Positions 1-43,628 of a DNA stretch of 43,628 nucleotides are shown one piece after another (the first letter of the stretch is position 1; every line of letters begins with the position of its first letter). The position numbers and the translations under genes were made by a program. The notes below the pieces were generated by a model that saw nothing but the letters and a program-made list of their open reading frames with translations, searched no databases and had not been told where the DNA came from. Where the stretch lies: positions 1 to 43,628 of the forward strand of contig JABDAO010000013.1 in NCBI GenBank assembly GCA_013289095.1. Reading direction: 5' to 3'. The DNA comes from Bacteroidota bacterium (GTDB lineage: Bacteria > Bacteroidota > Bacteroidia > Palsa-965).

Positions 1-1590
1 TTTAATGATGAATTTGATGGTACAACCCTTGACAGGACAAAATGGGATACATACTCTTGTACCGTCTGCCCTGATGTCGGCAGTGGCATTTATATGGATG
101 CCAATGAAGTTGAGAGTGAAGGCACGCTTAAGCTTATAGCCAGAGCGGATAATCCTGTTTGCGGTTCTACAACGAGGCCTTATAGTTTTGGAATGATCAG
201 GGCTAACTGGAGTTATTCCTTTCAGTATGGCTTGTTTGTGGAAAGGGCCAAAATGCCATCTAATCCAGGTTTTTTTCCTACTTTTTGGTCAACAGGGGGC
301 CAAAATGGAAGTGGGTCAGAGATTGATGTTTTTGAATATGGAACTTGTTCCCCTGGTATTTTGGCAGAAACGCTGCATCGTCAATATGACTTTAACGGAG
401 ATGTGGGCCAAGACCAGACAAAGACGCAGACAAATATGAATCTGTCTTCAAATTTTCATCTTTACTCAGCCGCATGGGATCCATACAGAATTGTTTATTA
501 TATTGATGGGATAGAGGTGAAAACAGTATGGAGGATGAGAGACGCTTACACCCAAGCCGTGATAGGTGGCTGCTCAGATCTTCCTACATTGCTTTATACT
601 GACTATAATCTATTTCCTCAAGATCCGAATGATGACCAGAATCTTGAATCGGAATGCAAAATAGCCGGATTTCTGAATAACAATAAAGGCCCAACCGTTT
701 CTCAGGATCAGTTAGAAATCGATTATATCCGTCTGTATCAATACACTCCTCAACCTGGATTCAGGGATCTATGCGCTCCCAATAGTAACATTTCAGGTGT
801 GAATGATATTTGTAATCTCAATTCTGTGACCTATCAATTTGTAGGCGCCGAAGATGGAAATCCAGTATGGACTTGTTCCTCTAACCTTACCATCCTTTCC
901 AGTACGGCAACAACTGTTACTGTTCATGCGAATTCACTTAATTCTGCTCCAGCCTGGGTACAAGCCAACTTTACCGGTCTAAATAAAGTTTGTTCCACCC
1001 TTATGTATGTTGAAAACATCTGGATTGGCCCTCCGCTCACCCCTGTAGTTACTTCAGCCCCTGTATCGCCTTTAATTATCGGGAATTATACATCCTGCAC
1101 GATCTCTGCCAATGATCCGAATGCTACTTATTCATGGAGCGCTGGATCAGAAGTAGGTTTAACCCCTTCGGGTTTGAGTTGTTCCATTTCTGGTCAGCAT
1201 GTGGGAACCACTGTTGTGTCTGTCACTCCATCCAATACTTGTGGAACAGTTCAAGCTTGCACTGCTCTGATACATGTGGTTACCAGTACAGGTGGAACAA
1301 TTGGAGTGTTCACTGGAAAAACGATGCTCGATAAAGCAGGGACGGATAGCCTCAACAGCCCTGTCATATTTCCAAATCCTGCCAATAATCAGGTCAATAT
1401 TCTATTAAATGCTTCCGAGCCTTTTACCATTACACTGAATGATATCCTGGGTAAAAAGATCACACCACTCCTCCAAAGGTCTGACCAGCAGGTAACATTA
1501 GATGTGAGCAACCTGCCGAATGGGCTTTATTTTTTAATGATCGACAACGGTGCCATTTTCCAACAAAAATTTATTGTACAACACCAGTGA
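1..1590 (+). CDS. GH16 family glucanase with T9SS sorting domain (5' end missing)
   Basis: The reading frame is open from base 1, so the gene starts upstream of the window. The visible N-terminus (DEFDGTTLDRTKW) is the usual opening of a glycoside hydrolase family 16 jelly-roll domain. The catalytic signature E-I-D-V-F-E lies at 319-336: the first Glu is the expected nucleophile and the last the acid/base. The family cleaves beta-1,3/1,4-glucans such as laminarin. The catalytic domain ends near base 770. It is followed by two Cys-containing Ig/PKD-like segments (about 780-1300) and a C-terminal T9SS type A sorting domain (about 1360-1587, with FPNPANN at its start and GLYFLMI near its end). 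The product is therefore expected to be exported by the Por/T9SS system and released or anchored at the surface. Substrate specificity cannot be read from sequence alone. It stops with TGA at 1588-1590. Confidence 0.88.
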   Translation, partial: FNDEFDGTTLDRTKWDTYSCTVCPDVGSGIYMDANEVESEGTLKLIARADNPVCGSTTRPYSFGMIRANWSYSFQYGLFVERAKMPSNPGFFPTFWSTGGQNGSGSEIDVFEYGTCSPGILAETLHRQYDFNGDVGQDQTKTQTNMNLSSNFHLYSAAWDPYRIVYYIDGIEVKTVWRMRDAYTQAVIGGCSDLPTLLYTDYNLFPQDPNDDQNLESECKIAGFLNNNKGPTVSQDQLEIDYIRLYQYTPQPGFRDLCAPNSNISGVNDICNLNSVTYQFVGAEDGNPVWTCSSNLTILSSTATTVTVHANSLNSAPAWVQANFTGLNKVCSTLMYVENIWIGPPLTPVVTSAPVSPLIIGNYTSCTISANDPNATYSWSAGSEVGLTPSGLSCSISGQHVGTTVVSVTPSNTCGTVQACTALIHVVTSTGGTIGVFTGKTMLDKAGTDSLNSPVIFPNPANNQVNILLNASEPFTITLNDILGKKITPLLQRSDQQVTLDVSNLPNGLYFLMIDNGAIFQQKFIVQHQ

Positions 1591-1711
1591 CATTCGCGGT
1601 AAAATGTGATGTTATTTTTCGGATAACCAAACCCAGATCTGAATATCCGGGCCAATGATTTGACTTACCATTTTACAATCCAACTAATACCTCAGACCCT
1701 GCAACAGTACG

Positions 1712-3145
1712 ATGTTTGAAGCAATCACTTATCCTTCTGCACTACTTTCCTTTATTTTATCCTTTCTCCTCTTTAAGCGGGAGCAGACTGGGGCCGCTCT
1801 TCTCTGCATCTTGTTAGGCGGATTATTGCTCCGGATTGGAATTTCAGCTGACCCCTACCTGCATGATTGGGATGAAAGATACCATGCACTGGTTGCAAAA
1901 AACATGCTCCGTCACCCGTTTCTCCCTACACTTTATGAAACCCCGCTACTTTCTTTTGATTACAAAAGCTGGACGGGAAATCATGTCTGACTTCATAAAC
2001 AACCTGTAGCATTATGGGGAATTGCGCTAGGTCTTAAACTATTTGGCGTGAATGAATTTGGATTGCGTTTTCCATCTGTATTACTTTCTACGCTGGCTAT
2101 CTATTTGACATACCGAATAAGTAAAAACCTGTTCAATTCAGAAAAGATCGCTTTACTTGCAGCCTTTTTTCATGCAGTGAATGGATTAATCCTTGAGGTT
2201 ACCGGAGGAAGGGTATCTACCGATCATGTGGACCTGTTTTTTCTGTTTTTTGTTGAGCTGGGAGTCTTTTTTGCAACTCAGTACCTGCATCGAACAACAA
2301 TCTTGAACTGTGTTTTTATTGGATTAAGCATCGGCATCGCCGTCCTGTGCAAGTGGCTGACTGCATTGATTGTCATTCCTGTCTGGCTCATACTTGCTTT
2401 CAATCCGATTCGTTACCGGTTACTTTTTCTTCATCTTATCACCGTTTTGTTCACGGCAACGGTAGTTTTTCTTCCCTGGCATCTGTATGTTTTTTATAAA
2501 TTTCCCTTAGAAGCAAAATGGGAATCCAGTTTATACACGAGACATTTGACCGAAGTTATTGAAGGAAGAACAGGGCCTTGGTATTATTTTTTGAATTCAG
2601 CCATGTCCTCCTTCAACGAATTACTATTCATCATCTTTGGCTGGTGGATCTATTCGCTCTGCTGCAAAAAATACGACGTACGCCTTCTGGCTCTCTGGAT
2701 CTGGTTCATGATACCGCTACTCTTTTTCTCCTTCGCCAAAACAAAAATGCAGGGATATCTCCTCTTTACAGGACCTGCCATATTCATTCTCGTCGCCCAC
2801 TTTAGTTCAACGATTTCGGCGTACAACACAACAACCAAACCAAGGAGATGGCTGATAAACGGAATGGTGTTCCTCACTGTGTTATTGCCGATAAGATATT
2901 GCATTGAAAGACTCAAACCATTTCAGGGTGTTGATCAAAGGAAGGTTGATGCCACATGGAGGATAAAGAAGTTGAATGACGGAACAATCCCTGGCAATAC
3001 AGTGGTATTCAATAATCCCAACTACATTGAAACGATGTTCTATACCAGCTTTATTTCCTACGAATGGATGCCGAGCAAAGCGGAGGAAACTTTTCTACAA
3101 GAAAAGGGTTATCGAATCTATATACTGCCTGATCTGAAAAAGTAA
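1712..3145 (+). pseudogene. GT39 (ArnT/PMT-like) membrane glycosyltransferase, interrupted by an in-frame TGA
   Basis: Two open segments (1712-1990 and 1991-3145) lie in the same frame, separated only by TGA at 1988-1990. Read through, they give one 477-codon polytopic membrane protein of the GT-C fold. It has N-terminal hydrophobic helices, the acidic loop motif HDWDERYHALVAKNM typical of dolichyl/undecaprenyl-phosphate sugar transferases, and then NHV-stop-LHKQPVALW. In family members that position reads N-x-W-L-H-K-x-P, so the stop replaces a conserved Trp (TGG to TGA). Many further transmembrane helices follow, then a short soluble C-terminus. The family moves sugars from a lipid carrier to protein, lipid A or other acceptors. 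The rest of the frame is intact, so this is a recent nonsense mutation or a base-call error. TGA ends other genes here, so recoding is unlikely. Confidence 0.8.
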
Positions 3146-3221
3146 GCGGAGCTGCCATATTTGAGAATAAAAACCGCCTCAGGCGTTAAACCCCTGGTTG
3201 ACATCCCGACATGAACTGCTG

Positions 3222-3238
3222 AAGGCTTTAAGAGCCTT
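3222..3238 (+). terminator. Weak hairpin downstream of the GT39 gene
   Basis: AAGGCT and AGCCTT form a 6-bp stem with the 5-nt loop TTAAG, 77 bases after the stop codon. No T-tract follows, so termination here is doubtful. Apart from this and the promoter near 3330, I see nothing else in the 245-bp gap at 3146-3390. Confidence 0.2.
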
Positions 3239-3326
3239 GCAAAATTCATTACAGCTAATTGATATAGAGCATCTTCCGACACCCGATTCATTCGTCTAAA
3301 TGTTCAAAAGATGGACCTCCCGGGGC

Positions 3327-3356
3327 TTGCCTGCAGCCAAAAATAGCCTAACTTCG
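3327..3356 (+). promoter_or_regulatory. Bacteroidota-type promoter for the SprB-repeat gene
   Basis: TTG at 3327-3329, a spacer of exactly 19 bases, and TAACTTCG at 3349-3356 match the Bacteroidota sigma-A pattern TTG-N19-TAnnTTTG with one mismatch. The box lies 35 bases before the ATG at 3391, which gives a short leader. Confidence 0.6.
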
Positions 3357-3390
3357 CCGCACTATTTACCCATCAAAGCAAAATCACTTC

Positions 3391-6300
3391 ATGAAGCAAA
3401 AAATCTACCAGATCCTACTGGCTGCACTTGTCATTTTTAGTTCCGCCACACTACACGCACAACTTACTGTAACCAACCTCTCCCAGCTTAACTGCAATTG
3501 TTTTGGCGCCAGCACCGGAGGCATCATGGTATCTGTAACGGGAGGCGTTGGGCCACTTACCTATTCCTGGAACCCGGCGCCGGGCGCAGGACAAGGTACG
3601 TTTCATGCCTCTGGCCTCACGGCTGGCACCTATGATGTGATGGTAACCGATAGTATGGGCCATAACGGATCGCTCTTTGCTTCCATTACCCAACCCACCG
3701 CCATTTCGCTCTCTCCCAGCTCAACTTCTGCGGCTTGCGGTTCCAGCAATGGAAGTGCATCTGTTTCTCCCACCGGAGGCACAGGCGCATTTTCATATTC
3801 CTGGACGCCCGGAGCAAATCTTACAGCGGTATACTCATTTCTCTCAGCAGGCATCTACACCTGTTATGCTAAAGATGCCAATGGCTGTCCGAGTAATTTA
3901 TCGATAAGCGTTACAAACCCCAATGCCCCTGTTATAAGTACAAGCACGCTTCCGGTAAGTTGTTTCGGCACAACTACCGGCAGTGCATCGGTTAGTGTAA
4001 CAACGGGCACTGCCCCGTTTACCTATTCCTGGAGCCCGGGTGGCTCAACTACTGCTACCGACAATGCACTTCCGGCCGGCGCCTATCAGGTTACGGTTAC
4101 TGACCAATTGGGTTGTAAAGCGGTTGCTCCGGCCATCGTTACAGGGCCTGCCGCAGCGCTTGTGGCTACAGTCTCTGCAACAGGTGTGCTTTGCACCGGC
4201 CAGGCAAACGGAACGGCAACCGTTGCTGCCAACGGAGGCTTAAAACCCTATAGCTATTCCTGGTCTATTGCCGGAGGCTCAACAACAGCCGGAGTGACCA
4301 GTCTGGCACCAGGGGCTTATACATGCATGGTTACCGATGGAAACGGGTGTACCGCCTCTGCAACGGGCAGTGTTACCCAACCCGCCGCTCCACTTACTTC
4401 TTCTGCAACAAGTACCAATGTGCTTTGTTTTTATGAGTCAGACGGAACGGCCAAGGTTACTCCTGCCGGCGGAACACCTCCCTATCAGTATATGTGGAGC
4501 CCCACTCAACTCTTCACCGCTTCGGTAACAGGGCTTCCAGCCGGGAATTACAGCTGCACCGTGACAGATACCAACGGATGTTCAACCATACAAACCGTAA
4601 GCATCACCCAGCCATCTCCCCTTACGGTAAACACAACGGCAAAGAGCGTAACCTGTTTCGAAGGAAGCAACGGAGCCGCTTCTGCCCAGGTTACCGGAGG
4701 CGTGTTGCCTTATACGTATTCCTGGAGCATGTCGGCTGCCTCCATCAACGGCAACGGATCGGGCCCACGTGTGCTCCGTCAAATCCTCACACCTACCGAT
4801 ACGATCAGCAATTTGGTCTCTAATTATTATGTGTGTTATGTCACCGATTCAAATGGTTGTACTTATAGCACAGGGGCCAACATACAGCAACCCAGCCAAC
4901 CGGTCGATTCGCTTCATATCAAACAGGCTGCCTGCGGATCCAGCAACGGGGCCATCAGCGCTTACAATGTACTTCCTTATACCTATTCCTGGAGCACGGG
5001 CGCAGGTAATGTTACCTCGATCAGCAACCTGCATGCAGGCCTTTACGTGGTCACCATCACCAATCCGAACGGATGTGTGCTTACAAACAATGTTACCGTT
5101 GCCGATACCATGGGGCCTCTGCTCAATAACAATTTCACGAATGTAAACTGTTTCGGCGCTTTAACAGGCACAGCTTCTGTAACTGTTAACGGAGGCACTG
5201 CGCCCTATACCTACTCCTGGAGTCCGGGCATCGGAATAACGCCTACCATCACCAATCTGGCTGCCGGCAATTATACGGCAACGGTTTCTGATGCAAATGG
5301 TTGTCAGGCCTATTCAGCAGTAACAATCATCCAACCCGCAACAGCCCTGATCGTACCGGTTACAGTCACCAATGTAACTTGTAACGGAGAAGCCAATGGT
5401 TCGGCCACCGTTAATGCCTCCGGCGGCACCGGGCTATATACTTATTCCTGGACAGCAGGCTCTAACACCTCGTCTGTGCCTGCCGTAGGGGCCAGCACCT
5501 ATACGTGTATCGTAATGGATGGCAACGGATGTACAGATACCGCCAAGGCAGTAGTCGCGCAGCCAGGCATACTCAGCATCAATGCAACAGCAACCAACGT
5601 TACCTGTTACGGGTTAACCAATGGGATCATCCATACAAACACCAGCGGCGGCAATCCTCCGTATTCCTACACCTGGCCCCTTAATGCCTCAACTGCCGAT
5701 TCATTGGCCTTGCTCGCGCCCGGCACTTATGATGTGTTTGTGACAGACAATCTGGGTTGCAGTTCTACCCAACAGGTTTCAATCACACAGCCTGCTTCAG
5801 CGCTTACATCTACTTCTTCGTTCGTTAATGTGAAATGCAACGGAGCACAAACAGGCTCGGCAAGCGTTACTGCCGCAGGCGGAACAGGGGCGTATGCTTA
5901 TTCCTGGAGCAATGGCGGTACGAGTGCAACAATCATTCATCTTGTGCCTGGTACTTATACCTGCTCCATCTCCGATGCAAATAGTTGTACTTCCTCTCAG
6001 TTTATTTCTATCAGCCAACCGCTTGCACTCCAGCCTGTGCTTACCTCTGTGCCTTCAACCTGTTTTGCGGGCTGTAATGGAACATGCACGATCAGCACTA
6101 CGGGTGGAAGCCCCGTATATACCTACTCCTGGAGCCCGGTCAGTTCATCAAGCAGCACTATTGCCGGGTTGTGTGCAAACACTTATTCCTGCTGGGTAAC
6201 CGATGCATCGGGTTGCCGGGACAGCGTACATGTTGCGCTTGTTGATCCTGCAAAACTTACCGTTTCTATGAGCAGTTCATCGAGCGCCTGTTCGACTTCC

Positions 6301-7668
6301 TGTAATGGCACGGCAAGCAGCACCGTAAGCGGTGGCACCGGAACATACCAGTATGCGTGGACAGGCAGTTCACAAACCACTCCTTCGATCACCGCCCTGT
6401 GTGCAGGTCAATACACACTCACCGTTACCGATGCAAATGTGTGTCAGGCGGTTGACAGCGTGATCGTAACTGCTCCCCCACCCCTGGTGATAAATCTTAC
6501 CGGGGTGAATGCAACCTGTAGCGGTTGCGACGGTTCTGAAACAGCTGCTGTTTCGGGAGGCGCCGGGGCCTATAGCTATTCCTGGGGCGCCCTTCCTTTC
6601 GTGACTGCTACTGCTACTGCACTTTGCGGCGGCACTTATACCTGCATTGTAACCGATGGAAATGCATGTACACAAACAGCTACATCAACGCTAACACAAA
6701 GCGCTTCGCCCCATATTACCGGAACAGTCATCGCAACTTCGTCGGGAGCGGTTTCACAGGGATGGGCTTATCTGGTCTTGTATGACACCATCCTGAAACG
6801 TCAGCAAGTGGTAGACAGTGTGACGATCAGCGCAGGCCGCTATACATTTACCAATTCTGTCGGGCATACCTTCCTGGTCTATGCAGTACCCGACACAACC
6901 ATCTACCCTGGCACAATGAAAACCTATGCCGGTCATGCTTTCCAGTGGGACAGCGCCCAGGTGTTCAACGCACCTTGCGGAACGGCCGACACGGCAAACA
7001 TTACCGTCTTCCAGCTCGCCCCTATGGGCGGCTCTGGTGTGATGTCGGGAACGATCCAAAAAGATTCGGGCTTTGTGGCCCGTGTTATTCCCGGATACCC
7101 AAGCGTATTGTTGGATGGAGACCCGGTACCGGGCCTCGATGTAAACCTCGAACAGCACCCGGGTACTATCATTGCACACCAGAATACCAACAGCGCCGGG
7201 GCCTATAGTTTCACTAATATTCCTGTCGGCACGTTCGAGGTATTGGTTGATATACCCGGTCTTGGCATGGTTTCGCAATATGTACGAACGGTAACGAGCA
7301 ATCAGGTGTTTACAAACCTGAACTATATGGTAGATTCTACCCATATATTCCCCGATACGGTATTGGTTACTGCCATCAAACCTGTTCCGCTTGCGCCCCA
7401 TTTTGCGAACAGCCTTTCGGTATCGCCAAACCCGTTCAAGGACCAGTTAAACATCCGATACACACTTGCCACAGCCTCAGATGTAGTGGTGGAAATCTAC
7501 AACGTATTGGGCGAAAAAGTGGCCCTCCTTGCTTCCGGACATCAGGATGAAGGATTACACACCTATCAAATCACTGCCTCCGAATTTAGCCTCGACGAGG
7601 GCGTATATATGGTGAGGCTCGTGATGGGCGGCACTACATACACCAACCGCATTGTCAGTATCAGGTAA
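3391..7668 (+). CDS. SprB-repeat surface protein with T9SS sorting domain (1425 aa)
   Basis: A signal peptide (residues 1-24, ending LHAQ) precedes about 14 SprB-type repeats of 70-90 aa, covering roughly residues 28-1110. Each repeat runs Cys...NGxAxVxxxGGxxPYxYSWS...LxAGxYxCxVTDxNGC...ITQP. Repeat 6 carries a short insertion near residues 445-470, and repeat 7 lacks its GG turn. After the array come a mixed beta region and a CNA-B/carboxypeptidase-regulatory-like domain (about residues 1200-1310, NSAGAYSFTNIPVGTFEV). A T9SS type A sorting domain ends the protein (about 1345-1425, VSPNPFKDQLNIRYT and EGVYMVRL). SprB of Flavobacterium johnsoniae is a mobile gliding adhesin with this repeat family. 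This protein is far smaller than SprB, so a general surface adhesin or matrix protein is the safer call. It has its own promoter and a strong terminator. Confidence 0.9.
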   Translation: MKQKIYQILLAALVIFSSATLHAQLTVTNLSQLNCNCFGASTGGIMVSVTGGVGPLTYSWNPAPGAGQGTFHASGLTAGTYDVMVTDSMGHNGSLFASITQPTAISLSPSSTSAACGSSNGSASVSPTGGTGAFSYSWTPGANLTAVYSFLSAGIYTCYAKDANGCPSNLSISVTNPNAPVISTSTLPVSCFGTTTGSASVSVTTGTAPFTYSWSPGGSTTATDNALPAGAYQVTVTDQLGCKAVAPAIVTGPAAALVATVSATGVLCTGQANGTATVAANGGLKPYSYSWSIAGGSTTAGVTSLAPGAYTCMVTDGNGCTASATGSVTQPAAPLTSSATSTNVLCFYESDGTAKVTPAGGTPPYQYMWSPTQLFTASVTGLPAGNYSCTVTDTNGCSTIQTVSITQPSPLTVNTTAKSVTCFEGSNGAASAQVTGGVLPYTYSWSMSAASINGNGSGPRVLRQILTPTDTISNLVSNYYVCYVTDSNGCTYSTGANIQQPSQPVDSLHIKQAACGSSNGAISAYNVLPYTYSWSTGAGNVTSISNLHAGLYVVTITNPNGCVLTNNVTVADTMGPLLNNNFTNVNCFGALTGTASVTVNGGTAPYTYSWSPGIGITPTITNLAAGNYTATVSDANGCQAYSAVTIIQPATALIVPVTVTNVTCNGEANGSATVNASGGTGLYTYSWTAGSNTSSVPAVGASTYTCIVMDGNGCTDTAKAVVAQPGILSINATATNVTCYGLTNGIIHTNTSGGNPPYSYTWPLNASTADSLALLAPGTYDVFVTDNLGCSSTQQVSITQPASALTSTSSFVNVKCNGAQTGSASVTAAGGTGAYAYSWSNGGTSATIIHLVPGTYTCSISDANSCTSSQFISISQPLALQPVLTSVPSTCFAGCNGTCTISTTGGSPVYTYSWSPVSSSSSTIAGLCANTYSCWVTDASGCRDSVHVALVDPAKLTVSMSSSSSACSTSCNGTASSTVSGGTGTYQYAWTGSSQTTPSITALCAGQYTLTVTDANVCQAVDSVIVTAPPPLVINLTGVNATCSGCDGSETAAVSGGAGAYSYSWGALPFVTATATALCGGTYTCIVTDGNACTQTATSTLTQSASPHITGTVIATSSGAVSQGWAYLVLYDTILKRQQVVDSVTISAGRYTFTNSVGHTFLVYAVPDTTIYPGTMKTYAGHAFQWDSAQVFNAPCGTADTANITVFQLAPMGGSGVMSGTIQKDSGFVARVIPGYPSVLLDGDPVPGLDVNLEQHPGTIIAHQNTNSAGAYSFTNIPVGTFEVLVDIPGLGMVSQYVRTVTSNQVFTNLNYMVDSTHIFPDTVLVTAIKPVPLAPHFANSLSVSPNPFKDQLNIRYTLATASDVVVEIYNVLGEKVALLASGHQDEGLHTYQITASEFSLDEGVYMVRLVMGGTTYTNRIVSIR

Positions 7669-7700
7669 AAACAACCTCTTGCTTTTCGCATGCATACCCC

Positions 7701-7740
7701 AAGCCCCTTCTGTTTATTCAGAAGGGGCTTTCTCTTTTTA
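7701..7740 (+). terminator. Rho-independent terminator of the SprB-repeat gene
   Basis: A perfect 12-bp stem (AAGCCCCTTCTG at 7701-7712 and its complement at 7719-7730) has a 6-nt loop (TTTATT). It is followed by a T-rich run, TCTCTTTTT. It lies 32 bases past the stop codon at 7668. Confidence 0.9.
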
Positions 7741-7854
7741 TTCCCCGTTAAAAATGGAATATCAGGCCGGAGTTTGAATGTCTTTTGTTTAAGGATATTT
7801 CAGATATCTTAATAAGTAATACCCTTTCAGGCGTAGGTCTTCCCGAAAATGGCT

Positions 7855-7862
7855 TATATTTG
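7855..7862 (+). promoter_or_regulatory. -7 box of the PKD/SprB gene promoter
   Basis: TATATTTG is a perfect TAnnTTTG box, 47 bases before the ATG at 7910. I see no TTG at the ideal 19-base distance upstream, so only the -7 element is supported. Confidence 0.5.
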
Positions 7863-7909
7863 AATACAATTACAAACGGGGATCCAACAACCTCCTTACA
7901 CACTGAACA

Positions 7910-10900
7910 ATGAAAAATAAATACTTCGCGCTATTCCTATTTATAGGAGTCCTGCTGGTTTCGGCCAATATCAAGGCACAGGTAACTGTCAATTCAAATG
8001 TCACCGGTGGTTGCCGGCCTCTGGATGTGTTCTTCACAGCCGGCGTACCGACAAACGCCACCACCTTTGTGTGGAGCTATGGCGACGGTACACCAAACGG
8101 AACAGCGATAAACCCCAATCACGTATATGCCCTTCCCGGACAATACCTCGCCGAGCTGCAGGCTTACGATGCCAATTCAAATTTCCTGGGCAACAACTTT
8201 GCCTACATCACGGTAAACGGGTTCGGCGATTCGCTCAACTCCAGCGCCACTTCTTTCTGCCCCGGCGATAATTACAGCGCTTGTCTTCAGATCTGGGGCG
8301 TAACCCCGAATATCATTACCTGGAATTTCGGCGACGGGTATTCCACCATGAACGATTATACCTGTAGCCCGTCGCACGTTTATACTACTCCCGGCACCTA
8401 TACCGTAAAATGCGCAGCCAACTCCGTTTGCGGAACAGATACCGCCTACGCCGTGCTGCATGTATCATCTACAGCCGGTTTCAACCATCCTCCCCAGTTT
8501 TATGTGCAAAGCGACAGTGTCTGCCCCGGCGATCAGGCCGTGTTCGAGACCGATTGGAATTACCAGAACTTTTCTCTCAACTTTGGCGATGGCACCATCA
8601 TCACCCAGACCCCAAACCCAAATGGCAATAACAATACCCGGTTTATGCATACCTATGCAACCCCGGGCAACTATCCGGCAAACATCACCTATTTCAATTC
8701 CTGCGGAAATTCGATTGTAGAACGTGATACCATTCATGTGGTAAATCACCTGCAAGTGGAAGGAACAATTACATTCGAGATCAATTACGGACAGCATTAC
8801 GATACCGCCTGCATCAACTCCACCGTTCAATTTTATCCCGATCAGAACGGCTTTCACACCTATAGCTGGAATTTCGGCGGTGGGTTGACCGACACCTCTA
8901 CCCAAGTATCGCCAACCAAAAAGTATGCAGCGCTCGGAAAATTCCCCGTCACCCTTACCATCACCAACGGATGCGGGAACACCAAGTCGGTGGTTGATAC
9001 CGCAAAGATTGTAAACACCCTGCCTTTCGGAGGACTTACGTCTACGATCAGCCCTACCAGCATTTGTCCCGGTCAGGCTATTGTCTATTCAGCCTACGCC
9101 AACAACAGCAACGGCAACGACCCAAGCATTTCTTTTACCTGGTCGTTTGGTGACGGCAACTCTTCGCCCGGCAGCCAGGGTTCATACCTCATGCCCAATG
9201 CCGGGACCTATACCGTAAAATGTGTAGGGCAAAACGGTTGCGGAACAAAAGATTCCTCTTCACAAGTCATTACCGTTACCACCGGATTGACCCCGGTGAA
9301 GACTGATTACCATTATGAATGTACCGGGTCAAGCCGTCCGGCATGTCCTACCGATTCGCTTGTCTTTATCTTTGCCCCCGCAGGAACCGGCACTGTTCAC
9401 TGGGATTTTGGCGATGCCACCAACGCCAATGCCACTCAGACCCTGGTCTACAACAATACCACCTACCTGTTTGTAAAACATGCTTACCAGGCCAACGGAC
9501 ATTACATAGCAACGGTTACCTATACAAACCCCTGCGGAAATTCGTTCTCAGATACTACCGGTCTGTTCATAGCCCCACACGTGAGTAATTTCGGAAACGG
9601 AAATGGCAATATTTTACTGTACGACAACACCGTCTATCCCTGTCAGGGAACCCCCATTCCCTTCTATGCACTCCAGGGTTCTACCTATGTCTGGAACTTT
9701 GGCGATGGAACCGGAACCCTCGTTACGCATTCAACCCTTGCCCCTGTTTACCACGCATTTCAAAATGCCGGGAAATACCTGGTTACCGTAAGAGCCTACA
9801 ATGCCTGCGGAAACTCTGCGGTTGATTCTACTACCGTTAATATCCCGAATTCATCCATCAAGATAACCACCAACTCGGTGAATTCGCAATGTCTGAAAGC
9901 CGATGGCAAGGCCATTGCCGTAGCAAGCGGAGGCACGGCCCCCTATAAATACCAATGGTCTAACGGACAGTCTACCTTTATTGACGACTCCATCCCTGCC
10001 GGCATCTATGTCATCAACATAACCGATAAAAACGGATGCAGCAATTTCAACATCGCAACCGTGAGTGATGCACAGGCGCCTACCATTACCGTGAGTACGG
10101 TGGTAGATGTTTCGTGTTACGGTGGCAATAACGGAGCCATTGCCCTGAACCTCATCGGCAGCTCTTCGCCCTATACCTATCATTGGTCTACAGGCGCCAC
10201 CTCTCAAGACATCAACAACCAGGTTGCTGGCCCGAAAGAAATTACCGTTACCGATGCCAACGGTTGTATAGCCACCAAGAGCGTAAACATCGGGCAATCG
10301 CCCCCGGTCGATGTATCGATTGTGGTACAAAGCGCCACCTGTGGTGTTGCCAATGGTTCGGCCACAGCTGCCGTGAGCGGAACAACCGGCCCATATAACT
10401 ACAACTGGTCTAACAATGCCACCACAGCCTTCAATACGGGTCTTACCCCAGGCAACTACTCCGTAACCGTTGTCGACAACAACGGCTGTTTGTTTTATGA
10501 TGCCGCTACGGTGAGTAACGTAGGCGGGCCTGTTATTTATGAGGATTCTACAACCGGTACGGGTTGCGGCAATGCCCTGGTCAAGATCTATACACATGCT
10601 GCAGGTGGCACTTCTCCCTATACCTATTCCTGGTCTACCGGCGCTGCTACTCCGGTGCTCAGCAACGGAGGGGTAGGCAACTACATGCTTACGGTAACCG
10701 GTGGCAACGGATGCAAATCTGTTTCATCGTTCAACGTTACACACAATCTTCCGGCCGCCATTTCGCTTTGTATCCTCACCGTCGATTCGGCAACAAACAC
10801 CAACTTTGTGTTATGGCAAAACCCCGTCAGCTCAGAGATAGACCATTACAATATCTACCAGGAAAGTTCCCAGGCCGGTTTGTACTACCTGATTGATACG

Positions 10901-11602
10901 GTAAGCTATCTCCACATCAGCCAGTGGAAGGATCCGGTTTCCAACCCACAGACCCGGTCGTGGAAATACAAGATCAGCGTGGTAGATATGTGCGGTGATG
11001 AATCAGCCCTCAGCCCCGAGCACAAGACCATACACCTCAATGCCAACCTCGGTGTGGGCGGTGTAAACAATTTGATCTGGGACGAATACGTCGGGTTCAA
11101 CTACAGCAGCTACAACATCTACCGCTATACCATGGCAACAGGCTGGGTGCTGATTGCTACGGTTCCGGCTTCGGTGCTGTCATACACCGATGCTTCGCCC
11201 CCTGCCAATACGCTCGATTATTCGGTCGAAGCTGTTGCCAATTACAACTGTAACCCGCAATCGCATGCGCAGATCAACACCTCCCGGTCGAATATCAAGA
11301 CTATTGCCTCCGCAAGCCCTACCGGAGTGTCGGATGTTGAACGCGCTTATGCCTTTGGTCTCTACCCGAACCCGAACGATGGAAACTTCACCATCACCTA
11401 TCCTTACAGCGAGCAAGGCTACCTTATTACCGTGCTCAATGCCGTAGGACAAGTTATCGATGAACTGCGCATCACCTCGGGCGAATCGGCCGCTGTTGCC
11501 AACAGCAAACAAATTGTTGTGCATGGGCTTCCGGCCGGCTTATATTCTATTGCTATTGCAAGCCCCAACGGTACGGTCCATAAAAAGGTTGTGGTGCGCT
11601 GA
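7910..11602 (+). CDS. PKD/SprB-repeat surface protein with T9SS sorting domain (1230 aa)
   Basis: A signal peptide (residues 1-24, ending IKAQ) is followed by seven PKD domains over roughly residues 30-650. They are recognised by W-x-[FY]-G-D-G...H-x-Y...G-x-Y motifs; one reads NFGGG and another DFGDA. Four SprB-like repeats follow (about residues 655-945, with PYxYxWS and NGC motifs). Next are two fibronectin III-like segments (about 950-1135: YNIYQES, SWKYKISVVD, YNIYRYT). A T9SS type A sorting domain ends the protein (about 1155-1230, LYPNPNDGNFTITY, GLYSIAIASP). It is expected to be a secreted, extended adhesin or surface fibre. It is probably a functional companion of the preceding SprB-repeat protein, with which it shares repeat type and codon habits. 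No catalytic domain is visible. Confidence 0.9.
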   Translation: MKNKYFALFLFIGVLLVSANIKAQVTVNSNVTGGCRPLDVFFTAGVPTNATTFVWSYGDGTPNGTAINPNHVYALPGQYLAELQAYDANSNFLGNNFAYITVNGFGDSLNSSATSFCPGDNYSACLQIWGVTPNIITWNFGDGYSTMNDYTCSPSHVYTTPGTYTVKCAANSVCGTDTAYAVLHVSSTAGFNHPPQFYVQSDSVCPGDQAVFETDWNYQNFSLNFGDGTIITQTPNPNGNNNTRFMHTYATPGNYPANITYFNSCGNSIVERDTIHVVNHLQVEGTITFEINYGQHYDTACINSTVQFYPDQNGFHTYSWNFGGGLTDTSTQVSPTKKYAALGKFPVTLTITNGCGNTKSVVDTAKIVNTLPFGGLTSTISPTSICPGQAIVYSAYANNSNGNDPSISFTWSFGDGNSSPGSQGSYLMPNAGTYTVKCVGQNGCGTKDSSSQVITVTTGLTPVKTDYHYECTGSSRPACPTDSLVFIFAPAGTGTVHWDFGDATNANATQTLVYNNTTYLFVKHAYQANGHYIATVTYTNPCGNSFSDTTGLFIAPHVSNFGNGNGNILLYDNTVYPCQGTPIPFYALQGSTYVWNFGDGTGTLVTHSTLAPVYHAFQNAGKYLVTVRAYNACGNSAVDSTTVNIPNSSIKITTNSVNSQCLKADGKAIAVASGGTAPYKYQWSNGQSTFIDDSIPAGIYVINITDKNGCSNFNIATVSDAQAPTITVSTVVDVSCYGGNNGAIALNLIGSSSPYTYHWSTGATSQDINNQVAGPKEITVTDANGCIATKSVNIGQSPPVDVSIVVQSATCGVANGSATAAVSGTTGPYNYNWSNNATTAFNTGLTPGNYSVTVVDNNGCLFYDAATVSNVGGPVIYEDSTTGTGCGNALVKIYTHAAGGTSPYTYSWSTGAATPVLSNGGVGNYMLTVTGGNGCKSVSSFNVTHNLPAAISLCILTVDSATNTNFVLWQNPVSSEIDHYNIYQESSQAGLYYLIDTVSYLHISQWKDPVSNPQTRSWKYKISVVDMCGDESALSPEHKTIHLNANLGVGGVNNLIWDEYVGFNYSSYNIYRYTMATGWVLIATVPASVLSYTDASPPANTLDYSVEAVANYNCNPQSHAQINTSRSNIKTIASASPTGVSDVERAYAFGLYPNPNDGNFTITYPYSEQGYLITVLNAVGQVIDELRITSGESAAVANSKQIVVHGLPAGLYSIAIASPNGTVHKKVVVR

Positions 11603-11631
11603 TAGGCCCATCCTTGCTAATATTTCCCTAC

Positions 11632-11666
11632 ATTTGCCCACGCCACAAAGCGTGGGCAAATTTTTG
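11632..11666 (+). terminator. Terminator hairpin abutting the next start codon
   Basis: A perfect 12-bp stem (ATTTGCCCACGC at 11632-11643 and its complement at 11650-11661) has a 6-nt loop (CACAAA). TTTTG follows directly. It starts 29 bases after the PKD gene stop and ends only two or three bases before the ATG at 11669. It therefore occupies the whole translation-initiation leader of the downstream gene and could act as attenuator as well as terminator. Confidence 0.8.
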
Positions 11667-11668
11667 TC

Positions 11669-14600
11669 ATGAGTAAGCGTCTTCTCTTTCTCCTCATCAT
11701 TCCCCTCCTGTTTGTCATTGCCTCGCCGGTAGTGGCCCAGCAATATAATATCAAAACCTATACAACAAAAAACGGGCTTGCCAATTCAAACGTCAACCAC
11801 ATCTATCTCGACAAACGGGGCTATCTCTGGATGTCTACACAAGGCGGCATCTCGCGTTTTGACGGAAAGTTTTTCAAGAACTATACCTCCCACGATGGGT
11901 TACCTGGCAATGACATCACTTCTATTGGCGAAGACCGCAGCGGAAACATCTGGATAACCACCAACAACTTTGGCGTATCTAAATTCGATGGTCTGCATTT
12001 TACAAACTACACCGTAAAAGACGGTCTGGGAAGCGATGTGGTCTATGCCGTTTATGCCGACGAGGGCAACAACGTTTGGTTTGCAACACTCGGCGGCATC
12101 AGTTGTTTTTCACCTATCCGGCAACAGGGCGAAAAACCTTTTCATACCTATACCGTGCGAGACGGGCTGCCTGCCAATGAATACTATGCTATAGCGCCCG
12201 ACAAAGCCCACAACATCTGGTTTGGTTCGCGCAAGAAAGGGCTTTGCAAATTCGACGGGAAACATTTTCTTTCCTACCCCTTTGCCGATGCTGCTCACGA
12301 AAGCAATGTCTTTTCACTGCTTTGCGATGCTGCCGGTAAACTCTGGATCGGCACCACCAACGAGGGTGTTTGTGTGTTAGAAGGAGGAAAGATCATTCCG
12401 GGAGGCATTGAAAAGCTGAAATCATCGTTTATCAGTTCCATCAAACAAGATAGTCACCAGGCCATCTGGTTTGGTTCTGATATCGGGCTCTATAAGTATT
12501 GTGAAGAAAAACCCGGTTCGCTCTTTTCAGAAAAAAACGGTTTGCCCTCGGCCAACATCGGCTCGCTCGCTACCGATTATGAAGGAAACATCTGGATCGG
12601 TTCGGGTCTGGGGGTTTGTCAGTTTAAGAACGAAGCAATTGTTACCTTTTCCGAAAAAGAAGGCCTGGCCAACAACAAAGTCATTTCCTTTTTGCAGGAT
12701 AGAAACGGCGAATCGCTCGTAAGCTGTTCGGGCGATGGATTGAGAAGCTTTGACGGAAAAAAATTCAGCGCCCTGCCCCTGAAAGAACTCAAAGGAACAA
12801 ATGTGCAATGTATGTTCCAGGACAGCCATCACCATATCTGGCTGGGGTTTGAATCGAATTCGGCCAGCAGCCTGGTGGCGCTGGAGAAAAAAAAGGACAA
12901 ATACTCTGTCCTCAAAAATTACAAAGGCCTTTGCGGAAAACCGGTCAGCACCGTTAGCAAGATTGTGGAAGATCATGCCGGCAATATCTGGATTGCTTCG
13001 TACGGACATGGTTTGTTCCGAATCCAGGGCGAGAACGTTGAAGCCTTTGGAAGCCCCTCTGATTCTATCCCCCTCAATATACTTACCCTGTTTATCGATC
13101 ACGCCGGATGTTTGTGGATCGGGTCTGCACAAGAAGGATTGCTGAAGTACGACGGAAAAAAAATCGATCATCTTTCAAAAAAAGATGGCCTTGCCGATAA
13201 TACCATCTGGAGCATCACCGAAGATAAAGAGGGAAATCTCTTTTTGGGAACAGCCGAGAACGGCATTTCTGTTTACAACCGGAAAACATTCACCACCCTC
13301 AGCGCACGCGAAGGCCTGGCCTCGAACCTGGTATATGCCCTTTGCTTCGATGCAAAAAACAGGCTCTGGGCCGGAACCGACAAGGGAATAAACAAACTCC
13401 TGCTATCGGCCACCTTTGCCATCGATTCTATTAAATACTACGGAGAAGAAGATGGGTTGATGGGCACCGAAATAAGCCAGAATGGTTTTGTACACGATGC
13501 TTCCGGAAAACTCTGGATCTGCACCACCAACGGCCTCACCCGGTATGATGCAACGATGGATTACATCAACAACACCCCGCCAAGGGTGATCCTCAACGGA
13601 ATCCGTCTTTTTTATCAGGAAATGGATTGGACAAAATATGCCGACCATATCGATCCTGTCACCAAACTTCCGTCTAATCTTTCCCTGCGTTACAAAGAGA
13701 ATCACCTGACGTTTGATTACCAGGCCCTGACAACAGCCAACGTACATTATCAGTTCAAACTCGATGGGTTGGATGCCGACTGGTCGCCGCTCACTACCAA
13801 CACACAGGCCGTATACACCAATATACCCGCAGCCGACAATTATACCTTCATGGTCAAGGCCATCAATGCCGACGGGTATTGGAGCGCCAACATCGTATCG
13901 TTCTCCTTTCGCATCACCCCACCTTTCTGGAAGACCTGGTGGTTCTATACGCTCAGCATACTCCTCATCGTTGGTTCAGTGGTGTTCTTTATCAGCCGCC
14001 GCACCGCCAAACTCGAACAGGAGAAAAAAATACTCGAAGAACGCGTAGAAGAACGCACCATCGAACTTAAAGGCGCCAATGATCAGCTCAGCCATGCCTT
14101 CAAAGATATTAAAGACAGTATCAACTATGCCAAACGCATCCAACAGGCCATCTTACCGTTAGAAACCGAAATCCAGAAAGCCCTGCCCCGGCATTTTATC
14201 TATTTCCGCCCCCGTGATGTGGTGAGCGGCGATTTTTATTGGTTCAACAAAAAGAATGACCGCATCTATCTGGCTGCATGCGATTGTACCGGACATGGAG
14301 TACCAGGCGCATTCATGAGCATCATCGGCAATTCACTGCTCAATGAAATAGCACACGAACCCAGCATCTCCGAACCCGCACACATACTCAACGAGCTGCG
14401 CGATAAAATCATCACCGCACTCAAACAACGTTCGGGCGAACAAGAAAGCAAGGACGGCATGGACATGATGCTTTGCTGTATAGACAAGACAACCAACAAA
14501 CTGACCTTTGCAGGGGCCAACAACCCCTTGTACATTATACGCAAGGGCGAGCTCAACGAATTCAAAGGCAACAAACAACCCATAGGCGTTTATGGCGATG

Positions 14601-14857
14601 AGCTAAAACCCTTTACCAACCAGCTGTTCGATCTGGAACCCGGCGATCAGGTGTATCTGTTCAGCGATGGCTACCCCGATCAGTTTGGAGGCCCGCGGGG
14701 CAAAAAGTTTTTATACACCCGTTTCAAGGAATTGCTGGTCTCCATTTCATCCAAAACCATGGAAGAACAAAGCGCCGAACTCGACAAAGCCTTCCAAACC
14801 TGGAAAGCCGATCAGGAACAAGTAGATGATGTGCTGGTGATAGGGATCAGGGTGTGA
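11669..14857 (+). CDS. Reg_prop/Y_Y_Y sensor protein with SpoIIE-type PP2C phosphatase domain
   Basis: A signal peptide (residues 1-24, PVVAQQ) leads a periplasmic sensor. About 14 two-component-regulator-propeller repeats (residues 30-640, motifs such as GNIWIxTxxxGxxxFDG) are enough for two seven-bladed propellers. They are followed by a Y_Y_Y domain (about 677-750) and one transmembrane helix (about 757-776). A charged coiled coil follows (about 780-825). The cytoplasmic SpoIIE/PP2C phosphatase domain is about 830-1062. Its metal-binding acidic residues appear intact: DVVSGDFYWF near 848, ACDCTGHGVPGAFMS, LFSDGYPDQFGG and the terminal QVDDVLVIGI. The family dephosphorylates Ser/Thr proteins, often anti-sigma-factor antagonists. 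Here an extracytoplasmic ligand probably controls that activity. No histidine kinase or receiver domain is present. Target and ligand are unknown. A hairpin sits immediately before the start codon. Confidence 0.88.
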   Translation: MSKRLLFLLIIPLLFVIASPVVAQQYNIKTYTTKNGLANSNVNHIYLDKRGYLWMSTQGGISRFDGKFFKNYTSHDGLPGNDITSIGEDRSGNIWITTNNFGVSKFDGLHFTNYTVKDGLGSDVVYAVYADEGNNVWFATLGGISCFSPIRQQGEKPFHTYTVRDGLPANEYYAIAPDKAHNIWFGSRKKGLCKFDGKHFLSYPFADAAHESNVFSLLCDAAGKLWIGTTNEGVCVLEGGKIIPGGIEKLKSSFISSIKQDSHQAIWFGSDIGLYKYCEEKPGSLFSEKNGLPSANIGSLATDYEGNIWIGSGLGVCQFKNEAIVTFSEKEGLANNKVISFLQDRNGESLVSCSGDGLRSFDGKKFSALPLKELKGTNVQCMFQDSHHHIWLGFESNSASSLVALEKKKDKYSVLKNYKGLCGKPVSTVSKIVEDHAGNIWIASYGHGLFRIQGENVEAFGSPSDSIPLNILTLFIDHAGCLWIGSAQEGLLKYDGKKIDHLSKKDGLADNTIWSITEDKEGNLFLGTAENGISVYNRKTFTTLSAREGLASNLVYALCFDAKNRLWAGTDKGINKLLLSATFAIDSIKYYGEEDGLMGTEISQNGFVHDASGKLWICTTNGLTRYDATMDYINNTPPRVILNGIRLFYQEMDWTKYADHIDPVTKLPSNLSLRYKENHLTFDYQALTTANVHYQFKLDGLDADWSPLTTNTQAVYTNIPAADNYTFMVKAINADGYWSANIVSFSFRITPPFWKTWWFYTLSILLIVGSVVFFISRRTAKLEQEKKILEERVEERTIELKGANDQLSHAFKDIKDSINYAKRIQQAILPLETEIQKALPRHFIYFRPRDVVSGDFYWFNKKNDRIYLAACDCTGHGVPGAFMSIIGNSLLNEIAHEPSISEPAHILNELRDKIITALKQRSGEQESKDGMDMMLCCIDKTTNKLTFAGANNPLYIIRKGELNEFKGNKQPIGVYGDELKPFTNQLFDLEPGDQVYLFSDGYPDQFGGPRGKKFLYTRFKELLVSISSKTMEEQSAELDKAFQTWKADQEQVDDVLVIGIRV

Positions 14858-14907
14858 ACATACTCTATCATAGTCCTTTTCAAAGCAATTTATGCCGAAT
14901 ATGTGTT

Positions 14908-15490
14908 TGGAGCTAAAGCCAAAAATGGGAGGCATCTCTACCCCGCGCTTTAGCGCGGGGTGAAAGCTAACCTACATGGGCTTTAGCCCAAATCAAAAGC
15001 GCAGGTCAGTGCACAGAACGCTCAGCCAGGTCTATACGCCAATTCGTCATTTGGGCTAAAGCCCAAAATGGGAGGCATCTCTACCCCGCGCTAAAGCGCG
15101 GGGTTATTTATTTCTGTAAGTTGGGTTTCTAAAATCACACTCGATCAGGCTATATCAAGCCCATATTTGCACACCTTTAATAAATAACCCCGCGCTTTAG
15201 CGCGGGGTGGAAGCTAACCTACATGGGCTTTAGCCCAAATCAAAAGCGCAGGTCAGTGCACAGAACGCTCAGCCAGGTCTATACGCCAATTCGTCATTTG
15301 GGCTAAAGCCCAAAATGGGAGGCATCTCTACCCCGCGCTAAAGCGCGGGGTTATTTATTTCTGCAAGTTGGGTTTCTAAAAACAAAAACGGATTAAGCTA
15401 TCTCAAGCCCATATTTGCACACCTTTAATAAATAACCCCGCGCTTTAGCGCGGGGTGAAAACTAACCTACATGGGCTTTAGCCCAAAAAC
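14908..15490. repeat. REP/BIME-like array of nested palindromes (247-248 bp tandem units)
   Basis: Two palindromes alternate. P1 is ccccgcgctttagcgcgggg and P2 is tgggctttagccca; both are centred on GCTTTAGC, and the TT/AA centre gives each an orientation. Forward P1 lies at 14941-14960, 15188-15207 and 15436-15455. Forward P2 lies at 14977-14990, 15224-15237 and 15472-15485. Reverse P2 lies at 15052-15065 and 15299-15312, and reverse P1 at 15084-15103 and 15331-15350. Each unit reads P1+, P2+, P2-, P1-, and the unit repeats with a period of 247 then 248 bp for about 2.3 copies. The first P1 has the left flank of a reverse copy and the right flank of a forward copy, which marks a recombination junction. 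The array lies between the phosphatase gene and a Y1 transposase, as in REP/RAYT systems. Confidence 0.85.
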
Positions 15491-15680
15491 ACAAAGACCA
15501 GCTTGCACTAATCCCGAACCTGTTTCATTTACCGCATTCAGAGAGCACTGATATATTACGAGAGATTACATATAGAAGATTAAATCCTCTTTCATATCTT
15601 TGACGGGCAGTTGTATTGTGAAGCTGCAAGCATTGCTGGACATACACTTGAAATACCTAATTTAATATCTGTGAGATCAA

Positions 15681-16103
15681 ATGCCACACCTGCGAATCTG
15701 GATACATGCTGTTTGGGGAACAAAAGAACATCGACCCTATTTGCAGCCTGATTTAAAAAAGCAGGTTATCGAACATATTTTCGAAAATGCAAGGGCCAGG
15801 AAGCTACATCTGATTCGGGTAAATGGACATGTAGATCATCTTCACTGCCTCTTGTCATTAAATGCTGATCTCAGCATAGCAAAAACGATGCAATTAGTAA
15901 AGGGAGAATCAGCCTTTTGGGCAAACAAAGTAAGAATCATAGCTCCTAAATTTGAATGGGCAGAGGAATATTTCGCGTCCTCCGTAAGCGAATCAATGAT
16001 TGACCGGGTTATCTCATACATAGATAACCAGGAAGAGCATCACAGAAAAGTAACTTTCAAAGATGAATATGCCAAATTCCTCACTGCTCATAAGTTGACT
16101 TGA
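15681..16103 (+). CDS. IS200-like / REP-associated Y1 transposase (HUH nuclease)
   Basis: This 140-aa protein has the usual length and motifs of the Y1 transposase family (IS200/IS605 TnpA and the RAYT branch). The HUH motif is H-L-H within NGHVDHLHCLL (near residues 50-58). The catalytic Tyr is expected in ISYIDNQEEHH (near 116-126), where the downstream Gln/His-rich helix is also conserved. Such enzymes nick and join single-stranded DNA at hairpin ends. No orfB/tnpB is next to it. The palindrome array ends about 190 bases upstream, so it is probably a domesticated or REP-mobilising enzyme acting on those hairpins; that link is an inference. The ATG at 15681 fits the family N-terminus (HLRIWIHAVWGT). 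No frameshift or missing key residue is seen. Confidence 0.85.
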   Translation: MPHLRIWIHAVWGTKEHRPYLQPDLKKQVIEHIFENARARKLHLIRVNGHVDHLHCLLSLNADLSIAKTMQLVKGESAFWANKVRIIAPKFEWAEEYFASSVSESMIDRVISYIDNQEEHHRKVTFKDEYAKFLTAHKLT

Positions 16104-16152
16104 GGGATGGTTTTCAGGAACGAGACCTGAGACACAGTCGTGGTCCCTTCAT

Positions 16153-16249
16153 TTAAGGGCATCTCTGATAACCCCGTTTTCTTGACCTCTCCCTGACCCT
16201 CTCCCAAGGAGAGGGAATGTTTGGAAGAGGTTATTAGAGATGCCCTTAA
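16153..16249. repeat. 97-bp MITE-like inverted-repeat element
   Basis: The ends are 21-bp inverted repeats with one mismatch (16153-16173 and 16229-16249; core AAGGGCATCTCT). Inside is a second hairpin, CCCTCTCC-CAA-GGAGAGGG (16197-16215). There is no coding capacity. It lies 50 bases after the transposase stop codon. A partly similar pyrimidine-rich hairpin element occurs at 19527-19656. Confidence 0.7.
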
Positions 16250-16499
16250 GCTAAAACCCGATCCTGGCTCTCTTTTAACCCGGCCTCGGTTTAGCCGAAG
16301 GCGGATTATTTAATCATATCCATTCGCTTTAGAAAACCAAGACGATGTATTACAGATCAATTTTTTATTCCAATTTACATACACCATGGGTCAGCACAGG
16401 CTGAACCTCATTCTCTGCTTCCAGACCCAGCCAAATGGGTACTGAAAGCAGGGCTGAATCCGAAAACAAATTCTATTTTTACTTAAACTTTCAACACCC
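16250..16499. other. Intergenic spacer before the GNAT gene
   Basis: I see no gene, strong hairpin or clear promoter here. TATTTTTA near 16471-16478 is a weak -7 box candidate about 22 bases before the ATG. Confidence 0.4.
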
Positions 16500-17054
16500 A
16501 TGTCCTCCTTCGAATTTCAACCAACGCTCGAAAACGAAACAGTACGTATTCAACCCCTCCAAAGTGCAGACTTCGAGCTGCTTTACAAGATAGCCTCCGA
16601 CCCCTTGCTTTGGGAACAACACCCCAACCCGAATCGTTATCAACGCGAAGTATTCGAAACTTTTTTTAAGGGGGCAATAGAATCGGGAGGAGCCTTTTTA
16701 GTGTTCGACAAAAAGACAAACCAGCCCATAGGCAGTTCGCGTTTTTCTGATTTAAACCCTGGCCAAAATACCGTTTGCATCGGCTACACCTTCATAGCCC
16801 GCGATCATTGGGGTTCTGTCTATAACCGCGCCTTTAAGACACTCATGCTCGATCATGCCTTCCGTTTTGTGGAACATGTTGTTTTTAAGATCGGGGCCTG
16901 CAATATACGTTCGCAGACTGCAATAGAACGTTTGGGCGCCATCAAGATTGCCGAAGCAGAGATTGCCTATTTTGGAGAAGCGGAAAAACCCAATTTCATT
17001 TATCAGATCGAAAAGAAGGCTTGGGAACACCGGACTCAGGCTTCAGTTATCTGA
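16500..17054 (+). CDS. GNAT family N-acetyltransferase (RimJ/RimL type)
   Basis: This 184-aa protein has the RimJ/RimL-like GNAT layout. The N-terminal strand is TVRIQPLQSADFELLYKIASDP. A central beta-strand pair follows (AFLVFDKKTNQPIGSSRF and VCIGYTFIARDHWGSVYNRAFKTLMLDHAF). The late helix/strand motif is KIGACNIRSQTAIERLGA, in which Asn and the SxxAIERLG turn contact the acetyl-CoA pantetheine in this family. It transfers an acetyl group to an amine on a protein N-terminus or small molecule; the substrate cannot be assigned. It stands alone, with more than 390 bases upstream and 1 kb of non-coding DNA downstream, so it is not in an operon. The length is normal and no defects are seen. Confidence 0.8.
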   Translation: MSSFEFQPTLENETVRIQPLQSADFELLYKIASDPLLWEQHPNPNRYQREVFETFFKGAIESGGAFLVFDKKTNQPIGSSRFSDLNPGQNTVCIGYTFIARDHWGSVYNRAFKTLMLDHAFRFVEHVVFKIGACNIRSQTAIERLGAIKIAEAEIAYFGEAEKPNFIYQIEKKAWEHRTQASVI

Positions 17055-17473
17055 ACCCTGAAAAACGGAGGTATTAAGATAACCACTAAGTTCAGACAAG
17101 GCAACGAACACTTAGCAGAAAGGATCTTAGCAAAACCAACCCAAAATAAAAGTTGTCCAGCACAACACCCCTCCCATCCCTGCAACTTACCATTCCCGGT
17201 ATTTTATCAAAACTAAGATAATCAGTTCAAAAATTAGTCCAATTTGTACTGGCTTTGCCTGCAAAACCACCTGCGCTCTAAAACCCATACAGCGCTGGGC
17301 TTGCGTCAACTATCAAGGCGATCAATAGGATAAAAAAACACGTTTTCCTGATAATTAATAGTTTCTCTCCCCGGTCCTGTTCATCAGACAAATGCATCTT
17401 AAAAAACGAAAAATAACACGACTTCATGTAATTTCTTTTGAAGTGTTCCGTTATTAATATCTGAAAGTGTAAT

Positions 17474-17481
17474 TATCTTTG
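17474..17481 (+). promoter_or_regulatory. Candidate -7 box upstream of the 33-aa ORF and palindrome array
   Basis: TATCTTTG is a perfect match to TAnnTTTG, about 23 bases before an ATG at 17504. No TTG is found at the correct spacing. A transcript from here would run through the 42-bp palindrome array. Confidence 0.4.
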
Positions 17482-17503
17482 CCCGCTTAAAAGATCGTTT
17501 AAA

Positions 17504-17605
17504 ATGAAAATGCTTCAAAAACAACAAATACAGTTCGAAGAAAACCTGGTTACGGGTGCTGGGCGTTGTTCGGTAATTAGCAGGTGTAGTACAAAAGGGG
17601 TTTGA
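17504..17605 (+). CDS. Possible 33-aa micro-ORF of unknown function
   Basis: An ATG following a good -7 box opens a 33-codon frame. The peptide starts MKMLQKQQ, contains the segment ENLVTGAGRCSVISRC with two Cys, and ends at TGA. It has no signal peptide. The short Lys/Gln-rich start with a Gly/Cys/Ser-rich tail is loosely reminiscent of peptide-product precursors, but no maturation genes are nearby and 33 codons can arise by chance. It may instead be a leader ORF, or not translated at all. Confidence 0.2.
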   Translation: MKMLQKQQIQFEENLVTGAGRCSVISRCSTKGV

Positions 17606-17682
17606 GGGACAGCTTTGGAATACTAAAATGCGTTTATGTCATTTCCTTTCATGTTGCTGTGAAAAAAATTCTTTTTGTAAGC

Positions 17683-17718
17683 TTTTCAAACCTTTTTGAT
17701 ATCAAAAAGGTTTGAAAA
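17683..17718. repeat. 36-bp perfect palindrome (first array unit)
   Basis: The first unit of the array is a perfect palindrome over 36 bases, centred on GATATC at 17698-17703. It can form a hairpin or cruciform and is the only unit with complete symmetry. As RNA it would make a strong 5' hairpin. Confidence 0.9.
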
Positions 17719-17975
17719 CATACCTCTTAGAACCATTTTGATATCAAAAAGGATTTGATTCACACCTTTCAAAACCATTTTGACATCAAAAATATCTCAA
17801 TTGCTACATTTTAAAACTGTTTAGATATCAAAAGATTTTTAATTCAACCCATTTAAAACCTTTTAGATATCAAAAAGGTTTTAATTCAAGCAGTTCAAAA
17901 CCATTTTGACATCAAAAAGGTTTTGATTCACATCATTTAAAACCGTTTTGATATCAAAAGGGTTGTAAATACTCT
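17683..17975. repeat. Seven palindromes phased at exactly 42 bp
   Basis: Seven imperfect palindromes of the form AAAACC-N-TTTTGATATCAAAA-N-GGTTTT occur in a row. Their central GATATC (or GACATC) hexamers start at 17698, 17740, 17782, 17824, 17866, 17908 and 17950. The spacing is therefore 42 bp every time, close to four helical turns, so all sites face the same side of the DNA. Hexamers 3 and 6 share the variant GACATC. The flanks (GATTCACAYC-like) are less conserved. The array ends about 95 bases before the ATG of the 207-aa gene at 18070. Stop codons in all frames make coding unlikely. It resembles an operator/iteron array or intrinsically bent DNA with phased A-tracts. Confidence 0.9.
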
Positions 17976-18069
17976 GGATAGATTTTTAGAACATTCATTA
18001 TTTTGGAAATGAGCCAGTTAAGAACCGATTGGCCATCAATTAAGTCACGAACAATTAAATAAAAACACC

Positions 18070-18693
18070 ATGTCAAAAGCAATTTTAAAATTTCATGGGT
18101 TAACTCCGGCACAAAAGCTGGCCCGTGCAAGAGAGATAGTAGCCAAAATGACCGGTAATACTAATTTTACAAATCCGACGCCTTCTCTGGCATCAATATC
18201 CGCAGCCATAGACGATGCCGAAAAAGCATTGGAAGCCGCTGGAGGTGGCGGGCCAATTTCAAAGAAAGACCGAAACAACAAGGTAGCCTTGGTAGTACTA
18301 CTGATGACGCAGCTGACAAGTTACATCAACGCCGTGACAGATGATCCGGTAAAACTTCTCACTACAGGTTTAACGTTGAAGACAGAAAAAAAACGTGGTA
18401 AACGTGTCTTCAGGGCTACACCCGGCAAAAAAGCCGGGACTGTGGCAATCGAAGCTCCGCCGAACAAGGCCCGAGCCCATAAATGGCAATACGGGTATGA
18501 TCCAGATACCCAGTCGAATGTCGTTCCAGCCAATATCGTTTGGTTAGATTTACCGATTACTTCGGCCTCGCATACTGCTATCGAAAACCTCACCACCGGT
18601 CATAAAGTATGGATACGCCACGGATATGTATATTCAGGCCCCAAAGGAGGTGACTATCCTTATGGTGATCCGGTTTCGGTTATAGTGCCTTAG
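18070..18693 (+). CDS. 207-aa protein of unknown function with Fn3-like C-terminus
   Basis: There is no signal peptide. The N-terminal half is helical: LTPAQKLARAREIVAKMTGNTNFTNPTPSL near residues 9-40, then an AIDDAEKALEAA helix, a Gly-rich turn, and a helix resembling VALVVLLMTQLTSYINAVTDDP near 72-95. After a basic linker the C-terminal part (about 130-207) ends in a fibronectin III-like pattern (GHKVWIRHGYVYSGPKGGDYPYGDPVSVIVP). Proteins with the same MTGNxNFTNPxPSL opening and a Fn3-type tail are, to my recollection, scattered in Bacteroidota genomes as hypotheticals; I cannot check this here. It stands alone directly behind the 42-bp palindrome array, which is the best candidate for its control region. 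No catalytic residues are recognised. Confidence 0.7.
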   Translation: MSKAILKFHGLTPAQKLARAREIVAKMTGNTNFTNPTPSLASISAAIDDAEKALEAAGGGGPISKKDRNNKVALVVLLMTQLTSYINAVTDDPVKLLTTGLTLKTEKKRGKRVFRATPGKKAGTVAIEAPPNKARAHKWQYGYDPDTQSNVVPANIVWLDLPITSASHTAIENLTTGHKVWIRHGYVYSGPKGGDYPYGDPVSVIVP

Positions 18694-18718
18694 TAAAAAA
18701 GAAAGAGGAAGAGCAAGA

Positions 18719-18743
18719 GAAGCATGGAGAATCTCCGTGCTTC
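18719..18743 (+). terminator. Possible hairpin terminator after the 207-aa gene
   Basis: GAAGCATGGA and TCCGTGCTTC form a 10-bp stem with one wobble pair and a 5-nt loop, 26 bases after the stop codon. Only short pyrimidine runs follow. The right arm also belongs to a decayed dispersed repeat, so the hairpin may be incidental. Confidence 0.3.
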
Positions 18744-18775
18744 TTCATGTTCTTCATGTCTCTGTGCTAAATACA
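18733..18775. repeat. Decayed dispersed repeat (reverse orientation)
   Basis: TCTCCGTGCTTCTTCATG and the following CTCTGTGCTAAATAC resemble the reverse complement of the repeat at 19437-19475. The two flank the DUF4337 gene in opposite orientations. The copies are too diverged for exact boundaries. Confidence 0.4.
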
Positions 18776-18799
18776 AAGCCAATTAACGCAAGCCAGGGT

Positions 18800-19327
18800 T
18801 CAGAAAAACACAAAGAACCCATTCAGGAAATAGAAAAACCCAAACACCCCCACCACAATACTCAGGTGCCAGACAATCTTTTTCTTGGCCAGGGCGGCAA
18901 TAGATGCCAGCAGGATAGAAACCTGCAAAAAGATAACCGCTATGCCAAACTTTTCTGAATGCCCTTTTGATTCATCCCTCACCGCTTCATATCCCTTGGC
19001 TTCGGCGCTGATCTGTTCTTTCTCAGCAGCATATTTGCTGATCTGTGTGCTATACTTGTCGAGTTTTTTCTGGAGTTCTTCCTTGTTTGCCGCAAGGGCG
19101 GTGTTGCTCAGCTGCAATTCAAGGTTTTCTTTTTGCATCTCATAGATATAGCTCTTGATGCTTTTGGCCTGATAATAGGCCCATGCATCACTGGCCTTGC
19201 TCTGGCTCAACAGCGATTTGGTGCTATACCCTCCTCCTTTAAACGTGCTCAGCGTTGCAAACACCGCAAACAGCACCGTTGTGAGCGAAAGATAATTTAA
19301 CCACTTTTCTTTTTTTTCTTCGGCCAT
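18800..19327 (-). CDS. DUF4337-like membrane protein
   Basis: The preferred start is the ATG at 19325-19327 (MAEEKKEKWLNYLSLTT), giving 175 aa. Starting further upstream would add a low-quality extension. One transmembrane helix near residues 12-30 is followed by a long helical/coiled-coil segment (about 35-130, rich in E, K, Q and A, with AKSIKSYIYEMQKENLELQ). Two C-terminal membrane helices follow (FGIAVIFLQVSILLASIAAL and WHLSIVVGVFGFFYFLNGFF). This matches the DUF4337 layout; the biochemical function is unknown. It is monocistronic, with a candidate -7 box just upstream and decayed dispersed repeats on both sides. Confidence 0.75.
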   Translation of the reverse strand: MAEEKKEKWLNYLSLTTVLFAVFATLSTFKGGGYSTKSLLSQSKASDAWAYYQAKSIKSYIYEMQKENLELQLSNTALAANKEELQKKLDKYSTQISKYAAEKEQISAEAKGYEAVRDESKGHSEKFGIAVIFLQVSILLASIAALAKKKIVWHLSIVVGVFGFFYFLNGFFVFF

Positions 19328-19349
19328 GGGTTTTATTTTTTTTGGAGTA

Positions 19350-19357
19350 CGAAGATA
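19350..19357 (-). promoter_or_regulatory. -7 box candidate for the DUF4337 gene
   Basis: On the - strand this reads TATCTTCG (TAnnTTTG with one mismatch), 22 bases before the chosen ATG. This supports the downstream start rather than the longer reading frame. No well-spaced TTG is seen. Confidence 0.4.
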
Positions 19358-19436
19358 GGGATTGGTTTTGAGATGCGTTGGATTTACCAGGAGTGACATG
19401 CCTTGGCTTTACGATGGGTTACATGCTTTGCTTTTA

Positions 19437-19475
19437 CCACGGAGGCACGGAGGGCACGGAGAGAAACGAAGAAAT
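19437..19475. repeat. Decayed dispersed repeat (ACCACGGAGGCACGGAG type)
   Basis: ACCACGGAGGCACGGAGG followed by GCACGGAGAGAAAC is a short internally repetitive sequence (period about 9-10, GGCACGGAG). Related decayed copies occur at 17081-17115, 18733-18775 and 23690-23779. The open frames across it are not genes. Confidence 0.5.
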
Positions 19476-19526
19476 TCAGGGTTGATCGGAGGACGGATAG
19501 AGAAACGCAAAAGGAGCTCTTCCCAG

Positions 19527-19656
19527 GACCTCTCCCTCAATCACTCACCCAAGAAGAGGGAAGTCTTGGTGCTGAACCACAGAATATAGCGATGCTCTCA
19601 AAAACCTTTTCCACAAAGGCTCTCCTCACCATGGGAGAGGAGCCGGAGGAGAGGTC
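19527..19656. repeat. MITE-like element with pyrimidine-rich inverted ends
   Basis: GACCTCTCC (19527-19535) is matched by its complement GGAGAGGTC (19648-19656). Inside is a CTCTCC/GGAGAG hairpin (19620-19639). The left part (GACCTCTCCCT followed by CCCAAGAAGAGGGAA) resembles the inner part of the element at 16153-16249, which suggests a shared family. Confidence 0.5.
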
Positions 19657-19774
19657 AACAGAGGGCATGAAGAAATTCAGGGCGGTTTTAATGGAGCAGA
19701 TAGCAGGGGTCTTGCTGAGATTTTTGATTTAGTATGCAAGTCAGTTGGTTCCCCCACCTTAAAACAGACAAGAT

Positions 19775-20076
19775 TCATTTTGACCGAATCCCCTTTTTCA
19801 AACGAGTCAAATCTCTTGCTCCATGATGTATGCGAAGGATGGTAATTCGGGGGTTGACAAACCGATAGACAATTCGGTAATTGTCCTCAATAAGTTCGCG
19901 AATAATCTGATTGTCAAATTCGGGCACTACTCTTCCCGATTCAGGAAATTCGTTGAGGCTCTCTACCCGTGCAATGATTCGCTCACTTGTTTTACGGGCG
20001 TAAAACTGCGAATCTTTAGAAATATATTCGTGAATTTGATCAATATCCTTGTAAGCCGTTTCTACCAAACAATCAT
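19775..20076 (-). pseudogene. ParE/RelE-type toxin, frameshifted near its N-terminus
   Basis: From a TTG at 20066-20068 the frame encodes VETAYKDIDQIHEYISKDSQ and continues to NYRIVYRF and RIHHGARDL. This is a clear ParE toxin body (about 97 aa), a family that inhibits DNA gyrase or cleaves mRNA. The first beta-strand is in another frame: ATG at 20074-20076 overlaps the antitoxin stop (ATGA) and reads M-I-V-W-stop (TAG at 20062-20064). Family members start M-x-V-x-W-[ST]-E-x-A, so one base has been lost between the Trp codon and GAA, near 20063-20064. The upstream frame has no ATG that restores the full N-terminus. The toxin is probably inactive unless this is a base-call error. Confidence 0.7.
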
Positions 20077-20252
20077 GCCCATTTCTTTTTCAACGAACGA
20101 ATCACTTTGGCATGTGAAATGACCTCTCCCCTGTCCGCCTGTTCAATTCCTTTCTGAACCTTATCCATAAAGATCAATCTTTCCAGCAGGTCATCGAGTT
20201 CGAATTTTTTGGGTAATTCATTGATTGCCAGTATTGCTGTTTGTCGTGTCAT
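20073..20252 (-). CDS. Antitoxin of the ParE-type pair (59 aa)
   Basis: ATG at 20250-20252 opens a 59-codon frame: MTRQTAILAINELPKKF, then LDDLLERLIFMDKVQKGIEQ, then ADRGEVISHAKVIRSLKKKWA. The C-terminal half (GIEQADRGEVISHxxVxxxLKKKW) is the usual toxin-binding tail of small antitoxins paired with ParE/RelE toxins in Bacteroidota. The N-terminal half should give DNA binding or dimerisation. Its TGA overlaps the toxin ATG by four bases (ATGA), the standard arrangement for translational coupling. The gene appears intact even though the toxin is frameshifted. Confidence 0.75.
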   Translation of the reverse strand: MTRQTAILAINELPKKFELDDLLERLIFMDKVQKGIEQADRGEVISHAKVIRSLKKKWA

Positions 20253-20372
20253 AGCGCATTATTTTTACACTGGTTCAACTACTCTCATCAAATATAAGAA
20301 AAAGCTATTTATGCCAAAAATCATCTGTTTTTTGCTTTCAACAATGGGTTTAATCCTTTCCGAAAGTCCGTT

Positions 20373-20472
20373 TTAAGAAACAAGATCTACTCTGGCCTGT
20401 AATAATTTCTCCAGATCCAGTTTCATTTGTACAAACTGCAATCCGCTGATCTGTGAATAATCGAGGCTACTT
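20373..20472 (-). pseudogene. Fragment of an MNT-type nucleotidyltransferase
   Basis: On the - strand a short open stretch reads SSLDYSQISGLQ then FVQMKLDLEKLLQARVDLVS and stops. The MKLDLEKLL-x-x-x-VDLVS segment matches the central strand-helix of small MntA-type nucleotidyltransferases, the antitoxin partners of HEPN toxins. The N-terminal GSxxRG active site and the C-terminus are missing. Identification rests on about 25 residues. Confidence 0.35.
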
Positions 20473-20668
20473 TACTTCTGAGGCTGAGCGATGTGCACGG
20501 GAAAGTCACAGACACGTCAAACTTTTGGATATTGATAATTTCATTTCCTTATGGCAGGAGTTTTATTCAAAGCTCACGGATGAGGATAAGATTTTATTGC
20601 CTTTACATCCGATTTATTTTTGGGGAGCAATGATTGAAAATGGGAATGATGTTACTTCAAATTTCTAG
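20453..20668 (+). pseudogene. C-terminal fragment of an Mrr-type restriction endonuclease
   Basis: The frame is preceded directly by a stop and begins without a plausible start region. Its product (RGYFTSEAERCARES, VKLLDIDNFISLWQEFY, EDKILLPLHPIYFWG) matches the last part of Mrr-like endonuclease domains. There, a strand with FTxxA is followed by the IxLIDGDxL-type helix and a PLxPIYF tail. The catalytic D-[EQ]xK core is absent, so this is an eroded remnant. It abuts an unrelated nucleotidyltransferase fragment on the other strand, indicating deletion or recombination between two former defence genes. Confidence 0.55.
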
Positions 20669-20699
20669 TTCAAATATCTTAATTGAACTAGCAAGAATC

Positions 20700-22010
20700 T
20701 CATTTTCCTCCGACTAATTCTGCAATACGATGATTTTCAATCTGATGCTCTATCATTTTTTGAGGCAGATTAAACTCATAAGCCAAATCACTAATATCTT
20801 CACTAGAAATATATGCTTTTTTAATTCGCTTTTTAAGAAATGAAGCGGGGGCCATAAACTCAGCAGCAAATGCTTTACTGCTCTTTTGAGTTTCCGTTTT
20901 GATAGAGGTGATTATGTGCGATTTAGGCTCAGTGAATAGATATTCAAACAAGCCTCTGCAAAGTGCGTATTGTTGATTTTGTTCATGATAGTTAAAAATT
21001 ACAAACTCAGGAGAATTATCAAGATTAGTAGCGACAATGGCCTTTACCCCTTTACCTAACGTACCTGAATCAGGTTTATGAATAATCGAAGTAATTTGAG
21101 ACGAAGATAAATTCAAACAATCTGCAAGTTGCTTTACGTCAGAAATTGGATTCTCGCTTATTTTCAGGAATTTTCTCAAGTATCTTGCAGCACTGTATCC
21201 TTGCCCCCACTCTTTGTTAGCATGAAATTGTTTAACTGACATTTTAGTTTTCAGATCAATAAGTGGAGCGATTTTTTTTCTCTCAGAAGTCAATTCTTTA
21301 ATGTAATTTGAAAAGAGATTAGCATCAGCAAGCAATTTCTCAATTGTTGATATTTGAAAAAAATCATTAATTACATTTTCTGGAAGGTTCTCAAGGGTAT
21401 CAACAATGCGATCACTCATCTTATCACTTACATCGTAAGGATTGATCCCTAAAGCTGAAGCTGCTAAACAAAAACACTTCTCTTCCTTAGAAGCCGCATT
21501 AATGGCTATCCATTGCTGTTGCAACTGAGTATCATTAATGCCTTCGCTTTGAAGTCTTTCAACTACAGAACTGATTAATTTATTGAGCTCTGAACTTGCT
21601 TCTAACATTGAAATTGAGCCTTCCCCTCTATATATAAATTCCAAATTATAGAGATCCATTCTCTTCTTGTTCCATCTCAAATTCATTTGGTCGCCCTCCG
21701 GAGAAAAAATGAGGTCTGGAAAAGCTATTCCACTTTCAGCAAAAGCAATATTATGCCTGTGTTCAAAGTCCGGTTGGCCGTGAAAATATTCATTAAATAT
21801 AAACCACCAGTTAGTAACAATCCATTCAGCTAAAGGATACAAGGGAATAAATATCTCATCTCTACTCGCCCTAGCTGTGAAATCATTGACAAAAGTGACA
21901 GCCTCACCTCCAACCTCAATTTTAAACTTTGCAGTAGTCACACTATACTCCCTCAATGGATGGTCACTAGGTGCGAGCCAACTATAGTCAAGTGAAAATT
22001 TATTCAGCAT
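20700..22010 (-). CDS. ImmA/IrrE-like protein lacking zinc ligands (436 aa)
   Basis: The N-terminal domain has a conserved-looking segment, DEIFIPLYPLAEWIVTNWWF (about residues 50-70), and is followed by a long helical middle. The C-terminal third has an ImmA/IrrE fold pattern: a helical lead-in (GYSAARYLRKFLKI), PEFVIFN, the helix QQYALCRGLFEYLF (about 343-357), and SSKAFAAEFMAP (about 375-386). In active family members the helix reads FTLAHELGHLL and the tail E-x-AN-x-FAA-x-LLMP. Here all zinc ligands (two His, two Glu) are replaced, so metalloprotease activity is not expected. The start at 22010 overlaps the upstream gene by 11 bases, indicating an operon. It lies next to tRNA-Lys in an AT-rich stretch with other toxin/defence remnants. 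A regulatory or toxin-immunity role is possible but unproven. Confidence 0.65.
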   Translation of the reverse strand: MLNKFSLDYSWLAPSDHPLREYSVTTAKFKIEVGGEAVTFVNDFTARASRDEIFIPLYPLAEWIVTNWWFIFNEYFHGQPDFEHRHNIAFAESGIAFPDLIFSPEGDQMNLRWNKKRMDLYNLEFIYRGEGSISMLEASSELNKLISSVVERLQSEGINDTQLQQQWIAINAASKEEKCFCLAASALGINPYDVSDKMSDRIVDTLENLPENVINDFFQISTIEKLLADANLFSNYIKELTSERKKIAPLIDLKTKMSVKQFHANKEWGQGYSAARYLRKFLKISENPISDVKQLADCLNLSSSQITSIIHKPDSGTLGKGVKAIVATNLDNSPEFVIFNYHEQNQQYALCRGLFEYLFTEPKSHIITSIKTETQKSSKAFAAEFMAPASFLKKRIKKAYISSEDISDLAYEFNLPQKMIEHQIENHRIAELVGGK

Positions 22011-22416
22011 AATATTGTTCTATACTATTAGGCCACTTATTTATTGGGAATCCGTGGTATTTCCCATTTCCATGATGCTTTGCCTCATAGACAATCGCTC
22101 CATCTTTAAACCAAATTCGCTCAGGAAAACCATTCTGAGGAAATGCACAAAAAGCTCCCCTACTAACCGCATCTTTAAGCCAACTTAAAACGACATCCTC
22201 CCTCAAGTGTATAGGACAGTGCGATTTGTCATATTTTAAATTCCCGCCATGAGTTGGCTGGACCCCTCCAAAGATAGTGCGTTTGTGATATGACGCTGGT
22301 TCATAAGATACCCTTTCGGAAAGAGCTTTGAGATCCATTCCCTGCAACTCTTTTTTCGGCACAATCTTCCTTGAATCAAAAAATTTAATCTTTGGTGGCC
22401 TTGCTTTTTTTGACAT
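22000..22416 (-). CDS. 138-aa partner protein of the ImmA/IrrE-like gene, unknown function
   Basis: The chosen start is the ATG at 22414-22416 (MSKKARPPKIKFFDSR); the longer frame from 22497 runs back into non-coding sequence before the tRNA. The protein is basic at its N-terminus and has no signal peptide. The core contains HCPIHLREDVVLSWLKDAVSRG and then a beta-rich end, IWFKDGAIVYEAKHHGNG and KYHGFPINKWPNSIE. The EAxxxGNGxYHGFPI pattern looks like a small alpha/beta domain, but I do not recognise a named family. Scattered His and a Cys could bind metal. The gene is the first of a two-gene unit with an 11-base overlap, a layout common in toxin-antitoxin and defence pairs. Confidence 0.6.
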   Translation of the reverse strand: MSKKARPPKIKFFDSRKIVPKKELQGMDLKALSERVSYEPASYHKRTIFGGVQPTHGGNLKYDKSHCPIHLREDVVLSWLKDAVSRGAFCAFPQNGFPERIWFKDGAIVYEAKHHGNGKYHGFPINKWPNSIEQYYAE

Positions 22417-22581
22417 TTTTCTATATCTTATAATCCGGTTTTGAATGCTCCAATCAGTTCGGCAGATATGGTGAACCTTACAGAAAGCTAAATCCAAATT
22501 ACCCCTCAGTCACAAAGTTGATTAAATATAGCCAATTATTTACGAGCACTTTTCTAAATGAACACCATTTTTGTGCAAATG

Positions 22582-22602
22582 AAAAAAGGGGCCAAACCCC
22601 TT
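22582..22602 (-). terminator. Terminator of tRNA-Lys
   Basis: On the - strand AAGGGG-TTTGG-CCCCTT is followed by TTTT. It has a 6-bp stem and a 5-nt loop, and lies 28 bases past the tRNA 3' end. Confidence 0.65.
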
Positions 22603-22629
22603 AGTGCTTGAAACCCCTATCCATGTTAG

Positions 22630-22702
22630 TGACCCCGCGGAGGATCGAACTCCGGACCCGTTGATTAAGAGTCAACTGCTCTACCAGCTGAGCTACAGAG
22701 TC
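22630..22702 (-). tRNA. tRNA-Lys (anticodon CTT)
   Basis: On the - strand the 73-nt sequence folds as a standard tRNA. The acceptor stem GACTCTG pairs with CGGGGTC (with G-U pairs) and the discriminator base is A. The D-arm is GCTCAGCTGGTAGAGC. The anticodon arm is GTTGA-CTCTTAA-TCAAC with CTT at the anticodon positions. The T-arm contains GGTTCGA-type GAGTTCGATCC. CCA is not encoded. Its 3' end faces the ImmA/IrrE-like gene pair, a common docking site for genomic islands. Confidence 0.95.
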
Positions 22703-22744
22703 ATTATTTTTCTTAGGGTGTCAAAAGTAAGAAAAACATTGATT
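22693..22744. repeat. 52-bp direct repeat, copy 1 (tRNA 5' end plus promoter)
   Basis: The sequence beginning CTACAGAGTCATTATTTTTC is repeated without mismatch at 22862-22913. This copy includes the first 10 bases of tRNA-Lys and its promoter region. Confidence 0.9.
22722..22729 (-). promoter_or_regulatory. -7 box of tRNA-Lys
   Basis: On the - strand this reads TACTTTTG, a perfect TAnnTTTG box, 20 bases before the tRNA 5' end. The same box is present in the second repeat copy (22891-22898). Confidence 0.55.
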
Positions 22745-22861
22745 GAATAAGGAGTTTTCTGATTTTTTCGGGAATTCATGAAAATCCACAAAATGCCGGC
22801 TTTTGACCCAAGATGACTGATTTGCCCCTCAAACTTGCACAAAACTTGCACATGAAATGAA

Positions 22862-22913
22862 CTACAGAGTCATTATTTTTCTTAGGGTGTCAAAAGTAAG
22901 AAAAACATTGATT
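22862..22913. repeat. 52-bp direct repeat, copy 2 (orphan tRNA 5' end plus promoter)
   Basis: This is an exact copy of 22693-22744, shifted by 169 bp. On the - strand it is a promoter followed by the first 10 bases of tRNA-Lys, after which the tRNA sequence stops. It is either a truncated tandem tRNA copy or a recombination scar. The rest of the gap 22703-23140 shows only a short CTTGCACAAAACTTGCAC direct repeat at about 22834-22851. Confidence 0.9.
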
Positions 22914-23140
22914 CCAATGCCCTTTTTACGTTAAATAATGAAAAATCAGTAAAATCAGGCTATTCTCATCTATTCTAACACCAAACTACACATGCTAATC
23001 CATTGAAAAGTTATTCAGGAGTAATAAAGATGATCTTATTTGCCTTTTTTACTTTGCCCGAGCCCATAGCATAAATAAAGTTAAAAGAACGGGATTAATT
23101 ACCAAACAGGAACAATGAATGTTTGCAGTTCAGCCATCAC

Positions 23141-23593
23141 TTAGAGATTATACAACTCCACCACCCTCCTCGCATGTTTCATCCGGAGCGCCCGTATCGG
23201 CAATACAGCTGCCCCGGCAACCAAGCCCCCCAGCATAACCCCAACACCCAGATACAGCGTTGAAACAGGTTCCCGGTTGTAATACTTATTGGGTGGGATA
23301 AAACTTGTAGCATAGTACTCGGCCACAGTAGATGCCCCTTCAACCAGACCAGCGCCGCCCAGCACCTCGCAGGCTGTTTGGAGTTTGCGCATCTTGCGGC
23401 AACTGTTTATTTCGCGGTTGAGTGTTTCGCCCAGGTCCTGTTTACGGAGCAGGGAGAGGAGATGGTTTTGGCTCATGCGTTTGCCTTGATACAGATAACG
23501 CCGCCCGAGGTCTGTGATCGGGTCGCGATGTGCTGTCTGCGAAAACAGAACCGCGCTCAAAAGAAATAAACAGAGGAGCGTGACGTATTTCAT
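23141..23593 (-). CDS. Small exported/membrane protein of unknown function (150 aa)
   Basis: The chosen start is the ATG at 23591-23593, because it begins a good signal peptide (MKYVTLLCLFLLSAVLFSQTA). The longer frame adds 48 residues without membrane or conserved character. The mature part is basic and helical (GRRYLYQGKRMSQNHLLSLL), followed by a hydrophobic stretch near residues 65-85 (ACEVLGGAGLVEGASTVAEY). A clear transmembrane helix lies near 105-130 (LGVGVMLGGLVAGAAVLPI), and the C-terminus is basic. The pattern suggests a small inner-membrane protein, but I do not recognise the family. It is monocistronic. Confidence 0.55.
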   Translation of the reverse strand: MKYVTLLCLFLLSAVLFSQTAHRDPITDLGRRYLYQGKRMSQNHLLSLLRKQDLGETLNREINSCRKMRKLQTACEVLGGAGLVEGASTVAEYYATSFIPPNKYYNREPVSTLYLGVGVMLGGLVAGAAVLPIRALRMKHARRVVELYNL

Positions 23594-23689
23594 GCTGTCA
23601 GACAGCTGCTTCGTATGCGTTCGGGTAAAGGACATGAGGGTACAGAATCTTGGAATGCTAATGCGTACTGGGTGCTTTGTGCTGAAGCT

Positions 23690-23779
23690 AACCACCGGGG
23701 CGCCAAGAGCACTAAGATACACTAAGATTGCTCTCAAACCAGCTTAGTGAACCTTCGTGTACTCAGTGCCTGAGTGGTT
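23690..23779. repeat. Imperfect inverted repeat of the dispersed AACCAC family
   Basis: AACCAC at 23690 and GTGGTT ending at 23779 bound a 90-bp imperfect palindrome. Its two arms align over about 37 bases with several mismatches. The arms resemble the repeat at 17081-17115. It lies upstream of the ndh gene. Confidence 0.5.
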
Positions 23780-23845
23780 ATTTTAGCAGGTCTGTTTCAT
23801 GCCGGGATTCAGTTGCAGGATCTTCTTCAACCCTGAATAATTTAG

Positions 23846-23853
23846 TAATTTTG
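23846..23853 (+). promoter_or_regulatory. -7 box upstream of the type II NADH dehydrogenase
   Basis: TAATTTTG is a perfect TAnnTTTG box, 58 bases before the ATG at 23912. The nearest TTG is about 30 bases upstream, so the -33 element is not convincing. Confidence 0.45.
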
Positions 23854-23911
23854 ATACCCGATAAGCACGCTGCTCCAAAACAGCAATCAGTATACTTAAA
23901 CGCTTCTTAAC

Positions 23912-25192
23912 ATGAAAGCAAACATCCCCGAAACAACCCAAAAAAGAGTGGTCATCATCGGCGGTGGATTTGGCGGCTTAAAGCTTGCCCGTAAACTTTC
24001 GAAAAGCAACCTCCAGGTTGTACTGCTCGACAAAAACAACTTCCACCAGTTCCAACCCCTCTTTTACCAGGTAGCCACAGCAGGCCTGGAACCAAGCACC
24101 ATTTCGTTCCCTTTCAGAAAGGTATTTCAGAAAACAAAGAATGTAAGCATCCGGAAGGCCAATGTAACCCGCATCGATGCAAAAGACAATATGCTTGCTA
24201 CCGATATCGGTTCTATTGCCTACGATTACCTGGTCATTGCCATCGGGGCCGACACCAATTATTTTGGGAACAAACAATTGGAAAAACAGGCCCTGCCCAT
24301 GAAATCGGTCACCGAAGCCTTGAACATCCGTAACCGCATCCTCGAAAACTACGAACAGGCCCTCAGCGCAGACGACGAGGAAAGCCGCCAGGCAATGATG
24401 AGCATTGTTGTGGTAGGCGGCGGACCTACCGGTGTGGAAGTATCGGGCACCCTTGCCGAGATGAAACGGTACATCCTGCCCAACGATTTTCCCGAACTGC
24501 CTTTTGAAAAAATGAAAATCTACCTCCTCGAAGCATCGCCAAAACTGCTTGGCAATATGTCGGCCCAGGCATCGGCTAAAAGCAAGCAGTATCTCGAAAA
24601 GCTTGGAGTGGACGTGTTGGTTGGCACCAGCGTAAAAGACTACGACGGAAAACGGGTAACACTCGATAACCGCGAACCCATCAAAACGCAGATCCTCATC
24701 TGGGCCGCAGGGGTCTTGGGCAATACCATTCCGGGCATTCCTCCCGAAAGCCTTGTTCGCGGCAACCGTATAAAAGTTGACAGCATCAACCGGGTGGAAG
24801 GCACGCAAAATATCTTTGCCATAGGCGATATTGCCTTTATGACCGAACAAGCCTGGCCAAAAGGCCATCCTCAGCTGGCTCAAACAGCCATTCAACAAGC
24901 CTCACGTCTGGCTTCGAACCTGAAATGCCTGACAGACAACAAACCTACCATTGCCTTTAAATACAAAGACCTGGGTTCGATGGCAACCGTCGGACGAAAC
25001 AAAGCCGTAGCCGATTTGCCTTTTATAAAATTTCAGGGCTTCTTTGCCTGGTGTGTATGGATGTTTGTACACCTCATGTCTATCGTAGGCATCAAGAACA
25101 GACTGTTTGTGTTTATCAACTGGGCCTGGAATTATTTTACGTATGATCAGAGTTTGAGACTTATTATCCGGTCGGAGGATAAAAAGGGTTAA
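23912..25192 (+). CDS. ndh: Type II NADH:quinone oxidoreductase (NDH-2)
   Basis: This 426-aa flavoprotein oxidises NADH and reduces quinone at the inner membrane without pumping protons. The FAD-binding Rossmann motif is VVIIGGGFGGLKLARKL (about residues 12-28). The NDH-2 quinone/FAD motif NNFHQFQPLFYQVATAGLEPS follows near 42-62. The NADH-binding motif is VVVGGGPTGVEVSGTLAEM (about 165-185). A second FAD contact is IFAIGDIAFM (about 300-310). The C-terminal amphipathic region FFAWCVWMFVHLMSIVGIKN and WAWNYFTYDQ provides membrane attachment, as in other Bacteroidota members. The length is typical. It is convergent with the dehydrogenase gene to its right; the two stop codons are only 2 bases apart, and I see no separate terminator hairpin. 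Confidence 0.92.
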   Translation: MKANIPETTQKRVVIIGGGFGGLKLARKLSKSNLQVVLLDKNNFHQFQPLFYQVATAGLEPSTISFPFRKVFQKTKNVSIRKANVTRIDAKDNMLATDIGSIAYDYLVIAIGADTNYFGNKQLEKQALPMKSVTEALNIRNRILENYEQALSADDEESRQAMMSIVVVGGGPTGVEVSGTLAEMKRYILPNDFPELPFEKMKIYLLEASPKLLGNMSAQASAKSKQYLEKLGVDVLVGTSVKDYDGKRVTLDNREPIKTQILIWAAGVLGNTIPGIPPESLVRGNRIKVDSINRVEGTQNIFAIGDIAFMTEQAWPKGHPQLAQTAIQQASRLASNLKCLTDNKPTIAFKYKDLGSMATVGRNKAVADLPFIKFQGFFAWCVWMFVHLMSIVGIKNRLFVFINWAWNYFTYDQSLRLIIRSEDKKG

Positions 25193-25194
25193 GG

Positions 25195-26145
25195 TTATTG
25201 AACACCAAGCAAATTGATGATCTTTCGCGCAAGCACTTCTGCAATCTTTACATTGCTTTCCTGGGTCCAGCCTGCTATATGGGGTGAGAGCATCACCTTG
25301 TTTGATTGAACAAGTTTTGAAAATGCTTCGGGCAATTCATCTTTTCGCAAGGCCTCGAACGACCCGCTTTCGTATTCGAGCACATCCAGACACGCGCCTT
25401 TTATCTTTCCACACTCCAGCTGTTTCACCAGATCGGCAGTACGCAGGATCTTGCCCCTCGAAGTGTTGATCACAAAAATGTTTTTACGGAAACGCCCGAA
25501 GAATGCATCATCGGCCAAAAACAATGTTTCAGTTGTAAGAGGGAGATGCAGACTCAGGATATCGGTTTCCTCAAAAATTGTTTCGAGGGCTGTTTCTTCT
25601 GCATATTCGCCCGAGAAACCGGTTTTGTATTTATCAAACGCCAGCACACGCACACCAAAGCCACGCAGACGTTGTGCAAACGCAGCCCCTACATTGCCAT
25701 AACCGATGATGCCGACTGTTTGTCCCATCAGCTCCAGACCGCGGTTTCCTTCGCGTACCCATTTCCCTTCACGTACTTCGTGGTTGGCTTTGCAGAGGTT
25801 GTTGAACAAGGCAAGCAACATACCCAGGGCATGCTCGGCCACAGCATCCTTATTTCCTTCGGGCGAATGCAGACAGCGTATGCCCTTGCTCCCGGCATAG
25901 GCCACATCAATGTTTTCCATCCCTGCTCCTGCCCTGGCAATGAATTTTAGACCGGTGCCTTTATCGATCATTGCCCGGTCGAGCTGTATACGGCTACGGA
26001 TAACGATTCCATCATATTCAGGGAGATGAGCTTCGATCTCTGCCGGTGTCCAGTGATAGTTCAGATGGCATTCGATGCCCGCTTTTTCGAGGGCTTCGTG
26101 CAAGGAAGCATGGTTGGAATCAATAAAGAGGACCTTATAGCTCAT
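25195..26145 (-). CDS. D-2-hydroxyacid dehydrogenase (phosphoglycerate dehydrogenase-like)
   Basis: This 316-aa NAD-dependent dehydrogenase belongs to the PGDH/2-hydroxyacid family. The NAD-binding motif is GQTVGIIGYGNVGAAFAQRL (about residues 140-160). The catalytic triad is visible: Arg in NTSRGKILRTADL (about 228-240), Glu in CLDVLEYE (about 256-263), and His in LSPHIAGWT (about 289-297). There is no C-terminal ACT domain, so it is the short form. Serine biosynthesis (3-phosphoglycerate oxidation) is the likely but unproven role; other 2-hydroxy acids are possible. It starts 7 bases after the S9A peptidase stop codon, so it is probably the last gene of the long - strand series. Confidence 0.88.
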   Translation of the reverse strand: MSYKVLFIDSNHASLHEALEKAGIECHLNYHWTPAEIEAHLPEYDGIVIRSRIQLDRAMIDKGTGLKFIARAGAGMENIDVAYAGSKGIRCLHSPEGNKDAVAEHALGMLLALFNNLCKANHEVREGKWVREGNRGLELMGQTVGIIGYGNVGAAFAQRLRGFGVRVLAFDKYKTGFSGEYAEETALETIFEETDILSLHLPLTTETLFLADDAFFGRFRKNIFVINTSRGKILRTADLVKQLECGKIKGACLDVLEYESGSFEALRKDELPEAFSKLVQSNKVMLSPHIAGWTQESNVKIAEVLARKIINLLGVQ

Positions 26146-26152
26146 GATACGC

Positions 26153-28291
26153 TCAATAGATAGGTTTTACACCCATGTTATAAAACATAAACGCCCATTT
26201 ATCGCTCTGCTCCTCAATGATTTTAGAGACGGGCTTACCGGCCCCGTGACCGGCCTTGCTTTCAATACGGATGAGAACGGGCAGCACACCTTTATTTTTC
26301 TCCTGCAAGGTGGCAATAAATTTAAACGAATGGGCAGGCACCACCCGGTCGTCGTGATCGGCCGTCATCACCAGGGTTGCCGGATACGCTATTTCCTTGA
26401 TGTTGTGCAGGGGAGAGTATTTGTAGAGGTAATCAAAATAGGCGCTGCTGTCGCTCGATCCGTATTCAACCACCCATCCCCATCCTACCGTGAATTTATG
26501 AAAACGCAGCATATCCAGCACACCAACTTCGGGGAATGCCACTTTGAATAATTCGGGGCGCTGGGTCATACAGGCGCCAACAAGCAATCCCCCGTTCGAA
26601 CCGCCTTCGATAGCAAGCTTTTCGGAAGAAGTGTATTTCTCCTTGATGAGATACTCGCCAGCGGCGATAAAATCATCAAATACATTTTGTTTGTTCAGGA
26701 GGTTTCCTCCCTTATGCCATTTCTCGCCATACTCATTTCCTCCCCGTATATTGGCAACGGCATACACCCCTCCGTTCTCCATGAGTACTATGTTCGAAGT
26801 GCTGAACCAGGGGCTCAGGGAAATATTGAAACCACCGTATCCATACAAAAGCGTGGGGTTGGTTCCATCGAGCTTGATGCCTTTTTTGTAAACCAGGAAC
26901 AGGGGGATCTTTGTCCCGTCCTTGCTTGGATAAAACACTTGTCTGGTTTCGTATTCCCCGGGTTTAAACTGTACTTCGGCCCGGTGCCAAAGCGTAGAAA
27001 CGCCGCTGGCAATATCGTATTGATAGATGGAAGATGGATAGGTAAACGAAGTAAAGGAATAGAAAATGGTTTTATCATCACGATAGCCAGAAAACCCATC
27101 GGCAGTGCCTAGTGCAGGAAGCATGATTTCGTGTTCCTTTTTTCCGGAAAGATCGAACTGGTAAACATGGGTAGTCACGTCTTTGAGATAGTTTACAAAC
27201 AGCTTTCCACCGGCAGTTGCGCTGGAAGAAATAAGTTCGGGCTGCTCAGGCACCAGCTCTTTCCAGGCAGCTGGTTCGGGGTGTTTTGTATCCACTTCGA
27301 GGATGCGTTTGTTGGCAGCCCCGTTGTTGGTTTCGACAATGAATTTATCGTCGTTGTTATCGAGTACCATGTAGTCATGCTCGAAACCGGGAAAGAGCAT
27401 GTTAAAGTCTTTTTGTTTGGAATGAAGATCTTTGTACATCATTTCGGTTCCTTCGGTGCCGGCAGAGATATAGAGGAGCAGATAGCGTTCATCCTCTGTG
27501 ACCTGTGAACCTACGTATTGTTTTGCTTCCTTACAGGCGTATATCAGCACATCTTTTTCCTGGGCATCGCCCAGTTTGTGAAAATAGATTTTCTGAAATT
27601 CGTTGCTGTTCGAGAATTCTTTTCCTGGTTTTGGAGCATCATAGCGGCTGTAATAAAACCCATCGCCGCACCAGGAAGCACCACCGAACTTTACCCATTT
27701 GAGTTCATCGACCTGCTTTTTTTGAGATGCTACTTCCATGACATACATATTTTGCCAGTCGCTCCCGCTTTGGTTGACCGAATAGGTCACGTATTTTTTG
27801 TCATGCGAAAAGCTGACAAGCGCTACGGCTGCAGTCCCATCGGCCGACATGGTGTTGGGATCGAGAAACACTTTCGGTCCGGCAGTTAACCCTTTTTGAA
27901 AAAAGATGACCGCCTGGTTTTGCAAACCGTCGTTGCGGCTATAGAAATAGTACTCGCCTGCCTTTTGGGGAGATGAATACCTCGGAAAATTCATGAGTTT
28001 GGTGAGGCGATCCTTGATCTTTGCGCGATAGTCTATCTGGTCAAGAAAGGCATTCGTAACCTTGTTTTGTTCGGCCACCCAGTTTTTTACTTCCCGGGCA
28101 GTATCATTTTCAAGCCAGCGATAGGGATCGGCCACCTTCGTGCCGAAGTAATCGTCCACCTGATTGCCCTTGTGGGTCTGGGGGTATGTCAGTTTATCGA
28201 GAGAACCGGTTTTCATAGAAGACGGATTAGAACAGGCAGAGAGAACCAACAGTGAAAGAGCAAACAGATGAGCAACGGGGTTCTTCATCAT
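26153..28291 (-). CDS. Prolyl oligopeptidase family (S9A) lipoprotein
   Basis: The start was chosen at 28289-28291, where MMKNPVAHLFALSLLVLSAC gives a lipoprotein signal with Cys as the lipidated residue. The frame extends far upstream only by chance. The 712-aa product has the S9A N-terminal segment (VADPYRWLEN) and a seven-bladed propeller (about residues 70-430). The alpha/beta-hydrolase domain follows. Its catalytic Ser is in GGSNGGLLVG (near 565), Asp in TADHDDRVVP (near 647), and His in AGHGAGKP (near 684). It cleaves Pro-containing peptides in the periplasm. It lies 80 bases after mgtE and 7 bases before the dehydrogenase gene. Length and motifs are complete. Confidence 0.93.
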   Translation of the reverse strand: MMKNPVAHLFALSLLVLSACSNPSSMKTGSLDKLTYPQTHKGNQVDDYFGTKVADPYRWLENDTAREVKNWVAEQNKVTNAFLDQIDYRAKIKDRLTKLMNFPRYSSPQKAGEYYFYSRNDGLQNQAVIFFQKGLTAGPKVFLDPNTMSADGTAAVALVSFSHDKKYVTYSVNQSGSDWQNMYVMEVASQKKQVDELKWVKFGGASWCGDGFYYSRYDAPKPGKEFSNSNEFQKIYFHKLGDAQEKDVLIYACKEAKQYVGSQVTEDERYLLLYISAGTEGTEMMYKDLHSKQKDFNMLFPGFEHDYMVLDNNDDKFIVETNNGAANKRILEVDTKHPEPAAWKELVPEQPELISSSATAGGKLFVNYLKDVTTHVYQFDLSGKKEHEIMLPALGTADGFSGYRDDKTIFYSFTSFTYPSSIYQYDIASGVSTLWHRAEVQFKPGEYETRQVFYPSKDGTKIPLFLVYKKGIKLDGTNPTLLYGYGGFNISLSPWFSTSNIVLMENGGVYAVANIRGGNEYGEKWHKGGNLLNKQNVFDDFIAAGEYLIKEKYTSSEKLAIEGGSNGGLLVGACMTQRPELFKVAFPEVGVLDMLRFHKFTVGWGWVVEYGSSDSSAYFDYLYKYSPLHNIKEIAYPATLVMTADHDDRVVPAHSFKFIATLQEKNKGVLPVLIRIESKAGHGAGKPVSKIIEEQSDKWAFMFYNMGVKPIY

Positions 28292-28371
28292 GCGTGTTGT
28301 TGTTTTTTTGAGAAATGAATAAAATGCCGCATTGCGTGCTGGCCAGCTAAAAATGGAACAACCGGGTTGGC

Positions 28372-29766
28372 TTACAGAAGTACGCCCCGCATCATCAGGG
28401 TTGCTACGGTGAAGTAGATGATCAGACCGGTTACATCCACCAGCGTAGCTACAAAAGGAGCGGAGGAAACAGCAGGGTCGCGCCCGAAACGTTTTAAAAC
28501 AATCGGGAGCAAAGATCCGCTCAGGTTGCCCCAGAGCACCACCCCGATCAGTGAAACACCCACGGTAGCTCCCACCAATATCCAATGTTCACCATATACG
28601 TTTACGAATGCCGACCAGAGTGCGATGCGCAGGAAACCAATTGTGCCGAGGATAATGCCAAGCACCAGGCCTATGAGCAATTCTTTTTTGATGATCCTCC
28701 ACCACTCTTTGATGGTCACCTCGCCCAGGGCAAGTGCACGGATAATGAGTGTAGATGCCTGTGAGCCGGTGTTGCCTCCGCTGGAGATGATCAGAGGCAC
28801 AAAAAGCGCAAGCACAACCGCCTTTGCAATCTGATCCTGAAAAAAGGACATGGCTGTAGCCGTAAATGTTTCGCCGATAAAGAGCACCACCAGCCACCCT
28901 GCACGTTTCTTGATGAGCTGCCAGAAAGGCATGGTCATGTAGGGCTCGTCGAGCACTTCCATACCGCCCATTTTCTGTACGTCTTCTGTTTCTTCTTTAC
29001 GGATCACATCCACCACATCGTCGATGGTGATACGGCCCACCAGACGGCCGATGACATCTACCACCGGGAGCACAACGAGGTTGTATTTCTCCATCACCCG
29101 GGCCGCTTCTTCGGCATCGGTATTTGTTTTTACCGAAATGATTTCTTCATTAAAAAGCTGCTTGATTGGCACACGCAGGGAGGAGGTAAGCACTTTTTTA
29201 AGCGAAATCAGACCGAGCAATTTGTCATCGTCATCCACTACATAGATGGCGTAAATATGCTGAATATCGTCGGCATGCGAGCGGAGCTCACGTACGCAAT
29301 CGATCATATTCTTATTGACATTTACCTTTACCAGCTCTTTGGCCATGAGCCCCCCGGCGGTGTTCGAATCGTAGTTGAGCAGGTCTACAATGTCGCTGGC
29401 CTGTTCAGGGTCTTCGATGTGCGAAAGCACCTCGTTTTGTACTTTATCCGATAATTCAGAAATGACATCGGCCGCATCATCCGATTCCATATTATCAATA
29501 AACTGCTCGGCAATTTCTTTGGATGTGAGCGAAGCCAGGAACCGTTCGCGGGCATCCTCATCCATCTCGACCAGCACCTTTCCAGCTTCTTCGTCGCTCA
29601 GGTGTTTGTATACGAATTTTGATTCCTCGATATCGAGTTCGTTGAAAATCTCGGCAATATCAGAGGCATGGAGCTCCTGCAGCAGCCCGTCGATAAAGGC
29701 ATCATTCCCTGCACTGATGGCTTCTTTCAGCGCATCCAGGTATTCCGTGGTGAGTTGGAAGTTCAT
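28372..29766 (-). CDS. mgtE: Magnesium transporter MgtE
   Basis: The chosen start is the ATG at 29764-29766 (MNFQLTTEYLDALKEAI); the longer frame adds only 11 residues. The 464-aa product shows the standard MgtE order. An N-terminal superhelical domain has VEMDEDARERFLASL and MESDDAADVISEL (about residues 20-125). Two CBS domains follow (about 130-255), then five C-terminal membrane helices (about 280-464) containing the selectivity-filter region IISSGGNTGSQASTLIIRAL. It is a Mg2+ channel gated by cytoplasmic Mg2+ binding to the acidic N and CBS domains. The gap to ksgA is 106 bases and to the peptidase gene 80 bases. I do not see an obvious Mg2+ riboswitch in the leader. Confidence 0.95.
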   Translation of the reverse strand: MNFQLTTEYLDALKEAISAGNDAFIDGLLQELHASDIAEIFNELDIEESKFVYKHLSDEEAGKVLVEMDEDARERFLASLTSKEIAEQFIDNMESDDAADVISELSDKVQNEVLSHIEDPEQASDIVDLLNYDSNTAGGLMAKELVKVNVNKNMIDCVRELRSHADDIQHIYAIYVVDDDDKLLGLISLKKVLTSSLRVPIKQLFNEEIISVKTNTDAEEAARVMEKYNLVVLPVVDVIGRLVGRITIDDVVDVIRKEETEDVQKMGGMEVLDEPYMTMPFWQLIKKRAGWLVVLFIGETFTATAMSFFQDQIAKAVVLALFVPLIISSGGNTGSQASTLIIRALALGEVTIKEWWRIIKKELLIGLVLGIILGTIGFLRIALWSAFVNVYGEHWILVGATVGVSLIGVVLWGNLSGSLLPIVLKRFGRDPAVSSAPFVATLVDVTGLIIYFTVATLMMRGVLL

Positions 29767-29872
29767 GCTGGAAATGGGGGTTTGTTGAAAACGGGGCAAA
29801 GGTAGGATTTATACGTTAAAAGGAGGATGTTTTTTATCCGCCCTAGACCGATGAACCCGTACATAAAAAAGT

Positions 29873-30649
29873 CTAAACCTGGGGTGTCAGCAGCAATGTA
29901 AGCTCTACAAAATCGGGTACGCTGAGCCGTTCTGCACGCAGGGCAAAAAAGGGATGTGTAAGCACAGACTCGTCGGTAATCAGGGCACGCACTGCATTGC
30001 GGATGGTCTTGCGGCGCTGGTTGAATGCCGTTTTCACAACTTTGATAAAAAAGGCTTCATCGCAACCCAGGCTTTGGCTGGCATTTCGTTTCAGACGTAT
30101 CACTGCCGATTTTACTTTGGGGGGCGGCTGAAACACCTGTTCGTTGACGGTAAACAGATACTCGATATCATACCAGGCCTGCAACAGCACGCTGATGATG
30201 CCGTATGTTTTAGACCCCGGTTTGGATGCCAGACGCAGGGCCACTTCCTTTTGAAACATCCCTACCACTTCGGGCACCAGCTGACGGTGCTCAAGCACCT
30301 TGAACAGGATCTGTGTAGAGATGTTGTACGGAAAATTGCCGATGATGGCAAAAGGCTCGTTGAACCGTTCCTCCAACGGATATTCAAGAAAATCGGCCGA
30401 GAAGATGCGGTCTTGCAGCATCGGGAAATGGTCTTTGAGCCAGACAATGGATTCGGTATCAATATCGATGACGGAAGTCTCGGATGCGGTGTTCAGCACC
30501 AGGTATTTGGTCAGCACCCCCATACCAGGTCCTACTTCCAGGACTTTTGCGTATCCCTTGTGCGAAAGACTGTCAACAATTTTTTTTGCAATATTCTCAT
30601 CTTTCAGAAAATGCTGCCCAAGGTGCTTCTTTGCTTTTACCGGGATCAT
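29873..30649 (-). CDS. ksgA: 16S rRNA dimethyladenosine transferase KsgA (RsmA)
   Basis: The ATG at 30647-30649 ([21 protein letters not shown]) matches the family N-terminus. The 258-aa enzyme dimethylates two adjacent adenines near the 3' end of 16S rRNA during 30S maturation, using S-adenosylmethionine. Motif I is [15 protein letters not shown] (about residues 32-46) and motif IV is GNFPYNIS (about 103-110; NLPY in many species). The C-terminal basic/helical domain has [13 protein letters not shown]. Length is normal. DUF4286 lies just upstream (99-base gap) and mgtE downstream. Confidence 0.95.
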
Positions 30650-30748
30650 AACGTGTGGAAGTGTTTGGAGAACAAGGTAACATGTTAAACCCGCATGATG
30701 CATCAGAACCAGGCATTCGCGCTCAAATCATCGAATGCACAACCTGGG

Positions 30749-31048
30749 TTAAACTACTTCCAGCAAGGTGCGAAAAGCTACGTATTTGTCTTTGTAACGA
30801 TCGGTGTGTGTTTTCTGCAAGGCGGGTGAGTGCTCACGCTGATACTCATCGAGGTCTGCACGGTTTGCACAGGTGTATTGGATGCAATAGGTGATGCCCG
30901 AATCGTCGTCCACCAGCACCTTGTACATCTTCTGTTCCAGGAAAAAACCCGTGGCCATGACTTTTGGAATATGCACATCCTTCATCCACCTGAACCATTC
31001 GTCGTGAATGGTTTTGTCAACACTTATTGTAACGTTATAGATGATCAT
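30749..31048 (-). CDS. DUF4286 family protein
   Basis: This 99-aa soluble protein begins MIIYNVTISVDKTIHDEWFRW and contains KVMATGFFLEQKMYKVL and ITYCIQYTCANRADLDEY. These are the signatures of DUF4286, a small ferredoxin-like (dimeric alpha/beta-barrel type) family commonly placed next to ksgA and the TPR gene in Bacteroidota. The function is unknown; the fold resembles small ligand-binding or monooxygenase-like proteins. The start follows 35 bases after the TPR gene stop, so it is probably co-transcribed. Confidence 0.85.
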   Translation of the reverse strand: MIIYNVTISVDKTIHDEWFRWMKDVHIPKVMATGFFLEQKMYKVLVDDDSGITYCIQYTCANRADLDEYQREHSPALQKTHTDRYKDKYVAFRTLLEVV

Positions 31049-31083
31049 GAAAAAAAATAAATGTTTAATTATACCCGGCTCAT

Positions 31084-32931
31084 TCAGTTGACGGTATCCC
31101 CTCTCAATGCTCTGAATCTTTTTCGCGCTTCCACCACAAACGTACTGCCGGGATATTTCAGCAGCAGATCCTGGTAATAGCCCATGGCCTTTTCCTTGTT
31201 TTTTAATTTCTCTTCATAGAGAACAGCCATGTCGTACAGGGCTTCATCTGCAAGAATATCATTGCCATAGTCGTTTACCACTTTTTGGAAATAGACGATG
31301 GCATCCTCAAAACGTCCTTGCTTGACACGTATCTTTGCGCGTTTCATGACCACATCATCGCTCAGGGCATGTGTAGGGAAGAGCTGGTTGATCGAATCGA
31401 GTGTAGCAAAAGCATCCTCCTCCTTGTTTTGAAACGAGAGCAGATCGGCCCGTGCAAAAAGAATCATGGGAACCGAATTGGTATCATCCGCCATATTCTC
31501 GCTGATGAGGAGCGAAAGGGCCATGGCATCGTTGGCAATGAGTTTTGATGTGGCCCCTTTCAGGACATCAAGCTGGGCCTGTGCCCATTTAAAATCGCCG
31601 GTATAAAACCCAACCTTGGCATTGCGGAATTTAGCTTCCTGCCCGATCGGATCATACTTGAATGCTTTTTCGACCTGCGAATATTTCAGCGAAGCTTCCC
31701 ATACTTCACCTTGCAGCAGCAGGATATCGCCCAGTTCGAGCTTACATTCGGCCTGGGCCATGGGGTTGGCCTGGGGCAGCTCAATGATTGTATTAAGGAG
31801 TTCGGTGGCAGCATCTGTTTTGTGCAAATAGAATGCTTCGAGGTGGGCGAGTTCCTGCATGGTCTTGCAGGTAGAGGCATTTTTACCCAGGTCGGAGAGT
31901 GTAGCGTTGTACTGTTTTTCAAGATCCAGGAGGTCTTCCTGTTTCCAGCTGCCCATACGGGTGAGCTTATGATTGAGGGCTGTGAGCAGATCGAGTCTTG
32001 CATTCTGAAAGAAATACGTTCCAGGGCCCAGCCCAATAACATATTGATAACACTTGGCTGCATCATCAAAGTCTTCGTTCGAGACACAGATCGAAGCCAG
32101 GCTCATGACCCGGGTACCTTCTTCCTTTTTGCGTTTATCCAATGCCCTTGCCTGTACAAAGGCGGCATCAAATTCTTTTTGCTGGATAAGCATCCAAAGA
32201 AGCAGTTCTGAAAAAACGGTCTTATCGCCTTCGTGCTGGACCCTGCGCAAAAGTTCATTTTTGAGAATATCGTTTTTTGCCGCGTCGGCATTGCGGTTGA
32301 ACTTGTCCTGAAGCAGGTTCTGAACAGTTTGCAACGTGCGTTCATCCATGGCTACGGCGTCCAGATATTCGGCGGCCATAGAGGCATACTCTTTCTTGCT
32401 TTCATACACCTCGGCAAGCTCGAAGTTGAAGGGATAAAAGCTGATCATCTTTCTCCCCTTTTTATAGGTTTCGATGGCAAAATCGTACTCCTTCAGGTTG
32501 AGGAATGATTTGGCCAGGTCGAATACCTGGTTTTGGTTGGGCGAAATGTCTTTGATGGCCTGTTCGTATTCTTTCTTTGTTTTGTCGGGTTGCCCCGATG
32601 CTTTGAAGAGTGTGCCGAGATCGACCCGGTAGCTGAGGTCGTAGGGGAAATTCCGGATCTGTTTACGGATTATTTTTTCCGCTTTTTTATAGTCCTTGGT
32701 TTGGATCAAGCAATCGATGTAGTAGGTGTAGTAAAGTTCGCTGGCTTTGTGGTTGTAAAGTTTTTCATAGTATACCAGGGCCTTGTCGAATTCACCGCCC
32801 TGGTAATACTGCACAGCAAGCTGCTCATCCGGGGTAGGTTGCGAAGGGGCAGTCTGCCCAGGCATAGGACATGACCAGACCGAGAGGAATATACCGGTCC
32901 AAAGAATGATCCGGCTAATCATCATCTTCAT
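31084..32931 (-). CDS. Tetratricopeptide-repeat exported protein (615 aa)
   Basis: The start at 32931 gives a signal sequence (MKMMISRIILWTGIFLSVWS, with a Cys just after it), so the protein is exported and perhaps lipidated. It carries many TPR units. The first cluster (about residues 35-200) has GEFDKALVYYEKLY and KDYKKAEKIIRKQI. A middle alpha-helical region follows, then a second cluster (about 400-600) with EDAFATLDSINQLFPTHALSDD, GRFEDAIVYFQKVVNDYG and KEKAMGYYQDLLLKYPGS. This is a typical YfgC/BamD-like scaffold, but no catalytic domain is present. The start overlaps the upstream lipoprotein gene by 17 bases, so the two are translationally coupled. It lies between serS/lipoprotein and DUF4286/ksgA. 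The partner protein is unknown. Confidence 0.85.
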   Translation of the reverse strand: MKMMISRIILWTGIFLSVWSCPMPGQTAPSQPTPDEQLAVQYYQGGEFDKALVYYEKLYNHKASELYYTYYIDCLIQTKDYKKAEKIIRKQIRNFPYDLSYRVDLGTLFKASGQPDKTKKEYEQAIKDISPNQNQVFDLAKSFLNLKEYDFAIETYKKGRKMISFYPFNFELAEVYESKKEYASMAAEYLDAVAMDERTLQTVQNLLQDKFNRNADAAKNDILKNELLRRVQHEGDKTVFSELLLWMLIQQKEFDAAFVQARALDKRKKEEGTRVMSLASICVSNEDFDDAAKCYQYVIGLGPGTYFFQNARLDLLTALNHKLTRMGSWKQEDLLDLEKQYNATLSDLGKNASTCKTMQELAHLEAFYLHKTDAATELLNTIIELPQANPMAQAECKLELGDILLLQGEVWEASLKYSQVEKAFKYDPIGQEAKFRNAKVGFYTGDFKWAQAQLDVLKGATSKLIANDAMALSLLISENMADDTNSVPMILFARADLLSFQNKEEDAFATLDSINQLFPTHALSDDVVMKRAKIRVKQGRFEDAIVYFQKVVNDYGNDILADEALYDMAVLYEEKLKNKEKAMGYYQDLLLKYPGSTFVVEARKRFRALRGDTVN

Positions 32932-33547
32932 CGTCTGTCCTCTTTTTGCCGGTCAGAACAGGAGGCTCCTTGCCTCCGGTTGCTTTCAACTGTTTTACCT
33001 TATCTAGCACACCCTCCATTTTTTCCTGATAGGTCTTAAAGGCATTTAACACAGCCGGAGCAAGCATGCCGGCCGAATTAGAGAGTGCCGTGACATGCTG
33101 TTTTTCACGGAGGAGACAGGTTTTAGCATCCAGTTTTTCGCTAAGGGTATTGTGTCTCAGGTCGTGGGCAAGACTAGTGCATTGAATTTCTTCTTCGTGT
33201 ATTTTCTTTAGGAGTTCCCGTCCATCGCTGGTACAGATTCCGAGCACACGCTTTACATTGAAAAATTGGGTCAGAAACAAACGCTCGTCCCTGGTGATCG
33301 TATCTTTTCGCGTTGGATCTTCCAGATTGAATTTGATGTATCGGAGGTTAGACGACAACAGATCGTACGCCTTGTGTACGGCCGCTGTATCAATTTTTTT
33401 AAATACAGAATCGATTACCTCCACCGCTTTTGAAAGACTATCGGCCGAGGCCAGCTCGATGGGGTGTTTGGATACACCCGAACACGAAGTGAAACCGAGG
33501 GCCGCCAACAGAACAAGAAAAGAAAAACAAGCAGTGCGTAGCATCAT
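32915..33547 (-). CDS. Predicted lipoprotein of unknown function (210 aa)
   Basis: The N-terminus MMLRTACFSFLVLLAALGFT is followed by SCSG, a good lipobox with lipidation at Cys 22. The mature protein is helical, with several Cys (GICTSDGRELL, EIQCTSLAHDL, AKTCLLREKQH). It ends in a strongly acidic tail (TDDEDDD). I do not recognise a domain. The gene starts 4 bases after the serS stop, and its end overlaps the TPR gene start by 17 bases, so the three are clearly one transcription unit. A role with the TPR protein at the envelope is plausible. Confidence 0.7.
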   Translation of the reverse strand: MMLRTACFSFLVLLAALGFTSCSGVSKHPIELASADSLSKAVEVIDSVFKKIDTAAVHKAYDLLSSNLRYIKFNLEDPTRKDTITRDERLFLTQFFNVKRVLGICTSDGRELLKKIHEEEIQCTSLAHDLRHNTLSEKLDAKTCLLREKQHVTALSNSAGMLAPAVLNAFKTYQEKMEGVLDKVKQLKATGGKEPPVLTGKKRTDDEDDD

Positions 33548-33551
33548 GAAC

Positions 33552-34823
33552 TTAACTGATTAGGTCAAAACCGGTGTAAGGAACCAATGCTTTGGGAATG
33601 CGTATCCCTACAGCGCTCTGGTTGTTTTCGAGCAGTGCAGCTACAATACGCGGAAGTGCAAGCGCGCTTCCGTTGAGTGTATGGGCGAGCTGTGGCTTTC
33701 CTTCCGCTTCGCGGAAACGCAGTTTCAAACGGTTGCTCTGAAAAGTTTCGAAATTTGAAACTGAGCTTACTTCGAGCCAGCGTTTTTGTGCTGCGCTGTA
33801 TACTTCCATATCGTAGGTGAGGGCTGAAGCAAAACTCATATCGCCTCCGCACAAACGCAGGATGCGGAAAGGAAGTTCGAGTTCGCGTAAGAGCCCGGCC
33901 ACATACTCGCGCATTTCTTCGAGGATCTCATACGATTTATCAGGATGCGCTACCTGAACAATTTCTACTTTGTCGAATTGGTGCAAACGGTTTAACCCAC
34001 GTACATGCGCCCCCCAGGCTCCTGCTTCACGCCGGAAACAAGGCGTGTACCCGCAATTTTTGATCGGCAGATCGCCTGCTTTTACAATCACATCGCGGTA
34101 GAGATTTGTTATAGGCACTTCGGCGGTAGGAATAAGGTAGAGATTGTCGACCCCTACATGGTACATCTGCCCTTCTTTATCAGGCAGCTGCCCTGTGCCA
34201 TAGCCCGAAGCTTCGTTCACCAGGATAGGGGGCTGAATTTCCATATAACCGGCTGCCGTGGCCCGATCGAGAAAAAAATTGATGAGGGCACGTTGCAAAC
34301 GGGCGCCTTTGTTTTTGTACACCGGAAAACCTGCACCGGCGAGTTTTACGCCAAGCTCGAAATCAATGAGGTCGTATTTCGTAATTAAATCCCAATGGGG
34401 TTGCGCCTGCTCATACAGATGTGGGATTTCACCGTAACTGAACACCGTTTCATTTTCCTCGGGTGTCTTGCCCTTGGGCACTTGTTTGTTCGGAATGTTC
34501 GGAAGCAAGACCAGGGTTTTGTTCAGCTCGTCTTCCTGGGTTTTGAGGGCCGCTTCCAGTTCTTTCACCTGCTCTTTGATGACGGCAGTCTTGAGTTTCA
34601 GTTCTTCGGCTTCCGGTTTCTTGCCTGTCTTCATCAATTCGCCAATCTGTTTGGCCAGGATATTTGCTTCATTCAGCAAGGAATCGAGTTCATTTTGTGT
34701 TTTTCGGCGATGGGCATCGAGTTCGATGACCTGATCGATGGAAACACGGGCATCGAGGTTTTTAACGGCCAGACGGGTAATGACTTCTTCTTTATTTTCG
34801 CGTATGTAATGGAGCTGGAGCAT
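33552..34823 (-). CDS. serS: Seryl-tRNA synthetase
   Basis: This 423-aa class II aminoacyl-tRNA synthetase charges tRNA-Ser and tRNA-Sec. The N-terminal long antiparallel coiled coil (about residues 27-100, RRKTQNELDSLLNEANILAKQ) binds the tRNA variable arm. Motif 2 appears as FRREAGAWGAHVRGLNRLHQF (about 262-282). Motif 3 is ALALPRIVAALLENNQ (about 384-399), with Pro where many families have Gly; from memory this is usual in Bacteroidota SerS. Length and start (MLQLHYIRENKEEVI) are standard. It is the first gene of a - strand operon with the lipoprotein and TPR genes. Confidence 0.96.
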   Translation of the reverse strand: MLQLHYIRENKEEVITRLAVKNLDARVSIDQVIELDAHRRKTQNELDSLLNEANILAKQIGELMKTGKKPEAEELKLKTAVIKEQVKELEAALKTQEDELNKTLVLLPNIPNKQVPKGKTPEENETVFSYGEIPHLYEQAQPHWDLITKYDLIDFELGVKLAGAGFPVYKNKGARLQRALINFFLDRATAAGYMEIQPPILVNEASGYGTGQLPDKEGQMYHVGVDNLYLIPTAEVPITNLYRDVIVKAGDLPIKNCGYTPCFRREAGAWGAHVRGLNRLHQFDKVEIVQVAHPDKSYEILEEMREYVAGLLRELELPFRILRLCGGDMSFASALTYDMEVYSAAQKRWLEVSSVSNFETFQSNRLKLRFREAEGKPQLAHTLNGSALALPRIVAALLENNQSAVGIRIPKALVPYTGFDLIS

Positions 34824-35473
34824 GGATTGAAAGCTGGTGTATGTTACGATTTGTTGTTTGGTGCCTGTTTTACTTCCTGGTTCTGATACTATAAGTATGA
34901 ATCAGGGTTTTCAAAGTTACAAAAAAGCAGGGAGGGGTAAAAAGGGATATTTAGTCAGATTGCAGATTTCGGGGCTTCCCAAGGCTTAGTAAGCACACCG
35001 TCCTGGGCAATTCTTCCCCCTGCCCTGTCTCAACCCCCGCTTTGGAGACACATTACCACGTCAGGAATCAGGGTCAGCAGAGATCATCAAGGAAGGAGCT
35101 GCCGGTATTCACCTCCAACAAGCTATCATCATCCTTACTTCCCAAACAGTCTAAACCCAGATTTGTGCATTAGATACGAGTGTGGATGTACCCGGTACAG
35201 GTAGTTATATACCGGGATGCTGATAGGCGCGGCAAACGGTGTCTGTGATTTATGTGATGAAACCCGATGAAATGGCACAAGCCCCGACTGAATTGACAAT
35301 CAGGCTATAAACCCAGGCAACAAATTCATCCCCCGGTACAAGCCTTTAATTATACAATCACTGTAATCATAAGAATCAGCGTTCAGACCATTGCACTCAT
35401 CCGGAGTTCCCATTTTTATATCTTTAGCAGCAATTCCAGGTCACACAATTCATTTCAACTGATAACCCCTCGT
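34824..35473. other. Divergent intergenic region between serS and the carbonic anhydrase gene
   Basis: This 650-bp gap holds the serS promoter (34912-34919). It also holds a weak 7-bp hairpin (CCCGGTA...TACCGGG near 35200) and a weak -7 box (TATCTTTA, 35419-35426) for the + strand gene. I see no ORF, RNA gene or clear repeat in the rest. Confidence 0.5.
34912..34919 (-). promoter_or_regulatory. -7 box of the serS operon
   Basis: On the - strand this reads TAACTTTG, a perfect TAnnTTTG box about 89 bases before the serS ATG. The expected -33 position reads TTT rather than TTG. Confidence 0.5.
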
Positions 35474-36001
35474 ATGCCTCTCATCAAAACCCTTCGGGGA
35501 AAAACCCCTCAATTTGGGAAAAACACGTATCTGGCCGAAACGGCAACAGTGATTGGCGATGTGGTCATGGGCAATGACTGCAGTGTATGGTTCAATGCGG
35601 TAATCCGCGGCGATGTGAATTCTATCCGCATCGGAAACAAGGTAAATATCCAGGATGGAGCCATGGTTCACTGCACGTACCAGAAAACCCAGACCGTACT
35701 CGGAAACAATGTGTCCATCGGACATCATGCCATCGTGCATGGCTGTACGTTGGAGGACAACGTCCTTGTAGGCATGGGGGCTATTATCATGGATCATTGC
35801 GTGGTCGGGAGCAATTCTATCATTGCCGCCGGAGCCGTGCTGCTTGAGCACACGCTTGTTGAACCGGGCAGCATCTATGCGGGTGTTCCTGCTAAAAAGG
35901 TGAAAACGGTGAGCAAGGAATTAGTGAGTGGAGAGATAAACCGGATAGCCGACAATTATGTGATGTACGCCGGGTGGTATGAGAAAGAAAAAGAAAAGTA
36001 G
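35474..36001 (+). CDS. Gamma-class carbonic anhydrase family protein
   Basis: This 175-aa protein is a left-handed beta-helix trimer-former with hexapeptide repeats (for example GDVVMGNDCSVWFNAVIRGDVNSIRIGNKVNIQDG). The three zinc His ligands of the gamma-CA/YrdA family appear in MVHCTYQ (about residue 76) and SIGHHAIVHGC (about 92-102). It would interconvert CO2 and bicarbonate, but many YrdA-like homologues have weak or no activity. The C-terminal helix (LVSGEINRIADNYVMYAGWY) packs against the trimer in this family. It stands alone, convergent with the small Cys-rich lipoprotein gene downstream. Confidence 0.88.
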   Translation: MPLIKTLRGKTPQFGKNTYLAETATVIGDVVMGNDCSVWFNAVIRGDVNSIRIGNKVNIQDGAMVHCTYQKTQTVLGNNVSIGHHAIVHGCTLEDNVLVGMGAIIMDHCVVGSNSIIAAGAVLLEHTLVEPGSIYAGVPAKKVKTVSKELVSGEINRIADNYVMYAGWYEKEKEK

Positions 36002-36027
36002 AAAGTAAAATATGCCTGATTAACTGC

Positions 36028-36240
36028 TTAGTGCCGGGTGCAAATGGCATTATGGCCGTAAGTCGACTTAAAGCTGTTTTCGAACGTTGTTACATTGGTA
36101 CAAACGGTACTGCAGTAATCCTGATCTGAAAGCATACGGCCTGCATTATCTTTTGCGGTGCAGGTGGTGCATTTCTTACACGAAGTTGTGCCAAACGTGA
36201 TAAGGAGCAGGAGTACCAGACAGGAGAATAAACGTTTCAT
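36028..36240 (-). CDS. Small Cys-rich lipoprotein (70 aa)
   Basis: A signal peptide MKRLFSCLVLLLLITFGT is followed by TSC, a lipobox with lipidation at Cys 21. The mature part of about 50 residues contains KKCTTCTAKD, DYCSTVC and AICTRH, so six more Cys remain in pairs or singly. This could form disulfides or bind metal in the periplasm. No family is recognised. Clear lipoprotein architecture supports a real gene despite its size. It lies between the carbonic anhydrase gene and murI, with no operon partner. Confidence 0.65.
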   Translation of the reverse strand: MKRLFSCLVLLLLITFGTTSCKKCTTCTAKDNAGRMLSDQDYCSTVCTNVTTFENSFKSTYGHNAICTRH

Positions 36241-36369
36241 GGCGATCTGTGATTAAACTTACGAAAGGCTAATATAGGACAAAAGATCCGAAAACAAAAA
36301 CCAGGGGAGAGGATCGACGGAGGCTTAGCTGAAGCATCCATCACGAAATGGATCAGCCGGATGCGGGCA

Positions 36370-37197
36370 TTATTTCCAGATATCCGCTTTTTCGAGCTTT
36401 ATTTTTCCCTTGAAGAAATAGTGTGTGCTTTTTTCAAACGAGTCGGTATAATCGGATACAAAGAACTGATGTCTGGGGTTTTTCAGCTTGTTCTGGAGTT
36501 TGTTTGTCTTGAGTACCTGGGCCACTTCTTGCGCCACCACACCGGCCGAGTCGACGATGTTCATTTTGTGTTTGTAATACTCTTCGATTTCAGGCTTTAT
36601 CAACGGAAAATGCGTACAGGCGAGGATGAGCGAATCGATCTTTTTCAGCTTGGGCCGGTCGAGATACGAGTGAATCACGGCGCGACTAATCTTATTGTTA
36701 AAAAAGCCTTCCTCGATCATTGAAACAAGCAGGGGTGTTGCCAGGGAGCTGACCTCCAGGCCTTTTTTGGCTGTCTTCAGTTTTTTTGCATAAATATCAG
36801 ACTTCACGGTGCCCTTGGTGGCAATAACGCCAACATGTTTAGAGCTAGCCATTCCAGCTACTTCATTCACAACCGGGTCTATCACATTTACCACAATGGC
36901 CTTGTTCCCTACAAAATCCTTGATGGTTTCAAAGGCCTGGGCAGAGGCTGTGTTACAGGCAATGACAATGAGTTTGCATTGATGTTCAAGGAGGAACTGA
37001 CTGATCCGGATGCCATAATATTTAATCGAATCTGCCGATTTATCGCCGTAGGGAAGATGAGCGGTATCGCCAAAATAGACCAATTTCTCGTTGGGGAGCA
37101 GCTTGGTGATGGCGCTGGCAACGGTCAGGCCCCCGATACCTGAATCAAAGATCCCGATCGGGTTGGAGGCTTTTAGCTGATGCTGTTCTTTTGACAA
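36370..37197 (-). CDS. murI: Glutamate racemase
   Basis: This 275-aa enzyme makes D-glutamate for peptidoglycan. IGIFDSGIGGLTVASAI (about residues 14-30) and LVYFGDTAHLPYGDKS (about 40-55) match the family. The two catalytic Cys are in ACNTASA (about 80-86) and LACTHFPLI (about 190-198). The start is unusual: the only in-frame candidate is TTG at 37195-37197, because a TAG lies two codons upstream, and the ATGs lie inside the protein. It is the last gene of the bamA-ompH-ompH series, 159 bases after the second ompH. Confidence 0.93.
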   Translation of the reverse strand: MSKEQHQLKASNPIGIFDSGIGGLTVASAITKLLPNEKLVYFGDTAHLPYGDKSADSIKYYGIRISQFLLEHQCKLIVIACNTASAQAFETIKDFVGNKAIVVNVIDPVVNEVAGMASSKHVGVIATKGTVKSDIYAKKLKTAKKGLEVSSLATPLLVSMIEEGFFNNKISRAVIHSYLDRPKLKKIDSLILACTHFPLIKPEIEEYYKHKMNIVDSAGVVAQEVAQVLKTNKLQNKLKNPRHQFFVSDYTDSFEKSTHYFFKGKIKLEKADIWK

Positions 37198-37356
37198 GAC
37201 CTACTGTTTGATTTGTGAAAGAATAAGGATGAGCCTGAACAGGTAGTTCTGAATGAAGGGATTCTAAGAAATGAGAAATCCCCCTTCACTGCCCCACCCT
37301 TTCCGGCAGACCGTAACCAGGTTGATAAATTGGCAGAGAAGAGGGATTGCGTATTC

Positions 37357-37953
37357 TTATTTTCCTTTGGGTGTTCCAGATCCTGGAGGAGCCTGGGGCG
37401 CTTTTTTATCACCTGTACTACCGCTCGAAAATGGCACCGCGTTGGCGGCAATGCCAAGCTTTGTTTTTACCTGGCTCAAGATATTATCAGAAGCTTCGTA
37501 ATAAATTACAACGCCTCCGCTGGTATCGAATACATACTTGTAACCATCGGCTTTCGCTACATCGGCAATTGCTTTGTTTGCACGGTCATAAATCGGCTTG
37601 AGCAGTTCGTTCTTTTTGTTCTGGAAATCGGTTTGTGCATTTTGCTGAAACTCCTGCATGCTTTGTTGCATACGCTGAAGGTCATTCTCTGTAGCGGTAC
37701 GGATGAGTTCGCTCATCGTAGCTTTGTTTTTTTCGTAATAATCCAGTTTGTTCTGGTATTCCGACTGCATCTGTTGCAGACGTTGTTCAAGCTGTTTGTA
37801 ATAATCCTGGGCATCGGCGTCGGCCTTTTTTGTTTCAGGCATCAGTACCAGCAGAGAATCCAGGTGGATGTGGGCAAGTTTTTGTGCATTAACAGAAAGC
37901 GTGGAGGCGAGGATCAGTCCGGTTGCAAGGAATGATCTGAAAATTTTCTTCAT
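37357..37953 (-). CDS. OmpH/Skp-family periplasmic chaperone (second copy)
   Basis: The start is the ATG at 37951-37953 (MKKIFRSFLATGLILASTLS, signal peptide ending VNAQ). Everything upstream of this in the longer frame is leader. The 198-aa product has the Skp layout: a short beta core (KLAHIHLDSLLVLMPETKKA), then a long coiled-coil pair (about residues 45-125, YKQLEQRLQQMQSEYQNKLD), then a return strand (YKYVFDTSGGVVIYYEASD). A Pro/Gly-rich tail (APQAPPGSGTPKGK) is not seen in the first copy. It should hold unfolded outer-membrane proteins for BamA. It lies 100 bases after the first ompH. Confidence 0.88.
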   Translation of the reverse strand: MKKIFRSFLATGLILASTLSVNAQKLAHIHLDSLLVLMPETKKADADAQDYYKQLEQRLQQMQSEYQNKLDYYEKNKATMSELIRTATENDLQRMQQSMQEFQQNAQTDFQNKKNELLKPIYDRANKAIADVAKADGYKYVFDTSGGVVIYYEASDNILSQVKTKLGIAANAVPFSSGSTGDKKAPQAPPGSGTPKGK

Positions 37954-38053
37954 CAGTTTTGATTTTTTATAGTTAGAATTGGGGGCAAATATACCTAAAG
38001 AACTTGAACTAAAATCATTGGCCTCATATCCGCAAGCTATCAACTTCAACATG

Positions 38054-38584
38054 TTATTTTCCGCTTCCCTTCTTGCTGTAACCCATGGCCTCCAGCACTT
38101 TGTCGCTTTCGTCGTATTTAGGGTTGGTATAGAGCATGGTAAGATCGCTTGATTTGTCGAAAATGACTGCATAATTGCCTGTTTCAGCCAGTTTTTTGAC
38201 CGCATTGTAGACTTCGTCCTGGATAGGCTTCACCAATTCCTGGCGTTTTTTGAAAAGCTCACCGTCTACCCCGAATTTTGCTTTTTGCAGATCTTTGGCT
38301 TCTTTTTCCTTGGTAACGATCTCGGCTTCCCGTTTCTTTTTTAATTCCTCGGTAAGCAGAACTTGTTCCTGCTGATAGTTTTTGTAAAGTTTGTCTACCT
38401 CCTGAAACTTGGCTTCAATTTCTTTCTGCCATCCCGACGAAATTTTATCCAATTCGCTTTGAGCCTGTTTATATTTGGGAATCTGCCCCAGAATGTAGTC
38501 AGAATCCACATAGGCAAATTTCTGTGCATAGGCACCGCTAAAGGTAAAGACGGTTATTACGAGAGAAACGAGCAACTTTTTCAT
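38054..38584 (-). CDS. OmpH/Skp-family periplasmic chaperone (first copy)
   Basis: This 176-aa protein has a signal peptide (MKKLLVSLVITVFTFSGAYA) and the Skp fold pattern. A beta core KFAYVDSDYILGQIPKYKQA is followed by coiled-coil arms (about residues 40-125, KLYKNYQQEQVLLTEELKKK). The C-terminal strand is YAVIFDKSSDLTMLYTNPKYD. It is a jellyfish-shaped trimeric chaperone that ferries unfolded beta-barrel proteins across the periplasm. It starts 41 bases after the bamA stop, with the second copy 100 bases further on. The two copies are only moderately alike and may have different clients. Confidence 0.92.
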   Translation of the reverse strand: MKKLLVSLVITVFTFSGAYAQKFAYVDSDYILGQIPKYKQAQSELDKISSGWQKEIEAKFQEVDKLYKNYQQEQVLLTEELKKKREAEIVTKEKEAKDLQKAKFGVDGELFKKRQELVKPIQDEVYNAVKKLAETGNYAVIFDKSSDLTMLYTNPKYDESDKVLEAMGYSKKGSGK

Positions 38585-38625
38585 GTAAGTAGGTTTTAGA
38601 ATTTTTACAACAAGGAGCGCTGTTC

Positions 38626-41133
38626 TTACAACTCTCCAAGATTCGCGCCAATTGTGAACGAAAGCTGACCGCGTTGCATGCCCAGGTTGCTCGGTACGTC
38701 ATCAAGCCTCCAGCCATAATCCAGGCCCAACAATCCAAACATGGGTAAAAATACACGAACCCCAAGACCCGTACTGCGGTATAACTGGAACGGGTTGTAT
38801 TGAGCAAACGTATCGTACGTATTTGCCGCTTCGGCAAACACCAGGCCATAGATATTGGCAGTCTGGCTCAAGGTAACCGGATACCGGAGTTCCATGCTGT
38901 ATTTGTTGATAATCGGCGAACCGGTGGTGGCCGAAAGAGATCCGTCGTTGTAACCTCTCATGGCAATAATTTCCCGTCCATCGAGCGAATATCCCGTCAA
39001 CCCGCTTCCTCCCAAATAAAACCGTTCGAAAGGCGTCTGGCCCAATGCGGGGTTATAAAAGCCCAGATAACCAAAACCAACACGCGAGTTCAGTACCAGG
39101 TTTCCGACCAGCTTGGTAAACCATTGGGTGGTAAACTTGATTTTGTAAAACTCAAGGAATTTGTATTTCTCCTGGGCAGATTCGGTAGCGTAATTGTTAT
39201 TTTCGAACAACGAGTAGGGAGGTGTGAATTGACCTGAAAGTGTCATCGTACCTCCACGTGTGATGTATTCCATCGGGCTCTTGTCTGTATTGCTCCTGGA
39301 AATACTCATCCGGAGATTGATGTTGTTGGAAATACCGTTGCTGAACGAGAATACATTTGAAAAATTATGCAACACATAATATGCGTAATTCAAATCGGTG
39401 AAGAAGGTGAAGAAGTCATCCGGTTTTTTAAGTCTCGACCCCAGCCCAAGTGTTACGCCCCAGATATTGAAGGAGGTACGGCTCGGGTCGCTGAATGCCA
39501 AACCGTTTGACTGTATAGAATAGTACGTGGTAAAGGTAAGCGACATGGGTTTTTTACCGCCCAGCCAGGGTTCGGTAAAGGACGCATTGACGGATTGATA
39601 AAGTGTCCCGTTCGACTGGGCCCTGACACTGAGTCTTTGTCCGTCGCCCGCCGGGAGTGGACGCCAGGAGCTTTTCTTGAACATATTGCGCGCCGAAAAG
39701 TTATTGAACGTAACACCCAATGTACCTACAATGCGTCCGGCGCCCCATCCACCCGAAAGCTCCAGCTGATCGGATGGTTTTTCCTGTACCTGATATTCAA
39801 TATCAACAGTACCGTCGGCCGGATTTGGTTTCGGGTTTACCGAAAGTTTTTCGGGGTCAAAATAGCCAAGAACCGATAATTCGCGCTGAGAACGGATGAT
39901 GTCAGAACGTCTGAAAAGCTGTCCGGGGCGTGTACGGATCTCGCGCATGATCACCTGGTCGTTGGTCTTGGTATTGCCAGATACGGTAACCTTGTTGATG
40001 GTGGCCTGCTTTCCTTCGTAAATCCGCATCTCCAGGTCAATGGAGTCGTGTTCAACCCTGGCCTCGATCGGAGTTACCTGAAAAAACAGATACCCATCAT
40101 CCATATACAGTGAGCTGACATCTGTGCTGTTTGGGTTCATGAACAAACGGGCATCCAGAAGGGTTTGGTCAAACACATCGCCCTTGCGGATCCCAAGCCG
40201 GTCGGTCAGTTGTTTAGAGCTGTATTTTGTGTTCCCAATCCAGTTGATAGTGTTGAAATAATATTTGCTCCCTTCCTTGATGGTTAAGGCAATCGATACC
40301 CTTTTGGGTCCGGAGCGATAAACGGTATCGCGTGTTATGACAGCATCCTTAAATCCTTTTTCTTTGTATTTGTCGATGATGCTTTTCTGATCCTTCCTGA
40401 AATTATCTTCGATGTATTTCGAAGAATTAAAAATGGTCCAGATCCTCCTGCGTTTGGTATCATCCATTGCCCGGAGAAGTCTCCAGGTCTTGATGTTGTC
40501 ATTTCCGGTAATAAAGATGTCCTGGATCCTGATCTTATGGCCTTCATCAACCGTAACGATCAGAACAACCATACTCTTATCGGTTGGACTAGGCTGTTGT
40601 TCAATTTTCACCTTTACATCCAGGTAGCCTTTGTCTACGAAATAATCAACGATGCTTTGACGCGAATATTCAATGACATAATCTGTAATAACCTTCCGGC
40701 GGATAAGTTTGATACGGGAGCGGATATCATCGGCTTCGGATTTCGTGACTCCGTTGAGCTTGAAATAATCGAGACGGGGGCGTTCGGTGACCTTAAAAAC
40801 CAGCCAGATATGATTGCCCTCTATTTTGTCGGTAAGACACTGCACATCGACAAACATTCCCTGACGCCAGAGATTCTGGATGGCTTCTGAAATTTTATCC
40901 CCAGGGATGGTGATTTTATCGCCCACGCTCAAACCCGTGACAAGTTTAAGGACCTGATTGTTGACCCCTTCCGCACCGGCGAAACGGATATCTGCAATGG
41001 TATATTCTCTTGGAGAACTATAACTGATCTTGCCCGAATCAACTGCTGAGCCAATGGCCTGGGGCTCCTGTGCCCGCAAGAACCCGGAAATGGAGAGTAA
41101 AAGGATAAAAAGGAACGAACTATTTTTTTTCAT
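38626..41133 (-). CDS. bamA: Outer-membrane protein assembly factor BamA
   Basis: This 835-aa Omp85 protein has a signal peptide (residues 1-21, ending LRAQ). Five POTRA domains follow (about residues 40-420, for example IADIRFAGAEGVNNQVLKLV and IRIQDIFITGNDNI). The 16-stranded barrel (about 440-835) includes the L6-type segment FYLGGSGLTGYSLDGREI, carrying the VRGF-equivalent GLTGY motif, and a C-terminal LSFTIGANLGEL strand. It inserts beta-barrel proteins into the outer membrane. It starts 9 bases after uppS and is followed by two ompH/skp genes, the standard Bacteroidota arrangement. Confidence 0.96.
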   Translation of the reverse strand: MKKNSSFLFILLLSISGFLRAQEPQAIGSAVDSGKISYSSPREYTIADIRFAGAEGVNNQVLKLVTGLSVGDKITIPGDKISEAIQNLWRQGMFVDVQCLTDKIEGNHIWLVFKVTERPRLDYFKLNGVTKSEADDIRSRIKLIRRKVITDYVIEYSRQSIVDYFVDKGYLDVKVKIEQQPSPTDKSMVVLIVTVDEGHKIRIQDIFITGNDNIKTWRLLRAMDDTKRRRIWTIFNSSKYIEDNFRKDQKSIIDKYKEKGFKDAVITRDTVYRSGPKRVSIALTIKEGSKYYFNTINWIGNTKYSSKQLTDRLGIRKGDVFDQTLLDARLFMNPNSTDVSSLYMDDGYLFFQVTPIEARVEHDSIDLEMRIYEGKQATINKVTVSGNTKTNDQVIMREIRTRPGQLFRRSDIIRSQRELSVLGYFDPEKLSVNPKPNPADGTVDIEYQVQEKPSDQLELSGGWGAGRIVGTLGVTFNNFSARNMFKKSSWRPLPAGDGQRLSVRAQSNGTLYQSVNASFTEPWLGGKKPMSLTFTTYYSIQSNGLAFSDPSRTSFNIWGVTLGLGSRLKKPDDFFTFFTDLNYAYYVLHNFSNVFSFSNGISNNINLRMSISRSNTDKSPMEYITRGGTMTLSGQFTPPYSLFENNNYATESAQEKYKFLEFYKIKFTTQWFTKLVGNLVLNSRVGFGYLGFYNPALGQTPFERFYLGGSGLTGYSLDGREIIAMRGYNDGSLSATTGSPIINKYSMELRYPVTLSQTANIYGLVFAEAANTYDTFAQYNPFQLYRSTGLGVRVFLPMFGLLGLDYGWRLDDVPSNLGMQRGQLSFTIGANLGEL

Positions 41134-41142
41134 GGTACAAAG

Positions 41143-41886
41143 TCAGGATGCAATTTGCTCACTCGTTTTTCCAAACCTGCGTTCCCGTCTCTGATAGTCA
41201 AGAATCGCTTCATACAGGTCTTCTTTCCTGAAATCGGGCCATAGTTTCTCCGTAAAGTACAGTTCGGAGTAGGCTATTTGCCAGAGCAGGAAATTGCTGA
41301 CACGCTGTTCCCCGCTTGTTCTGATGAGGAGTTCGGGGTCAGGAAAATTGGCGGTGCAAAGAAAGGAATTAAAAAGGGATTCGTCGATACGATCGGCCGA
41401 AATTTCTTTGCTGGAAACCCCTTCGGCAATCTTTTTCACTGCCTGGATGATTTCCCATTTGGAGCTATAACTCAGGGCAAGAACCAGGGTCATCCGGGTG
41501 TTACCCGCTGTAAGATCCATGGCTTCTTTCAGTTCTTTGCGGCATCCCGAAGGCAGGCTGTCGAGGTTTCCGATGGCTTGCAGACGGATGTTGTTATCGG
41601 TCAGGGTCTTTGTTTCTTTGCGTATGGTGCCGACCAATAATTCCATCAGGGCATTGACCTCGAATTTGGGCCTGTTCCAGTTCTCCGTCGAGAACGCATA
41701 AAGGGTGAGGTACTTAATCCCTAATTCAGCCGCCGATTCGACGGTATCCCTGACTGCTAAAACACCATTCTGATGTCCAAATACACGCAACCGTCCTTTT
41801 TGCTTGGCCCATCGCCCATTTCCATCCATGATGATGGCAATATGGCGTGGAAGCCGTGCAGGATCAATCTTTTCTTTTAACGACAT
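41143..41886 (-). CDS. uppS: Isoprenyl transferase (undecaprenyl diphosphate synthase)
   Basis: This 247-aa cis-prenyltransferase makes undecaprenyl diphosphate, the lipid carrier for peptidoglycan and O-antigen. HIAIIMDGNGRWAKQKGRLR (about residues 15-34) holds the catalytic Asp and substrate-binding residues. LTLYAFSTENWNRP (about 70-83) and the C-terminal LLIRTSGEQRVSNFLLWQIAYSEL (about 193-216) are family motifs. Length is typical. It lies 59 bases after the DUF6089 gene and 9 bases before bamA, so it is translated from the same transcript. Confidence 0.96.
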   Translation of the reverse strand: MSLKEKIDPARLPRHIAIIMDGNGRWAKQKGRLRVFGHQNGVLAVRDTVESAAELGIKYLTLYAFSTENWNRPKFEVNALMELLVGTIRKETKTLTDNNIRLQAIGNLDSLPSGCRKELKEAMDLTAGNTRMTLVLALSYSSKWEIIQAVKKIAEGVSSKEISADRIDESLFNSFLCTANFPDPELLIRTSGEQRVSNFLLWQIAYSELYFTEKLWPDFRKEDLYEAILDYQRRERRFGKTSEQIAS

Positions 41887-41945
41887 AAATTCTTGAAAAT
41901 CATCCTCTCATGGCCGGATCACCCGGCCAATCCGGTTCAGGTAAA

Positions 41946-42779
41946 TTATTTATATGAATAGCATGGTTTTTCTTTTGCATGAAGCGTAAAGGTGAGCGTA
42001 ACCCCGGCAAATGAATACCAGTCATCTTTTCCTCCATCTCCGCGTTGACTGCCGGTCATGGCAGAAGGTTCGGTCCCGATCGAACGGTTTCCAAGAACAA
42101 CGGCCGTTGGTCCGTTCTGAGCCAATACGGCCGGAGAAGCATACGTGCCGCTCACATCATCCAGATAAGGTGTAAAGGTTTTTCGCATGCCCCACTCCAG
42201 CCCCAGACAAATACGTTTTGACATACTGAACTTCATTCCAAAGCCAAAAGGAATTGAAATCTGGGTGAGTTTGTACTTTTTTGCTCCCCCTACGGTGCCC
42301 TGACCTTCTGTTCCCAGTGGCTCAAGTTCAATCCACTGGTTCCCAAGCTGTGTTTCTGGATCAAACTGAAAGACCGCTATTCCGGCAAAAATATAAGGCG
42401 AATAGGGGTATTTGGTGTTCCCGGTCCGGTAATCCAAGAAATTAAACTCGGCTTCCACGGCCAACTCATGAATGTAAGACTTGAAACTCAGATTTCTGGC
42501 TTGTTGGGAAGGAGAATTGCTTTTGGAGTCATCGCCCTCTATGGTGCCATAATTAAAGCCGGCTTTGAAACTAAACCGTCGGTTGTAATTTAAGCGATAG
42601 AGCACCCCCCCAGCCGGCTGGGTAAGTGGGCCGAAGTAACCGGTTGGATTGAGATCGCCTATATAAAACGAACATCCTATAAAGATCCCTACCTCGTGGG
42701 TTTTCTTTACTTTTTCTTTCTGTGCAAACGATGCAGTGAAAAAAAACAATCCGGACAGAAAGAGTAGCGCTTTTTTCAT
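41946..42779 (-). CDS. DUF6089-like outer-membrane beta-barrel protein
   Basis: The start is the ATG at 42777-42779 (MKKALLFLSGLFFFTASFAQ, signal peptide); the longer frame would need a TTG. The 277-aa mature protein shows alternating beta-strands with aromatic ends (HEVGIFIGCSFYIGDLNPTG, YRLNYNRRFSFKAGFNYG, AEFNFLDYRTGN, YSPYIFAGIAVFQFDP). It ends in SFAGVTLTFTL, as in small porin-like barrels of the OprF/OmpX type. The position upstream of uppS-bamA is the usual site of DUF6089 in Bacteroidota. Function is unknown, and a role in outer-membrane assembly is inferred only from context. It is the first gene of the envelope operon. Confidence 0.82.
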   Translation of the reverse strand: MKKALLFLSGLFFFTASFAQKEKVKKTHEVGIFIGCSFYIGDLNPTGYFGPLTQPAGGVLYRLNYNRRFSFKAGFNYGTIEGDDSKSNSPSQQARNLSFKSYIHELAVEAEFNFLDYRTGNTKYPYSPYIFAGIAVFQFDPETQLGNQWIELEPLGTEGQGTVGGAKKYKLTQISIPFGFGMKFSMSKRICLGLEWGMRKTFTPYLDDVSGTYASPAVLAQNGPTAVVLGNRSIGTEPSAMTGSQRGDGGKDDWYSFAGVTLTFTLHAKEKPCYSYK

Positions 42780-43146
42780 TCGAGACAAAAAATACCTATC
42801 CCTCTAACGGGAAAGGTACTGGCTTTATTGTATACGAAGATACAAAAATAGCGGTACATTGCTGATATGAAGGAGTTTGGAGCCTTACAACCCAACATTT
42901 CTGCCGCCCTTTCAAATTTTGGATATGACTTTTAACACTTCAGATTTACGCCTCCTGCCTATGGGCTATTCTCTGCAAATGCCTGTTTATTAGCATATTA
43001 ATTTAATATCAATTACCATTTGAAAAGGAACTGGCGTATTTTGATGGTCAAAAAAATGGTTTAGCTGGTCTTTCCTCCCTACCGTTTCCGGTTCGAACGC
43101 ATTTAGTTCAGTAAATCTCTCTATTTTTCGGGTTGTGAAGGAAATT
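42780..43146. other. Divergent intergenic region
   Basis: This 367-bp gap holds candidate promoters for the envelope operon (42835-42850). It also holds a weak TATTTTTC box near 43122 for the AlkA-type gene. I see no RNA gene or repeat. Confidence 0.5.
42835..42850 (-). promoter_or_regulatory. Two adjacent -7 boxes for the DUF6089-uppS-bamA operon
   Basis: On the - strand TATTTTTG (42843-42850) is a perfect TAnnTTTG box, and TATCTTCG (42835-42842) directly follows it with one mismatch. They lie 56-71 bases before the ATG. No TTG is found at the exact 19-base spacing for either, so I cannot say which is used. Confidence 0.4.
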
Positions 43147-43628
43147 GTGAATCAAAAAGACATCCAAAAGCTGATCGGCCTGGATCCGCTGTTTCGAGAC
43201 ATCCGGGCTCAGTATGGTGATCCCCCGAACTGGTCGAGGCCGCAGGGTTTTATTTCCCTTTCGCGGATTATACTCGAACAGCAGGTGAGCCTGGCCTCTG
43301 CCCATGCCCATTACCTGAAACTCAATGAATACCTGGAAGCGTTTACCCCAGACCGGATCCTGGATCTTTCAGATCAGGAAATGCGTGCCTGTCAGATCAG
43401 CCGGCAGAAAACCGTCTACCTGCGTGCTTTGAGCAGCGAGATTGTTCAGGGCACACTTGATTTAGGCCGGTTTGGTAAGCTGGGCCAGATCGAAATCAGA
43501 AGACAACTTACCGCGATAAAAGGCATTGGCAACTGGACCACAGACATCTATCTGATGTTTTGTCTCCAAGCCAAAGATGTTTTTCCGGTCGGCGATATTG
43601 CCATCGTGAATACCGTAAAAAAACTGAC
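43147..43628 (+). CDS. DNA-3-methyladenine glycosylase II (AlkA-type, HhH-GPD), 3' end missing
   Basis: The frame is open to the end of the window. No in-frame ATG exists at the start. GTG at 43147 has AAGGA six bases upstream, and another GTG lies at 43135; the first is preferred because homologues begin close to this point. The product reads IILEQQVSLASAHAHYLKL (about residues 39-57) and later AIKGIGNWTTDIYLMF, the helix-hairpin-helix of the HhH-GPD superfamily. FPVGDIAI follows and holds the catalytic Asp. It excises alkylated purines in base-excision repair. The C-terminal part lies outside the window. It is divergent from the envelope operon. Confidence 0.88.
   Translation, partial: MNQKDIQKLIGLDPLFRDIRAQYGDPPNWSRPQGFISLSRIILEQQVSLASAHAHYLKLNEYLEAFTPDRILDLSDQEMRACQISRQKTVYLRALSSEIVQGTLDLGRFGKLGQIEIRRQLTAIKGIGNWTTDIYLMFCLQAKDVFPVGDIAIVNTVKKL

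Follow-up and report, generated by a model that had tools for sequence, protein, structure and literature searches.

A helically phased tandem array upstream of an FN3-family gene in Bacteroidota

Most members of a gene family coding for proteins of about 210 amino acids are preceded, tens to hundreds of bp upstream, by a tandem array that spans about 300 bp and does not code for protein. The sequence of these arrays turns over quickly while their position, length and helical period persist, and the view that array and downstream gene form one module conserved across Bacteroidota is well supported. One such pair lies in the window, i.e. the whole stretch of 43,628 nucleotides analysed here, corresponding to contig C13 in a MAG that is incomplete (2.95 Mb, 62%). 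The features of this locus are as follows.

17226..17428, + strand: outer leader, common to the C11 copy only; the C8 copy starts at about 17429, so the left end is variable
17429..17682, + strand: leader that accompanies the array in each of its three genomic copies, with 8-11 differences per 250 bp; non-coding as far as seen
17683..17968, no strand: tandem array of seven 42-bp units (four helical turns each) with GAYATC palindromic cores; TRF score 256; unit order the same in the C11 and C8 copies
17683..17718, no strand: unit 1, palindromic without mismatch over 36 bp (over 64 bp in the C8 copy)
17969..18069, + strand: gap between array and gene; the 37-nt promoter-like block or TTAACCG motif of congeners is absent here in exact form
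18070..18693, + strand: gene of the 207-aa protein, with a four-helix N-domain (about residues 10-97) and an FN3-like C-domain (about 110-207); the query for the family

The window array and its gene-less copies

The sequence-only reading of the window had described palindromes at an exact 42-bp step in front of the 207-aa gene. This step is confirmed, as the GAYATC centres start at 17698, 17740, 17782, 17824, 17866, 17908 and 17950. Autocorrelation of the array gives a self-match peak of 0.57 at lag 42 against a background of about 0.28, and TRF reports a period of 42 with 6.7 copies. None of the seven units carries an insertion or deletion despite their diverged sequence, and unit 1 is indeed a perfect palindrome over 36 bp; of 18 possible pairs between the arms, units 1 to 7 form 18, 12, 9, 13, 16, 14 and 16. 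As single-stranded DNA, the array folds far more strongly than shuffled sequence (z = -9.8). Rfam returns nothing for it at the curated threshold, only sub-threshold chance matches to AT-rich hairpins. The units align over their full length and leave no spacers, unlike the CRISPR design of conserved repeats with unrelated spacers. A consensus scan of the region gives no support to the promoter that had been proposed at 17474.

Two further copies of the array are found in the same genome, at C11:34214-34951 (96%) and C8:56890-57356 (96%, stopped in unit 6 by the contig end). Both keep the diverged units and their order and share 250-450 bp of leader, and the 207-aa gene is absent from both. Between window and C11 there are 4 differences in the 257 positions of units 1-6 and 11 in the 250 of the inner leader. 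Because the diverged units keep their order in three copies, recent slippage, which might have explained the array away, did not make the units. The expectation that the array would stay with its gene family holds only in part, given the gene-less copies of the window array. In the C8 copy the right arm of unit 1 is rewritten to match the left arm, yielding a 64-bp perfect palindrome, which looks like what hairpin template switching would leave. Downstream of the C11 copy, at a distance of 0.8 kb, there is another array of 42-bp units that is unrelated to it (L010 6270-6484).

The surroundings contain further repeats and reading frames. A short ORF inside the repeated leader (MKMLQKQQIQFEENLVTGAGRCSVISRCSTKGV, window 17504-17605) shows changes among the three copies that include replacements, so there is no evidence for coding. 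Window positions 14940-15487 and 15681-16103 hold 2.2 copies of a 247-bp tandem repeat, which has strong hairpins (ACCCCGCGCTTTAGCGCGGGGT, GGGCTTTAGCCC) and adjoins a Y1 (IS200-like) transposase gene; together they look like a REP/RAYT-type pair. At 1.6 kb upstream of the window array there is a Y1_Tnp gene, which is distinct from the 207-aa family. The dispersed MITE-like repeat CATCTCTAATAACCCC...GGGGTTATTAGAGATGC occurs at window 16157-16254 and at L010 3508-3596 and 5464-5564, is also seen near arrays in L094, L099, L114 and L117, and comes directly after the array copy in C11.

Sequence searches for the window palindrome found no relatives in the order. We rejected the 26 genome matches and one viral match to the palindrome pattern, which are site pairs, short repeats or coding repeats and not 42-bp arrays of the window kind. 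In unrelated bacteria (Arcobacter, Obscuribacter and others; L024, L027, L030 and L049) paired TTTGATATCAAA-like sites lie 34-40 bp apart in AT-rich stretches, apparently just before genes. These pairs are unrelated to the window array and resemble operators of a widespread regulator.

Period and position are kept, sequence is not

Arrays of this kind are abundant in the genome. TRF, applied to 1.32 Mb for arrays of at least 2.5 copies and missing those below about 70% identity, reports 83 tandem arrays, 72 of which have a period of 21, 42, 63, 84 or 126 bp (21n). When they are pooled, self-match reaches 0.70 for a lag of 21 and 0.81 for a lag of 42, compared with 0.27-0.30 if the lag is one base longer or shorter. 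The 21n arrays are intergenic with a median length of 294 bp, their orientation to neighbouring genes is random and many are flanked by converging genes. The codon-position test is significant (p < 0.05) for 4 of 57 arrays, which corresponds to the chance level. Their unit sequences form 16 multi-member families and 11 singletons, and MITE-like flanks are found on arrays in this species. Each gene-linked array has its own array family that includes gene-less relatives. The largest family, GGGAACATGTCGGGAAGCTTA (L100 3174-3616 and 12 other arrays), contains ACATGT and AAGCTT palindromes 10-11 bp apart; several of its members share flanking repeats of about 300 bp and 80 bp, i.e. they are part of a composite dispersed element. 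At unit length 21, palindromicity is seen in 7 of 63 arrays, and the excess at 42 is inflated by repeated half-units. The palindrome is not supported as the essential feature; it is a trait of the family of the window array and not of the class, most arrays of which are not markedly palindromic.

The 207-aa protein alone has no match in Pfam, NCBIfam, PADLOC or PHROGs, while 10 of 16 family members match fn3. Its structure model (pLDDT 88) comprises a four-helix N-domain followed by an FN3 fold; a search for structural relatives of the N-domain found none. Neither sequence nor structure reveals a DNA-binding fold in the family, and a HUH domain is absent. Six full members are present in this genome, each congener has 7-12 matches, and members occur in 49 of 395 genomes of the class as well as in other classes of the phylum; a search of plasmid and phage collections found none. 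In 26 loci no neighbour gene recurs beside the family gene, including any motor ATPase/GTPase, NTPase or replication gene. Within the genus, the members of the family are strongly basic, with a median pI of 9.8. Two array-less neutral homologues had hinted at basic charge as a correlate of arrays, which we rejected on a wider set: array-linked members in other families can be acidic, and charge does not track array presence.

That homologues of the 207-aa gene would be preceded by arrays of the same phase is borne out well beyond the window locus. All six members in the own genome have an array at most 0.9 kb upstream. In three congeners an array lies upstream of 14 of 19 homologues and downstream of 2 of 22; in other families and classes of Bacteroidota the numbers are 37 of 49 upstream and 5 of 49 downstream (Fisher 4e-11). 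This is further supported by 20 loci of about 16 kb, in which an upstream 21n array is found at 13 of 15 family genes compared with 12 of 189 other ORFs (p = 4e-12). These counts use genes called near arrays by simple ORF rules, in genomes that are partly incomplete. In 479 kb of other congener sequence we found one genuine 21n array, and the other arrays in the family loci have periods from 15 to 366 bp, with one of 12 at 21n. About a quarter of the family members are without a detectable array. In a Marinifilum contig, a 21-bp unit is repeated about 17 times (L045 572-947) in a stretch that lies in no ORF of at least 60 codons.

The claim that spacing is more constrained than sequence, and is helical, likewise holds well beyond the window. 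The best period is within 1 bp of 21n in 6 of 6 arrays of the own genome, 15 of 15 of the genus and 33 of 37 from other families, and the remaining best periods of 40, 61, 61 and 124 correspond to multiples of 20-20.7 bp. In other genomes, 21, 42, 63 and 84 are the prevailing periods, and 20/40, 22, 41/82, 43/86, 61 and 62/124 are also found, so that all gene-linked periods are multiples of 20-22 bp. The unit sequences share nothing at 50-70% protein identity, and only a trace is left at 77-79%. A shared sequence for one dimeric protein is thus not supported, as the units have no common sequence even between close homologues.

Curvature, the array-gene gap and rival explanations

We estimated DNA bending with a wedge model. 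The modelled bend per 84 bp peaks at 70 degrees for a unit of 21 bp and is 48 and 60 degrees for 20 and 22 bp; native DNA gives 42 degrees, and the same units dephased to 18, 19, 23 or 24 bp give 21-35 degrees. Shuffling the units at constant length does not lower the bend (z about 0). The array geometry therefore comes from the period, and the model gives no sign of selection on curvature itself. The proposal of bending by phased A-tracts as such fails accordingly, the curvature being no higher than composition predicts at the same phase. The arrays share with curved upstream activating DNA a predicted phase-coherent curvature upstream of a gene, but they have no A-tract preference, owe their curvature to the tandem period whatever the unit, extend over about 300 bp and are tied to one gene family.

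In 11 of 26 congener loci the interval between array position and gene contains a 37-nt block (TTTGTCTCGGGAATGCCATCTCGTTTGTTTAACCGTA) or its TTAACCG core (0.3-0.5 expected). The block resembles a promoter placed downstream of the array, although it differs from the published Bacteroidetes promoter consensus, which was found in none of the array-gene gaps.

The array could be the DNA target of the FN3-family protein or a partner, which would polymerise on one face as ParR-type adaptors do on plasmid centromeres and co-evolve with its own array. ParR/parC centromeres and replication iterons also have tandem repeats of about two helical turns beside a gene, with locus-specific sequences. The presence of one gene beside one array per locus is consistent with this, as are the separate array families with gene-less relatives, the basic proteins of the genus and a fixed helical phase that fits one-faced assembly. 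However, the hallmarks of these systems are an adjacent motor ATPase/GTPase or replication gene and a DNA-binding adaptor on the repeats, whereas the module has no motor, NTPase or replication neighbour, occurs in several copies per genome and shows no known DNA-binding fold. Together with the acidic array-linked members in other families and the complete change of units at 55-70% protein identity, this makes a protein target rather unlikely. We consider it very unlikely that the repeats are transcribed and act as an RNA antitoxin before a toxin gene, by analogy with type III toxin-antitoxin systems (ToxIN, CptIN, TenpIN). Such systems have repeats upstream of a ToxN, CptN or TenpN toxin, a terminator in between and processing of the repeats to the RNA antitoxin. 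The order of a tandem array directly upstream of one small gene is the same here, and the window array with its leader folds well as RNA (z = -7). Against this, a terminator on the gene strand is found in one of 53 array-gene gaps (shuffled 0.6), the arrays have no consistent G/C skew, and many in this genome are flanked by converging genes. The window protein, with four helices and FN3, matches neither a ToxN-like endoribonuclease nor any other toxin or defence protein. The unit sequence is not conserved among close homologues, and RNA leaves periods locked to helical turns unexplained.

Selfish or mutational repeats might instead be tolerated upstream of the family, the 21-bp unit reflecting the mechanism that makes them (slippage or hairpin template switching) and not a function. 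This is in agreement with 72 arrays in 1.32 Mb, multiplied without the gene and with MITE-like flanks, and with the apparent template switching in the C8 copy. REP/RAYT systems likewise combine one gene and an adjacent repeat with gene-less dispersed copies; their hallmark is a Y1 HUH transposase encoded with the repeat, whereas this family is not a HUH transposase and its repeats form tandem arrays in helical phase, many of which have no palindrome. Bacterial VNTRs or minisatellites are also intergenic tandem repeats upstream of genes, but here the period is fixed at 21n across the phylum with one gene family, and the units are diverged, not identical. In relatives, moreover, 21n arrays are nearly confined to the region upstream of the family, a pattern not expected from neutral spread, and the other arrays in the family loci do not share these periods. 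Neutral or selfish repeats account for the way arrays have multiplied in this species, but they leave the directional link seen in relatives unexplained, and as the full account they are decidedly unlikely. Repeats coding for 7 or 14 residues of small or decayed proteins would give multiples of 3, as 21 and 42 are, and many arrays in this genome do lie in open frames. The probability of this account is close to nil: stops interrupt all six reading frames of the window array, there is no codon-position bias, and gene-linked periods of 20, 22, 41, 43, 61 and 62 bp rule out a codon frame and refute coding repeats as a general explanation. The helical explanation, with 10-11 bp per turn, fits the observed periods, while the codon explanation, with multiples of 3, fails.

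A possible role as phased DNA

In the reading that we prefer, and to which we give an about even chance, array and gene are one module in which the array acts in cis as phased double-stranded DNA and thereby sets how the gene is expressed. With 10.5 bp per turn, a unit must be at least 21 bp long to contain whole turns in a whole number of bp. Any unit repeated at 21n bp places the same feature on one helical face, so that bends add and binding sites align whatever the sequence. The likeliest role would be to offer, upstream of the promoter of the gene, a platform for binding that is phased, curved or one-faced and could set expression through a nucleoid protein, contact with RNA polymerase or the gene product itself. 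In this species the arrays have also spread without the gene. A role in serving the gene is countered by the gene-less arrays of this species (66 of 72), which have random orientation; at least here, an array therefore need not serve a gene. More tentatively, and with somewhat less than an even chance, the arrays may represent a class of elements in which only DNA geometry is selected. Freely changing sequence at integral turns would then form a scaffold, curved or one-faced, that supports expression or assembly of the FN3 family across Bacteroidota, and could spread alone.

Our literature search covered open-access papers and found no earlier description of the array-gene module, which we provisionally regard as new to science. 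Intergenic tandem repeats have been mentioned in Planctomycetota, without a period (PMC9426551).

For this genome, the 21n arrays make up most of the tandem-repeat content and explain at least one contig end. Conservation is usually read from sequence; here period and position are kept and sequence is not, which would hide the element from searches based on alignment. An unannotated FN3 family gains its first genomic context, and the module offers a direct test of whether cells select the helical phase of DNA itself.
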